Shown: in pieces, positions 1 to 35,168 of the stretch | How positions within the stretch are numbered: position 1 is the first letter of the stretch | How the letters are laid out: each line of letters starts with the position of its first letter | Source of the DNA: a virus | Reading direction: 5' to 3' (one strand) | Virus record (IMG/VR): IMGVR_UViG_3300047440_000444 | Coordinates: 1 to 35,168 of that record | Length of the DNA: 35,168 nt | Position numbers and translations under genes: made by a program | Notes under the pieces: model-generated | The model's input: only the letters and a program-made list of their open reading frames with translations | Databases searched by the model: none | What the model was told of the DNA's origin: nothing

Positions 1-141
1 TTTAGTTTCTTTTTCTACCAATTTCTCAATTTTAACACACTCTATTTTTGCCTTAGCCTTAGGCCTTAAGCATGTATAAAGCGTTGTTCCAAGTGTCACT
101 ACTGCAAATATTCCTGCAGCTACTATTGATAATAGTGTCAT
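1..141 (-). CDS. Small membrane protein (cut by window edge; completed at 35148-35168)
   Basis: The ATG at 141 opens a frame that runs off the left edge after 47 codons. Residues 3-23 or so are a hydrophobic segment (LLSIVAAGIFAVV), followed by a lysine- and glutamate-rich tail, which fits a single-pass inner membrane protein with a cytoplasmic or periplasmic charged tail. If the window is circular, the frame continues at 35168 without a break and ends in TAA at 35148, giving 54 residues. It is the first gene after the tail fibres and has its own promoter at 196-224. Its position and size suit a lysis accessory protein such as a holin or spanin, but no family is recognised, so that role is inference. 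Confidence 0.65.
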   Translation of the reverse strand, partial: MTLLSIVAAGIFAVVTLGTTLYTCLRPKAKAKIECVKIEKLVEKETK

Positions 142-179
142 TGTGTAATCTTTCTTAAAAACTAAGTTAATAATAATTT

Positions 180-222
180 GACGTAAATTAATGCCAACAT
201 AGTCATGACGTTAATTAATGTC
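180..222. repeat. Pair of related 16-bp dyads over the promoter
   Basis: The plus strand carries GACGTAAATTAATGCC (180-195) and GACGTTAATTAATGTC (207-222), 27 bases apart. The second copy is almost a perfect palindrome and overlaps the -35 box at 219-224. The first lies just beyond the -10 box. Two spaced copies bracketing a promoter are typical of a regulator binding site; the regulator is unknown. Confidence 0.45.
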
Positions 223-224
223 AA
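196..224 (-). promoter_or_regulatory. Sigma70-type promoter for the membrane-protein pair
   Basis: On the minus strand TTGACA (224-219) is followed after exactly 17 bases by TATGTT (201-196). The -35 box is perfect and the -10 box matches 4 of 6. The start of the 54-codon membrane protein lies about 55 bases downstream. This would let the two small membrane genes be transcribed separately from the fibre genes. Confidence 0.55.
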
Positions 225-241
225 TTTAAATCATGCTATCG

Positions 242-1726
242 CTAGGCAACATAATAAAATCCTTGAATAGTTATCTGGGCATTATTTGCAAAATTGGTGT
301 CCGCGAGTCCCTGGAATGTAGCAGGGAATCCGCCCTCATTGAGGATTATTGTACTGCCACCATCCATGTTGCCCCAGGCTGTAGTGAATCCAGCATCAAA
401 TGTAAGGCCTCGTCCGCTTTGTAACTGGAAATCTTGATGGGCATTGATTGCAATACCTGCTATTGGTATACCGGTAATAGTTGCAGCTCCCGTTGCCCCA
501 CCTTTTGATGACATATCAATTGATGCAGTAATAAATATAATATTACCTATTCTAGTATAGCTACCCCCACGATCATCATAAGACGCAACTGCCGTTCCGC
601 CAAAGCGTAATGTTGGAGTCCAGCTACCCGCCGCATAAAAATTAGGATCAAGGCCTATTGTTATCGTATTCCCGGCTCCCGATGTTGCTATCTCATTAGC
701 AGTTCCAAGTACGTTGAGTACGCCTGCTGCTGGCACTGCAGTCCCGGAATCAGTTGGATATGAATCTGCAATTGATCCGGCCGTATCTATATTAATAGTA
801 TTTGGGCCATTAGTGATTGTTATAGTTCCACCAGTAGATGTAATATTAGCCCATTCTGGTCCAGTATCTCCACCAATCAGAACTTGTCCATTTGCGCCAT
901 TAGACGATCCTAGTACGTCAGTATTGTCACAAAGAACAACACCACTAGTTAAACCAATTGGCCTATTATAAATACCAGCAATGATAGCCTTGTTTAAATT
1001 CCCTATGGCTGCATTGGTTCCAGTTCCCGCCCCGATCCGCAGAACATTTGATTCACCAGTAGTTCCAAAGACAGCCGATCCCAGCAAAATATTTCCAGAC
1101 TCATTAGTCTGATAATTATTACCAGAAAACGCTCCCAGAATGGTATTATTTGTCGATGTAATAAGGCTAAATCCAGAATTAAATCCCACTATAGTATTTA
1201 ATTGTCCAGATGTAAGGCTTACTCCGCATGAATAACCCAATATAGTATTAGCAGATCCACTTATTCCATATCCAGATAATGCTCCTATTGCTATATTCGC
1301 ACTACCGTCAGTAACCGAGAAATTAATAGTATTAATACCCGATGGGACAACGCTAAATTCTACCGTGCCGCCAGCAAGTGGATGCGCAAATAAGTTTATG
1401 ATGCCATTTGATGGATTAGCTAGTCCATTATCAGTATCTATAGCAACCACATTGCCAAATCCCCCAGCTAATTTAAGCCAAAGTCCCTTCGATCCCCGAG
1501 AATTTGAGTCTCCAGCTTTTGAAGCTAACCACCAGAGTTCAGCAGTATCAATAGCAGTTCCTGTTGAATTATCAACATATGGATAAAACCATAAGTCTCC
1601 CAAGGCATAGTTTGCCCAATCTCTAAAGTCTGGCGTTCTAACATCATTAAATTCATAGTTTGGCGGCTGAAATGCTCGAGTGCCTCTATAGGCCTGCCCG
1701 AGCGTTGCACCTAGTTTATTAGACAT
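242..1726 (-). CDS. Tail fibre with YadA-like head repeats and receptor-tip domain
   Basis: This 494-residue protein is probably a tail fibre. The N-terminus (about 1-110) contains aromatic-rich sequence like that of the other fibre genes here. Residues of about 150-230 hold short repeats of the type NTILGxxSG / NIAIGxLSG, resembling trimeric autotransporter head repeats, followed by LRIGAGTG and an IIAGI motif. The C-terminal part (about 370-494) begins GSWTPTLRFGGTA and contains YTRIGNIIF. A version of this domain also ends the 400-residue fibre at 1841-3043, so it is likely the host-binding tip or a trimerisation domain. The start has a strong AGGAG site. It overlaps a 37-codon gene by 8 bases. 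Confidence 0.8.
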   Translation of the reverse strand: MSNKLGATLGQAYRGTRAFQPPNYEFNDVRTPDFRDWANYALGDLWFYPYVDNSTGTAIDTAELWWLASKAGDSNSRGSKGLWLKLAGGFGNVVAIDTDNGLANPSNGIINLFAHPLAGGTVEFSVVPSGINTINFSVTDGSANIAIGALSGYGISGSANTILGYSCGVSLTSGQLNTIVGFNSGFSLITSTNNTILGAFSGNNYQTNESGNILLGSAVFGTTGESNVLRIGAGTGTNAAIGNLNKAIIAGIYNRPIGLTSGVVLCDNTDVLGSSNGANGQVLIGGDTGPEWANITSTGGTITITNGPNTINIDTAGSIADSYPTDSGTAVPAAGVLNVLGTANEIATSGAGNTITIGLDPNFYAAGSWTPTLRFGGTAVASYDDRGGSYTRIGNIIFITASIDMSSKGGATGAATITGIPIAGIAINAHQDFQLQSGRGLTFDAGFTTAWGNMDGGSTIILNEGGFPATFQGLADTNFANNAQITIQGFYYVA

Positions 1727-1832
1727 CTTTTCTCCTGCCCCTATTAATAAATAAATCTGGTGGTTGCGGCGCCCGAACGCCGTTTACGTGATCTCTTAGT
1801 GGCGATATGCCAGCAGTTCCTAAATTAGACAT
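1719..1832 (-). CDS. 37-residue protein between two fibre genes
   Basis: ATG at 1832 is preceded by AGGAG six bases upstream and opens a 37-codon frame ending in TAA at 1719-1721, overlapping the start of the next fibre gene by 8 bases. The product starts MSNLGTAG and ends in a basic RGRRK stretch. Its opening (MSN-LG, then a proline-rich APQPPD) resembles the N-termini of the fibre proteins on either side. It may be a capsid- or tail-anchoring remnant or a small fibre accessory protein. No family is recognised; the ribosome site and tight overlap are the evidence that it is translated. Confidence 0.55.
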   Translation of the reverse strand: MSNLGTAGISPLRDHVNGVRAPQPPDLFINRGRRKDV

Positions 1833-1840
1833 AATTGCTC

Positions 1841-3043
1841 CTAAACTCTATAGATAAGTGTGCCGCGGATGTTTGCACTTGTGTTGGCTATTTGTACCAC
1901 AGAAGCGCCTACAGCTGAACCGCTTGAAATCACTAAAGCAGTTGTGGTATTGGGTACGCCCTCTATTACAAGACTGGTTCTTCCTGCAGGCCATGAAGTT
2001 CCGGCTGAACTTATTACTATGTCGCCATCAGGCAGATAAGACGCGCTGTTATTAATTGTAAGTGGCAGTCCACCAAGAACCATATTGCCCGTTCCTGTGG
2101 CTGCAGTATACGTTATAGTAAATTGTGCAACGACTATGTTGCCAATGCGTGAGTATATACCAAACTGTGTGCCGTATGTTGTTGTTCCTGCAGTTGTTCC
2201 ACCAACTAACGTTGGAGTCCAACTTGTCCAATCAACAAATGTTGATAACGCAGATCCGCTACTACCACCAAAGTTTATAGTAGTACTTGAAGTGCTATTA
2301 GTGCTACCCAAAGTAACTGCTTTAACTCCAGCACCAGTTCCAATGTTAAGCGTATTATTTGTAGCATCAGTTGAGATACTTACTGTACCAGTACCACTAT
2401 TTGCAGTTATTGCTCCATTAGTTGCAGTAAGTGATAATGTTCCAGACCCAGATTGTACTGTTGTTGCTGATGTACTATTCGTACTGCCAAAAGTAGATGT
2501 TTTAACCGCTCCACCCGTAGCTACATTAACGGTAGTTGCTGAGGCATCATTACTAATTGCCAATACACCCGTCCCTGAATTTATTGTTAATGCACCGTTT
2601 GTTGAGGTAACATTTAGAGCCCCACTTCCAGATCGTACGGTTGTTGCCGATGTGCTATTAGTACTGCCGAATGTGGAAGTTTTAACAGCTCCACCTGTTG
2701 CTATATTGACCGTCGTCGCTGAGGCATCACTTGAAATTGAAAGCGCGCCAGTTCCAGAATTAATAGTTAAAGTTCCGTTGGTGCTTGTGACTGCTAAAGC
2801 CCCAGATCCCGATTGTAATGTTGTGCTAGAAGTTGAGTTAGTTGATCCAACTGTAGTTCCATGAGCATTAGCTGTTGTTCCTACAGTTATTCCAGCCGTA
2901 CCGCAATCAATTGCAACTGCAGCAGATGAAGTATTTCCTATGTTTATAGTACCAGTATTAGTGCCAGTTCCTATTGATGTTGTTCCGGCAGTAGAAGTAT
3001 TTAAGGCTACGACACCTTCTACTTTGCCACTCTTAAAACCCAT
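1841..3043 (-). CDS. Tail fibre with exact 60-residue repeats
   Basis: A 400-residue Thr/Ser/Gly-rich fibre. Residues 66-246 contain four occurrences of GSTNSTS spaced exactly 60 residues apart (66, 126, 186, 246), each followed by a GSGxL...TNGxxTxNSGTG pattern that suggests a beta-helical shaft. From about residue 268 (FVDWTSWTPTLVGG) it carries a C-terminal domain like that of the 494-residue fibre (WTPTL...GG, YSRIGNIV, GLPLT). Start has AAGGA seven bases upstream. It sits between two other fibre genes, and no chaperone or peptidase signature was seen. Product class is clear; the receptor is unknown. Confidence 0.8.
   Translation of the reverse strand: MGFKSGKVEGVVALNTSTAGTTSIGTGTNTGTINIGNTSSAAVAIDCGTAGITVGTTANAHGTTVGSTNSTSSTTLQSGSGALAVTSTNGTLTINSGTGALSISSDASATTVNIATGGAVKTSTFGSTNSTSATTVRSGSGALNVTSTNGALTINSGTGVLAISNDASATTVNVATGGAVKTSTFGSTNSTSATTVQSGSGTLSLTATNGAITANSGTGTVSISTDATNNTLNIGTGAGVKAVTLGSTNSTSSTTINFGGSSGSALSTFVDWTSWTPTLVGGTTAGTTTYGTQFGIYSRIGNIVVAQFTITYTAATGTGNMVLGGLPLTINNSASYLPDGDIVISSAGTSWPAGRTSLVIEGVPNTTTALVISSGSAVGASVVQIANTSANIRGTLIYRV
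2309..2848 (-). repeat. Three 180-bp in-frame repeats in a fibre gene
   Basis: Codons 66-245 of the 400-residue fibre are three tandem units of 60 codons. The protein copies are very similar, while the DNA copies have drifted at synonymous positions. Such units can expand or contract by recombination and change fibre length. Confidence 0.75.
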
Positions 3044-3052
3044 AATTTATCC

Positions 3053-4921
3053 TTAATATATTTGATATCCAAAACTGTCCCAAAGAAGCTGTATGGAAGC
3101 ATAATTTGTATTCATTACATATGTTGTAGCGCCATCCAGGAGTACAGCTCCGCCAACAGTCGTTACAGTTACGTTTTTAGAGAATGCATTACCCGCAGAA
3201 TCTTTAATAATAAATGACCTATAAGTTGTCGGGGCATTTGGTAGCTGAATTGTTATAGCGATAGTTGAAGTATCAACCGTAATATAATAATCGTTTGCGC
3301 CCACTACAAAGGGAGTTGCGTTTGCCACTACATAACCAGTAATAACATGTGGGGCATTAGTTCCCAATTGGCCAGTAGCGCTATCAATAACAACATTTAA
3401 TTGGTTAGAAACAGTAACGCCAGCTATACCCGAAACAAAGGTAGATGTAGTTGAAGATCCTACAGAACCATCATTGCCAAGCCGCATTACGCGGTTTTCT
3501 CCTATAGTCCCAAATGTATTTCCGATAATAATATTATCAGATTCCGTCGTAGTATAATTAATGGCTACTTGATTACCTAACGCTATATTGTTTGATGGAG
3601 AAACAGCATTTGCTAAAGCCTCCCAGCCAACTACCGTATTGCCATTAGTAGTTTGGATGCGGAATCCAGCCCCCTGTCCCACTGCTACATTGTAAAATCC
3701 ACTTGTTAAGCCATTAAGGGCTTGCGAGCCAAATCCAGAGTTATATTGCCCGCTTGTAACATTTTGCAATGCTGCATATCCAACGCTCGCGTTAAAAGTT
3801 CCAGTAGTAAGCCCAGAACAAGCTGAGGGCCCGATACCAACATTAAAGGAACAAACGCCAGTATTCATAGTAAAATTACCTGAATTTTCACCAACAAAGG
3901 TATTAGATGAACCAAGTTGCGATATCCAGCGAGTCCCACCATATTGGAATACTCCAGCCGTTCCAGCAGCATTAGTAGCCGGCATATTAATATTATTATT
4001 TAAACATACTTCAATTGTATTTCCAGATGCAATTGTATTAATATTAGTTGCCACTCCTCCAACCGAAGTGCCCCCTAGAACATTCACAACGCCTGCGGAT
4101 GGTGCCGCGCTTCCTGAATCAGCATCAAATGTAGTCGATCCGCCACTAGGAACCGGTATGGTGCCCAATTGATTAGTGACGCTATCTATAACAACTGCTA
4201 ATTGGTTAGCAACTACAACCCCAGAAATTCCGGAAATAAAGGCCGTAGATAATTCTTGAGGCCCTACTCCAGTTGCTTCTCCAATTCTTAATGAATTAGA
4301 AACCCCATTTGAACCACGAGAATTTATATAAATATTACTAGTCTCGCCGCCAGAAATCGCATTATTACCCGCATCCTTTCCGACAGCTACATTATAAAAT
4401 CCAGTTGTTATTCCGTTCATCGCATTATCACCAAGGGCGACGTTATATACACCCGTTGTGAGATCTGAATGAGCCGATACGCCAACTGCTACATTGCGAG
4501 CTGCAGATGTTATAAGGGTTTGACAATTACCACCGACGGCAATATTAAAATTTCCTGTAACAGCATTAGCAGATTGAGCTAATGATCCTATAGCAATATT
4601 ATATTGTCCAGATGTTAAGTGATTAAGAGTATTATGTCCAATGCCAACATTATCAGAACCTGAAACTGTAGCATTTCCAGAACTTTTACCTATTAATGTA
4701 TTATTGTTTACATCAGTTACATTGAGCGTCAATGTAGAGGTTCCCGGATTTCCAGTAATTTCTACAGTAGCTCCAGAATTATTTGCAGCGACATTTGTTA
4801 TGACGTTTATATTGCCCGAAATATCTGCAGGAACCGTGCCGCCGAGGTCTCCAGTTAAAGACTGTACATATGTTCCAGGTGGAATTGGCGAGCCCGCTCC
4901 GAATTTTAATATTTGTGACAT
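3053..4921 (-). CDS. Large tail fibre, internally duplicated
   Basis: A 622-residue fibre made of two related halves. Each half has a run of about 14-residue head-like repeats (NVGIGxxTLxxLTSGQYNIAIG type; residues about 90-190 and 345-450), a closing NSLRIG or NRVMRLG motif, and a conserved FISGIxGVxVxNQLxVVIDS element leading to QLGT. Such beta-roll repeats usually form trimeric shafts. The C-terminal 100 residues (from VITGYVV) form a different beta-rich domain with no WTPTL tip. The ribosome site is AAGGAGAAAAA. It is the third and longest gene of the fibre cluster and is probably the main shaft or a second receptor-binding protein. Confidence 0.8.
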   Translation of the reverse strand: MSQILKFGAGSPIPPGTYVQSLTGDLGGTVPADISGNINVITNVAANNSGATVEITGNPGTSTLTLNVTDVNNNTLIGKSSGNATVSGSDNVGIGHNTLNHLTSGQYNIAIGSLAQSANAVTGNFNIAVGGNCQTLITSAARNVAVGVSAHSDLTTGVYNVALGDNAMNGITTGFYNVAVGKDAGNNAISGGETSNIYINSRGSNGVSNSLRIGEATGVGPQELSTAFISGISGVVVANQLAVVIDSVTNQLGTIPVPSGGSTTFDADSGSAAPSAGVVNVLGGTSVGGVATNINTIASGNTIEVCLNNNINMPATNAAGTAGVFQYGGTRWISQLGSSNTFVGENSGNFTMNTGVCSFNVGIGPSACSGLTTGTFNASVGYAALQNVTSGQYNSGFGSQALNGLTSGFYNVAVGQGAGFRIQTTNGNTVVGWEALANAVSPSNNIALGNQVAINYTTTESDNIIIGNTFGTIGENRVMRLGNDGSVGSSTTSTFVSGIAGVTVSNQLNVVIDSATGQLGTNAPHVITGYVVANATPFVVGANDYYITVDTSTIAITIQLPNAPTTYRSFIIKDSAGNAFSKNVTVTTVGGAVLLDGATTYVMNTNYASIQLLWDSFGYQIY

Positions 4922-4930
4922 TTTTTCTCC

Positions 4931-5278
4931 TTATCGTACCGAAGCGTAAATGCAGGTCACATAAACGGATCCACTTGTTGGAGAGCTTGCTGTTTTCACA
5001 TATACACGATCAAACTCTGATTGTTCTAATGATCCACCTTGATCGCTTTTATTAGTACAATAATCATATACTTGACCAGACCCCGCAGGAATATAGTCAT
5101 AGTCATAAACACCGTCAAATGAAATCGTTATGCCTTGATTAGTTTCATTAATGAATTTAATAAGCCTAATTGGATTCTGAAATGGCGTTCCAACAATCTC
5201 ATATGTAGTAGAAATGTCTCCAAATGCTAATACCCTAAGTGGCTCATATCTGATACGTATTGCGCTTAAATTTGCCAT
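4931..5278 (-). CDS. Small tail or fibre-associated protein (paralogue A)
   Basis: 115 residues, predicted beta-rich, with ITISFDGVYDYDYIPAGS followed by YDYCTNKS and VYVKT. The same pattern (IISFDGITDHFYIVAGR, then VYIKQ) is in the next protein upstream in the operon (5286-5615), so the two are paralogues. The GGTG ribosome site is close to the ATG and it lies 8 bases after its paralogue. The position just before the large fibre suggests a virion component, for instance a fibre adaptor. No family name is assigned. Confidence 0.65.
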   Translation of the reverse strand: MANLSAIRIRYEPLRVLAFGDISTTYEIVGTPFQNPIRLIKFINETNQGITISFDGVYDYDYIPAGSGQVYDYCTNKSDQGGSLEQSEFDRVYVKTASSPTSGSVYVTCIYASVR

Positions 5279-5285
5279 TTATCAC

Positions 5286-5615
5286 CTATATTGAATATAA
5301 TCCTGAAAGCGCAATTTTACCGACGCCCGCAGCTGTAGATTGTTTAATATAAACCTTCTGATGCTTTGGCCATGTTACCTGATTTAGGATTCCATATAGT
5401 GGCTCACTTCTTCCAGCTACAATATAAAAATGATCCGTAATGCCATCAAATGATATTATTACATCAACATTGCTACCGTTTGAAATTGATAGCAAATAGC
5501 AAGCAGCAGTTGTTCCACTGGCATTCATTAACTGATATACACCAGTTAATGATGCTGAGTTAAATATGCTTACTGGTATGGCCTGCGCCTTAGCTCCAGC
5601 TTTATTAACTAACAT
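5286..5615 (-). CDS. Small tail or fibre-associated protein (paralogue B)
   Basis: 109 residues, beta-rich. It shares the core VIISFDGITDHFYIVAGR...VYIKQ with the 115-residue protein that follows it. Its start overlaps the end of the 77-codon gene by 11 bases, so translation is probably coupled. A structural role at the tail or fibre base is inferred from the neighbours only. Confidence 0.65.
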   Translation of the reverse strand: MLVNKAGAKAQAIPVSIFNSASLTGVYQLMNASGTTAACYLLSISNGSNVDVIISFDGITDHFYIVAGRSEPLYGILNQVTWPKHQKVYIKQSTAAGVGKIALSGLYSI

Positions 5616-5838
5616 TTACTTGTTCCTGTAAGGGCATAATGGGCTCTATGACTTGTGATTCTTCTGCTTGTTTTGCTAAAGCTTCTTGATTATGCCGCGC
5701 TTCTGTATTCTTTAAGTGAGTCATAAACTCTACACAGCATTCAATAGTTTCAGAAAAAGTCGCCCCGGGTATTGCTTGGAATTTAAATATTTTTCCGTTT
5801 TTTTCAAACTCAAATGATATATAGTTTCTTACGTTCAT
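5605..5838 (-). CDS. 77-residue unknown protein
   Basis: Starts MNVRNYISFEFEKNGKIF, reads as a short beta hairpin followed by a helix with two adjacent cysteines (ECCVEF) and a glutamine/glutamate-rich tail. The ATG has AAGGAG six bases upstream. It overlaps the next gene by 11 bases. In many phages small proteins with an opening like FEFEKNGKxFxF sit near tail or fibre genes, sometimes as assembly factors, but nothing here fixes the function. Confidence 0.6.
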   Translation of the reverse strand: MNVRNYISFEFEKNGKIFKFQAIPGATFSETIECCVEFMTHLKNTEARHNQEALAKQAEESQVIEPIMPLQEQVNVS

Positions 5839-5886
5839 TGTTCTCCTTGATGATGTGTTATATATCCCGTGATATTAATATTTAAA

Positions 5887-6147
5887 TTAATTCCCGTTAC
5901 CTGCGTGTTGTTGAAAAAGATTTCCAAGTCTGTTTTGTTGAGCATATTGTTGATACCGTTGTAATGCTAAAACGGCGCAAACTCCAGCAGACATCGATAG
6001 AGCACTAATCGTTAACTTATTACCAAAAAATGCTTTTGTTTTAAGATAGATAATCTCTTTGCGCGTGGGCTTTCTTAACCAGAAAGCTTCAGTTGTACCG
6101 ACAAAGAATAAGGATAATACCAATAAAGATAGTAAATTCATTTTCAT
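5887..6147 (-). CDS. 86-residue exported or membrane protein
   Basis: The N-terminus MKMNLLSLLVLSLFFVGTTEA has the form of a signal peptide with possible cleavage after TEA. A second hydrophobic stretch (ISALSMSAGVCAVLAL, about residues 49-64) would anchor it in the membrane. The C-terminus is Gln/Asn-rich. AAGGA precedes the ATG by about 7 bases. In a late operon an exported small protein could serve in lysis (spanin, holin) or superinfection exclusion; neither can be proved from sequence. Confidence 0.65.
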   Translation of the reverse strand: MKMNLLSLLVLSLFFVGTTEAFWLRKPTRKEIIYLKTKAFFGNKLTISALSMSAGVCAVLALQRYQQYAQQNRLGNLFQQHAGNGN

Positions 6148-6164
6148 ATAGATTCCTTTTAAAG

Positions 6165-6710
6165 TTATGGAGCAATATTTGAGAAATACGGTATATATAC
6201 TGTAGTTGTTCCGACATATCCCTTAATAAATCCAGTATTTGTGCCACTATTTGCGGTTGTAGATACGATACTTAAAGCACCTGCGCCCTGAGTCGTATTA
6301 ACTACATTAGTAAATGCATTCGTAGTTACTACTCCACCAAGATCGCCTGCAGAATAAATAGATTGCCCTACAATTGAACCCGCAATTGCCTCTATATTTC
6401 CCGCATCAGCAACAATATCTCCAGCAGTTGAAGTAATATCGGTTCCCGCAGTTATTGTTGTCGTTACATTAAGAGTTGCGAAATCACCCGCAGTTCCAGT
6501 AGATGTTAAGCCCTGAGACCAAGTTTTAGTTACTTCATTTATATACCAGAAAGTTGTGCCAGAAGCCGAGTTAATCCATTGTTGGCCATATGTTGCTACA
6601 TCTCTGCCATTAATTGGATCTCTTACATCTACATATGCTAATGGTGGTATATATGCAAATGCTTGCCTTAAGGCTGGAGATTGATTCCGTCTTGTTGTTA
6701 AATTTGCCAT
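6165..6710 (-). CDS. Tail fibre-like protein with short beta repeats
   Basis: 181 residues. Residues 1-80 hold an aromatic-rich head (AYIPPLAYVDVRDP, WINSASGTTFWYIN) of the sort that attaches fibres to the tail. Residues of about 90-130 are short Ile/Ala/Gly repeats (ITSTAGDIVADAGNIEAIAG) suggesting a narrow beta-helix. The C-terminal part resembles other fibre shafts. The start has AGGAG eight bases upstream. It is the first gene of the fibre group, next to the plus-strand regulator island, and could be a short fibre or an adaptor for the longer fibres. Confidence 0.7.
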   Translation of the reverse strand: MANLTTRRNQSPALRQAFAYIPPLAYVDVRDPINGRDVATYGQQWINSASGTTFWYINEVTKTWSQGLTSTGTAGDFATLNVTTTITAGTDITSTAGDIVADAGNIEAIAGSIVGQSIYSAGDLGGVVTTNAFTNVVNTTQGAGALSIVSTTANSGTNTGFIKGYVGTTTVYIPYFSNIAP

Positions 6711-6784
6711 AAGTAAACTCCTAAAGGATAAAATTAATTAAGCCCATTATAGTTATCCCACTGGAATTATGAGAGCCCATATGA

Positions 6785-6811
6785 TATAAATACCACTAGA
6801 AATCTAGCGGT
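6785..6811 (+). promoter_or_regulatory. Probable -10 box plus 20-bp dyad operator of the regulator island
   Basis: TATAAA at 6785-6790 is followed directly by a 20-bp dyad at 6792-6811: ACC-n-CTAGA-nn-TCTAG-n-GGT, with every base pair of the two arms matching. It lies where transcription would begin, just ahead of the AGGAG site of the first ribbon-helix-helix gene. No convincing -35 box was found. This fits autoregulation. Confidence 0.5.
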
Positions 6812-6821
6812 TAGGAGAATT

Positions 6822-6974
6822 ATGACAAAGAAGAGAACGCAGATCTCATTTGATATTGATCAAGAAGTACATCGTGCAATAAAAATAGATGCTGCTCAAC
6901 AATTAATATCCATGAATCTATGGCTAATGCGGGCAATATACAAAGCACTGAGAAAAGATAAAGATAATACTTGA
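6822..6974 (+). CDS. Ribbon-helix-helix (Arc/CopG-like) DNA-binding protein 1
   Basis: 50 residues beginning MTKKRTQISFDIDQEVHRAI. An N-terminal basic strand (RTQISFDI) is followed by two helices (EVHRAIKIDAAQQL, then SMNLWLMRAIYKALR), the layout of dimeric ribbon-helix-helix repressors such as Arc, Mnt and CopG. AGGAG lies five bases before the ATG. It is read against the late genes, and a strong promoter for the next regulator overlaps its stop codon. Likely role: repressor of its own island or of late transcription. Family assignment is by fold pattern only. Confidence 0.75.
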   Translation: MTKKRTQISFDIDQEVHRAIKIDAAQQLISMNLWLMRAIYKALRKDKDNT

Positions 6975-6998
6975 CACATTTGTGCATATGTGTATAAT
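6971..6998 (+). promoter_or_regulatory. Consensus promoter with internal ACACAT/ATGTGT operator
   Basis: TTGACA (6971-6976) and TATAAT (6993-6998) are both perfect consensus boxes with a 16-base spacer. An inverted repeat, ACACAT (6974-6979) and ATGTGT (6988-6993), spans the spacer, so a dimeric protein bound there would block RNA polymerase. It drives the second ribbon-helix-helix gene 24 bases downstream. Confidence 0.75.
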
Positions 6999-7021
6999 TA
7001 TAATAAATACCAAGGAGTACT

Positions 7022-7174
7022 ATGGAACATAAAGAAGTTGGAAGATTGGCGGTTAATCTTCCACAGGAAAAACATATGGCGCTTAAACGATATGCATTAG
7101 AACATAATGTAACAATCAGAAGTATTATAATTATGTTTATTGATAATCTTATACAAATGAACGGCACAAAATGA
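7022..7174 (+). CDS. Ribbon-helix-helix DNA-binding protein 2
   Basis: 50 residues. The segment VGRLAVNLPQEKHMALK gives the basic strand and first helix, and NVTIRSIIIMFIDNLI the second helix, as in CopG/Arc-type proteins; the LP turn between strand and helix is typical. AAGGAG lies six bases before the ATG and a perfect consensus promoter lies just upstream. The stop overlaps the next start (ATGA). It is probably the repressor that binds the palindrome inside its own promoter. Confidence 0.75.
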   Translation: MEHKEVGRLAVNLPQEKHMALKRYALEHNVTIRSIIIMFIDNLIQMNGTK

Positions 7175-7287
7175 AATTTATCCAATATACGCACTTATTT
7201 GAGATCAGCGTTATTCTTTCATTTGCTACTATTGCTACATTAGCTATCAAGGCAATTGAAATGCTTCAAACATATCTGAATCTTTAG
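7171..7287 (+). CDS. 38-residue membrane peptide
   Basis: The ATG overlaps the stop of the preceding regulator (ATGA). The product MKFIQYTHLFEISVILSF and onward has one hydrophobic helix (about residues 10-30) and no charged domain. The last 41 bases overlap the 3' end of the ejection-type gene on the other strand. It may be a small membrane-acting peptide co-expressed with the regulators; function unknown. Confidence 0.5.
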   Translation: MKFIQYTHLFEISVILSFATIATLAIKAIEMLQTYLNL

Positions 7288-8599
7288 TTTCGGGCATTTC
7301 TGGAACCGATGAATTCGATATAACTTTACCTAGCCTTTCAGCACTCTTATTCATCTTAGCTATATCTTTTGCTGATGCAGCTGACACTACTGATCCGTAT
7401 AGCCTACGAGCTTCAGGGCTATGTGCAAGTGCATTAAGAGCCCTAGCGCCTTCACGCGTAGCTATTGCTGCTCCTGCGCCCTTTAGTAATCCAGCTGTAC
7501 CTATAAGATTCTGAGCTCCCAATAGGAATGCTGATGCCGGCGTTAAATTTTTAGGATTCAAGTGCTTTGACATTGTATCAATAACTGGAATGGTTGCATT
7601 AATAGATCTATTTAATGGATCGGCAATATTAATAGCTTTATAGAAATCTTTATTATTAGTCTTAGCCCAATCGGTAAGGCTAGTTTTTAATGCTTTAGTT
7701 GCCTCTGTTAATTGAGCTTTTGCTACTCTTGTTAGATTCCCACTAGAAGTAGTACCATGGGTCCATTCACCAAGATTTACGGCGAAATTCCATAGCTCTT
7801 TAGCTTTTATATCTCCAGACTTTAAATCCTTTAAGAATGGCTCAAATCCTTTTTCAATATCCTTACTTAATAGACCTCTTTTTTTAAGACCACTTAATGC
7901 GTCAACGGTCTGTTCAAGTTTCGGGGTAACTTTAATTAAATCAGTTTCAGCAAGTGCTTGATCTGCAAGATTATAATTGTGATCTTTCAAGGCGCGCAAT
8001 CCAGTTGGGCCAGCCAAAGAGCTTAAAAGCATTGTAGCGCCCTTAATAACTGCATCTCGTTTTTCGCCGGCTGGTATATTGATGTTCGCATATGGTATCT
8101 TAATATCCCCAAGCGCCTTAGACGCTTCACTGGCTAAATTGCCAGCTAATGATGTTAAGCCAGATCCTGCCAATACCCTCCCTAATGGGAGTTTACCCTT
8201 AAGTGGGATAGCTAATTGTGTTAAATCAGATAGAACCATATCTGAGAATTTCTCAGTCTCGCCTTGTGGCTGCAGGTATCCTTCTGGCAGCAATGGCTTC
8301 TCTATAACATCGCGTGTTACATCTTTAAGATTTTGGCTTGTTGGCCATATATTTTGTTCTGCTGGCAACGGAGATGGGGACCCAGTCAACTTCTCAATTC
8401 CCATATTAGTGAGACCTAATGCTCCAGAAGCTATGTCGCCCGGAAGCCCAAGAGCTGCTTCGGCTACACGCGAAGCTGATCTTGCTCCGCCCCTTAATAA
8501 TCGTTGACCCGTAGTTTCTACGTTCTCTGGCTTAGATATATCCGCTAAATCAAAAGCTTCATATTGATTATTTTCCATATTCAACCCATTCATTACCAT
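7247..8599 (-). CDS. Putative internal ejection (DNA-injection) protein, third of three
   Basis: 450 residues, Ala/Gly/Leu-rich with several amphipathic or weakly hydrophobic segments (for example AALGLPGDIASGALGLTN at about 46-63 and an AGLLKGAGAAIA stretch near 375). This composition is usual for podovirus internal proteins that leave the capsid and form a channel across the cell envelope. It occupies the slot of P22 gp16 (after gp7 and gp20). An alternative start is Met8 (8578), whose codon overlaps the stop of the preceding gene more tightly; there is no clear ribosome site to decide. Function is inferred from position and composition, not from a recognised domain. Confidence 0.6.
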   Translation of the reverse strand: MVMNGLNMENNQYEAFDLADISKPENVETTGQRLLRGGARSASRVAEAALGLPGDIASGALGLTNMGIEKLTGSPSPLPAEQNIWPTSQNLKDVTRDVIEKPLLPEGYLQPQGETEKFSDMVLSDLTQLAIPLKGKLPLGRVLAGSGLTSLAGNLASEASKALGDIKIPYANINIPAGEKRDAVIKGATMLLSSLAGPTGLRALKDHNYNLADQALAETDLIKVTPKLEQTVDALSGLKKRGLLSKDIEKGFEPFLKDLKSGDIKAKELWNFAVNLGEWTHGTTSSGNLTRVAKAQLTEATKALKTSLTDWAKTNNKDFYKAINIADPLNRSINATIPVIDTMSKHLNPKNLTPASAFLLGAQNLIGTAGLLKGAGAAIATREGARALNALAHSPEARRLYGSVVSAASAKDIAKMNKSAERLGKVISNSSVPEMPETKDSDMFEAFQLP

Positions 8600-9749
8600 T
8601 AGTGACCATTAGCTTTCCAGTTTTAGGATCTTTATAGCCAACTTTAGGATTAGCTGATTTCGGATCTGGAAGCGCAGAAACTTTACCAATACTTTTTGAC
8701 TTACTAAGTAATTGTTGTTGAGCCTCATTACTAGCATATTGTCTTATTTGATTACGCGATTCTTCTTCAATTTTCGCAGCTTTATCTTTAGTAGCTTCTT
8801 TTATGCGATCTGCCATATCAAATGACCAAACGCCTTTATTCTCGCGCAGCAGATCTCTTCTGGTTTTATTTTCAAGCACAGCTATTTTATCAAATGCTCT
8901 AGCAGATGAAAGTATCGCCTTAATGCCTTCTTTTGTTTTATAAAGATCAGGCACGGTTTTATGAAATGACTTCTCTAGAAACTGATTAAGTTTAGTTCCG
9001 CTAGGGAATGCTGAAGCTACGTTTAATCCTAAGCGAGCAAATATCTTTTGAGCTAATTCATCCATAGGGCTATTAACATAATCCTCAATGCCTAAATCGC
9101 GTGCGAGTGCTCGTCCTTTACCTGTGAATAACTCATCTTTATTTAGCATTTCTTCGATTGTTTCATATTCACTTAGATTTCGCTCAGATGCCTCAGCCTT
9201 TTTCTGATATGGTTCGCTATGTTTTATAGCCATATCGGTAGCCTTAAGCTCATTAGCCTCTTTTTTTAACTTTTGTTGGCTTAATACTTCAGCTTGCCTA
9301 TCTGTAAGTCGTGGTACTATTTTTTTATTAGTTTCTTTGACTTTAACTTCTGCGGGAATAGTTTCCTTTGTCTGTGTACCGGCTAATGGGGTCCCCGCGC
9401 TTGATTGAATGGCTGAAGTTTTATTTTGATCTGGCTGATCTATATTAGAAGTTGATGAGGAGCTAGCCTGACCATAATTACTTTCAGCTGGCAGTACGCC
9501 AAGTTGTTGCTGGAAGTAATCACTTGATGGCTGAGCCATTTGTTGTTTAATGATTGGCCCGAGTGCTGAATCGCTTAAACCTGACAATGCCTGGACTTGT
9601 TCGCTATTAAATCCCAAAGCCTTAAGGCCTTCTTTTTTTCTATCTTGAGTCATTGATCGCAATTTATTCTCGGCTAGAGCTGAAAGCCCTTGGTTAATTC
9701 CTTGACCAATTAATGATCCCCATCCCGGGTTTGAAGGTATGAAATTCAT
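8568..9749 (-). CDS. Putative internal ejection protein, second of three
   Basis: 393 residues. The N-terminus (NPGWGSLIGQGINQGLSALAE) is a glycine-rich amphipathic segment of the kind seen in DNA pilot and ejection proteins. Residues of about 145-340 are charged helices (KVKETNKKIVPRL..., AEASERNLSEYETIEEML), followed by a small C-terminal domain with VGYKDPKTGKLMVTNGNEWVEY. It starts two bases from the stop of the upstream gene and overlaps the downstream gene by 32 bases. Equivalent in position to P22 gp20. The family was not identified. Confidence 0.6.
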   Translation of the reverse strand: MNFIPSNPGWGSLIGQGINQGLSALAENKLRSMTQDRKKEGLKALGFNSEQVQALSGLSDSALGPIIKQQMAQPSSDYFQQQLGVLPAESNYGQASSSSTSNIDQPDQNKTSAIQSSAGTPLAGTQTKETIPAEVKVKETNKKIVPRLTDRQAEVLSQQKLKKEANELKATDMAIKHSEPYQKKAEASERNLSEYETIEEMLNKDELFTGKGRALARDLGIEDYVNSPMDELAQKIFARLGLNVASAFPSGTKLNQFLEKSFHKTVPDLYKTKEGIKAILSSARAFDKIAVLENKTRRDLLRENKGVWSFDMADRIKEATKDKAAKIEEESRNQIRQYASNEAQQQLLSKSKSIGKVSALPDPKSANPKVGYKDPKTGKLMVTNGNEWVEYGK

Positions 9750-9750
9750 A

Positions 9751-10392
9751 TTAAGACCTCGCTATATCTTTAGCAAATTGACCACCTATTGCTGTTAGAG
9801 CACCAGTAGGACCACCAAGCGCGTATCCTATTCCAGCGTTTGCTATTGTTGGCAAAACCGATGGTAATAAACCTATTTGTCCCTGTTTAGTTACATTGGC
9901 AAATTGTTGTGTTCCCAGAAGCGAACTTAATAGATTCTGTAGTGCCGCTAATTGCTGCCCGCGTTCATTCTGCCCTAGCTGTGCACCTTGGTAGTAGTTT
10001 TGTGCATTTTGTTGGTTGCCTAAAAAGTCGTATTTAGCTTGTTGTGACGCTAAATTTTGATCTAAAAGCTTGCTTTGTCCTAATGCTGCATTTCTAAATC
10101 CGCTTCCACCAAATGCTCCGACTGCATTAAATCGTTCCGCTAGGCTTGGTAACGTTTCGCTCATGAAATTCTGTCGCGCTTCGCGTGCTATAGGCGCAAA
10201 GTTAAATGCTTGGGGAGCTCCCGCAGAATAATTTTGAGATTGTTGTTGCCCCAAGAATCCTGATTGATTTTGTAATGCTGGTCCTAGTATTTGACCTAAC
10301 TGAGCAAGTAATTGCTGTACTTGTGGCGTTTGGGTTTGAACCTTTTCAATTTGATTATCACTGCCTACTAGATTATCCCACCATGATGCCAT
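9751..10392 (-). CDS. Putative internal ejection protein, first of three
   Basis: 213 residues. An N-terminal MASWWDNLVGS is followed by long Gln/Asn-rich helices (residues 20-165, many QQ and NQ pairs) with a conserved-looking RFNAVGAFGGSGFRNA. The C-terminus is a glycine-rich hydrophobic stretch (GIGYALGGPTGALTAIGGQF) that could insert in a membrane. Equivalent in position to P22 gp7; similar composition is also found in microvirus pilot proteins. Ribosome site GGGGA. Confidence 0.6.
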   Translation of the reverse strand: MASWWDNLVGSDNQIEKVQTQTPQVQQLLAQLGQILGPALQNQSGFLGQQQSQNYSAGAPQAFNFAPIAREARQNFMSETLPSLAERFNAVGAFGGSGFRNAALGQSKLLDQNLASQQAKYDFLGNQQNAQNYYQGAQLGQNERGQQLAALQNLLSSLLGTQQFANVTKQGQIGLLPSVLPTIANAGIGYALGGPTGALTAIGGQFAKDIARS

Positions 10393-10400
10393 TGTATCCC

Positions 10401-10946
10401 CTAGCTTTTAATAAACTCAAGCACTATCTGGCTCAAGTTAAAGTTACTTCTATTAGAACCTGTAGTTATATAAATATTTGTCGCATCAGCTCTGACCTCA
10501 ATATTAGACGCAAGCGTTGGAGATGCATAGGGGAGACTAATATAATTCAAACCTGTATTATCTGTTGCCGCACCTCCAATAAATACTAGTGTATATGCAC
10601 TATTACAATTGAAATTATGAGGAATTATAGTTGTTCCAGTATTAGCCAGCTGTCCAGTATTAATAGTTTTTCTAAAAACATTACGTAACATAGGGCGGTT
10701 TGCGGTTGTTGAGTTATATGCAGGATTTGCAAAATAAAGTGCGCCAGTCTGATATTCTTCAAGGGTGTATAGTCCTGTGATCTTATTATTTAAAGATTGA
10801 AGAATATCAGACTCATCCTGATACACTTTGACAAACACATTCTGCAGGGATGTATTTTTACCCGTTGCCTCATATATCTCTTGCAATGTATATGAGGGAG
10901 TTGTCGGAAGATATTGCCCACCAGGCAATTGTGGAGGAAATGCCAT
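10401..10946 (-). CDS. Putative tail needle or tail-tip protein
   Basis: 181 residues. After MAFPPQLPGGQYLP there is a short helical region (TLQEIYEATGKNTSLQ to about residue 60), and the C-terminal 90 residues form a beta domain (NTGTTIIPHNFNCNSAYTLVFIGGA). A helix ending in a beta knob, encoded right after the tail hub, matches the position and general design of the P22 needle gp26, although the helical part is much shorter. The start codon overlaps the hub stop (TAATG). Alternative: a small receptor-binding protein. Confidence 0.45.
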   Translation of the reverse strand: MAFPPQLPGGQYLPTTPSYTLQEIYEATGKNTSLQNVFVKVYQDESDILQSLNNKITGLYTLEEYQTGALYFANPAYNSTTANRPMLRNVFRKTINTGQLANTGTTIIPHNFNCNSAYTLVFIGGAATDNTGLNYISLPYASPTLASNIEVRADATNIYITTGSNRSNFNLSQIVLEFIKS

Positions 10947-13165
10947 TACTGCAATCTCCCCTGCTTAGCCGCATATATTTGCATTGAGTGAATTTGTAGA
11001 TCACTAAAAGCAATCGCTGGATTTGTAATCTGCGCATCTGTCATATAAATTCTGAACTGTAAAAACTCACCCGCAGATTGGAAATATACTGGATGCCATA
11101 TTCTAGTAGATGTCGCTTCAAGTGGATATGCTGCATATGGATAAGTATCTAGGATACATGTACCCATAATGGCGCCCGTTACGATCGAACCTAATCGAGT
11201 ATCCGCTGTTGAAGTTGAAGTATAATAATCTATAGTTACTTCACCCAATGCGGTCCTATCAACTTGATATTCAATTTTAGATACATAGACATTTTTTCCT
11301 TGCTCTGCATATGGATTCATTTCTTTAGAAAGCAGATCGTAGTTACTTACTTGAGCAACCGTTCCACCACCAATATAAATACCAGCAAGCACATGTCCTG
11401 CAGCATTAAATAGACTTATCGTATCTACCGTTACAGATACAACTCTGAATATACGATTATTAAGTGCTAGTATTTCGCTTGTTCCATGTATATTTTCCAG
11501 AACAACATAGGTCGACATATTAAGCGTAAAGTTTAGTGGAACTATGTTATTATCATGAATCTGCAGTGTAATTAAACCAGCTGTACTTGTTATATTATCT
11601 ATCTGTAGCGATGGCGCATTTCTATGCGTATCACCATTAATAAATAGAATGAATCCTTCCTGGTTACCCGCTAGAATTCGTTGTGCCTGGCTAGATCCTT
11701 GAATGGGCGGGAAATACCCAAAGGCAGTAAATGTATCAATATTATATGACCAGTTTTTGGTTACATAGTTATAACAAAGAACTCTATTTGGGAATCTATT
11801 CAGCGTATTTTGTGCTTCATCCGCTGAAACATATGCCCAATAGGCCATTTCTCTAAAGTAATCCCTTATGCCAGCTGTTCTAAAAGATTCACCATTAATA
11901 AGTTCATTTTCTATATCAAATACTAAGTCAGGAATTGCTTCATCAATCCTAAATACAGATACACCAGAACACCCATGAATTCCAACGTTGCCGAAAGTTA
12001 ATACTTGTTGATCGAATGGTATAGTAGAGTTCTGTGCATTTGCACCTAGTTCAGTATTAATCTTTCTCCATACGAATGGCGAAGAATCAGATCCAGTATA
12101 TGCTAATTCCCAAGTGCTTTTTTCAAAATATACGATCAATCTATTAAGAATAAACTCGCATGCGATTATCTCTTCTTCTGTTCCTAAGCAATCAAAGAAT
12201 CCGCCATATACATTCACGCCAACATCAGGACCATCATACCATGAAGTTGCGCCCAATGGATTTCCTATAGCGCACCATCGGGCTCTATTCCTATAAGTTG
12301 TAGATGATCCACCAACAAACTCATGTGTATTAAGCAAAAGCAATCTATTCTGATAAGCTAAAATAAATCTAGCACTTTCAATATAATCACCGCCACCATT
12401 AATTGCTGGAAATATTTGATTCCATGCCGATGTGTTATCAAGATATTGAATGCCATCAGCAGGATTATCATTAACAACCCAAAAGAATGGGGCCACTCCA
12501 CCTTGCCCAACATAGGTTGTTGTTGAATAGTAATTAAGTTCTGTTCCAGACCATAATCCAGGTTTTGGTATTGGTATGGTAGTATTTCCCAACCTTCTCC
12601 AACCAGTAGATCCCCATTGATAGGCGAATTGTGTATCAAAGGCGATGACGGGCTCACCGAGTAATCCGGCCCCAAGTTCCCAAGTGGCAATATGCTGTAT
12701 TGGATTGCCTGGATAAAATATAACTGGCGTTCCATTTGCGGCTAGCGATCCGGCAATATTAAACGCACCAGTTGCAATATTATATGTTGCAACTGCTACT
12801 ATGCCATCAGTTCTAAGCATCTGCTGGGCGCCACCTAAATCTATATAAACGGTAAACATAGAGTTGCCAACTGAGAATGCTTGTCCTATATGGAATGAAC
12901 TACCGGGCACCGTTCCGGCAAGTGCTCCGGCAGTAATTGTGCCAACTTGTATACCAACGCGCGACTGAAGTTGTGGGGTTGACGGCGTCGGTGGACTTGT
13001 TGGAACCATTAATTCCGTACCAAATCTCTTGATGGTTCGAGATCGATATGTATACATATTAACTTGTTGTGCGAAAGCATAATCTGCTATAAGCCAAGGT
13101 CGCTTATTGGTCTGTAAACCCGCTCCTACTTCATATGGAGCTATGAGAAATTTATCGAATGCCAT
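10946..13165 (-). CDS. Large tail hub protein (P22 gp10-like position)
   Basis: 739 residues from ATG 13165, which has GAGGAG five bases upstream; an ATG seven codons earlier lacks a site and would overlap the previous gene. The opening FDKFLIAPYEVGAGLQTN, followed by tracks of aromatic and Gly-rich beta strands, suggests a propeller-like hub: IYFEKSTWELAYTG and CSGVSVFRI elements near 340-410 resemble those of phage stabilisation proteins. Encoded between the connector and the needle-like gene, it most likely plugs the portal channel and anchors the fibres. No enzymatic motif is visible. Confidence 0.65.
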   Translation of the reverse strand: MAFDKFLIAPYEVGAGLQTNKRPWLIADYAFAQQVNMYTYRSRTIKRFGTELMVPTSPPTPSTPQLQSRVGIQVGTITAGALAGTVPGSSFHIGQAFSVGNSMFTVYIDLGGAQQMLRTDGIVAVATYNIATGAFNIAGSLAANGTPVIFYPGNPIQHIATWELGAGLLGEPVIAFDTQFAYQWGSTGWRRLGNTTIPIPKPGLWSGTELNYYSTTTYVGQGGVAPFFWVVNDNPADGIQYLDNTSAWNQIFPAINGGGDYIESARFILAYQNRLLLLNTHEFVGGSSTTYRNRARWCAIGNPLGATSWYDGPDVGVNVYGGFFDCLGTEEEIIACEFILNRLIVYFEKSTWELAYTGSDSSPFVWRKINTELGANAQNSTIPFDQQVLTFGNVGIHGCSGVSVFRIDEAIPDLVFDIENELINGESFRTAGIRDYFREMAYWAYVSADEAQNTLNRFPNRVLCYNYVTKNWSYNIDTFTAFGYFPPIQGSSQAQRILAGNQEGFILFINGDTHRNAPSLQIDNITSTAGLITLQIHDNNIVPLNFTLNMSTYVVLENIHGTSEILALNNRIFRVVSVTVDTISLFNAAGHVLAGIYIGGGTVAQVSNYDLLSKEMNPYAEQGKNVYVSKIEYQVDRTALGEVTIDYYTSTSTADTRLGSIVTGAIMGTCILDTYPYAAYPLEATSTRIWHPVYFQSAGEFLQFRIYMTDAQITNPAIAFSDLQIHSMQIYAAKQGRLQ

Positions 13166-13173
13166 GATACTCC

Positions 13174-14169
13174 TCAATAAGGCCATCTACCAAACCAGTT
13201 CCACATGCGTGGGCCGCCTTGAGTAAATATAGTCTGTGAACGCATTTCTGCTTTTTGACTTAATGTTGGTCGATTAACCAAGTCCTCTTGTTCTTTAAGA
13301 TATGGTTCAATCTGAGCTCTCATTTCTGAGTCGCCTCGTCGATCTGCTATATATTTACCGGTAAGGGCTGCAATGTATTGCCACCATTGCTTAAGTAGAG
13401 GTATATCGGCATCATTCATGATTTCAGTAGGACGCGCATCAACCTCTATTTGAACAGTATAAACTTTATCTGGCACCGGTCTTAAAGTGAACTTATCTTC
13501 AAAGAATAATATTTGAACTGGGATTCCTGCAGCATATCCTATCGTTGTTCCATTTATTGGCGCGCCTATTTTAGTAGCTGCAGGGAAACTGAGCGTGAAT
13601 GCGCCTGTAATATAGTTTATAGAGCCAAGTGGGTTAGCCTGATCATTTGGCTTGCTTAGAATGCCTGTAATATTATCAACGGGCGTATCAACTACAACCA
13701 TAGCAGTATCAGATAAATCAAGGCATGAGAAAACTACACTATTTTGAAGAGCAGGTCTTTGAACGAGAGTCCCAATAAATGGGCCAACGGTACCATCACC
13801 TCTAAGTAATGTATCAAAATTAAAATTAGTCTGAGGATAATTCGCATAAAATTCAGTACGCCATTCGGTAAAGAATGCAATAACACCTGCAATATAGATA
13901 GGCCTATGAACTACTGGATACCTATTTTTAAAATCATAAAGTGGGTCTGTAACATCAACAGTCGTTGTCTCATATACATCAACATTAGGTTGTGTATAAA
14001 AAGTTACTACCTTTCTTAGTGGGAATAATGCATTTACTCCTTGGAAATTAAATAGATATACAGTATTAATGTAATCTTCAAGATCCGCATCTGAAAGCTG
14101 GTTAATAGTTGGCATACGAGTTAAATCTCGCACTAACTTCTTGATATCTAATAGAGTACTTGTTGCCAT
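13174..14169 (-). CDS. Head-tail connector (adaptor) protein
   Basis: 331 residues. The N-terminal helix pair (LDIKKLVRDLTRMPTINQLS, then DADLEDYINTVYLFN) and the C-terminal segment ADIPLLKQWWQYIAALTGKYIADR are typical of short-tail adaptor proteins that bind below the portal (P22 gp4 and T7 gp11 type). A beta-rich insert fills residues 90-230. The ribosome site is AAGGA and the stop is 8 bases from the hub gene. It follows the capsid genes as the adaptor does in P22. Confidence 0.65.
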   Translation of the reverse strand: MATSTLLDIKKLVRDLTRMPTINQLSDADLEDYINTVYLFNFQGVNALFPLRKVVTFYTQPNVDVYETTTVDVTDPLYDFKNRYPVVHRPIYIAGVIAFFTEWRTEFYANYPQTNFNFDTLLRGDGTVGPFIGTLVQRPALQNSVVFSCLDLSDTAMVVVDTPVDNITGILSKPNDQANPLGSINYITGAFTLSFPAATKIGAPINGTTIGYAAGIPVQILFFEDKFTLRPVPDKVYTVQIEVDARPTEIMNDADIPLLKQWWQYIAALTGKYIADRRGDSEMRAQIEPYLKEQEDLVNRPTLSQKAEMRSQTIFTQGGPRMWNWFGRWPY

Positions 14170-14184
14170 GGTTTATCCTTCATA

Positions 14185-14568
14185 TTATGGATAAGGTAAA
14201 ACGTTTCTTACCGCTTGATCAAACTGTTGAGTTACTTCACCAATTGGCACTACTTGCGCTGGAGTATATAGAGATCCTGGCTGATCAGATGGGATAGAAA
14301 ATGGCTCTAATCTCGTTCCATCTATAGGCATAGTAAATTGTGAAGAACTCAAAACGGTAATAGTTCCTTGAGCATGATTAACTTCTGGCATCCCAAAATA
14401 TTGAGGTATATAAAGCCGCACTATTAATCCAGATTTATAACTATTATCACCAGGAGTAATACCATCAAACGTTGTTGTCACAATAATTGGATCAGTATTT
14501 GTAATACTTAAAATATTTCTCATTGCCGGTTGATAGGTAGGGAACCTAACAGAAGAATAATGCGGCAT
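14185..14568 (-). CDS. FCCH-like beta-domain virion protein
   Basis: 127 residues. The stretch DPIIVTTTFDGITPGDNSY, followed by GLIVRLYIPQYFGM, GTITVLSSSQFTMPIDGT and the closing PAQVVPIGE, matches a pattern common in phage structural genes annotated as an E1 FCCH-like domain (a small beta barrel). The role in the particle is unknown; a head-completion or decoration protein is plausible from the location between capsid and connector genes. Confidence 0.6.
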   Translation of the reverse strand: MPHYSSVRFPTYQPAMRNILSITNTDPIIVTTTFDGITPGDNSYKSGLIVRLYIPQYFGMPEVNHAQGTITVLSSSQFTMPIDGTRLEPFSIPSDQPGSLYTPAQVVPIGEVTQQFDQAVRNVLPYP

Positions 14569-14575
14569 ATGTACC

Positions 14576-15115
14576 TCAGTAACTTACTTCGATTATATCT
14601 TGTTTTCTACCTATATCATCAAGTGAGAATTCAGTATTATCAAATGCAAATCGATAGTTTTTCCTTTTAACATGTAACTTATCTTGAGCCGAAGATCTGC
14701 CATCTGAATATCCACCTTGAATTTCAACATCAATACCTAATTTATTAGCTCCAACTAACGGAACATATTCAACTGTAAAGCATCCTTGGTTTAATCTACG
14801 GACAACTCCACGTGGCAATTGATAGATAGTGCCATCGGTCAAAGTATATGTTTCAGGCTCATAATCATGAAGCTTAATGGTAAACTTAACTGTTCCGCCA
14901 CGCCTTTCAAGATTTCTAAATATACCAGTTACCATTTCAGAATCACGTTCGCGCATTCTTAGAATCTTAGCTCTACCTTCTTCAGGTGTCATATTATTTC
15001 TGCTGCGAAGTGATCCGTCTAAATTCTTTTTTGCAGCCATTCTCATAGCGCCACCGTTTTCTTGTATTGGTGCTGGCGCAGGGATAAAGTCTGTTGATAG
15101 TTTTTTGTCTTTCAT
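14576..15115 (-). CDS. 179-residue virion-associated protein of unknown fold
   Basis: The start chosen is ATG 15115 because AAGG lies six bases before it; an ATG two codons earlier has no spacing from that site. Residues 1-60 are basic and low-complexity. From about residue 70 a beta-rich domain begins (GTVKFTIKLHDYEPETYTL, PRGVVRRLNQGCFTVEYVPL). It lies between two FCCH-like genes in the head region. A head-stabilising or neck protein is possible; no family is recognised. Confidence 0.55.
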   Translation of the reverse strand: MKDKKLSTDFIPAPAPIQENGGAMRMAAKKNLDGSLRSRNNMTPEEGRAKILRMRERDSEMVTGIFRNLERRGGTVKFTIKLHDYEPETYTLTDGTIYQLPRGVVRRLNQGCFTVEYVPLVGANKLGIDVEIQGGYSDGRSSAQDKLHVKRKNYRFAFDNTEFSLDDIGRKQDIIEVSY

Positions 15116-15140
15116 AATCATCCTTTTCGGTTATGAGACC

Positions 15141-15159
15141 GGGCAAGAATGACTTGCCC
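15141..15159. other. Perfect 7-bp stem-loop between virion genes
   Basis: GGGCAAG (15141-15147) pairs with CTTGCCC (15153-15159) around a five-base loop, in the gap between the 333-residue and 179-residue genes. No T-run follows on either strand, so it is more likely an RNA processing or stability element than a terminator. Confidence 0.5.
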
Positions 15160-15196
15160 TTATCTCGTCATAAAGCGAAGCTTCTCTCTCTATGTA

Positions 15197-16198
15197 TTAT
15201 TGATTGTAGGATTTACCTGCAACCCAAGTAATAACGTCATTATTAACACCAGCTGGGGAACCTGTTCCGGCCATGAGCAGCATTCCAATTGAAGCTTGGT
15301 TAATTTGTGAGTCTTTAAATGGATTCACATTTTGAGCATTCGCCTCAGCAGTATTCATGCCTGCTGGAACTATAACTGCGCGCCCTACTGGGTAGTCAGT
15401 TGTAAGTGGGAATGCAAATGGAGTGAAGGAGGTTGTATCTACGTCAACAGTAATTGTATTCGTGATACCATCAGCATCAGCTTCGCCAACAGCTACAATA
15501 GTTGCAGTAACGCCATTAAGTTCAGTCATACCATATGCAGTTGCTGTAATAGTAGGAATAACAAATGTAATTCTTTGTCCAATTGTATATATGTTAGTTA
15601 CCGCAAGAGTTACAATCGCCTGTGTAGCTTGTGTAATCTTCGTAATCATACGAGTTGATGGATACCAATAAGGGTTGTAAGGAATAATACGGTAAGTACC
15701 ATTTGTAGCCGCAACTATATTATCAGCATATGCCAATGTAAAACTTGTATTAGCAACAATTGTACCAACTGTGAAATCCATACCACCAAGTTGCTGAGCA
15801 CCGATAGTATTATATATTCTTACCACAGATTCATTTGCTATAAGTCCTGCTGTATTGCCAGTGCTAACAAGCGGAGGTGTCGCATTTGATATAGCTGTAA
15901 GCGCTACTGGAGCGCCTGGTATATTACTTGTAGTATTCTGTAAAAAGAATCCAGAATTAGCAGCGATTTGGCCAACGGTTAATGCATTAGTGGTCGTAGT
16001 TTTATTATAAATAGTACCACGGCCTTGTACATCTCCAAGAGCCCATCTAAATTCTGCGCCCGTATCTGCGCCAGCAGCGTATGATACGGTTTGGTTTTGA
16101 ACTTCCATCCAGTCACAACCCATAGGAAGTTGAATGAATTTTGGCGTACCATCAGAAACGAACCGTCCTGAAAAGGTACCATTAGGAACAACAGACAT
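15197..16198 (-). CDS. Head decoration or virion protein with FCCH-like domain
   Basis: 333 residues. The N-terminal part (PNGTFSGRFVSDGTPKFIQL, CDWMEVQNQT, EFRWALGD) looks like a phage surface or decoration domain. Residues of about 180-275 contain ITKITQATQAIVTLAVTN, GMTELNG and ITVDVDTTSFTPF, the signature of FCCH-like domains. It is encoded 10 bases after the major capsid protein, a usual place for a decoration protein. The ribosome site AAGGAG is clear. It could also be a head fibre. Confidence 0.65.
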   Translation of the reverse strand: MSVVPNGTFSGRFVSDGTPKFIQLPMGCDWMEVQNQTVSYAAGADTGAEFRWALGDVQGRGTIYNKTTTTNALTVGQIAANSGFFLQNTTSNIPGAPVALTAISNATPPLVSTGNTAGLIANESVVRIYNTIGAQQLGGMDFTVGTIVANTSFTLAYADNIVAATNGTYRIIPYNPYWYPSTRMITKITQATQAIVTLAVTNIYTIGQRITFVIPTITATAYGMTELNGVTATIVAVGEADADGITNTITVDVDTTSFTPFAFPLTTDYPVGRAVIVPAGMNTAEANAQNVNPFKDSQINQASIGMLLMAGTGSPAGVNNDVITWVAGKSYNQ

Positions 16199-16208
16199 CG
16201 TTATCTCC

Positions 16209-17153
16209 TTAAGCTAAAGTTGTTGCAACGGTCAGACACCAGAGGTCATTAACCACACGAGTGACGTCACCGAAGACATATCCGCATGTAACATTCTGGA
16301 AAAGAGCGTCTGAATAGATTGGTGGTCGATATAAGAATCTAGCACTAAAATTATCTTGCTCTACGCAAACATAAGATTCATAACCAATCGCTGACCAGTT
16401 ATAAATATCATTACCAAGCGCTGAGGCATTGGGATCAATTGAAGCCACAGAAGATATAAAGAATCTGAAGTCTTCAAAACTACCATGCTCAGAACCTAAT
16501 GTAGATTGCTGGTTAGCATAGTTCCATTTAGGGATATATCCTGGCAGATTATTAAGATCTTTAGATGCTCTGGTATGGCCTAACATAATGAAAGCATCAC
16601 GAATTGGTCCGGTTCCAAAGCGATCTTCGCCTTCTTTTTTATCTAATATCTTCATTGCATCATTAGTAAGAAGTATGGAAGCTACTTCTTGTAAATCGGC
16701 AGGGTTGATATTAGTTGGCGAATCACCGTTATTACCGCCTGCACAATTGTAATAGGATGCTGTAGCAACTAATACATCGCGTGAAAGCTGATCTTCGGTC
16801 ATTCTCATGGCTAATCCAAGCAACTCAGCAGTTTCTGCTAGTACAAGATCCTGGTTTTGCAGAACTACACGCTGGTTCAGCGCCACATATTGTCCATATA
16901 GACTTACTGTGGCATCAATATCAACGCGTGTCAATGCAGTTGCTGGAATCGGTGCACCATCAGCTGATAATGGAACTGGATTGGTTGGAAGTCTGTCATA
17001 GCGCGGCATTCTAAGTGTGTCGCCGCCCTTTGCAGGTAATCTTTTTCTCATAGCCGCAAGACGATAAATCAAGTTTGGCGTACGGATGGCTAACATCACG
17101 TCGTCACATGTAGCTTGAATCTCTGGCGGTAAAGTATTTGGGGAAGTTATCAT
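16209..17153 (-). CDS. Major capsid protein, N4-gp56 family
   Basis: 314 residues. Features of the N4-gp56 capsid family are the central ATVSLYGQYVALNQRVVLQN, the helix LAETAELLGLAMRMTEDQLSRDVLVAT, the domain PADLQEVASILLTNDA with RDAFIMLGH, and the late segment GYESYVCVEQDNF. The protein forms the icosahedral shell on a scaffold (probably the coiled-coil protein upstream). It has its own leader with repeats (17192-17299) behind a terminator, suggesting separate high-level expression. The start follows GAGGG. The family call is from recognised sequence pattern, not a search. Confidence 0.85.
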   Translation of the reverse strand: MITSPNTLPPEIQATCDDVMLAIRTPNLIYRLAAMRKRLPAKGGDTLRMPRYDRLPTNPVPLSADGAPIPATALTRVDIDATVSLYGQYVALNQRVVLQNQDLVLAETAELLGLAMRMTEDQLSRDVLVATASYYNCAGGNNGDSPTNINPADLQEVASILLTNDAMKILDKKEGEDRFGTGPIRDAFIMLGHTRASKDLNNLPGYIPKWNYANQQSTLGSEHGSFEDFRFFISSVASIDPNASALGNDIYNWSAIGYESYVCVEQDNFSARFLYRPPIYSDALFQNVTCGYVFGDVTRVVNDLWCLTVATTLA

Positions 17154-17191
17154 TTCGCGCCCTCAAAAAGTTAGAACTATTTTGAGCTTTG

Positions 17192-17299
17192 GACGAGTAA
17201 GCCCGTGTACGTCCATGACTTGGCGAACAGTCATACAGCCTTGACATGGCGAGTGTCTATACAACCATGAACTTGCGAGGTTCGATACGGCACATAGAA
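17192..17299. repeat. 26-bp imperfect tandem repeats in the capsid-gene leader
   Basis: On the plus strand GGCGA or TGCGA occurs at 17222, 17248 and 17274, exactly 26 bases apart, each followed after six variable bases by ATAC and then a C-rich end and a CCwTGA-like junction. A looser copy (GACGA) lies at 17192. Variable hexamers inside conserved flanks give each unit a different potential small hairpin. The array is in the untranslated leader of the capsid mRNA (minus strand). Confidence 0.55.
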
Positions 17300-17331
17300 T
17301 ATAGCATTAAGAGATATCGTATCATAGCCCT

Positions 17332-17363
17332 AAATAAAAAGACGAGAGGCATAACCCCTCGTC
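17332..17363 (-). terminator. Rho-independent terminator between scaffold and capsid genes
   Basis: Read on the minus strand, a 9-bp stem GACGAGGGG / CCTCTCGTC (one G-T pair) with loop TTATG is followed by TTTTTATTT. It would end or attenuate transcripts from the terminase-portal-scaffold block before the capsid gene. Confidence 0.8.
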
Positions 17364-17420
17364 CCAAAAACTAATTCGTCACACAAAGAAATGACTTGGT
17401 TATATTAGCATATTATATTT

Positions 17421-18137
17421 TTATTGGTTAGCCTGATCGCGCATCAATTGTAACTTCTTTTGAATGCGTTCACGATCTGAGTCAGATATGATACGGCGTG
17501 TATCATAATTCTCGATGAATCCAAGCGCTCCTCCAGCTGCAGATTTTGCCGGAGCTGATGCAACTGATTTGGGCTTATTTCTATTTTCTTCAAGCTTTTG
17601 TTCTGCATATGATGCCTGTGTTTGGGCAATCCCGTTATGTCTTAAAGCCATATAAGCTAGTTTGCCTTTTGCATACCAGTCTTTTGCATTAGCAATAGCC
17701 TCTACATCATCTGGGGATATTGCTGCAAGAGTTCTCATGTTCTCTGAAGTAACTACCTGCGCATAATCACTATGCTGCGACTTAAGTTTAGCTTCTGCGG
17801 ATGCTTGTATATTTTGTTCTTGCATACGAGCTAGATGTTCGGATATCTCTTGATTCTTACGCTCTTGTTCTCTAACTTTTTTTGTCAGTTCCTTATAATA
17901 TTTACCTGAAACATAGCCTTCGTCATCAATGTCATGATCTTCATCGCGACGTGGCTGCTGATATTGTGGCTGTTGGTATTGAGGAGCACTGAGTCGATCT
18001 TGTCTTTCTCGTTCTAATTCTTGAAGACGTTGTTGTGCCTTCTCATAATTGTCCCTTAAAAGTCTAAAGTTCTTATCGGATTGACTTTGTTGCGCTTCTT
18101 CAATTACTTCTGGTTGTGTTTTTAATGTTTCATCCAT
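17421..18137 (-). CDS. Scaffold-like coiled-coil protein
   Basis: 238 residues from ATG 18137 (an ATG at 18146 in the same frame is also possible). Residues 15-130 are an almost uninterrupted charged helix (NYEKAQQRLQELERERQDRL, KYYKELTKKVREQERKN) with a proline/glutamine break (QYQQPQYQQP) at about 55-65. The C-terminus is basic with RRIISDSDRERIQKKLQ, like the coat-binding tail of phage scaffolds. It lies just before the major capsid gene. This is the classic scaffold position; no protease partner was seen. Confidence 0.7.
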   Translation of the reverse strand: MDETLKTQPEVIEEAQQSQSDKNFRLLRDNYEKAQQRLQELERERQDRLSAPQYQQPQYQQPRRDEDHDIDDEGYVSGKYYKELTKKVREQERKNQEISEHLARMQEQNIQASAEAKLKSQHSDYAQVVTSENMRTLAAISPDDVEAIANAKDWYAKGKLAYMALRHNGIAQTQASYAEQKLEENRNKPKSVASAPAKSAAGGALGFIENYDTRRIISDSDRERIQKKLQLMRDQANQ

Positions 18138-18663
18138 TCTCTTCATCCTTCTTTAGTTTTATGACTACGTTATTAATTTTATTGCCATTTTCCTTATCAA
18201 CCCATTTATCAAGATCGCCACGTGCAAAAAGTATAGCGAATTTAGGCGTTCGTCCATATTCTTTATCAAATTGATATGCTCCGGGATTTGCTACGATCTC
18301 ATCTACACTTTGTTTAGTGGGCAATGTCCATAGAAATTCTAATGTTCCAGTAAGATGATGATATTTAAATACGGACTGGGCATATACAGGAGTTGGGCAA
18401 TCTATCTTTGTCATAATTTTATTAACTGGCTTTCTTAATCCCGCTTCTTTTATATGCGCTATATCAACATAAAAGTCTTTATTCTCATGAACTGGGAATT
18501 TCTTATGTATATTGACCGTTTCATTAATAGCCTTCCAGAGATCATTACTATTATAAGGCCTAAAATCCCAATAATTCTGCCAGAAATGCTCATCTTCCTG
18601 TGCATTAACTTCAGCAATCATCTGTCCGACTGTTTTTTTCTTTTCTATTTTATTTTGCAGCAT
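18130..18663 (-). CDS. 177-residue protein of unknown function
   Basis: Contains EHFWQNYWDFRPYNSNDLWK, a beta-rich centre (TPVYAQSVFKYHHLTGTLEF) and a lysine-rich end. It overlaps the scaffold-like gene by 8 bases and is preceded by GGAG inside a GC-rich hairpin (18676-18703). Proteins with such a FLWTLPTKQSVDEI segment are seen between portal and scaffold genes in related-looking phages, but the role is not known. A virion or assembly role is inferred from context. Confidence 0.55.
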   Translation of the reverse strand: MLQNKIEKKKTVGQMIAEVNAQEDEHFWQNYWDFRPYNSNDLWKAINETVNIHKKFPVHENKDFYVDIAHIKEAGLRKPVNKIMTKIDCPTPVYAQSVFKYHHLTGTLEFLWTLPTKQSVDEIVANPGAYQFDKEYGRTPKFAILFARGDLDKWVDKENGNKINNVVIKLKKDEENG

Positions 18664-18675
18664 ACTAACTCCATA

Positions 18676-18704
18676 CCCGGGCGGGCCCGCATGCCTACCC
18701 GGGC
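18676..18704. other. GC-rich hairpin in front of the 177-residue gene
   Basis: CCCGGG occurs at 18676-18681 and 18698-18703 around a GC-rich interior, giving a strong stem in an otherwise AT-rich genome. It lies between the stop of the 59-residue gene and the ATG at 18663. It has no T-run, so translation control or RNA stability is more likely than termination. Confidence 0.45.
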
Positions 18705-18714
18705 TTTCTAATTA

Positions 18715-18894
18715 CTATTTAGACTTCATCTTTTTTTTCTTTTTCTTTCGTTTTGTTTCTGAATAAGCTATCGCAACAGCTTGCTTAGGCTCAGTAACTA
18801 CAGGACCAACCTTGGAAGATGCATGCAATTGCCCTTCTTCGAATTCCTTCATTACCTTCGCAAATTTTCTTCTTCCCATCATTTTCTTTGCCAT
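18715..18894 (-). CDS. Small basic DUF6496-like protein
   Basis: 59 residues beginning MAKKMMGRRKFAKVMKEF, with a centre EGQLHASSKVGPVVTEPKQA, then AIAYSE and a run of six lysines. The pattern (VMxEFxxGxLxSSxGxxVTxPKQAxAIAxSEA) is that of DUF6496 proteins, which are small, very basic and common in phage and bacterial genomes without a known function. AAGGA precedes the ATG. It could bind DNA or RNA through its basic tail. Confidence 0.75.
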   Translation of the reverse strand: MAKKMMGRRKFAKVMKEFEEGQLHASSKVGPVVTEPKQAVAIAYSETKRKKKKKKMKSK

Positions 18895-18997
18895 GGTGTT
18901 CCTTAGGTAAATAAATTAATACTATAGTCATGCAATAGCTAGGACATTGTACTTAGGATACAAAACTACTGCTTGATTTAAGTTAATAGAAATATGA

Positions 18998-19147
18998 TTA
19001 TTGAGCGCCAACCCTGTCTGCCATCCAAGATTTAATCTGTTTAGCAGTAGGCTTTTTGTTGTGATCCTGTCTAAAATCTTTAGGTGTATTTAAAATTGCA
19101 TATGCAATCTTCATACATTTCTTATTGGTCCTAATCATTCCTGGCAT
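18998..19147 (-). CDS. 49-residue basic protein
   Basis: ATG 19147 is chosen because GAGGT lies five bases upstream and because a terminator at 19157-19178 separates it from the previous gene; a longer in-frame start at 19231 would run through that terminator. The product (MPGMIRTNKKCMKIAYAIL and onward) ends SWMADRVGAQ and is helical and basic. Unknown function. Confidence 0.55.
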   Translation of the reverse strand: MPGMIRTNKKCMKIAYAILNTPKDFRQDHNKKPTAKQIKSWMADRVGAQ

Positions 19148-19156
19148 TGTAACCTC

Positions 19157-19178
19157 AAAAAGGGGCCGAAGCCCCTCT
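19157..19178 (-). terminator. Rho-independent terminator with UUCG tetraloop
   Basis: On the minus strand GGGGC-TTCG-GCCCC followed by TTTTT. It lies 7 bases past the stop of the 74-residue gene downstream of portal, so it reduces expression of the genes that follow or sets a separate unit. Confidence 0.85.
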
Positions 19179-19184
19179 AAACAA

Positions 19185-19409
19185 TTAAACTTTTGATATT
19201 TTAAATGCTTTACGTAGTTCACGACCGTCATATCTCATAGTGTCTTGAACACCAGAAAATAGATCCTTAGCAGCTGATCCTGTTAATGGATAGCTATCGC
19301 TTGGCCAATATTTATCTACGGCTTGACGAGGACATAGTGATGGAGCACTAAAGTCATCCTTGATCATGATGGGCGATTTACGTCCGTTCATTTTGACGTA
19401 TTTTTCCAT
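19185..19409 (-). CDS. 74-residue unknown protein after portal
   Basis: Starts MEKYVKMNGRKSPIMIKDDF and ends RYDGRELRKAFKISKV. GGGAG precedes the ATG by about eight bases. No motif is recognised. A tight position between portal and a terminator suggests it is expressed with terminase and portal and may be a head-assembly accessory. Confidence 0.6.
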   Translation of the reverse strand: MEKYVKMNGRKSPIMIKDDFSAPSLCPRQAVDKYWPSDSYPLTGSAAKDLFSGVQDTMRYDGRELRKAFKISKV

Positions 19410-19424
19410 AGTAGGTCTCCCTGG

Positions 19425-21467
19425 TTATATAGATTGCTGATCGTTATGATCAGGCTCTTTTTCTTCGCGTTTCAATCTTAGCAAATTTTCTAGATGTGCT
19501 ATATCCCTTGTCTTAATGTCCGCTTCGATTAATTCAAGTTCTCGCAATGCTTTAGCATAGTTAAGTATTGCTTCATAATCTTCATTAACCGCCTTAGATT
19601 TTCTTTCCTCAGCTTGGGCCTTGTTATCCTCAATGCGCGATATTCTTTCTGCTGCCATGCCCTTATTGGCCATAGCCGTAGCTTGCGTAAGTTCAATACG
19701 AGCCTGAGCTTCTTGCATCTGCATTTGACTAGCAACTTGCTGTGCTTGTGATTGCGCCTGTTCCTGCTGCTGGAAGAACTGCATAAGTTTATCTTTATTT
19801 TGAAGCGCAGCTTCGCCTATGGCATAAGATGCTGGGATATCATACCCAAGTTGCTTAAGCTGAACAATTTGAGCGAATGCCATTTGTTTTTGGCTTTCTG
19901 TATCAAATCCAAGTTGAACCTGGCATTGATATTTGCCGAATTCTTTATCATAAAAGTATGGAGATAGTTCTTCACCGCCAAGTATTCTTTTAACCTTTGC
20001 TGGCGTATAGTTCATTTTTATAGCGCGTAGGAATATATCACCAAGTCTTTTTACTGTGAAATCAAAGTTATCAAATAAGCTTTGAAGTGTGGTAAGTCCC
20101 GCTCCCTGCCTATATGAAGCCAATAGAGCTGCAACATCTTGCGTCGCCGCACCCAACATCTCTTCATTGACACCAGTAACAAGATTGAATTGCTGCCCAT
20201 ATACTTCACCAAGTTGGAAGAATCCTGCTGGTATTGGTGGCGGCTGAATCTGTACTACATCAGTGGCGATATTAGCTTCGCGCTTAACTGGTATAATTCT
20301 TCCATTGCCAGTCTGAAATAAATGGTTGACGTCCAATATGGCGTTTTCTTTAAATATCCAACCTGAGTTTACTACAGATTGAATATAGTCGCTGGTTAGG
20401 GTTACACGTTGATTATAAAGTATTTGAGCATCTCTAAGTGAATACGCAACAGATTGTATTCTATTGTAAACGCTTGGCATAATAGTATTAAAGAATCCGT
20501 AAGATCCAACAAATGGATAATCATCTATTAATAGAGGTTGATGCCCATCCCAGAATACGTCATCTTGAATTAGTATTGCGAGCCTAACGGTTGGGACATT
20601 CTGTGTAATCAATTCTACATCTGGGTTATCAAATAAAAACTGATTCACATCTACATTCTTATTGTAAGATATATCAAGCATGTCGCCATTAATCTTATCA
20701 ACGAGCATTCGCTGTTTACGATAGTCTCGATAATAATATTCATCATATGCCAGAAGGCTTCTAGGAGCCTGTCCTTGATTCTCCATAACATATTGAAATC
20801 TTCCATCACGCCCTACGCCCATAGCATTTGATTGTAGTGACATAACACGATCGAATTCAGAATCTGGAACTAATGATCCAGCTGTAGCATGAGTGACATA
20901 ACTACGCCTTGTCATAAATGAGCAGTCAGAAAAGTCCATATTTCTAAAATACGGATCAAAGAACATATATGTGAGTGGAACTGACTCAACTTTTAGATCA
21001 CCGTTAACAGGATCGTTTCTAAAATCTAAGTATAGATGCAGGAAATCTAGTCCCGAAACACATGCTCCATTATAAAATGATCTAGAAAGAGTTTCTTGAA
21101 CGTTTTCATTTTTATATAATGCTAATAGAAGTCGTGTTTGCTGATCTGCCGTTTGTTGTGAAGCATTCTCTACCGGAATAACAATTGTTGATTTTCTATT
21201 TTTACGCTGCCAACCACCAATAAATCCTAGTGTTGGACGAACCCTATTGAGCGAAACTTGAGCTGATGGCTGACCGGGTACTGCCGTAATACCAAAACCA
21301 ATAGCGCGAGAAGTATCTCCGCATTCTAGTCGAGCGTTTGTAGACGCTTCTGACCACATGATACCTAAAATGGATTGATTAACGAGATAATCAGAGTCCC
21401 ATTTTTTTTTTATATATCCAAATCTATCATTAGGATTGGGTAGATCTTCAAATGTACGCATTAACAT
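19425..21467 (-). CDS. Portal protein, P22-like
   Basis: 680 residues, the usual size for P22-type portals. The N-terminal third has RRSYVTHATAGSLVP and the wing/stem region includes LTYMFFDPYFRNMDFSDCSF, DDYPFVGSYGFFNTIMPSVYNRIQSVAYSLRDAQ and QEIN-type FNLVTGVNEEMLGAATQDVA. The C-terminus (from about residue 560) is a long Gln/Ala/Glu coiled coil (QQQEQAQSQAQQ) like the P22 barrel. Twelve copies would form the DNA channel and motor dock. Start at 21467 or the ATG two codons later. Confidence 0.85.
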   Translation of the reverse strand: MLMRTFEDLPNPNDRFGYIKKKWDSDYLVNQSILGIMWSEASTNARLECGDTSRAIGFGITAVPGQPSAQVSLNRVRPTLGFIGGWQRKNRKSTIVIPVENASQQTADQQTRLLLALYKNENVQETLSRSFYNGACVSGLDFLHLYLDFRNDPVNGDLKVESVPLTYMFFDPYFRNMDFSDCSFMTRRSYVTHATAGSLVPDSEFDRVMSLQSNAMGVGRDGRFQYVMENQGQAPRSLLAYDEYYYRDYRKQRMLVDKINGDMLDISYNKNVDVNQFLFDNPDVELITQNVPTVRLAILIQDDVFWDGHQPLLIDDYPFVGSYGFFNTIMPSVYNRIQSVAYSLRDAQILYNQRVTLTSDYIQSVVNSGWIFKENAILDVNHLFQTGNGRIIPVKREANIATDVVQIQPPPIPAGFFQLGEVYGQQFNLVTGVNEEMLGAATQDVAALLASYRQGAGLTTLQSLFDNFDFTVKRLGDIFLRAIKMNYTPAKVKRILGGEELSPYFYDKEFGKYQCQVQLGFDTESQKQMAFAQIVQLKQLGYDIPASYAIGEAALQNKDKLMQFFQQQEQAQSQAQQVASQMQMQEAQARIELTQATAMANKGMAAERISRIEDNKAQAEERKSKAVNEDYEAILNYAKALRELELIEADIKTRDIAHLENLLRLKREEKEPDHNDQQSI

Positions 21468-21537
21468 TTATATGGCCCCTATGTTAAATAACTTTAATCC
21501 TTTACCATAGCATAATAAACTTGTACTGCTATTACGA

Positions 21538-21687
21538 TTACCCATCCATTTGTTTTAAAGCGATCTTGGCTCTTATAATAAGACCATCTAGTAACTTTAA
21601 ATCCATATTATCTATTTCTTTACTATCATTTATAATTCTCTGGAAATATGGGGACTGGCAGAGAATTATAAATTCAATTTCGTTCAT
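21538..21687 (-). CDS. 49-residue helical protein between terminase and portal
   Basis: ATG 21687 with AAAGG upstream opens 49 codons: MNEIEFIILCQSPYFQRI, then a charged stretch and a second helix (KLLDGLIIRAKIALKQ), ending MDG. It is in the terminase-portal block and shares orientation and spacing with its neighbours. No domain is recognised. Confidence 0.55.
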   Translation of the reverse strand: MNEIEFIILCQSPYFQRIINDSKEIDNMDLKLLDGLIIRAKIALKQMDG

Positions 21688-21717
21688 TGCAATTACCTTT
21701 GACTATGCTACTATAAT
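21687..21717 (+). promoter_or_regulatory. Candidate promoter of the plus-strand small RNA
   Basis: TATAAT at 21712-21717 is a perfect -10 box. The best -35 match is TTGCAA at 21687-21692 with a 19-base spacer, which is weaker. Transcription would start at about 21721-21724, right where the hairpin begins. It opposes the surrounding late genes. Confidence 0.45.
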
Positions 21718-21720
21718 GCG

Positions 21721-21787
21721 AACTAATTGACCTCCTTTCTTAATTGGTTAGTTTACATCCAGGGTAGCAATGCCCTGGTTTTTTTTT
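21721..21787 (+). ncRNA. Candidate small RNA with anti-Shine-Dalgarno loop
   Basis: The 66-base plus-strand stretch between two minus-strand genes is built as promoter, hairpin, terminator. The hairpin has 10-bp arms (21721-21730 and 21744-21753; seven Watson-Crick and three G-U pairs) and a 13-base loop CCTCCTTTCTTAA. CCTCCTTTCT equals the 3' end of 16S rRNA that pairs with ribosome binding sites in many bacteria. The G-U pairs are possible only in the plus-strand RNA (they would be A-C mismatches on the other strand), which favours this strand. A linker leads to a terminator. It may bind ribosome binding sites on phage or host mRNAs; a packaging RNA is a less supported alternative. Confidence 0.5.
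21759..21787 (+). terminator. Rho-independent terminator of the small RNA
   Basis: CCAGGG (21759-21764) pairs with CCCTGG (21773-21778) and is followed by nine T. No plus-strand protein gene lies upstream, so it belongs to the small RNA. Confidence 0.8.
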
Positions 21788-22001
21788 AATTATTGATAGA
21801 TCTTTTAAGTAGCTCTCGAAATTCTTTAATTAAATCATCATCAACTCTATAATGAATTCTAAGTGCTCGCGCCATATTACCATCACTATCCCCCAACTTA
21901 ATAAGATATTCTGAATACAACATGCCTTTTAATTCAATCACATCAAATTTATATGGCCATGTTTCTTGAAGCATTTTCTCGATCTTACCTTTAGCATTCA
22001 T
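21786..22001 (-). CDS. 71-residue protein after terminase
   Basis: Starts MNAKGKIEKMLQETWPYKF and contains ELKGMLYSEYLIKLGDSDGNMARALRIHYR, mostly helical and charged. Its ATG overlaps the terminase stop (1 base shared), so it is translationally coupled. It may be a terminase partner or assembly factor; no family is known. Confidence 0.6.
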   Translation of the reverse strand: MNAKGKIEKMLQETWPYKFDVIELKGMLYSEYLIKLGDSDGNMARALRIHYRVDDDLIKEFRELLKRSINN

Positions 22002-25000
22002 TAGAAATGTGACCTTTTCTTATTAGTAAACGCAGGAAGTATATTCATATCCGGATGCGTTCTATTAAGATGTCTTTGTCTAATCGCATCATAATCTTCC
22101 GGCCTAAGATATGTTCCTGTAAGTGGAATAGCTTGGCACATATATCTAAAAGCATCGGCATAGTGATTCCATTTTGACTTAGCTGGCACCGGCAAATACA
22201 TCTGATTCTTTTCATCCCATTGCCGCTTATAGTTCTCTAGTGCATCAATAAGCGTCTGACATCTAACATCATTTATCCAGACTTTAGGAAACATCATAAG
22301 CGCATTCTCTATACTTTCAAGAACATGGACTTGTTTAAGTATTGTATGTTCAATACCAAGATCACGAGCCATAGTTGCGCGTGTTATAGCGTTATTCCCA
22401 AACTCACGAACGCGCATGTCATGGGGGAAGAAATGACCCCCATACCGATATCCTAGCTCTCTAGATTTATCATGTAAAATGCCAACATAATGGTCAATTC
22501 CCACACCAGAATTAGAATAGCAATCAATTATTCGGATAATTGCTGAATCACCTGCCTGTTGCCAAAATATTATTGTGGTTGGATCATTTACGCCAATATC
22601 GAATGCTGAGTATACGAGCAATCCTGGTTCATGTGGCACATGACATATTTGACCATTATTGCGAAGTCTATCTAATGAACTACCAAACCAAGATCCGGTA
22701 ACGCCACGCTCAAACGAGACTTCATACTCCTGCTCATAAAGACATGGATCCATCTGGGCCCTTTCATCTTCAAGGATATCATATGGTATATGTTGTATCT
22801 CTGATGTTTTTTGCTTAAGTACAAACCAGTCTGGTAGAGCCTCTGCCATCTTTGTTAGATGCCAAAGATGATTCTTCCCACGTGGCGTATTATGAGATAT
22901 GAATCCATTTGAAAAGAATGAATGAGTTTCTGGGATCACAAAGTCATAAACATCATTGCGCGATTCTTCAATTGAGGCTATCGGTGAGTAATAGAACTTT
23001 TCCTTAAGTAGATCATATAAATACCAATTTTGCGCCTTTGAATTAATCAATTCTAGATCAGACCTTGTCATCATAGATTTAGATTGTATGTGATCAGGAA
23101 TATTATATCCAACTAAAAGATCGTGGTTAACATCATAAAGGTTCTGTGATGCTCTTCTATATTTCATCGGAATAGTTTCTTGCTCTGTCATCTTACTCGC
23201 AATCGAATATTTTATGAGCTTATAAAATAACCATGCAAAGTGATCTTTAATTGTAAGTTGAGGTAGTTTTCCATGGGTATCTACATAGGAAATAATTCCT
23301 AAATTAAGAAGTATAATCTGTAGATCTTGCAAAAAGCTAAGGTGTTTATAGTTAAGAAAGATATTTCCCCATGTATTCAGATTAAGGCGATATGTTTCTG
23401 AATACACATCGAATATGCCGCGCAAAAAGCTAATCATTTGATTACGATTAAACTTAAACACTTCATCCGGCATTCTAGGATTATCTAAAAACTCTAATCC
23501 TAGATCTTTCATAGTTTTACGAAGAATCTTATTAAACTTTCCCTTATAGCGGCAGTTTAACTCAAGAAACATATTGTCTGTATGTATTTGTGTTTCGCGA
23601 GTTGCCTCAATACTGCCATCAAGGATTAACGTTCCTATAAAATAAAGACAATCAACATCAATTGAATCAGCTTGTTTCTCGGGCCATATATCCTGACCAT
23701 ATTGGATAGGTAATCGTGAGCCAATTACTAACTTATCTGCTGGTATCCACTGCTTTCCATCCCAAAGTTGATGTATAGGCGTGCATTCAATTTGATAACC
23801 AGATTCAAGCGTAATCTTTAATGTATCTTGCTTGCGCCCATAGTAAAATTGTTCTGCCGCGTGAAATCCTTCAAGACCAAATATATTCTCTTTAAGATCT
23901 GTATATTCTTTACGCGAGCTAGATACTTTTGATATCTTACGCATTCCATTAGATGTGATAACTACGGTATCAGGTGCAACACATGATACTATAAGGCACC
24001 ATCCACCATTAGCGGCTATAATGGGGCGTATCATATTAAATACTTCAGCAGATTCCATAATCGCGAATTCTGATAGAATTAAGGCATAGGCGTTTGTACC
24101 TATAAGAGAAGTATTAAAGTTCTTTACGCCAATACACTGTAAGATGCTTCCGTTAATGAACGTGATCTTCATCTCAGATCGATTTACATTCTTTATAAGC
24201 TGTTTGGGAATATAATCTAACCATTGTATACCATCATTAGATATGGCATCAAAAATTACCTTGCGAATATGGGTGTATGTCGGCAAGCAATAGTATACCA
24301 AACAGACTTTTTTTATACATTGCCGTATGGCTAAATTCCAGGCTGAAATATCTTTTCCAGAGTTATGTACAACATATCCATTGGCAACAAAATTACCATA
24401 TGTCGTTGTTTCAATATCATATAGCTCTTCATCAGAATGATCTGCTATTGTGAAACTAGATCTAAAGCATCCGTGAGTTATTTTGTTAGTTTTTGTAGAG
24501 TCACTTATTTTACTTAGCGCTTCATCTTGTTTCTCTGTCTTACCATATATTTTTACAGCTGTTAGAATTCTTCTTACACTATCAGATTTTGATATCTTTA
24601 TCTTCCAGTTACTTTGTTTTTCATAGTATGGAACTTGTGGCACTATCCCAATTTTACGCAGCAGCCAATACATATCCCAAGCCATATTATAACTAACACC
24701 ACAACTCAATGTTATCTCTATTGCCGGAGGTATACTATGCATAGTATCACTTGCTATAAAGCCATTCTTATGACAATAGATATTACCATCTCCAGATATA
24801 TATGCAGTAATAAACCTTAATATTGATTCTTCATTATAATCCCATATAAATGGGAACAATCTTCTATCACTTTTGGAAACATCTAATCCATATTTTCTAA
24901 AAAATTCTTTAATCTTATTTTTAGTTTTACCGCCACCATTTGTACCATTAGAAAATCCTAAATCAAATCCTTTCCCCTTTGGCCTCCATATAGATTGATA

Positions 25001-25591
25001 TCCAAATAATTTGAAAACAAGTTCTTCAACTCGCTTTAAGATATCTAAGTTTATATTTGTGAATTTTGGTTGTTGATATGCGGCCACATATCCATCGGAT
25101 AACATATAGCCCAAGAATTCTGCCATCTCCGGATCTGACAATGTCCCTTGATTTAATCCGGCATAATTAAGCAAGAAGTTCTTATTTGAAGTTCGGCCTA
25201 TTGGCTTCCATGTATAGTTATTATACCCAGAATATACAGTTGCGAACATATGATCTTTTGACGTGATAACTGGAAGAAACCCACTACTTCCTTTAATTAA
25301 TTTCGTCTTCTTTATTCCAGTAGACCATTTATTCTTTACTATATCTTTAACAAAGCCCTGACCGTCCCATGAAACAATTTCGTCGCCGATTTGTATATCT
25401 TTTAATAATTTAAACGACCCATTTAAAAGAGTAATATGCGTATTTCCAGAAAGACATCTTCTTGGGGCTATATATATTACTTTACGATATCCCTTATTCT
25501 CAATTGCATCCCATATTGGGAGCTGATACCATCTTGGAGAAAATTTATCTAAAGTTAGTCTATGCTCTGCATTAAGTGTAATTTGCTCCAT
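22001..25591 (-). CDS. terL: Large terminase (packaging ATPase-nuclease) with two inteins
   Basis: The 1196-residue frame encodes a terminase of 466 residues after removal of two 365-residue inteins (46-410 and 537-901). The ATPase half has the Walker A loop APRR|SGKD (42-45 joined to 411-414), a Walker B-like ALILSEFA (503-510; E508) and the coupling motif S|TPRG (536 joined to 902-905). The nuclease half has D998 (FDIG), D1058 (PHD) and D1146 (YADAFRY), the RNase H-like acidic triad. It cuts and pumps DNA through the portal. The start has AAGGAGG. Excision of both inteins is required, since each splits a catalytic loop. Confidence 0.95.
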   Translation of the reverse strand: MEQITLNAEHRLTLDKFSPRWYQLPIWDAIENKGYRKVIYIAPRRCLSGNTHITLLNGSFKLLKDIQIGDEIVSWDGQGFVKDIVKNKWSTGIKKTKLIKGSSGFLPVITSKDHMFATVYSGYNNYTWKPIGRTSNKNFLLNYAGLNQGTLSDPEMAEFLGYMLSDGYVAAYQQPKFTNINLDILKRVEELVFKLFGYQSIWRPKGKGFDLGFSNGTNGGGKTKNKIKEFFRKYGLDVSKSDRRLFPFIWDYNEESILRFITAYISGDGNIYCHKNGFIASDTMHSIPPAIEITLSCGVSYNMAWDMYWLLRKIGIVPQVPYYEKQSNWKIKISKSDSVRRILTAVKIYGKTEKQDEALSKISDSTKTNKITHGCFRSSFTIADHSDEELYDIETTTYGNFVANGYVVHNSGKDISAWNLAIRQCIKKVCLVYYCLPTYTHIRKVIFDAISNDGIQWLDYIPKQLIKNVNRSEMKITFINGSILQCIGVKNFNTSLIGTNAYALILSEFAIMESAEVFNMIRPIIAANGGWCLIVSCVAPDTVVITSNGMRKISKVSSSRKEYTDLKENIFGLEGFHAAEQFYYGRKQDTLKITLESGYQIECTPIHQLWDGKQWIPADKLVIGSRLPIQYGQDIWPEKQADSIDVDCLYFIGTLILDGSIEATRETQIHTDNMFLELNCRYKGKFNKILRKTMKDLGLEFLDNPRMPDEVFKFNRNQMISFLRGIFDVYSETYRLNLNTWGNIFLNYKHLSFLQDLQIILLNLGIISYVDTHGKLPQLTIKDHFAWLFYKLIKYSIASKMTEQETIPMKYRRASQNLYDVNHDLLVGYNIPDHIQSKSMMTRSDLELINSKAQNWYLYDLLKEKFYYSPIASIEESRNDVYDFVIPETHSFFSNGFISHNTPRGKNHLWHLTKMAEALPDWFVLKQKTSEIQHIPYDILEDERAQMDPCLYEQEYEVSFERGVTGSWFGSSLDRLRNNGQICHVPHEPGLLVYSAFDIGVNDPTTIIFWQQAGDSAIIRIIDCYSNSGVGIDHYVGILHDKSRELGYRYGGHFFPHDMRVREFGNNAITRATMARDLGIEHTILKQVHVLESIENALMMFPKVWINDVRCQTLIDALENYKRQWDEKNQMYLPVPAKSKWNHYADAFRYMCQAIPLTGTYLRPEDYDAIRQRHLNRTHPDMNILPAFTNKKRSHF
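22889..23983 (-). other. Intein 2 in the terminase TPRG motif, endonuclease degenerate
   Basis: Residues 537-901. Starts with Cys537 (CVAPDTVVITSNGM), block B ECTPIH (602-607), block F VYDFVIPETHSFFSNG and block G FISHN with Thr902 as +1. The first LAGLIDADG motif is FIGTLILDG (D658 present). The second, LRGIFDVYS (723-731), has Tyr in place of the catalytic Asp and Ser in place of the last Gly, so the endonuclease is probably inactive while the splicing residues remain. Confidence 0.92.
24362..25456 (-). other. Intein 1 in the terminase Walker A loop, with LAGLIDADG endonuclease
   Basis: Residues 46-410. Starts with Cys46 (CLSGNTHITLLNGSFKLLKD), has block B TSKDH (110-114), block F ELYDIETTTYGNFVANG and block G VVHN followed by Ser411 as the +1 residue. 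Two LAGLIDADG motifs are intact at the catalytic position: FLGYMLSDG (D166) and ITAYISGDG (D268). Splicing by standard Cys/Asn/Ser chemistry and an active homing endonuclease are both expected. Confidence 0.93.
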
Positions 25592-25673
25592 TACAACCCT
25601 CCTTAAAATTACTTTGATTTAGACTTATTTTTAGATCGATCGTTGTTGTATATATTACTTATATCTTCATAAA

Positions 25674-26063
25674 TTATTCAGATTTCTTTGGACGTCCTCT
25701 TTTTTTTACAGCTCCCGCTTTTATATCTTTACGTATATTGTTACTTATATATCCACGCAATACATGCTTTATCATATCGACAAGTTGCTGATTATAATCA
25801 TCTTGAGATGGAGTATTAATAAGATATTCACCAATACCATTTACTTTCTCATGAATTCTCTTTAGCTCCTGAGAAAGGTTTGATATATCGGGATATAGAT
25901 TTTCTATTTTTTTCAACTGCTCTTTTATGATATGAATTTCATTATGTAGAATATTATATTCACAACAGCAATCTTGATTACAATCTTCATCAAGATCTTG
26001 TTCAAACGATTTATAAAATAGCGTCGTCTTTATTCTTCTTGCTAGTCTTTTTAGAAACTTCAT
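25674..26063 (-). CDS. 129-residue coiled coil with C-terminal AT-hook-like motif
   Basis: Residues 1-20 are basic, 24-35 acidic with four close cysteines (CNQDCCCEY), and about 36-90 a coiled coil (HNEIHIIKEQLKKIENL, LSQELKRIHEKV). It ends KKRGRPKKSE, which resembles an AT-hook. A DNA-binding coiled coil right upstream of the large terminase could be a terminase small subunit or a DNA-organising protein; a better small-subunit candidate exists at 28525-29157. The spacing to terminase is 82 bases. Confidence 0.6.
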   Translation of the reverse strand: MKFLKRLARRIKTTLFYKSFEQDLDEDCNQDCCCEYNILHNEIHIIKEQLKKIENLYPDISNLSQELKRIHEKVNGIGEYLINTPSQDDYNQQLVDMIKHVLRGYISNNIRKDIKAGAVKKRGRPKKSE

Positions 26064-26160
26064 TTACTTCAACCCTTTTTTGATAGTCATTAATCATTTC
26101 TTTAAGCGCATTGAATATTTCATCATATGTATAATTATAATCGTCTCGTTCATTTTTCAT
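26011..26160 (-). CDS. 49-residue protein overlapping the next gene
   Basis: ATG 26160 opens 49 codons (MKNERDDYNYTYDEIF onward) in another frame, ending in TAA at 26011 and overlapping the AT-hook gene by 53 bases. The ATG is 5 bases after the TGA of the preceding gene, so translation may be coupled; there is no clear ribosome site. The product is acidic at the N-terminus and lysine-rich at the C-terminus. Moderate support only. Confidence 0.45.
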   Translation of the reverse strand: MKNERDDYNYTYDEIFNALKEMINDYQKRVEVNEVSKKTSKKNKDDAIL

Positions 26161-26165
26161 GATCA

Positions 26166-26378
26166 TCACTGGATAATATTAATTTCTAAGTACTCAAGAT
26201 AGTCTTTTAGCCACGACAATGAAAACGGCGATATTATATATACAGTTCCATTATCAACTTCTTTCCAAATTATCGCGTCTTCAAAGTTATTATATTCAGG
26301 ATTCGGCAATGGAATAATTTTGGGACACTTTGCATATTCAGCTCTAAATCCTCTAACTTTCTCAAATTTAGATATCAA
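26166..26378 (-). CDS. Unknown gene lacking a good start; frame opens upstream after a TGA
   Basis: 70 codons from a TTG at 26378. The same frame is open without interruption up to 26489, directly after the TGA (26490-26492) that ends the 78-residue gene, and encodes a protein-like sequence (INDYYKSYIYECSPIDYQW, then LLDLSDEDERHEL) with no ATG. So the real product may be about 107 residues, made by readthrough, by frameshift from an overlapping ATGAATGA, or the gene may have lost its start. The visible protein is acidic with PLPNPEYNNFEDAIIWKEV. Function unknown. Confidence 0.5.
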   Translation of the reverse strand: MISKFEKVRGFRAEYAKCPKIIPLPNPEYNNFEDAIIWKEVDNGTVYIISPFSLSWLKDYLEYLEINIIQ

Positions 26379-26489
26379 TTCGTGACGCTCATCTTCATCT
26401 GATAAATCTAATAATGATGACCATTGATAATCTATGGGACTACATTCATATATATAACTCTTATAGTAATCATTTATACTCCAATAAGT

Positions 26490-26726
26490 TCATTCATCGT
26501 GTAAATCTGTTTTATGTCTTTCTCCACAATCAATACATAGCGATGGATTAGATTTCTCTTTATAAAAAACCATAGCCGCATGGTTTGTATCATTTTCTAC
26601 TTTTAATTGAAATTGAACTGATAATACAGTAATTTCATCCTTACAAATAAAATTATTTATATCACTTTCTAATTGATGTAGGTAATTACTTACAAAGAAT
26701 CTGACGCGCTGCTTTATATTACTCAT
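26490..26726 (-). CDS. 78-residue protein with C-terminal CxxC
   Basis: The start ATG 26726 (GAGGAAG just upstream, overlapping the end of the previous gene) is preferred to an ATG 25 codons earlier. MSNIKQRVRFFVSNYLHQLE is helical, followed by a beta-rich part (EITVLSVQFQLKVEN), and the end has LCIDCGERHKTDLH, a short possible zinc knuckle. It belongs to a run of tiny overlapping genes before terminase. Not recognised. Confidence 0.55.
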   Translation of the reverse strand: MSNIKQRVRFFVSNYLHQLESDINNFICKDEITVLSVQFQLKVENDTNHAAMVFYKEKSNPSLCIDCGERHKTDLHDE

Positions 26727-26925
26727 CGACTTCCTCTCCATTACTATCAATATTATGGTAATCACAGCAAAATGAATCATATTCATCATATGCATCTTCA
26801 TCTGATTCTATTGGTTTTATATATACATTTTTAACTGGCTTAAACTGGCAATGATCATCGTATTTATGGTTCTTTGAAGCATCGCAGCATATATATCTTT
26901 TTTCTCGTATATTCGCTATATCCAT
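26719..26925 (-). CDS. 68-residue acidic cysteine-containing protein
   Basis: Contains YICCDASKNHKYDDHC and DSFCCDYHNIDSNG, two CC pairs with histidines that could bind a metal, and an acidic tail. It overlaps the preceding gene by 10 bases and the following gene by 8. No family known. Confidence 0.55.
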   Translation of the reverse strand: MDIANIREKRYICCDASKNHKYDDHCQFKPVKNVYIKPIESDEDAYDEYDSFCCDYHNIDSNGEEVDE

Positions 26926-27254
26926 AGATATTGTTTCATTAAGAGATTAACTATTATATTTATCAATATCGTCCCAGCTGCAAGAATTAATACTTCCCAT
27001 ATTGGTATATAAGTAGATTTATTACTTGAAGTATTAAGAGATCCAATTGTATACATACTTGTATTAGAACAATACGTACATATAATCAATTGCACGGGCA
27101 TATATAAGCGTTTCTTTGATTCAGCGCCTTCATCGTTCGATATTGCAAGATTAACACATGGGCCTACACCTAGTATGGTATGACCACATTTCCCACACTC
27201 GTGCTTTATCTTAGAGCGTATTATACGCGTCGTGATGTCTTTATTATATTCCAT
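26916..27254 (-). CDS. Zinc-ribbon protein with C-terminal membrane anchor
   Basis: 112 residues. C20-x2-C23 (HECGKCGH) and C59-x2-C62 (ICTYCSN) form a possible zinc ribbon. Residues about 84-106 (PIWEVLILAAGTILINIIVNLL) are a transmembrane helix. The ATG overlaps the stop of the upstream gene (TAATG). A membrane-tethered zinc ribbon could bind a host protein at the membrane; the role is unknown. Confidence 0.6.
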   Translation of the reverse strand: MEYNKDITTRIIRSKIKHECGKCGHTILGVGPCVNLAISNDEGAESKKRLYMPVQLIICTYCSNTSMYTIGSLNTSSNKSTYIPIWEVLILAAGTILINIIVNLLMKQYLWI

Positions 27255-27481
27255 TACTTATCCTCTAAGTCTGACATCGGCCTTATATCTATTGGATGAG
27301 ATTTAATAAATTCAGGATTGATTCTCTCGCTATATGAACGCTTAAATTTATTAATAGCAACCCAATACTTAGCGTCGCCCTCATCATAAACATATCCAAT
27401 TGGCTCTTCTATTTTTTCAAAATTGCTACCGAATCCAACAAACTCTTCTAAGATATATATTTTTAATGGTATAACATTCAT
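27254..27481 (-). CDS. 75-residue unknown protein
   Basis: Starts MNVIPLKIYILEEFVGFGSN with a beta-rich pattern, including IGYVYDEGDAKYWVAINKF and a final PIDIRPMSDLEDK. Its start overlaps the stop of the zinc-finger gene (ATGA). Unknown. Confidence 0.55.
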   Translation of the reverse strand: MNVIPLKIYILEEFVGFGSNFEKIEEPIGYVYDEGDAKYWVAINKFKRSYSERINPEFIKSHPIDIRPMSDLEDK

Positions 27482-27768
27482 TTCATATCCAATTTGTATT
27501 TATTAACTAGATAGGTAATTGCTTGCTTAAAAGTGAGCTCGTCTCTTTGCATTATATAGGTTGTTATGTCACCACAATTACAACAATGTGTGCAGTGGAA
27601 TGATTTTGTGTTGAGGTTAACAACAATATCATCCTCACTACACATGTAACAGAAGGCAACTAAAGTACTGTCATCAATTACAGTACCATCATGTAATTCG
27701 AGAGTAAGGGGGACTTGCTCTCGAATCCTTTGTATCATCTTAAAAAATGCGTTTATTTCTGATTCCAT
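27478..27768 (-). CDS. Second stand-alone primase-like zinc finger
   Basis: 96 residues from ATG 27768 (a TTG five codons earlier is the other option). C40-x2-C43 (FCYMC), then a beta strand (DDIVVNLNTKSFHC) and C59-x2-C62 with CGD and a helix (ITTYIMQR) reproduce the CHC2 zinc-binding domain of DnaG-type primases. The last part (LTFKQAITYLVNKYKLDMK) resembles the helix after that domain. There is no TOPRIM domain. It overlaps the 30-residue membrane peptide by 16 bases. It may assist DNA or RNA recognition in replication. Confidence 0.6.
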   Translation of the reverse strand: MESEINAFFKMIQRIREQVPLTLELHDGTVIDDSTLVAFCYMCSEDDIVVNLNTKSFHCTHCCNCGDITTYIMQRDELTFKQAITYLVNKYKLDMK

Positions 27769-27845
27769 GAGAAAAACCCACAAACGATAATAGAAACAAT
27801 AACCGGGTAAAGAAGTTTAGCTATAAGTAATTTAGTGATTACCAT
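27753..27845 (-). CDS. 30-residue membrane peptide between two zinc-finger genes
   Basis: ATG 27845 has AAGGA six bases upstream. The product MVITKLLIAKLLYPVIVSII continues VCGFFSWNQK; it is almost wholly hydrophobic with two N-terminal lysines. It ends in TAA at 27753 and overlaps the next gene. A translated membrane peptide, or a leader that couples translation of the second zinc-finger gene. Confidence 0.55.
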   Translation of the reverse strand: MVITKLLIAKLLYPVIVSIIVCGFFSWNQK

Positions 27846-27855
27846 GGTCGTCCTT

Positions 27856-28170
27856 TTATTTATGCTCTTCAATCATAATCTCATAGTCATGTATGAGCTG
27901 TTTTAACGCATGAAGAGATGATACGTTATATTTGTAAGCCAGTAATGTAATAACATCGCCCCCACGATGACACCCATAACAATAGAAGAATTCTTTCTGC
28001 GTATTAAGTTTAAGCTTGCCGCCACATCCATCGAGTGGACACTTGCCAGTAAAACATGATACATCTAGGGTATCAGCTGAAAGGGAAGTAAACCTACTCA
28101 TGACATCTGTGATTGATATAGCCTTCTTAACTGTGTTAAAAACATTCTCAGTTAGTTGTGTTGATATCAT
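27856..28170 (-). CDS. Primase-type CHC2 zinc finger protein (no TOPRIM)
   Basis: 104 residues. The zinc domain is C44-P-x3-C49 (GKCPLDGCGGKLKLN), then EFFYCYGCHRGGDVITLLA with C64 and C67, as in the N-terminal domain of DnaG primases. The C-terminal helices (SSLHALKQLIHDYE) follow as in that family. It stops after the zinc domain, so it cannot make primers alone. It may be a DNA-binding or partner protein. The ribosome site AAGGAG is strong. Confidence 0.75.
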   Translation of the reverse strand: MISTQLTENVFNTVKKAISITDVMSRFTSLSADTLDVSCFTGKCPLDGCGGKLKLNTQKEFFYCYGCHRGGDVITLLAYKYNVSSLHALKQLIHDYEIMIEEHK

Positions 28171-28203
28171 GATAACTCCTTGAGTTACAAAGGCACCGGA
28201 TAT

Positions 28204-28479
28204 CTAGAGAACTCCCAAGATATCATGTTCACGAACCATAATGTATTCAGGCTCAAGTTCTATTGCGCGGTTAGCATAGAGCATAATAACGTCTCCAGCC
28301 TTCACGCTAATAGGCACAAGCTTACCCGATTCATAACGGCCCTTAGAAACAGCGGTTACCGTAGCTTTAATATATTCAGGCTCAGCTTGGGCCATTATTA
28401 TACCACTACGTGTTTTAATTTCCTCTTTTATAGGCTGTGCTATAACTTTGTCGCCCAATGGCTTTAAATTCTCGATCAT
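28204..28479 (-). CDS. groES: GroES-like co-chaperonin
   Basis: 91 residues, the usual length of GroES. PLGDKVIAQPI at the start, a mobile loop (EEIKTRSGIIMAQ; GIIM at 26-29 is the GroEL-contact segment), VTAVSKGRY, VKAGDVIMLYANRA and YIMVREHDILGVL cover the whole fold. In phage T4 the equivalent gp31 partners host GroEL to fold capsid protein. Here it lies in the late operon near the small terminase, so a capsid-folding role is likely. The ribosome site is weak (AGGT). Confidence 0.88.
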   Translation of the reverse strand: MIENLKPLGDKVIAQPIKEEIKTRSGIIMAQAEPEYIKATVTAVSKGRYESGKLVPISVKAGDVIMLYANRAIELEPEYIMVREHDILGVL

Positions 28480-28524
28480 CTTATACCTATAAGGTAAAGT
28501 GGTAAAAAGTCTCTTACTATTATT

Positions 28525-29157
28525 CTATATTGCAGTGTCTTGTTCATCTTCTGACGGACTATCTGTCTCTTTTTCATACTTACTCTTTCTCATAGGAACT
28601 GAATCTATATTTGGCGTAGGCGGTATTACAACTGTTATATTACCAACTTGTTCAGACGCAACTTCTTCCTTCTTTAAATCAGTCCAATACTTATTCATAT
28701 CTCGCCAATCCTGATCGTACATATGTAATACTCTCATTTGGGCTAGTCTGTCAAGTTCTCCAAAGTTCATACCAGTCTCTCTCTTATCAGCAAGCGTCTG
28801 CATACAAAGCTTATTTATATTGGCAACAAAGGGATATTTAAGGCACCAACGTCTCCATATATCTATATGCATATCTCTTTTACTAAAGAACTGGGTTATC
28901 CTCAGACATCTAGGCTCATCACGACAATAGGTATAACACTCATTCGCTATTTGACGTATAACAGACTCGGTATACCATACAGTTTCACCAGTGATAATGT
29001 TGGTAATCACTTCCTCTGGATCCATAGGGTTCACTGCTATATTAGTTTTTTGCTTTAGAGTAGTATTTAACGGGGGTTTTTTTTCTTTTTTATTTTCTTC
29101 CCGAACTAAATCAATAATAGATTTGATACGCTTTCTTTGATCTAATTTTTTTTCCAT
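28525..29157 (-). CDS. terS: Probable terminase small subunit
   Basis: 210 residues. A basic N-terminus (KKLDQRKRIKSIIDL) is followed by a helix-turn-helix-like part: RQIANECYTYCRDEP, SKRDMHIDIWRRWCLKYPFV, then a helical block with MQTLADKRETG and LAQMRVLHMYDQDWRDMNKYW. The latter pattern, and the ending GNITVVIPPTPN before an acidic tail, resemble small terminases. It recognises the packaging site if so. It lies upstream of the large terminase in the same operon. The call rests on pattern only. Confidence 0.5.
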   Translation of the reverse strand: MEKKLDQRKRIKSIIDLVREENKKEKKPPLNTTLKQKTNIAVNPMDPEEVITNIITGETVWYTESVIRQIANECYTYCRDEPRCLRITQFFSKRDMHIDIWRRWCLKYPFVANINKLCMQTLADKRETGMNFGELDRLAQMRVLHMYDQDWRDMNKYWTDLKKEEVASEQVGNITVVIPPTPNIDSVPMRKSKYEKETDSPSEDEQDTAI

Positions 29158-29180
29158 AGTGCTCCTTGATAATAATAGAG

Positions 29181-29489
29181 CTAATCTGCCAAAAGTGGCT
29201 CATCTTGCATAGCATGCTGTAAGCGTAATACATGATCAACTTCTTTCAAAAGAATATCTGCACCTTTAAACTGTGGTTTCTTTATATTCTCTAAAAGATG
29301 CGATTGAATGATTCGTGCTTGCTCCACTATTAGACTACTATTAATTCCATCAGACATCTCTATAAGCGCATATTCATTATCAGATAGATCATCGTTAAAT
29401 TTCTCATAATACTTCATAATGGCATCTGTTATCTTTGCAAATGCTTTAATCCGATTGCCTAGAATACGTATACGGGCTGACTTATTCAT
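29181..29489 (-). CDS. 102-residue helical unknown protein
   Basis: MNKSARIRILGNRIKAFAKI and the following segments are helical throughout, ending HAMQDEPLLAD. Its ATG overlaps the stop of the 440-residue gene (1 base) and it lies 23 bases before the small-terminase candidate. Function unknown. Confidence 0.6.
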   Translation of the reverse strand: MNKSARIRILGNRIKAFAKITDAIMKYYEKFNDDLSDNEYALIEMSDGINSSLIVEQARIIQSHLLENIKKPQFKGADILLKEVDHVLRLQHAMQDEPLLAD

Positions 29490-30811
29490 TAGAGTAATCC
29501 TTGCCTTTTATAATATAAGAATTTTTCATACTTCTCTTTTCCTATAAGCGCAATAATAGTTGAATCATTTAATCTATAATAAGCCTCATTCAAATACATG
29601 CCATTCGGCAGTCGCATAGTTCTAAAATCAAAAAGATCTTCTGTAATAGTTGGCTCTCTTTTTTCAATTGCTTTATGCATAGAAAATAAATTATGCGCAC
29701 CAAATAACGTCTTCATCAAACTTGTCGCTTCTTCTTTTGTTGGGAATCCTGGTTCTGGCATATCAGGTAATATTCTAGCAGGAACAAAGTTAGCAGTCTT
29801 TTTGACCAGTACAGGCCTTTTTACATTAGGCCTTGCCTTCGGCGCAACTATGTTGATTTTTGGGGCGAGCTGCATCGTAGTATTGCGATATCCCGTTAGC
29901 CCAGCCGCAACCAGCAGCATGGCAGTAACAACGGGGAAAACCCTAGCCGAATGCTTTTGGGCAACCTTCCTTATCCACTTAAAGGGATCTAATATCTGAT
30001 GATATCTTTGCTTGTAGAGAGTCAAAGCCTGTTTTAAAGCAGATTCAGGGTACTGAGACAATAGAACTTGTCCCGTCTTGGTTAGACCTATCTCTTGGGT
30101 AATTTGTTTAACCTGGTTTGAAATTGGTGTTAAAAATTGGTTTTTAGTAAGAAACTCTATCCTTGTTTTCGGATTAATCGTTAATCTTCGCATCCAGCTT
30201 TCAAACCAATTCCCCCTTTTTGGGCCAATGGCATCTTTATAAACTAAATCTTCTCCGCCTTCTAGCTTGACTCCCTTATAATAATCAAGAGTATTTATAA
30301 ATAAATCTTCTTTTTTCTTTACTGGAGTTAGTAGTGTGACTTTAGTATCTGAAGTAGCCCATTGTTTAATTCTTAATGCTCGCACAAACCCAGAAGATAA
30401 GGGCAAGACATCCATAAGAGCATCAAGCGTCTCTTCTTTTAATAGCTCTGGCAGAACTTTATACACCTTCGGCATGTTATATCCTTTAATCTTTAAAGAA
30501 GATAACAATCCCAATGGCGCCAGGTTCTTATTAAGCGCTCGGTTGAATGTTTCACGGGCAATCCCCACAATATCACGGGAAGATATGTCTTGGGATAGAT
30601 AGAGCGGCTTACCATTAAACGTAAGATGCATCAGTATTACGTAGTCTAATACTCTTTGTCTTGATTTGTGCAGCGATCTGACTGTTTTTTCTAAGCTATC
30701 AGAATTAAATACAGGGTTCTGGAGCTCTGTATAATGCTTTTTTACTAATGCGGCAAACGCTACATTTGATATTTTGTCGAGATTTTGTTGACTTTTTGTT
30801 TGTTTGTTCAT
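29489..30811 (-). CDS. Winged-helix DNA-binding protein with membrane segment; candidate replication initiator
   Basis: 440 residues. Residues of about 50-120 (RVLDYVILMHLTFNG, LSQDISSRDIVGIARETFNRAL, LAPLGLLSSLKIKG) form a helix-turn-helix/winged helix like those of plasmid-type initiators. Residues 291-308 (VFPVVTAMLLVAAGLTGY) are a transmembrane or buried helix after a basic stretch. Near its promoter are two-part direct repeats (30833-30894) that could be its binding sites. It heads the long minus-strand operon. No polymerase or helicase domain is visible. Initiator function is inference; a transcription regulator is the alternative. Confidence 0.55.
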   Translation of the reverse strand: MNKQTKSQQNLDKISNVAFAALVKKHYTELQNPVFNSDSLEKTVRSLHKSRQRVLDYVILMHLTFNGKPLYLSQDISSRDIVGIARETFNRALNKNLAPLGLLSSLKIKGYNMPKVYKVLPELLKEETLDALMDVLPLSSGFVRALRIKQWATSDTKVTLLTPVKKKEDLFINTLDYYKGVKLEGGEDLVYKDAIGPKRGNWFESWMRRLTINPKTRIEFLTKNQFLTPISNQVKQITQEIGLTKTGQVLLSQYPESALKQALTLYKQRYHQILDPFKWIRKVAQKHSARVFPVVTAMLLVAAGLTGYRNTTMQLAPKINIVAPKARPNVKRPVLVKKTANFVPARILPDMPEPGFPTKEEATSLMKTLFGAHNLFSMHKAIEKREPTITEDLFDFRTMRLPNGMYLNEAYYRLNDSTIIALIGKEKYEKFLYYKRQGLL

Positions 30812-30832
30812 ATAATTAACTTTACTTTTATT

Positions 30833-30894
30833 AAGAAGTGAATCGGTGGGGCTAATAACTCTTTACTTTACTTAAGCTTAAGAAGAAGTGAATC
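30833..30894. repeat. Two-part direct repeats upstream of the winged-helix gene
   Basis: AAGAAGTGAATC occurs at 30833-30844 and 30883-30894, 50 bases apart. Each copy is preceded on the plus strand by a TTTACTT element (30821-30827 and the 30862-30871 region). A perfect 12-bp palindrome, CTTAAGCTTAAG, lies at 30871-30882 against the second copy. Iteron-like origin sites or operators for the adjacent gene. Confidence 0.5.
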
Positions 30895-30930
30895 TATAGT
30901 TCTTAGAGGGTTCTAGAAGATTAAAAATTT

Positions 30931-30965
30931 AAAGACTTGGTGAAAGCCAGGTCTTTATTTTTATC
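30931..30965 (+). terminator. Stem-loop with T-rich tail, plus strand
   Basis: AAAGACTTGG (30931-30940) pairs with CCAGGTCTTT (30947-30956; one G-U pair on the plus strand) around TGAAAG, followed by ATTTTTAT. It sits in the 341-base gap 30812-31152 with no plus-strand gene before it, so it may end a short RNA or insulate the divergent units. Confidence 0.5.
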
Positions 30966-31026
30966 TTTATTTCAAATTTCAGAAAGCGTATCATATGCGC
31001 TCAATAACATCAATCTTTTTCAGTAA

Positions 31027-31055
31027 TTGATTCATATCCTTAATTATACTATAGT
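31027..31055 (+). promoter_or_regulatory. Promoter of the Erf-like operon
   Basis: TTGATT (31027-31032), 17-base spacer, TATAGT (31050-31055). The first gene starts at 31153, so the mRNA has a leader of about 90 bases. Confidence 0.6.
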
Positions 31056-31106
31056 ACTTCATTATATGTGGTGTCTCCTTACAGGTGCGCTGTTTTTATT
31101 CGGGAT

Positions 31107-31127
31107 TGAGGGGCTATATGTCCCTCA
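31107..31127 (+). promoter_or_regulatory. Hairpin in the leader of the Erf-like operon
   Basis: TGAGGG (31107-31112) pairs with CCCTCA (31122-31127), followed by TTTCTTT. The leader also has CTCCTT (31074-31079), which can pair with the AAGGGAG ribosome site near 31141. This would suit attenuation or masking of the ribosome site; ligand or trigger unknown. Confidence 0.35.
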
Positions 31128-31152
31128 TTTCTTTACTATATAAGGGAGTATA

Positions 31153-31473
31153 ATGCTTAAGCAAATACAAGAGTTACATGATCAATTTGTTAAAATCTTT
31201 ACCGAATACCAGATTCTTATGGATGAATACTATAGTTTCAATGGCCAAAAGATTACTGAAGAAAATCTTTCTGAAGTTAACCAAATTCTAAAAAATATCG
31301 GGGCTAAATTCACCGAATGTTATCCAGTCCTACACTATATCAACGAACAACATAATTTTGCATCTAAGGCCATTTTTGATTACCATTCATTCATTGAAAA
31401 TCTAAAGAAGAATGGCGCTGAAATTATTAACGATCCTAATGAAGCTAAAAAAGATGAATTATCACAGCAATGA
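31153..31473 (+). CDS. 106-residue helical protein before the Erf-like gene
   Basis: MLKQIQELHDQFVKIFTEYQ and later segments are helical throughout, with an acidic/basic tail ending KKDELSQQ. The ribosome site GGGAG is clear and it overlaps the next gene by 20 bases. It may be an accessory to recombination; no family is recognised. Confidence 0.65.
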   Translation: MLKQIQELHDQFVKIFTEYQILMDEYYSFNGQKITEENLSEVNQILKNIGAKFTECYPVLHYINEQHNFASKAIFDYHSFIENLKKNGAEIINDPNEAKKDELSQQ

Positions 31474-32113
31474 AATCGAGTCAGTATTAGCTGCTCTCTC
31501 TAAAGCCCAAGGATCCTATAAGAGATTAAGCGCTCAAGGAAGAACCGCCTCAGGCAAAGCCTATGCCACTCTTACTGATATTCTTGAATCTATAAAAGAA
31601 TCTTTTGAAGCCAATGGATTGTCATTCTTTCAGTATACTGAACTTCAGGGCGAATCTGGCGCTAAGCTCCTCCATTCTCGTATCGGCCATTCTTCTGGCC
31701 AATTCCTATCATCTATCGATAGAGTATTGCCAGCCCAGACCCTTAAAGAGAGTAACACTAATCTCGAGATAGAAAAAAGAACTCAGGCTATGATGATCCT
31801 GGGAATCGCTCCGCTTGAGTTCGATCCATATTCATTTGATGATGATGGCGAACTAGAAGCCGAAAGGGCATTCGTAAATCGCCTTGTAAAAGACGAACCA
31901 GCCAAGCTTAATGAAAGATACCAGACTATCTCTACTAATGATTATAATCGATTATTGATCGAAATTGGAAATGAGACTGAGATATTGAGAAAGATTCTTA
32001 AAGAGTATCATATTGAATCTCTTTCTGATCTTCCCGCCGATAGATATCATCATACCATTAGCGAAATTCGTCGAATAAAGAAGATTGTAGAAGATAAGTT
32101 AACTCGGGGTTGA
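31454..32113 (+). CDS. erf: Erf-family single-strand annealing protein
   Basis: 219 residues from ATG 31454 (31412 is a possible longer start). The N-terminus IESVLAALSKAQGSYKRLS, then GKAYATLTDILESIKESFEA, NGLSFFQY and LLHSRIGHSSGQFLSS follow the Erf-domain pattern (helix, strands, conserved YATL element). The C-terminal 80 residues are charged helices. Erf proteins anneal single strands and circularise phage DNA. It is the main gene of the plus-strand operon. A Bet-type protein on the other strand would overlap in role. Confidence 0.75.
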   Translation: MNYHSNEIESVLAALSKAQGSYKRLSAQGRTASGKAYATLTDILESIKESFEANGLSFFQYTELQGESGAKLLHSRIGHSSGQFLSSIDRVLPAQTLKESNTNLEIEKRTQAMMILGIAPLEFDPYSFDDDGELEAERAFVNRLVKDEPAKLNERYQTISTNDYNRLLIEIGNETEILRKILKEYHIESLSDLPADRYHHTISEIRRIKKIVEDKLTRG

Positions 32114-32114
32114 T

Positions 32115-32306
32115 ATGCTCACTATTCAAAGATATGGCGAACCAAGTAAATATGATATCCATGATGCCGGTACTTCTTGTTACATTAAAATGGGCGAGAG
32201 ATACCTCTATTACTATAAAAACCGCGATCGATGGATTGAAGTTGGCGAATTCTCTGATGAGATAGATTATTTCTGCTTCATGAACTATTACTACCCAGAC
32301 CTATAA
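32115..32306 (+). CDS. 63-residue unknown protein after the Erf-like gene
   Basis: Starts MLTIQRYGEPSKYDIHDAG, then Cys, Tyr-rich YLYYYKNRDRWIEVGEF and ends YYYPDL. GGGG lies upstream and the start is one base from the previous stop. Small aromatic-rich protein of unknown role. Confidence 0.6.
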   Translation: MLTIQRYGEPSKYDIHDAGTSCYIKMGERYLYYYKNRDRWIEVGEFSDEIDYFCFMNYYYPDL

Positions 32307-32315
32307 AACCCCCAA

Positions 32316-32339
32316 TGATACTTAACGTATCAAAGGAGG
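32316..32339. other. Hairpin joined to AAAGGAGG / CCTCCTTT
   Basis: TGATAC (32316-32321) pairs with GTATCA (32327-32332). Directly next to it the plus strand reads AAAGGAGGAAAAAAGGAG with no good start codon after it. On the minus strand this is CTCCTTTTTTCCTCCTTT followed by the hairpin, in the 3' region of the Bet operon. The 8 bases are the same anti-Shine-Dalgarno sequence as in the small RNA at 21731. The rest of 32340-32429 holds no gene. Confidence 0.4.
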
Positions 32340-32429
32340 AAAAAAGGAGAGTAGTAATTGAGTACTAATAATCTAGTCCACCTGTAATATATTGCAACCC
32401 CCTTATACAAGAAAGTGTATTCAAAGAAC

Positions 32430-32522
32430 TTATTTATCTTCTGGATTTCTCTCAATTAATTCCCCCGCAGCCCATACAATAATAAACATCAATAGCGTGA
32501 ATATTTGCCAGCTTTCTAACAT
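32430..32522 (-). CDS. 30-residue single-pass membrane protein after the Bet-like gene
   Basis: The ATG overlaps the Bet-like stop (TAATG). MLESWQIFTLLMFIIVWAAG is one hydrophobic helix, followed by a charged end (ELIERNPEDK). Coupled translation. Possible superinfection or membrane-associated role; unknown. Confidence 0.55.
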   Translation of the reverse strand: MLESWQIFTLLMFIIVWAAGELIERNPEDK

Positions 32523-33241
32523 TACATGCTTCTTATATATTCTGTTATTATAATCACTTCATCATCAGTTAATTCTTTACTTGAAGTTTTACCCGTTAGA
32601 TTCCCCATGATACCCAGGAGTTCTTCAACTTTAATACCCTTATCCGCAATCATATCCTTAAGATCTTTGCGCGGGTTATCACTTTTAGACTCAAGCACAT
32701 TCTCATGGATATCTTCAGAAAGTATTTCTTCTTTAGTTGTTATTCCAGATATACTAAATGCTCGCTTAAGGGCCATAGACTCAGCAACCTTAGTTATCAT
32801 AGCATTGGGATACTTCTTCCATATATCACCTTGGGTCTTATAGTAGTCATCATAACTGACAAATATACTTGTAGACTTAGACCAGTCCTTTCGGAACACA
32901 TTGCAGAATGCTCCACGGAGCTTCGTCTTGTCAAACGAGAGATGCCCATCTCCGTATTCTATTAAAAATGATCCATCTGCGCGCTTAGTTAGCTTATCAC
33001 CTAAATATACTGCATCTGACTCCAATCCATCAAACTGCCCATGATCGTGAGCTATCTTGAGGTATCCATCTCTTCCTGTAAGTATCGATGCCGGCCTGCC
33101 GTCAAACTTAATGAAATAGATCTCTTTCTTTATAGGATCGAGATTGTATTGCTGCGCTAGATACAGAAAGGTATTGAATTCTTCTTCACTTGCATTCTTG
33201 CATATCGTTCGTCGTATTAGATTCTGTATTTGCGCGTTCAT
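32522..33241 (-). CDS. bet: Bet/RecT-family single-strand annealing protein
   Basis: 239 residues. ATG 33241 has GGAG eight bases upstream (a TTG two codons earlier is not needed). The pattern FNTFLYLAQQYNLDPIKKEIYFIKFDGRP, the segment TGRDGYLKIAHDHGQFDG, then TKVAESMALKRAFSISGIT matches lambda Bet/RecT annealing proteins over the whole core. The C-terminus from about 180 is variable. No exonuclease (exo) neighbour was recognised, so it may work with a host nuclease or alone. Part of the minus-strand early operon. Confidence 0.85.
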   Translation of the reverse strand: MNAQIQNLIRRTICKNASEEEFNTFLYLAQQYNLDPIKKEIYFIKFDGRPASILTGRDGYLKIAHDHGQFDGLESDAVYLGDKLTKRADGSFLIEYGDGHLSFDKTKLRGAFCNVFRKDWSKSTSIFVSYDDYYKTQGDIWKKYPNAMITKVAESMALKRAFSISGITTKEEILSEDIHENVLESKSDNPRKDLKDMIADKGIKVEELLGIMGNLTGKTSSKELTDDEVIIITEYIRSM

Positions 33242-33587
33242 TATCAAACTCCATTAAACCTGTTACTCTTTTCCATATTATAAATTCGTGACGCATAGAT
33301 CTATCATGCTTCCAGCAATCAGTAGTAAACTTATCTGCGCCTTTATATCCTATCTTCGGAATCTTCGTATAAAACTTTAGATCTGGAAAGCGAAGAAGGC
33401 ACTTCTTAATATTCGGAATTCCATGAATGATAATACTTAGATGATCCGTTTCAATGCTCTCAAATACTCTTATTACTGTGCTAATTTGTCGATATTCATG
33501 AGCGGCATCAATTTTAGCAGCCCTAACTAGATTGATCATTACTTCCATAATCTTATTGTATGCGATTTGTAGTTCAGGAATCTTCAT
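33186..33587 (-). CDS. 133-residue unknown protein before the Bet-like gene
   Basis: Starts MKIPELQIAYNKIMEVMINL, helical N-terminus, then a mixed part with HLSIIIHGIPNIKKCLLRF and KGADKFTTDCWKHDRSMRHEF. Its C-terminus overlaps the Bet-like gene by 56 bases and is low-complexity. It starts with TAATG overlapped with the stop of the first gene. Early, function unknown. Confidence 0.6.
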   Translation of the reverse strand: MKIPELQIAYNKIMEVMINLVRAAKIDAAHEYRQISTVIRVFESIETDHLSIIIHGIPNIKKCLLRFPDLKFYTKIPKIGYKGADKFTTDCWKHDRSMRHEFIIWKRVTGLMEFDNERANTESNTTNDMQECK

Positions 33588-33730
33588 TATCTTAACCTTT
33601 CTTGCACATCAATTAAATTCTGCAGTCTTTCAATCTCTTCTAGTATATTTTTTGCTTGTTCGTAATTACCATTCATTACTAAGCGATCGTACAATACTTC
33701 ACACATTTCTAAAGATTTTTCATATAGCAT
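33587..33730 (-). CDS. 47-residue helical protein, first gene of the Bet operon
   Basis: ATG 33730 has GGAG six bases upstream. The product MLYEKSLEMCEVLYDRLV and onward is a helical hairpin ending LQNLIDVQERLR. Its stop overlaps the next start (TAATG). Unknown function; likely early. Confidence 0.65.
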   Translation of the reverse strand: MLYEKSLEMCEVLYDRLVMNGNYEQAKNILEEIERLQNLIDVQERLR

Positions 33731-33765
33731 TTCGACTCCAAGTGTTTTGTTTTTATTCACTTATA

Positions 33766-33793
33766 AGTATATACTATTTACTCCACATTGCAA
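33766..33793 (-). promoter_or_regulatory. Early minus-strand promoter with palindromic operator
   Basis: On the minus strand TTGCAA (33793-33788), 16 bases, TATACT (33771-33766), in front of the Bet operon. A perfect 10-bp palindrome ACTTATAAGT lies at 33759-33768 on the -10 box. AAGTGTT occurs at 33740 and again at 33792. Likely target of the divergent helix-turn-helix protein. Confidence 0.55.
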
Positions 33794-33796
33794 GTG

Positions 33797-33825
33797 TTGA
33801 CTTTAACTTTATTTAAGATTACAAT
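33797..33825 (+). promoter_or_regulatory. Promoter of the helix-turn-helix regulator
   Basis: TTGACT (33797-33802), 17 bases, TACAAT (33820-33825). Divergent from the Bet promoter with -35 regions back to back, as in lambda-type control regions. Confidence 0.7.
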
Positions 33826-33860
33826 ATTAATATATGATTAATAACAATACAGGAGAGATT

Positions 33861-34064
33861 ATGATAGATGTATTAGATTCGGAATATTTGCGCGCAAGAT
33901 TATCTCAATATTTGGCAGACAAAATGATATCTATTGCCATATTGAGCAAGGAATTAGGGCTAAGTCGGCCCACGGTAACAAACTTTTATTTACATCCCAA
34001 TACTAAATCTGAACTTAAGACGCGTCAGATCATCAATGCATTCCTTAAGGCGCGTGGGTTATGA
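33861..34064 (+). CDS. Cro/CI-like helix-turn-helix regulator
   Basis: 67 residues from ATG 33861, chosen because AGGAG lies six bases upstream (an ATG nine codons earlier has none). Residues 20-45 (MISIAILSKELGLSRPTVTNF) are a standard helix-turn-helix, followed by helices ending NAFLKARGL. The size fits Cro-type repressors. Divergent from the Bet operon, it probably governs the early promoters. No peptidase domain or integrase is present, so lysogeny is not shown. Confidence 0.75.
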   Translation: MIDVLDSEYLRARLSQYLADKMISIAILSKELGLSRPTVTNFYLHPNTKSELKTRQIINAFLKARGL

Positions 34065-34174
34065 TAGTCGTAGATATATATAGATATATATTGATTATGA
34101 TGACAATTTGGTTTGGATTTATGATGATAATTGTTTTTTGCATAAAGCTATTGGACTACGATGGAAAACTTTGA
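34061..34174 (+). CDS. 37-residue membrane peptide after the regulator
   Basis: ATG overlaps the regulator stop (ATGA). MIVVDIYRYILIMMTIWF continues GFMMIIVFCIKLLDYDGKL: one hydrophobic helix with many Met. Translation is coupled to the regulator. Unknown role. Confidence 0.5.
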   Translation: MIVVDIYRYILIMMTIWFGFMMIIVFCIKLLDYDGKL

Positions 34175-34229
34175 CTCAAATATTTTGGCTACACAAATAC
34201 AAGAAATAACTGGAGAAAATCATGGATGA
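34161..34229 (+). CDS. Possible 22-residue peptide
   Basis: ATG 34161 overlaps the previous gene by 14 bases and its stop overlaps the next start by 8 bases. The product begins MENFDSNILATQIQEI. There is no good ribosome site. It could be a leader that couples translation of the 142-residue gene. Weak support. Confidence 0.3.
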   Translation: MENFDSNILATQIQEITGENHG

Positions 34230-34650
34230 TGCTGCTAGAAAAAAAATACTGGAATCACTTAGCAAATTTCCTCATGGGATTGATCAACTCAAAGAAATGG
34301 AGAAAATGATGGTTCGAGTTCAACGAAAGATTGATGAAGCCTTCATGGACGAAATGATAAAGGGATCATCTCATGCGCAACTTTGCATTATGATGCTGGT
34401 GGCATCTCCTATATCTTTTGTTATGAATGCGTTTGATTTGATGAATAAGATTGGAATGGTTCCCAATGAAGAATTCCCCTCATTCGTTCGAGTCTATAAA
34501 AACTATATTACTCCCTTAGCCTTTCTTGAAGGTGAATGGGATACACTACCCTTTAAAGAATTTGAATCAAAATTCAGGGATGCCTATAACAAAAGAGGGC
34601 ATTATGGCTGGGAAATTGACGAAGAAATTAATAATGGAAATAAATTATGA
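34222..34650 (+). CDS. 142-residue unknown protein
   Basis: GGAG lies seven bases before ATG 34222. The N-terminal half is a charged helix (RKKILESLSKFPHGIDQLKE, EKMMVRVQRKIDEAFM) followed by a short hydrophobic part (AQLCIMMLVASPISFVMNAF) and a C-terminal PFKEFESKFRDAYNK. It may be membrane-associated. It is in the operon of the helix-turn-helix gene. Not recognised. Confidence 0.65.
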   Translation: MDDAARKKILESLSKFPHGIDQLKEMEKMMVRVQRKIDEAFMDEMIKGSSHAQLCIMMLVASPISFVMNAFDLMNKIGMVPNEEFPSFVRVYKNYITPLAFLEGEWDTLPFKEFESKFRDAYNKRGHYGWEIDEEINNGNKL

Positions 34651-34799
34651 GCGACTTTAAAACAATTATCAATATTTCCGCAATTGTAGTTCTTTGTAAT
34701 ATAATTTTTAAAATGCTCGGGATACATATATTTGAGAACTTAGTTCTACTTTATCTGGGTATTATAGCGATAAAAATAATGGTTATTGATCTTGATTAG
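34647..34799 (+). CDS. 50-residue membrane protein with two segments
   Basis: The ATG overlaps the stop of the previous gene (ATGA). Two hydrophobic stretches (about residues 6-24 and 31-48) are separated by a short loop (KMLGIHIFEN), ending VIDLD. A two-pass small protein of the sort used by phages as holins or host-membrane effectors; unknown. Confidence 0.6.
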   Translation: MSDFKTIINISAIVVLCNIIFKMLGIHIFENLVLLYLGIIAIKIMVIDLD

Positions 34800-35001
34800 A
34801 TATGTTATATTATTTTAAATTACTTCCCTAGAATTAAAAATTGTCTTAAGCTTACCTCAAATTGAAACTTGCACAGAATTTTCGGTTAAACAAAATTTAG
34901 GAAATTTAATAAAAGCATTTATTGATTTATAAATGGCATTGAAGTAGAATGAATTTGATTTTTTTCGACTATGTATTGTCGTATGATTGTATTAGTCTCG
35001 A
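34800..35001. other. Gap with no gene found
   Basis: About 200 AT-rich bases with no ORF of note. A short dyad, CGAC(N8)GTCG, lies at about 34976-34991. TATGAT at about 34982-34987 could be a -10 box. No other structure was seen. Confidence 0.4.
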
Positions 35002-35032
35002 GAGCTACAGCATTATTCTGTAGCTCTTTTTT
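35002..35032 (+). terminator. Strong terminator of the plus-strand operon
   Basis: GAGCTACAG (35002-35010) pairs with CTGTAGCTC (35018-35026), followed by a run of seven T. It ends the plus-strand operon where it meets the minus-strand late region. Confidence 0.85.
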
Positions 35033-35136
35033 TATTTTTTTGATGTGATATCAGTAGTAAAATACTTATATACAACAAGACCTATTGCCAATGCTCCAAC
35101 CGCTGCAAATACTATCATTTGAGTTGTTATAACCAT
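35032..35136 (-). CDS. 34-residue membrane peptide
   Basis: ATG 35136 has AGGA seven bases upstream. MVITTQMIVFAAVGALAIGL continues VVYKYF, one helix, then a polar end with two lysines. It is preceded by the end of the 54-residue gene (TAA at 35148) if the window is circular, making a two-gene unit behind the promoter at 196-224. Size and one hydrophobic helix fit a pinholin-like protein, but this is inference. Confidence 0.6.
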   Translation of the reverse strand: MVITTQMIVFAAVGALAIGLVVYKYFTTDITSKK

Positions 35137-35147
35137 GATATCCTAAC

Positions 35148-35168
35148 TTAATTTGAATCTGATGTTTT
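35148..35168 (-). CDS. 3' end of the membrane gene at 1-141 (circular join)
   Basis: Reading on from base 1 to base 35168 the frame continues without a shift through six codons (KTSDSN) to TAA at 35148-35150. The stop is followed at once by the AGGA site of the 34-residue gene. Confidence 0.55.
   Translation of the reverse strand, partial: KTSDSN

Follow-up and report, generated by a model that had tools for sequence, protein, structure and literature searches.

A candidate phage small RNA with the 3′ tail of 16S rRNA in its hairpin loop

Short antisense RNAs of phages, such as P22 Sar and lambda OOP, end in a terminator of their own. Their genes lie opposite to other genes of the phage that carries them (PMC13397905, PMC5415839). 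The C4 RNA of phages P1 and P7 pairs with the region of a ribosome site, probably by way of loops (PMC12197685). In rhizobia, the NfeR1/alpha-r14 (cuckoo) RNAs present an anti-Shine-Dalgarno motif in hairpin loops and repress target mRNAs at the ribosome site (PMC10746234). In Betaproteobacteria, double-hairpin RNAs of 57–67 nt are made up almost wholly of two hairpins. Their CU-rich stretches match ribosome sites in reverse complement; the RNAs are predicted to cover such sites, they inhibit the growth of E. coli, and overexpression of one of them, ncS27, slows Burkholderia (PMC5688073, PMC4603805).

The window analyzed here is the full length (35168 bases) of an IMG/VR virus record from an uncultivated virus of bacteria. 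A first-pass annotation had proposed that it encodes a stand-alone plus-strand RNA exposing the 16S anti-Shine-Dalgarno sequence in a hairpin loop; that observation is confirmed by our analysis, and the interpretation as a whole is partly supported. The gap between the terminase and portal genes consists of a 71-aa ORF, a 98-base intergenic stretch with the candidate unit, and a 49-aa ORF. The candidate is encoded antisense to the minus-strand late operon, with the terminase upstream and the portal downstream. The features of the region are as follows.

16209-17153, minus strand: major head protein
19425..21467, minus strand: portal protein
21538..21687, minus strand: 49-aa ORF (MNEIEFIILC...), immediately following the unit on the late mRNA, with AAAGG eight bases before its ATG
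21712..21717, plus strand: −10-like hexamer TATAAT
21720..21754, plus strand: first hairpin, GAACTAATTGA...TTAATTGGTTAGTTT
21724..21787, plus strand: predicted small RNA of about 64 nt, its start placed from the −10 (21720-21726 possible)
21730..21740, plus strand: ACCTCCTTTCT in the loop, an exact copy of the 16S rRNA 3′ tail of many bacteria
21731..21741, minus strand: loop complement AAGAAAGGAGG in the late-operon mRNA, the predicted cis target, with no start codon at ribosome-site distance
21759..21787, plus strand: strong intrinsic terminator with an 8-pair stem, CCAGGGTA/TGCCCTGG (stem 21759-21778), and nine T
21786..22001, minus strand: 71-aa ORF, just upstream of the unit on the late mRNA; its ribosome site TAAGAAAAGGTCA resembles the loop complement
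22001..25591, minus strand: terminase large subunit, ribosome site AAGGAGG

Neither the 71-aa nor the 49-aa ORF has a detectable homologue in relatives of the virus. The 49-aa ORF contains a perfect 15-bp inverted repeat (21628-21642 / 21659-21673), each arm of which holds one TATAAT, one per strand, and it is mirrored on the plus strand by a 69-aa TTG frame (21521-21730) with no evident ribosome site. In the 1196-aa terminase ORF, terminase matches are found only at 537-641 and 862-1155, and an inserted domain or intein is possible. Elsewhere in the window, a second stand-alone plus-strand unit (30788-30957; TTGACT-17-TATAAT, 11 of 12) overlaps the start of a minus-strand gene and has a terminator at 30930-30957.

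The TATAAT, hairpin, and terminator of the candidate unit are arranged on the plus strand as the annotation had described. Of a promoter, the −10 that it named is present and a −35 at normal spacing is not: TTGCAA at 21687-21692 sits 19 nt upstream of TATAAT. A sigma-70 scan of the plus strand returned no promoter at the unit because no −35 lies 16–18 nt from the hexamer. The terminator has its T-run in the plus direction only and no plus-strand gene ahead of it, which implies plus-strand transcription without a preceding plus-strand gene. The description as stand-alone fits the −10, hairpin, and terminator and needs qualifying for the setting, which is antisense between the 71-aa ORF and a 49-aa ORF that the annotation had not listed.

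The RNA from 21718-21790 is predicted to fold at −20.0 kcal/mol, with z = −3.1 against dinucleotide shuffles. By itself, the first hairpin is modest, with three registers at −6.0, −5.8, and −5.1 kcal/mol. The three G-U pairs pointed out previously hold in the register with loop CCTCCTTTCTTAA, which is the weakest of the three (−5.1). Within the predicted fold of the full-length RNA, CUCCUUUCU is open, with a mean unpaired value of 0.91, and the minus-strand counterpart of the hairpin folds less well (−2.3). At the level of anatomy, there is good support for a stand-alone RNA whose anti-Shine-Dalgarno loop is exposed.

Such a unit might also be a real terminator of stray plus-strand transcription beside a chance motif, with no functional small RNA. 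TATAAT is common, occurring 35 times on the plus strand of the window, and strings like AAGGAGG appear at roughly chance frequency, with four copies of AAGGAGG where base composition predicts about 3 by our own estimate; the site of the unit is also not conserved in relatives. We nevertheless judge this account improbable. Scanning for a −10 followed by a stem of at least 8 pairs and then a terminator gave one place in the window and none in 400 dinucleotide shuffles, a significance that is overstated, as the parameters were set after the unit had been seen. Given the base composition, so short an RNA (64 nt) is very unlikely to have an exact 11-nt match to the 16S tail in its loop, and similar elements recur in other phages.

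Bacilli, many Proteobacteria, and Bacteroidota have the motif ACCTCCTTTCT as their 16S rRNA 3′ tail. The annotation had counted ten bases of this tail in the loop; the match to the usual tail is exact over 11 nt, and the tail of the host may differ. Portal relatives were found in metagenome-assembled genomes (MAGs) labelled Chlamydiae, Omnitrophota, Methylococcaceae, Bacteroidetes, and others, and the Bacteroidetes MAG with a portal relative contains GGAACACCTCCTTTCT, which we take to be its 16S tail. The window has a single exact copy of ACCTCCTTTCT, with near copies (up to 2 mismatches) at chance level.

By far the best predicted partner of the loop is its own complement in the late mRNA (−26.0 kcal/mol); the next-best site anywhere reaches −16.8 kcal/mol and is not a start site. 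Predicted pairing with ribosome sites amounts to −13.2 for the 71-aa gene and −12.2 for the terminase, within the best 0.6% of all 30-mers. The annotation had held the strong ribosome sites of this genome to be complementary to the loop, which is true of the terminase AAGGAGG, the sole ribosome site among the four copies of that string.

From the anatomy, the loop open in the predicted fold, and the complementarity, all of which are observed, we infer that the unit most likely encodes a small RNA that would pair through its loop with Shine-Dalgarno sequences, foremost in its own late transcript. Our best explanation, which we hold tentatively, is that an antisense-strand RNA of about 64 nt with an open copy of the 16S tail masks such sequences. 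Transcribed opposite to the late operon as a hairpin followed by a terminator, this phage RNA would hold the tail copy open in its hairpin and base-pair with purine-rich Shine-Dalgarno sequences, which would keep 30S subunits off. Its strongest partner would be the late transcript between the 71-aa and 49-aa genes, and weaker partners would include the ribosome sites of the 71-aa gene and the terminase, possibly along with host mRNAs.

The main rival to a mimic of the ribosomal tail is cis antisense action like that of P22 Sar or lambda OOP. The RNA would then pair from end to end with the stretch of late mRNA that separates the 71-aa and 49-aa genes, triggering RNase III cleavage or blocking the 49-aa gene, and the anti-Shine-Dalgarno loop would merely reflect the opposite strand. 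Complementarity to the late mRNA is perfect, cis pairing is far above that of any other site, and the position in an operon gap, the size, and the two-hairpin form all fit phage antisense RNAs (PMC13397905, PMC5415839). We still consider a purely cis-acting RNA unlikely, as AAAGGAGG is separated by about 43 nt from the downstream ATG of the 49-aa ORF and is not the ribosome site of that gene. A hairpin bridging this distance, like the T4 gene 38 fold and carrying AGGAGG to the ATG, was rejected at a pairing probability of 0.001.

The claim that no start codon is suitably spaced from the minus-strand complement is borne out: no ATG, GTG, or TTG follows AAAGGAGG at ribosome-site distance, and a minus-strand gene using the complement as its ribosome site, the case that the annotation had named as counting against its proposal, was not found. 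A non-ATG gene is implausible, with an ATT 3 nt past GGAGG opening a frame of 17 codons. Because the complement has no proper start codon and the fold to the 49-aa ATG is unpopulated, the RNA is antisense to the late operon and not to an evident ribosome site. The same region bears on a further alternative, in which the minus strand is the one under selection. Here AAGAAAGGAGG would serve the late operon as a standby ribosome site or be a relic of one, the plus-strand terminator would only block antisense transcription, and the plus-strand hairpin would be incidental. In form, AGAAAGGAGGT is a perfect ribosome site, and the TAAGAAAAGGTCA of the 71-aa gene is nearly the same string. Moreover, 198 of the 271 distinct copies of CTCCTTTCTT in the viral contigs collected are ribosome sites of the opposite strand, in counts shaped by the search patterns used. 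The missing start codon makes this alternative quite unlikely, as do a stem that pairs better on the plus strand (three G-U pairs versus A-C) and a −10, hairpin, and terminator in register for a plus-strand RNA.

The masking RNA that we favor has no counterpart at its own locus in the relatives found. Terminase relatives share 26–40% identity and portal relatives up to 53%, none of them close, with gene order loosely kept. Among the relatives found by terminase and portal, including the closest (portal 40–53% identity), the unit is absent from the terminase–portal gap, and the conservation that the annotation had proposed to check was accordingly not seen there. No CCTCCTTTC was found anywhere in the records of 15 relatives and no match to the pattern AATTGACCTCCTTTCTTAATT in 84,980 bacterial and archaeal genomes; blastn against cultured phages returned only chance pieces of 20–26 nt. 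The terminase–portal gap of one relative contains a tRNA-like sequence (L002 1908-1986).

A structural scan of 1.93 Mb (CCTCC or CTCCT in a loop, a stem of at least 7 pairs, and a terminator within 40 nt) matched the window unit and positions 5640-5704 of the terminase relative L004 only. Over the loci of 122 relatives this corresponds to 1 match, versus 0.03 expected per shuffled set. The L004 element, AAACATTAAACAGTCTCCTTTCTTTAGTGTTT followed by a terminator, lies on the sense strand past the stop codon of a 227-aa gene and just before the major head protein. It was rejected as an RgsA sRNA (29.6 bits versus a cut-off of 88.4, the matched bases mostly preceding the hairpin), and a CU-rich hairpin before the capsid gene is not a common trait of the relatives, being present in L004 only among 30 with a capsid gene. 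In another relative (L166 7730-7800), a CU-rich CCTCTCTTTCTT lies after a late gene and ahead of a terminator, with no stem.

Similar elements were found in T4-type phages. A search for CTCCTTTCTT..GTTTA..TTTT brought in AAACTAAATCGCTCCTTTCTTCGCCTTTAGTTT with a terminator, neither the 5′ arm nor the terminator stem of which had been specified by the pattern. Searching for AACTAA..CTCCTTTCT..TTAGTT gave 49 stretches versus about four by chance (our own estimate). Most belong to one group of uncultivated T4-type phages, in which the element directly follows the stop codon of gene 32, the single-strand DNA-binding protein (PHROG 224, E 5.6e-109). The element has the form AACTAAAGCTCCTTTCTCAGAACTTAGTTTAGACCCCGCC..GCGGGGTTTTTT, its hairpin showing CUCCUUUCU ahead of a terminator.

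L406 3796-3850, L407, L410, L416 (as CTCCTTTCTAAG), L421, L392 7373, and others: gene 32 group elements

Mean pairwise identity within this group is 0.87 for the element, of which 21 of about 61 positions were fixed by the search, 0.59 for the gene end, and 0.46 just downstream. The element is not a feature of all T4-type gene 32 mRNAs, being absent after gene 32 in 14 cultured or single-cell marine phages, and it may be either homologous to the window unit or convergent. Other matches in viral contigs that combine an anti-Shine-Dalgarno motif with a T-run are mostly ribosome sites of opposite genes. Where CTCCTTTCTT occurs with a strong hairpin and terminator, six cases lack an opposite-strand gene and one has it, the six including one lineage counted three times and the search patterns again shaping the numbers. 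In several phage contigs of 13–349 kb (L072 7700-7810, L075, L100, L104, L118, and L126), ACCTCCTTTCT and then a terminator form the 3′ end of a short-ORF transcript; these sites have no hairpin around the motif, and tRNA-like sequences adjoin in L072.

Since an open CTCCTTTCT and a terminator occur in L004 and the gene 32 group with no ribosome site on the opposite strand, an antisense ribosome site is not required to account for the loop. The presence of the loop there on the sense strand, with nothing evident to which it would be antisense, also argues against purely cis antisense action in the window. A broader proposal is that unrelated phages carry a module mimicking the 16S tail, a CUCCUUUCU hairpin with an immediate terminator, that stands alone here, forms a 3′-end element after gene 32 in the T4-type group, and would block or re-route Shine-Dalgarno-dependent initiation during infection; we regard this as rather unlikely. 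If true, a phage would make a minimal RNA decoy of the tail by which the ribosome finds mRNA, a protein-free means to tune or shut down translation during infection, and the recurrence of the loop-plus-terminator design behind T4-type gene 32 would make it testable in more than one system.

Compared with the described systems, the window unit shares with P22 Sar a location opposite to one of the phage's own mRNAs, here the minus-strand late operon. Sar blocks translation of ant, whereas the window RNA covers a Shine-Dalgarno string that is not followed by a suitably spaced start codon, the AAAGG of the downstream 49-aa ORF lies outside the predicted RNA, and the phages are unrelated. C4 of P1 and P7 resembles the predicted RNA as a phage RNA whose loops probably pair with a ribosome-site region. 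It is processed from a leader of the same operon and is not known to have a promoter–terminator unit of the form seen here. Alpha-r14 likewise displays an anti-Shine-Dalgarno motif in hairpin loops, but it is a chromosomal trans-acting sRNA with CCUCCUCCC in three hairpins, whereas the window RNA has one hairpin with ACCUCCUUUCU and no sequence match to it. No Rfam family reached its cut-off in the window; RF02278 (Betaproteobacteria toxic small RNA) scored 18.9 bits (E 0.12 for 251 bases), far below its gathering score of 50. The window RNA differs from that family in having a single long loop with the 16S tail where the members have two CU-rich stretches, and in being viral, AT-rich, and antisense to an operon. 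RF02278 and the Burkholderia RNAs ncS03, ncS05, ncS27, and ncS62 nevertheless share its size (about 60 nt), its two consecutive hairpins with the second as terminator, and a CU-rich loop complementary to ribosome sites. By its matching anatomy the window RNA would work as they do, and these are its nearest known RNAs, although the covariance score does not make it a member of RF02278.

Follow-up and report, generated by a model that had tools for sequence, protein, structure and literature searches.

A phage large terminase gene with two predicted inteins in its ATPase motifs, and the intein insertion sites of its relatives

Two inserts of equal length split the large terminase (TerL) gene of a tailed phage, each within a motif of its ATPase, and the question raised by this locus is whether they are inteins and, if so, whether they are kept for the benefit of the phage or for their own. 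The gene lies in a metagenomic contig (IMG/VR record IMGVR_UViG_3300047440_000444), of which positions 1 to 35,168 are called the window here, and its minus-strand frame runs from 25591 to 22001 through 1196 codons with zero internal stops. The best explanation of the whole is that two mobile class 1 inteins, unrelated to each other, have entered this TerL and would excise themselves to leave a 466-aa motor; we put the probability of this reading at roughly 0.9. The features of the gene are as follows.

22001..25591, minus strand: TerL precursor gene with two inteins, 1196 aa
25457..25591, minus strand: N-extein, aa 1-45, first half of Walker A, ending in ...IAPRR
24362..25456, minus strand: intein 1, aa 46-410, 365 aa; Cys1 ... 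VVHN, +1 Ser; Hint fold and LAGLIDADG endonuclease
25094..25096, minus strand: first LAGLIDADG Asp of intein 1 (block C, LSDG), invariant in the family alignment
24788..24790, minus strand: second LAGLIDADG Asp of intein 1 (block E, SGDG), invariant in the family alignment
23984..24361, minus strand: middle extein, aa 411-536, SGKD ... CLIVS; holds the remainder of Walker A, the acidic motif LILSE and the start of the coupling motif
22889..23983, minus strand: intein 2, aa 537-901, 365 aa; Cys1, TPIH, ISHN, +1 Thr; degenerate LAGLIDADG endonuclease
23402..23404, minus strand: Tyr194 of intein 2, in place of the second catalytic Asp (FDVYS vs FDGDG)
22001..22888, minus strand: C-extein and stop codon; TPRG and RNase H-like nuclease domain (FDIGV, HYADAFRY), with Terminase_3C and PHROG matches

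Excising aa 46-410 and aa 537-901 from the precursor leaves exteins of 45, 126 and 295 aa, which sum to the 466-residue terminase foreseen in the original prediction. Against TerL profiles, the comparison proposed there, the spliced protein matches the PHROG 2 terminase over residues 15-425 (5.5e-29), and a TerL family profile detects the P74-26 TerL ATPase (4zni, 1.1e-10) and also T4 gp17 in the PDB. Pfam terminase matches are under the cut-off, and the Pfam profile PF03354 gave no match when searched against the window's own record. With the inserts removed, the protein has both the ATPase motifs and the RNase H-like nuclease of a tailed-phage large terminase, and intein-free homologues, such as L031 (a 469-codon frame, 49% identity) and L002, cross both sites unbroken. 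Upstream of TerL no small terminase was recognized; a 129-aa ORF at 25674-26063 (minus strand) has weak coiled-coil-type matches and a KKRGRPKK tail, and does not resemble the ORFs of 178-180 aa that precede TerL in L002 and L006. A search for terminal repeats in the window found none.

The inserts themselves are recognized by intein profiles. The whole 1196-aa protein matches Pfam Intein_splicing (3e-17) and LAGLIDADG_3 (2.8e-9) and, in two stretches, NCBIfam intein_Nterm (1e-11) and intein_Cterm (1.7e-8); taken alone, intein 2 matches Intein_splicing at 1e-10 and intein 1 at 1e-6, the latter under the curated cut-off. Intein 1 is inserted at PRR|SGKD, inside Walker A, and intein 2 at VS|TPRG, in the ATPase coupling motif. 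Class 1 motifs are conserved across each family alignment: Cys1, SKDH, HN and +1 Ser in intein 1, and Cys1, TPIH, HN and +1 Thr in intein 2. The Cys1, HN and +1 Ser or Thr predicted for both are thus all present, whereas the predicted TxxH is found in intein 2 only; block B of intein 1 is ITSKDH, an SxxH form, with Ser at this position in most family members. The AlphaFold2 model of intein 1 (pLDDT 91.8) aligns over its whole length with the TliVMA intein including its endonuclease (7qsu, Z 30.1, 318 residues aligned, 3.6 A) and with a mini-intein over 131 residues (Z about 22). The weaker model of intein 2 (pLDDT about 73, lowest near both ends) also aligns with TliVMA (7qss, Z 22.2, 336 residues aligned, 4.1 A). 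When the DNA of intein 1 was shuffled, the frame stayed open in none of 2000 shuffles. No sign of a foreign base composition was seen in either intein (GC3 of 0.25 and 0.28, vs 0.22-0.35 in the exteins). Profiles, folds and intein-free homologues agree on two inteins with the borders and motif positions originally assigned, and on these sequences and models we regard the two-intein terminase as confirmed; the splicing of both inteins is predicted from their residues.

The two endonucleases differ in their state. In intein 1 a catalytic Asp stands at the end of each of the two LAGLIDADG helices, and the endonuclease is conserved equally with the splicing part among relatives (54% and 48% identity, respectively). 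This endonuclease looks active, because both LAGLIDADG Asps are kept, the intein is scattered on the terminase tree and its similarity is unrelated to that of the exteins. In intein 2 block C (LILDG) is kept, but block E reads FDVYS and has lost the Asp of intact relatives (FDGDG or FDSDG), so that one of the two catalytic Asps of a LAGLIDADG enzyme is missing, and the intein is about 40 aa shorter than its relatives. Its splicing part is 62-66% identical to theirs and its endonuclease only 21-29%; with intact relatives as the reference the values are 62-64% and about 28%, whereas intact inteins at this site share 64-75% and 50-62%, respectively, among themselves. Judged by these comparisons, intein 2 is one in which the endonuclease has diverged and the splicing apparatus is intact; it is of LAGLIDADG descent but probably cannot cut.

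Relatives with and without inteins, a comparison that had been suggested at the outset, carry the argument further: carriers have their inteins at the same sites, from which intein-free homologues lack them precisely. With intein 1 as the query, a first search brought up 18 viral contigs in which a full-length homologue (45-59% identity) lies at an identical position of a homologous terminase. A deeper search yielded 42 loci (a count that takes in the window and some near-duplicates), always with the intein in this position, site 1; 12 of the 42 have mini-inteins of 128-162 aa, a few have intermediate or enlarged forms (279, 295 and 552 aa), and L001 is an additional, truncated carrier. The 552-aa form, at L139:3501-5132, has a degenerate endonuclease and an extra stretch of about 150 aa unlike the family. 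A tblastn search with intein 1 of 50,697 annotated phage records gave no match. In a plain search intein 2 matched no viral contig, but an alignment of intein 2 with L105 revealed homologues in 18 other loci (L111-L117, then eleven more), all at S|TP (site 2), most of which retain HADG and FDGDG. Many terminase relatives are without one or both inteins, and a genome scan returned distant, intein-free terminases only.

Three further sites are occupied in the same terminase family: the SDN site, before SLxGTN (L006, L063, L064, L067, L142 and L155), a site after QEY (L021 and L133), and the nuclease motif (L004, L032, L054, L078, L133, L136, L156 and L172). Within its nuclease-site intein, L004 has an out-of-frame HNH_3 endonuclease ORF (3958-4722, plus strand; Pfam 9.5e-18), comparable to the hidden HNH element of PMC11855218; the intein frame is open despite this inner ORF, which is absent from the homologue in L032. 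Inteins at sites 1 and 2 had been thought an uncommon pair, a view that the relatives do not bear out: the same pair occurs in L139, L143, L147 and L156, other loci combine a site 1 or site 2 intein with further sites, and two terminases have three inteins each, namely L133:3363-7640 (site 1, QEY and nuclease) and L156:3369-6914 (mini-intein at site 1, site 2 and nuclease). We found no three-intein TerL in the literature, our coverage of which was incomplete.

The distribution of these inteins points to mobility. In a tree of 78 spliced terminases (quick maximum-likelihood search, +1 column removed), the presence of the site 1 intein changed at least 12 times, eight of them on strongly supported branches. 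Pairwise identities of inteins and exteins are uncorrelated (19 sequences, Mantel r 0.07, p 0.35), although saturation at about 47% identity can also weaken such a correlation. The DNAs of L142 and L143 are 97.6-99% identical, yet these loci differ in two inteins, and in L064 the DNA background is 96% identical but the site 2 intein is absent. Patchy presence, intein-extein mismatch and turnover between near-identical phages are the signature predicted by selfish homing and intein loss, and not by a fixed regulatory device.

Class 1 splicing requires Cys, Ser or Thr as the +1 residue. At site 2 the +1 Thr is conserved in nearly all relatives. At site 1 all 19 carriers in the tree have Ser, whereas the 59 empty alleles have Ala (45), Ser (8) or other residues (6), and in phylogenetically independent pairs Ser accompanies the intein in 7-8 of eight (about 7.5; p about 0.008). 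Most empty alleles, having Ala, could not support splicing. Either the intein imports Ser by co-conversion, or it survives only in Ser alleles; the eight empty alleles with Ser indicate that some lineages could have borne Ser before invasion. Haloarchaeal MCM-d shows the same pattern, with Pro and Ser, and is a precedent for +1 co-conversion (PMC10643990). Beyond the +1 residue, the flanks of site 1 are not clearly more alike among carriers than among empty alleles, so a longer co-conversion tract is unsupported.

Could the inteins instead be kept because they regulate DNA packaging after translation, as the timing or stress switch of the original prediction? Their placement in motifs that an essential ATPase needs for catalysis is compatible with such a role, conditional splicing is documented elsewhere (for example, in one of the two DnaB inteins of M. 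smegmatis; PMC6195587), and the splicing part of intein 2 has stayed conserved after the decay of its endonuclease. This conservation is expected without a switch, because a failure of splicing would kill the phage, and patchy presence with intein-free close relatives, like the turnover between near-identical phages, argues against a general benefit. The comparative evidence does not favor a switch, which we consider improbable. A pseudogene or dead allele with failed splicing, or else a misassembly, might be suspected from the decayed endonuclease of intein 2 and the metagenomic origin of the contig, but is very improbable, given that no splicing residue or extein motif has been lost, no stop interrupts the 1196 codons and independent contigs (L139, L143, L147 and L156) have the same architecture. 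Ordinary accessory domains that remain in the mature terminase, which the continuous frame would by itself permit, can practically be discounted in view of the complete splicing motifs, the intein fold, the insertion within Walker A, the precise absence in relatives and the intein families known at the same coupling-motif site (PMC5050341, PMC7156551).

The invasion of TerL by two mobile inteins is thus the reading that we develop here, and from the borders, motifs, fold, same-site recurrence and endonuclease decay seen in the sequences we infer the following course. Both inteins would be translated in frame and then excise themselves by an N-S acyl shift at Cys1, transesterification to the +1 Ser or Thr, and Asn cyclization, joining the 45-, 126- and 295-aa exteins. 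With Walker A and the coupling motif both divided, unspliced TerL is probably inactive, and since both catalytic motifs are interrupted it is reasonable to suppose that active TerL, and with it packaging, needs both splicing events. Such indispensable motifs make good homing targets, in which imprecise loss would be lethal. Intein 1 would spread between phages at its exact site through cleavage by its own LAGLIDADG endonuclease, and may carry the +1 Ser along by co-conversion. Intein 2, because its endonuclease is degenerate, would be passed on vertically or be co-carried as a passenger when the neighboring site, 378 bp away, is converted. The window also encodes Erf-like (31412-32113, plus strand) and Bet/RecT-like (32522-33247, minus strand) single-strand annealing proteins, and these two could aid the recombination step of homing.

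Pairs of neighboring inteins, counted as site 1 plus either site 2 or the SDN site and scored for intactness at the two catalytic positions, show exactly one apparently intact endonuclease in six of six independent cases. In the window intein 1 is intact and intein 2 decayed; the reverse holds for L139, L143, L147 and L156, and in L142 and L155 a decayed or mini site 1 intein stands beside an intact SDN-site intein (the site 1 allele of L142 is common to L143). Among single inteins, 19 of 29 at site 1, nine of ten at site 2 and four of four at the SDN site are intact; in an exploratory, post hoc test on this small sample, a permutation against the singles gave P 0.008 for the lack of a double-intact pair, and a stricter comparison at site 1 alone gave p 0.06 (Fisher). 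By eye, L021, in which site 1 is combined with the more distant QEY site, has two intact endonucleases. The pattern fits, by analogy, the interference between neighboring inteins reported in PMC10643990, and we tentatively suggest that in this uncultivated phage group neighboring terminase inteins might compete, one active endonuclease being kept and the disabled partner traveling as a co-conversion passenger. The same picture would arise if inteins had entered, in sequence, old alleles that had already decayed.

By itself, the window's gene is another intein-bearing terminase of a kind already published; together with its relatives, it becomes a natural experiment in the population biology of inteins. 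One essential gene has five insertion sites, with as many as three inteins in one protein, and a single site displays all stages of the homing cycle, namely empty with Ala, full-length, decaying and mini-intein, to which picture the turnover between near-identical phages adds. Judged from these sequences and models, the gene is best read as one under serial attack by selfish inteins, and the family makes testable in phages both the overwriting of a non-splicing +1 residue by co-conversion and the mutual exclusion of neighboring active endonucleases.

Two-intein TerLs are already on record, which further weakens the claim of rarity. The TerL of Microcystis phage Mic1 (MN013189, PMC7156551) likewise has two inteins; the large one shares its coupling-motif site (TG|TPKG) with intein 2, to which it is homologous along the full length at about 26% identity, whereas the second is a mini-intein in the nuclease domain and not in Walker A. 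The authors of that study proposed a biosensor role, the same idea as a switch. Two inteins also split the TerL of the crAss-like Delta-group phage OBYQ01000140 (PMC7886860), which by its description has Hint-Hop type inteins with recoded stops. Mycobacteriophage TerL inteins (TerL1-a to -e and TerL6-f; PMC5050341) cluster, as in the window, in the ATPase domain, with a and b in the P-loop and f in the C-motif. TerL1-a separates Lys from Thr, and intein 1 of the window sits three residues further upstream (RR|SGK); intein 2 is a C-motif insertion of the TerL6-f type, the identity of the TerL6-f site being taken from PMC5050341 and that of the Mic1 site from sequence. The best structural match for both inteins is the Hint and LAGLIDADG-endonuclease intein TliVMA (7QSS, 7QSU), at about 16-20% identity and in a different host protein, an archaeal V-ATPase. 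Haloarchaeal MCM-a and MCM-d (PMC10643990) are, like the inteins of the window, two neighbors in one ATPase gene, and filled sites have Ser in both systems, whereas the splicing-blocking +1 residue of empty sites is Pro in MCM and Ala at TerL site 1. Both endonucleases of the MCM pair are active, whereas one in the window looks dead.
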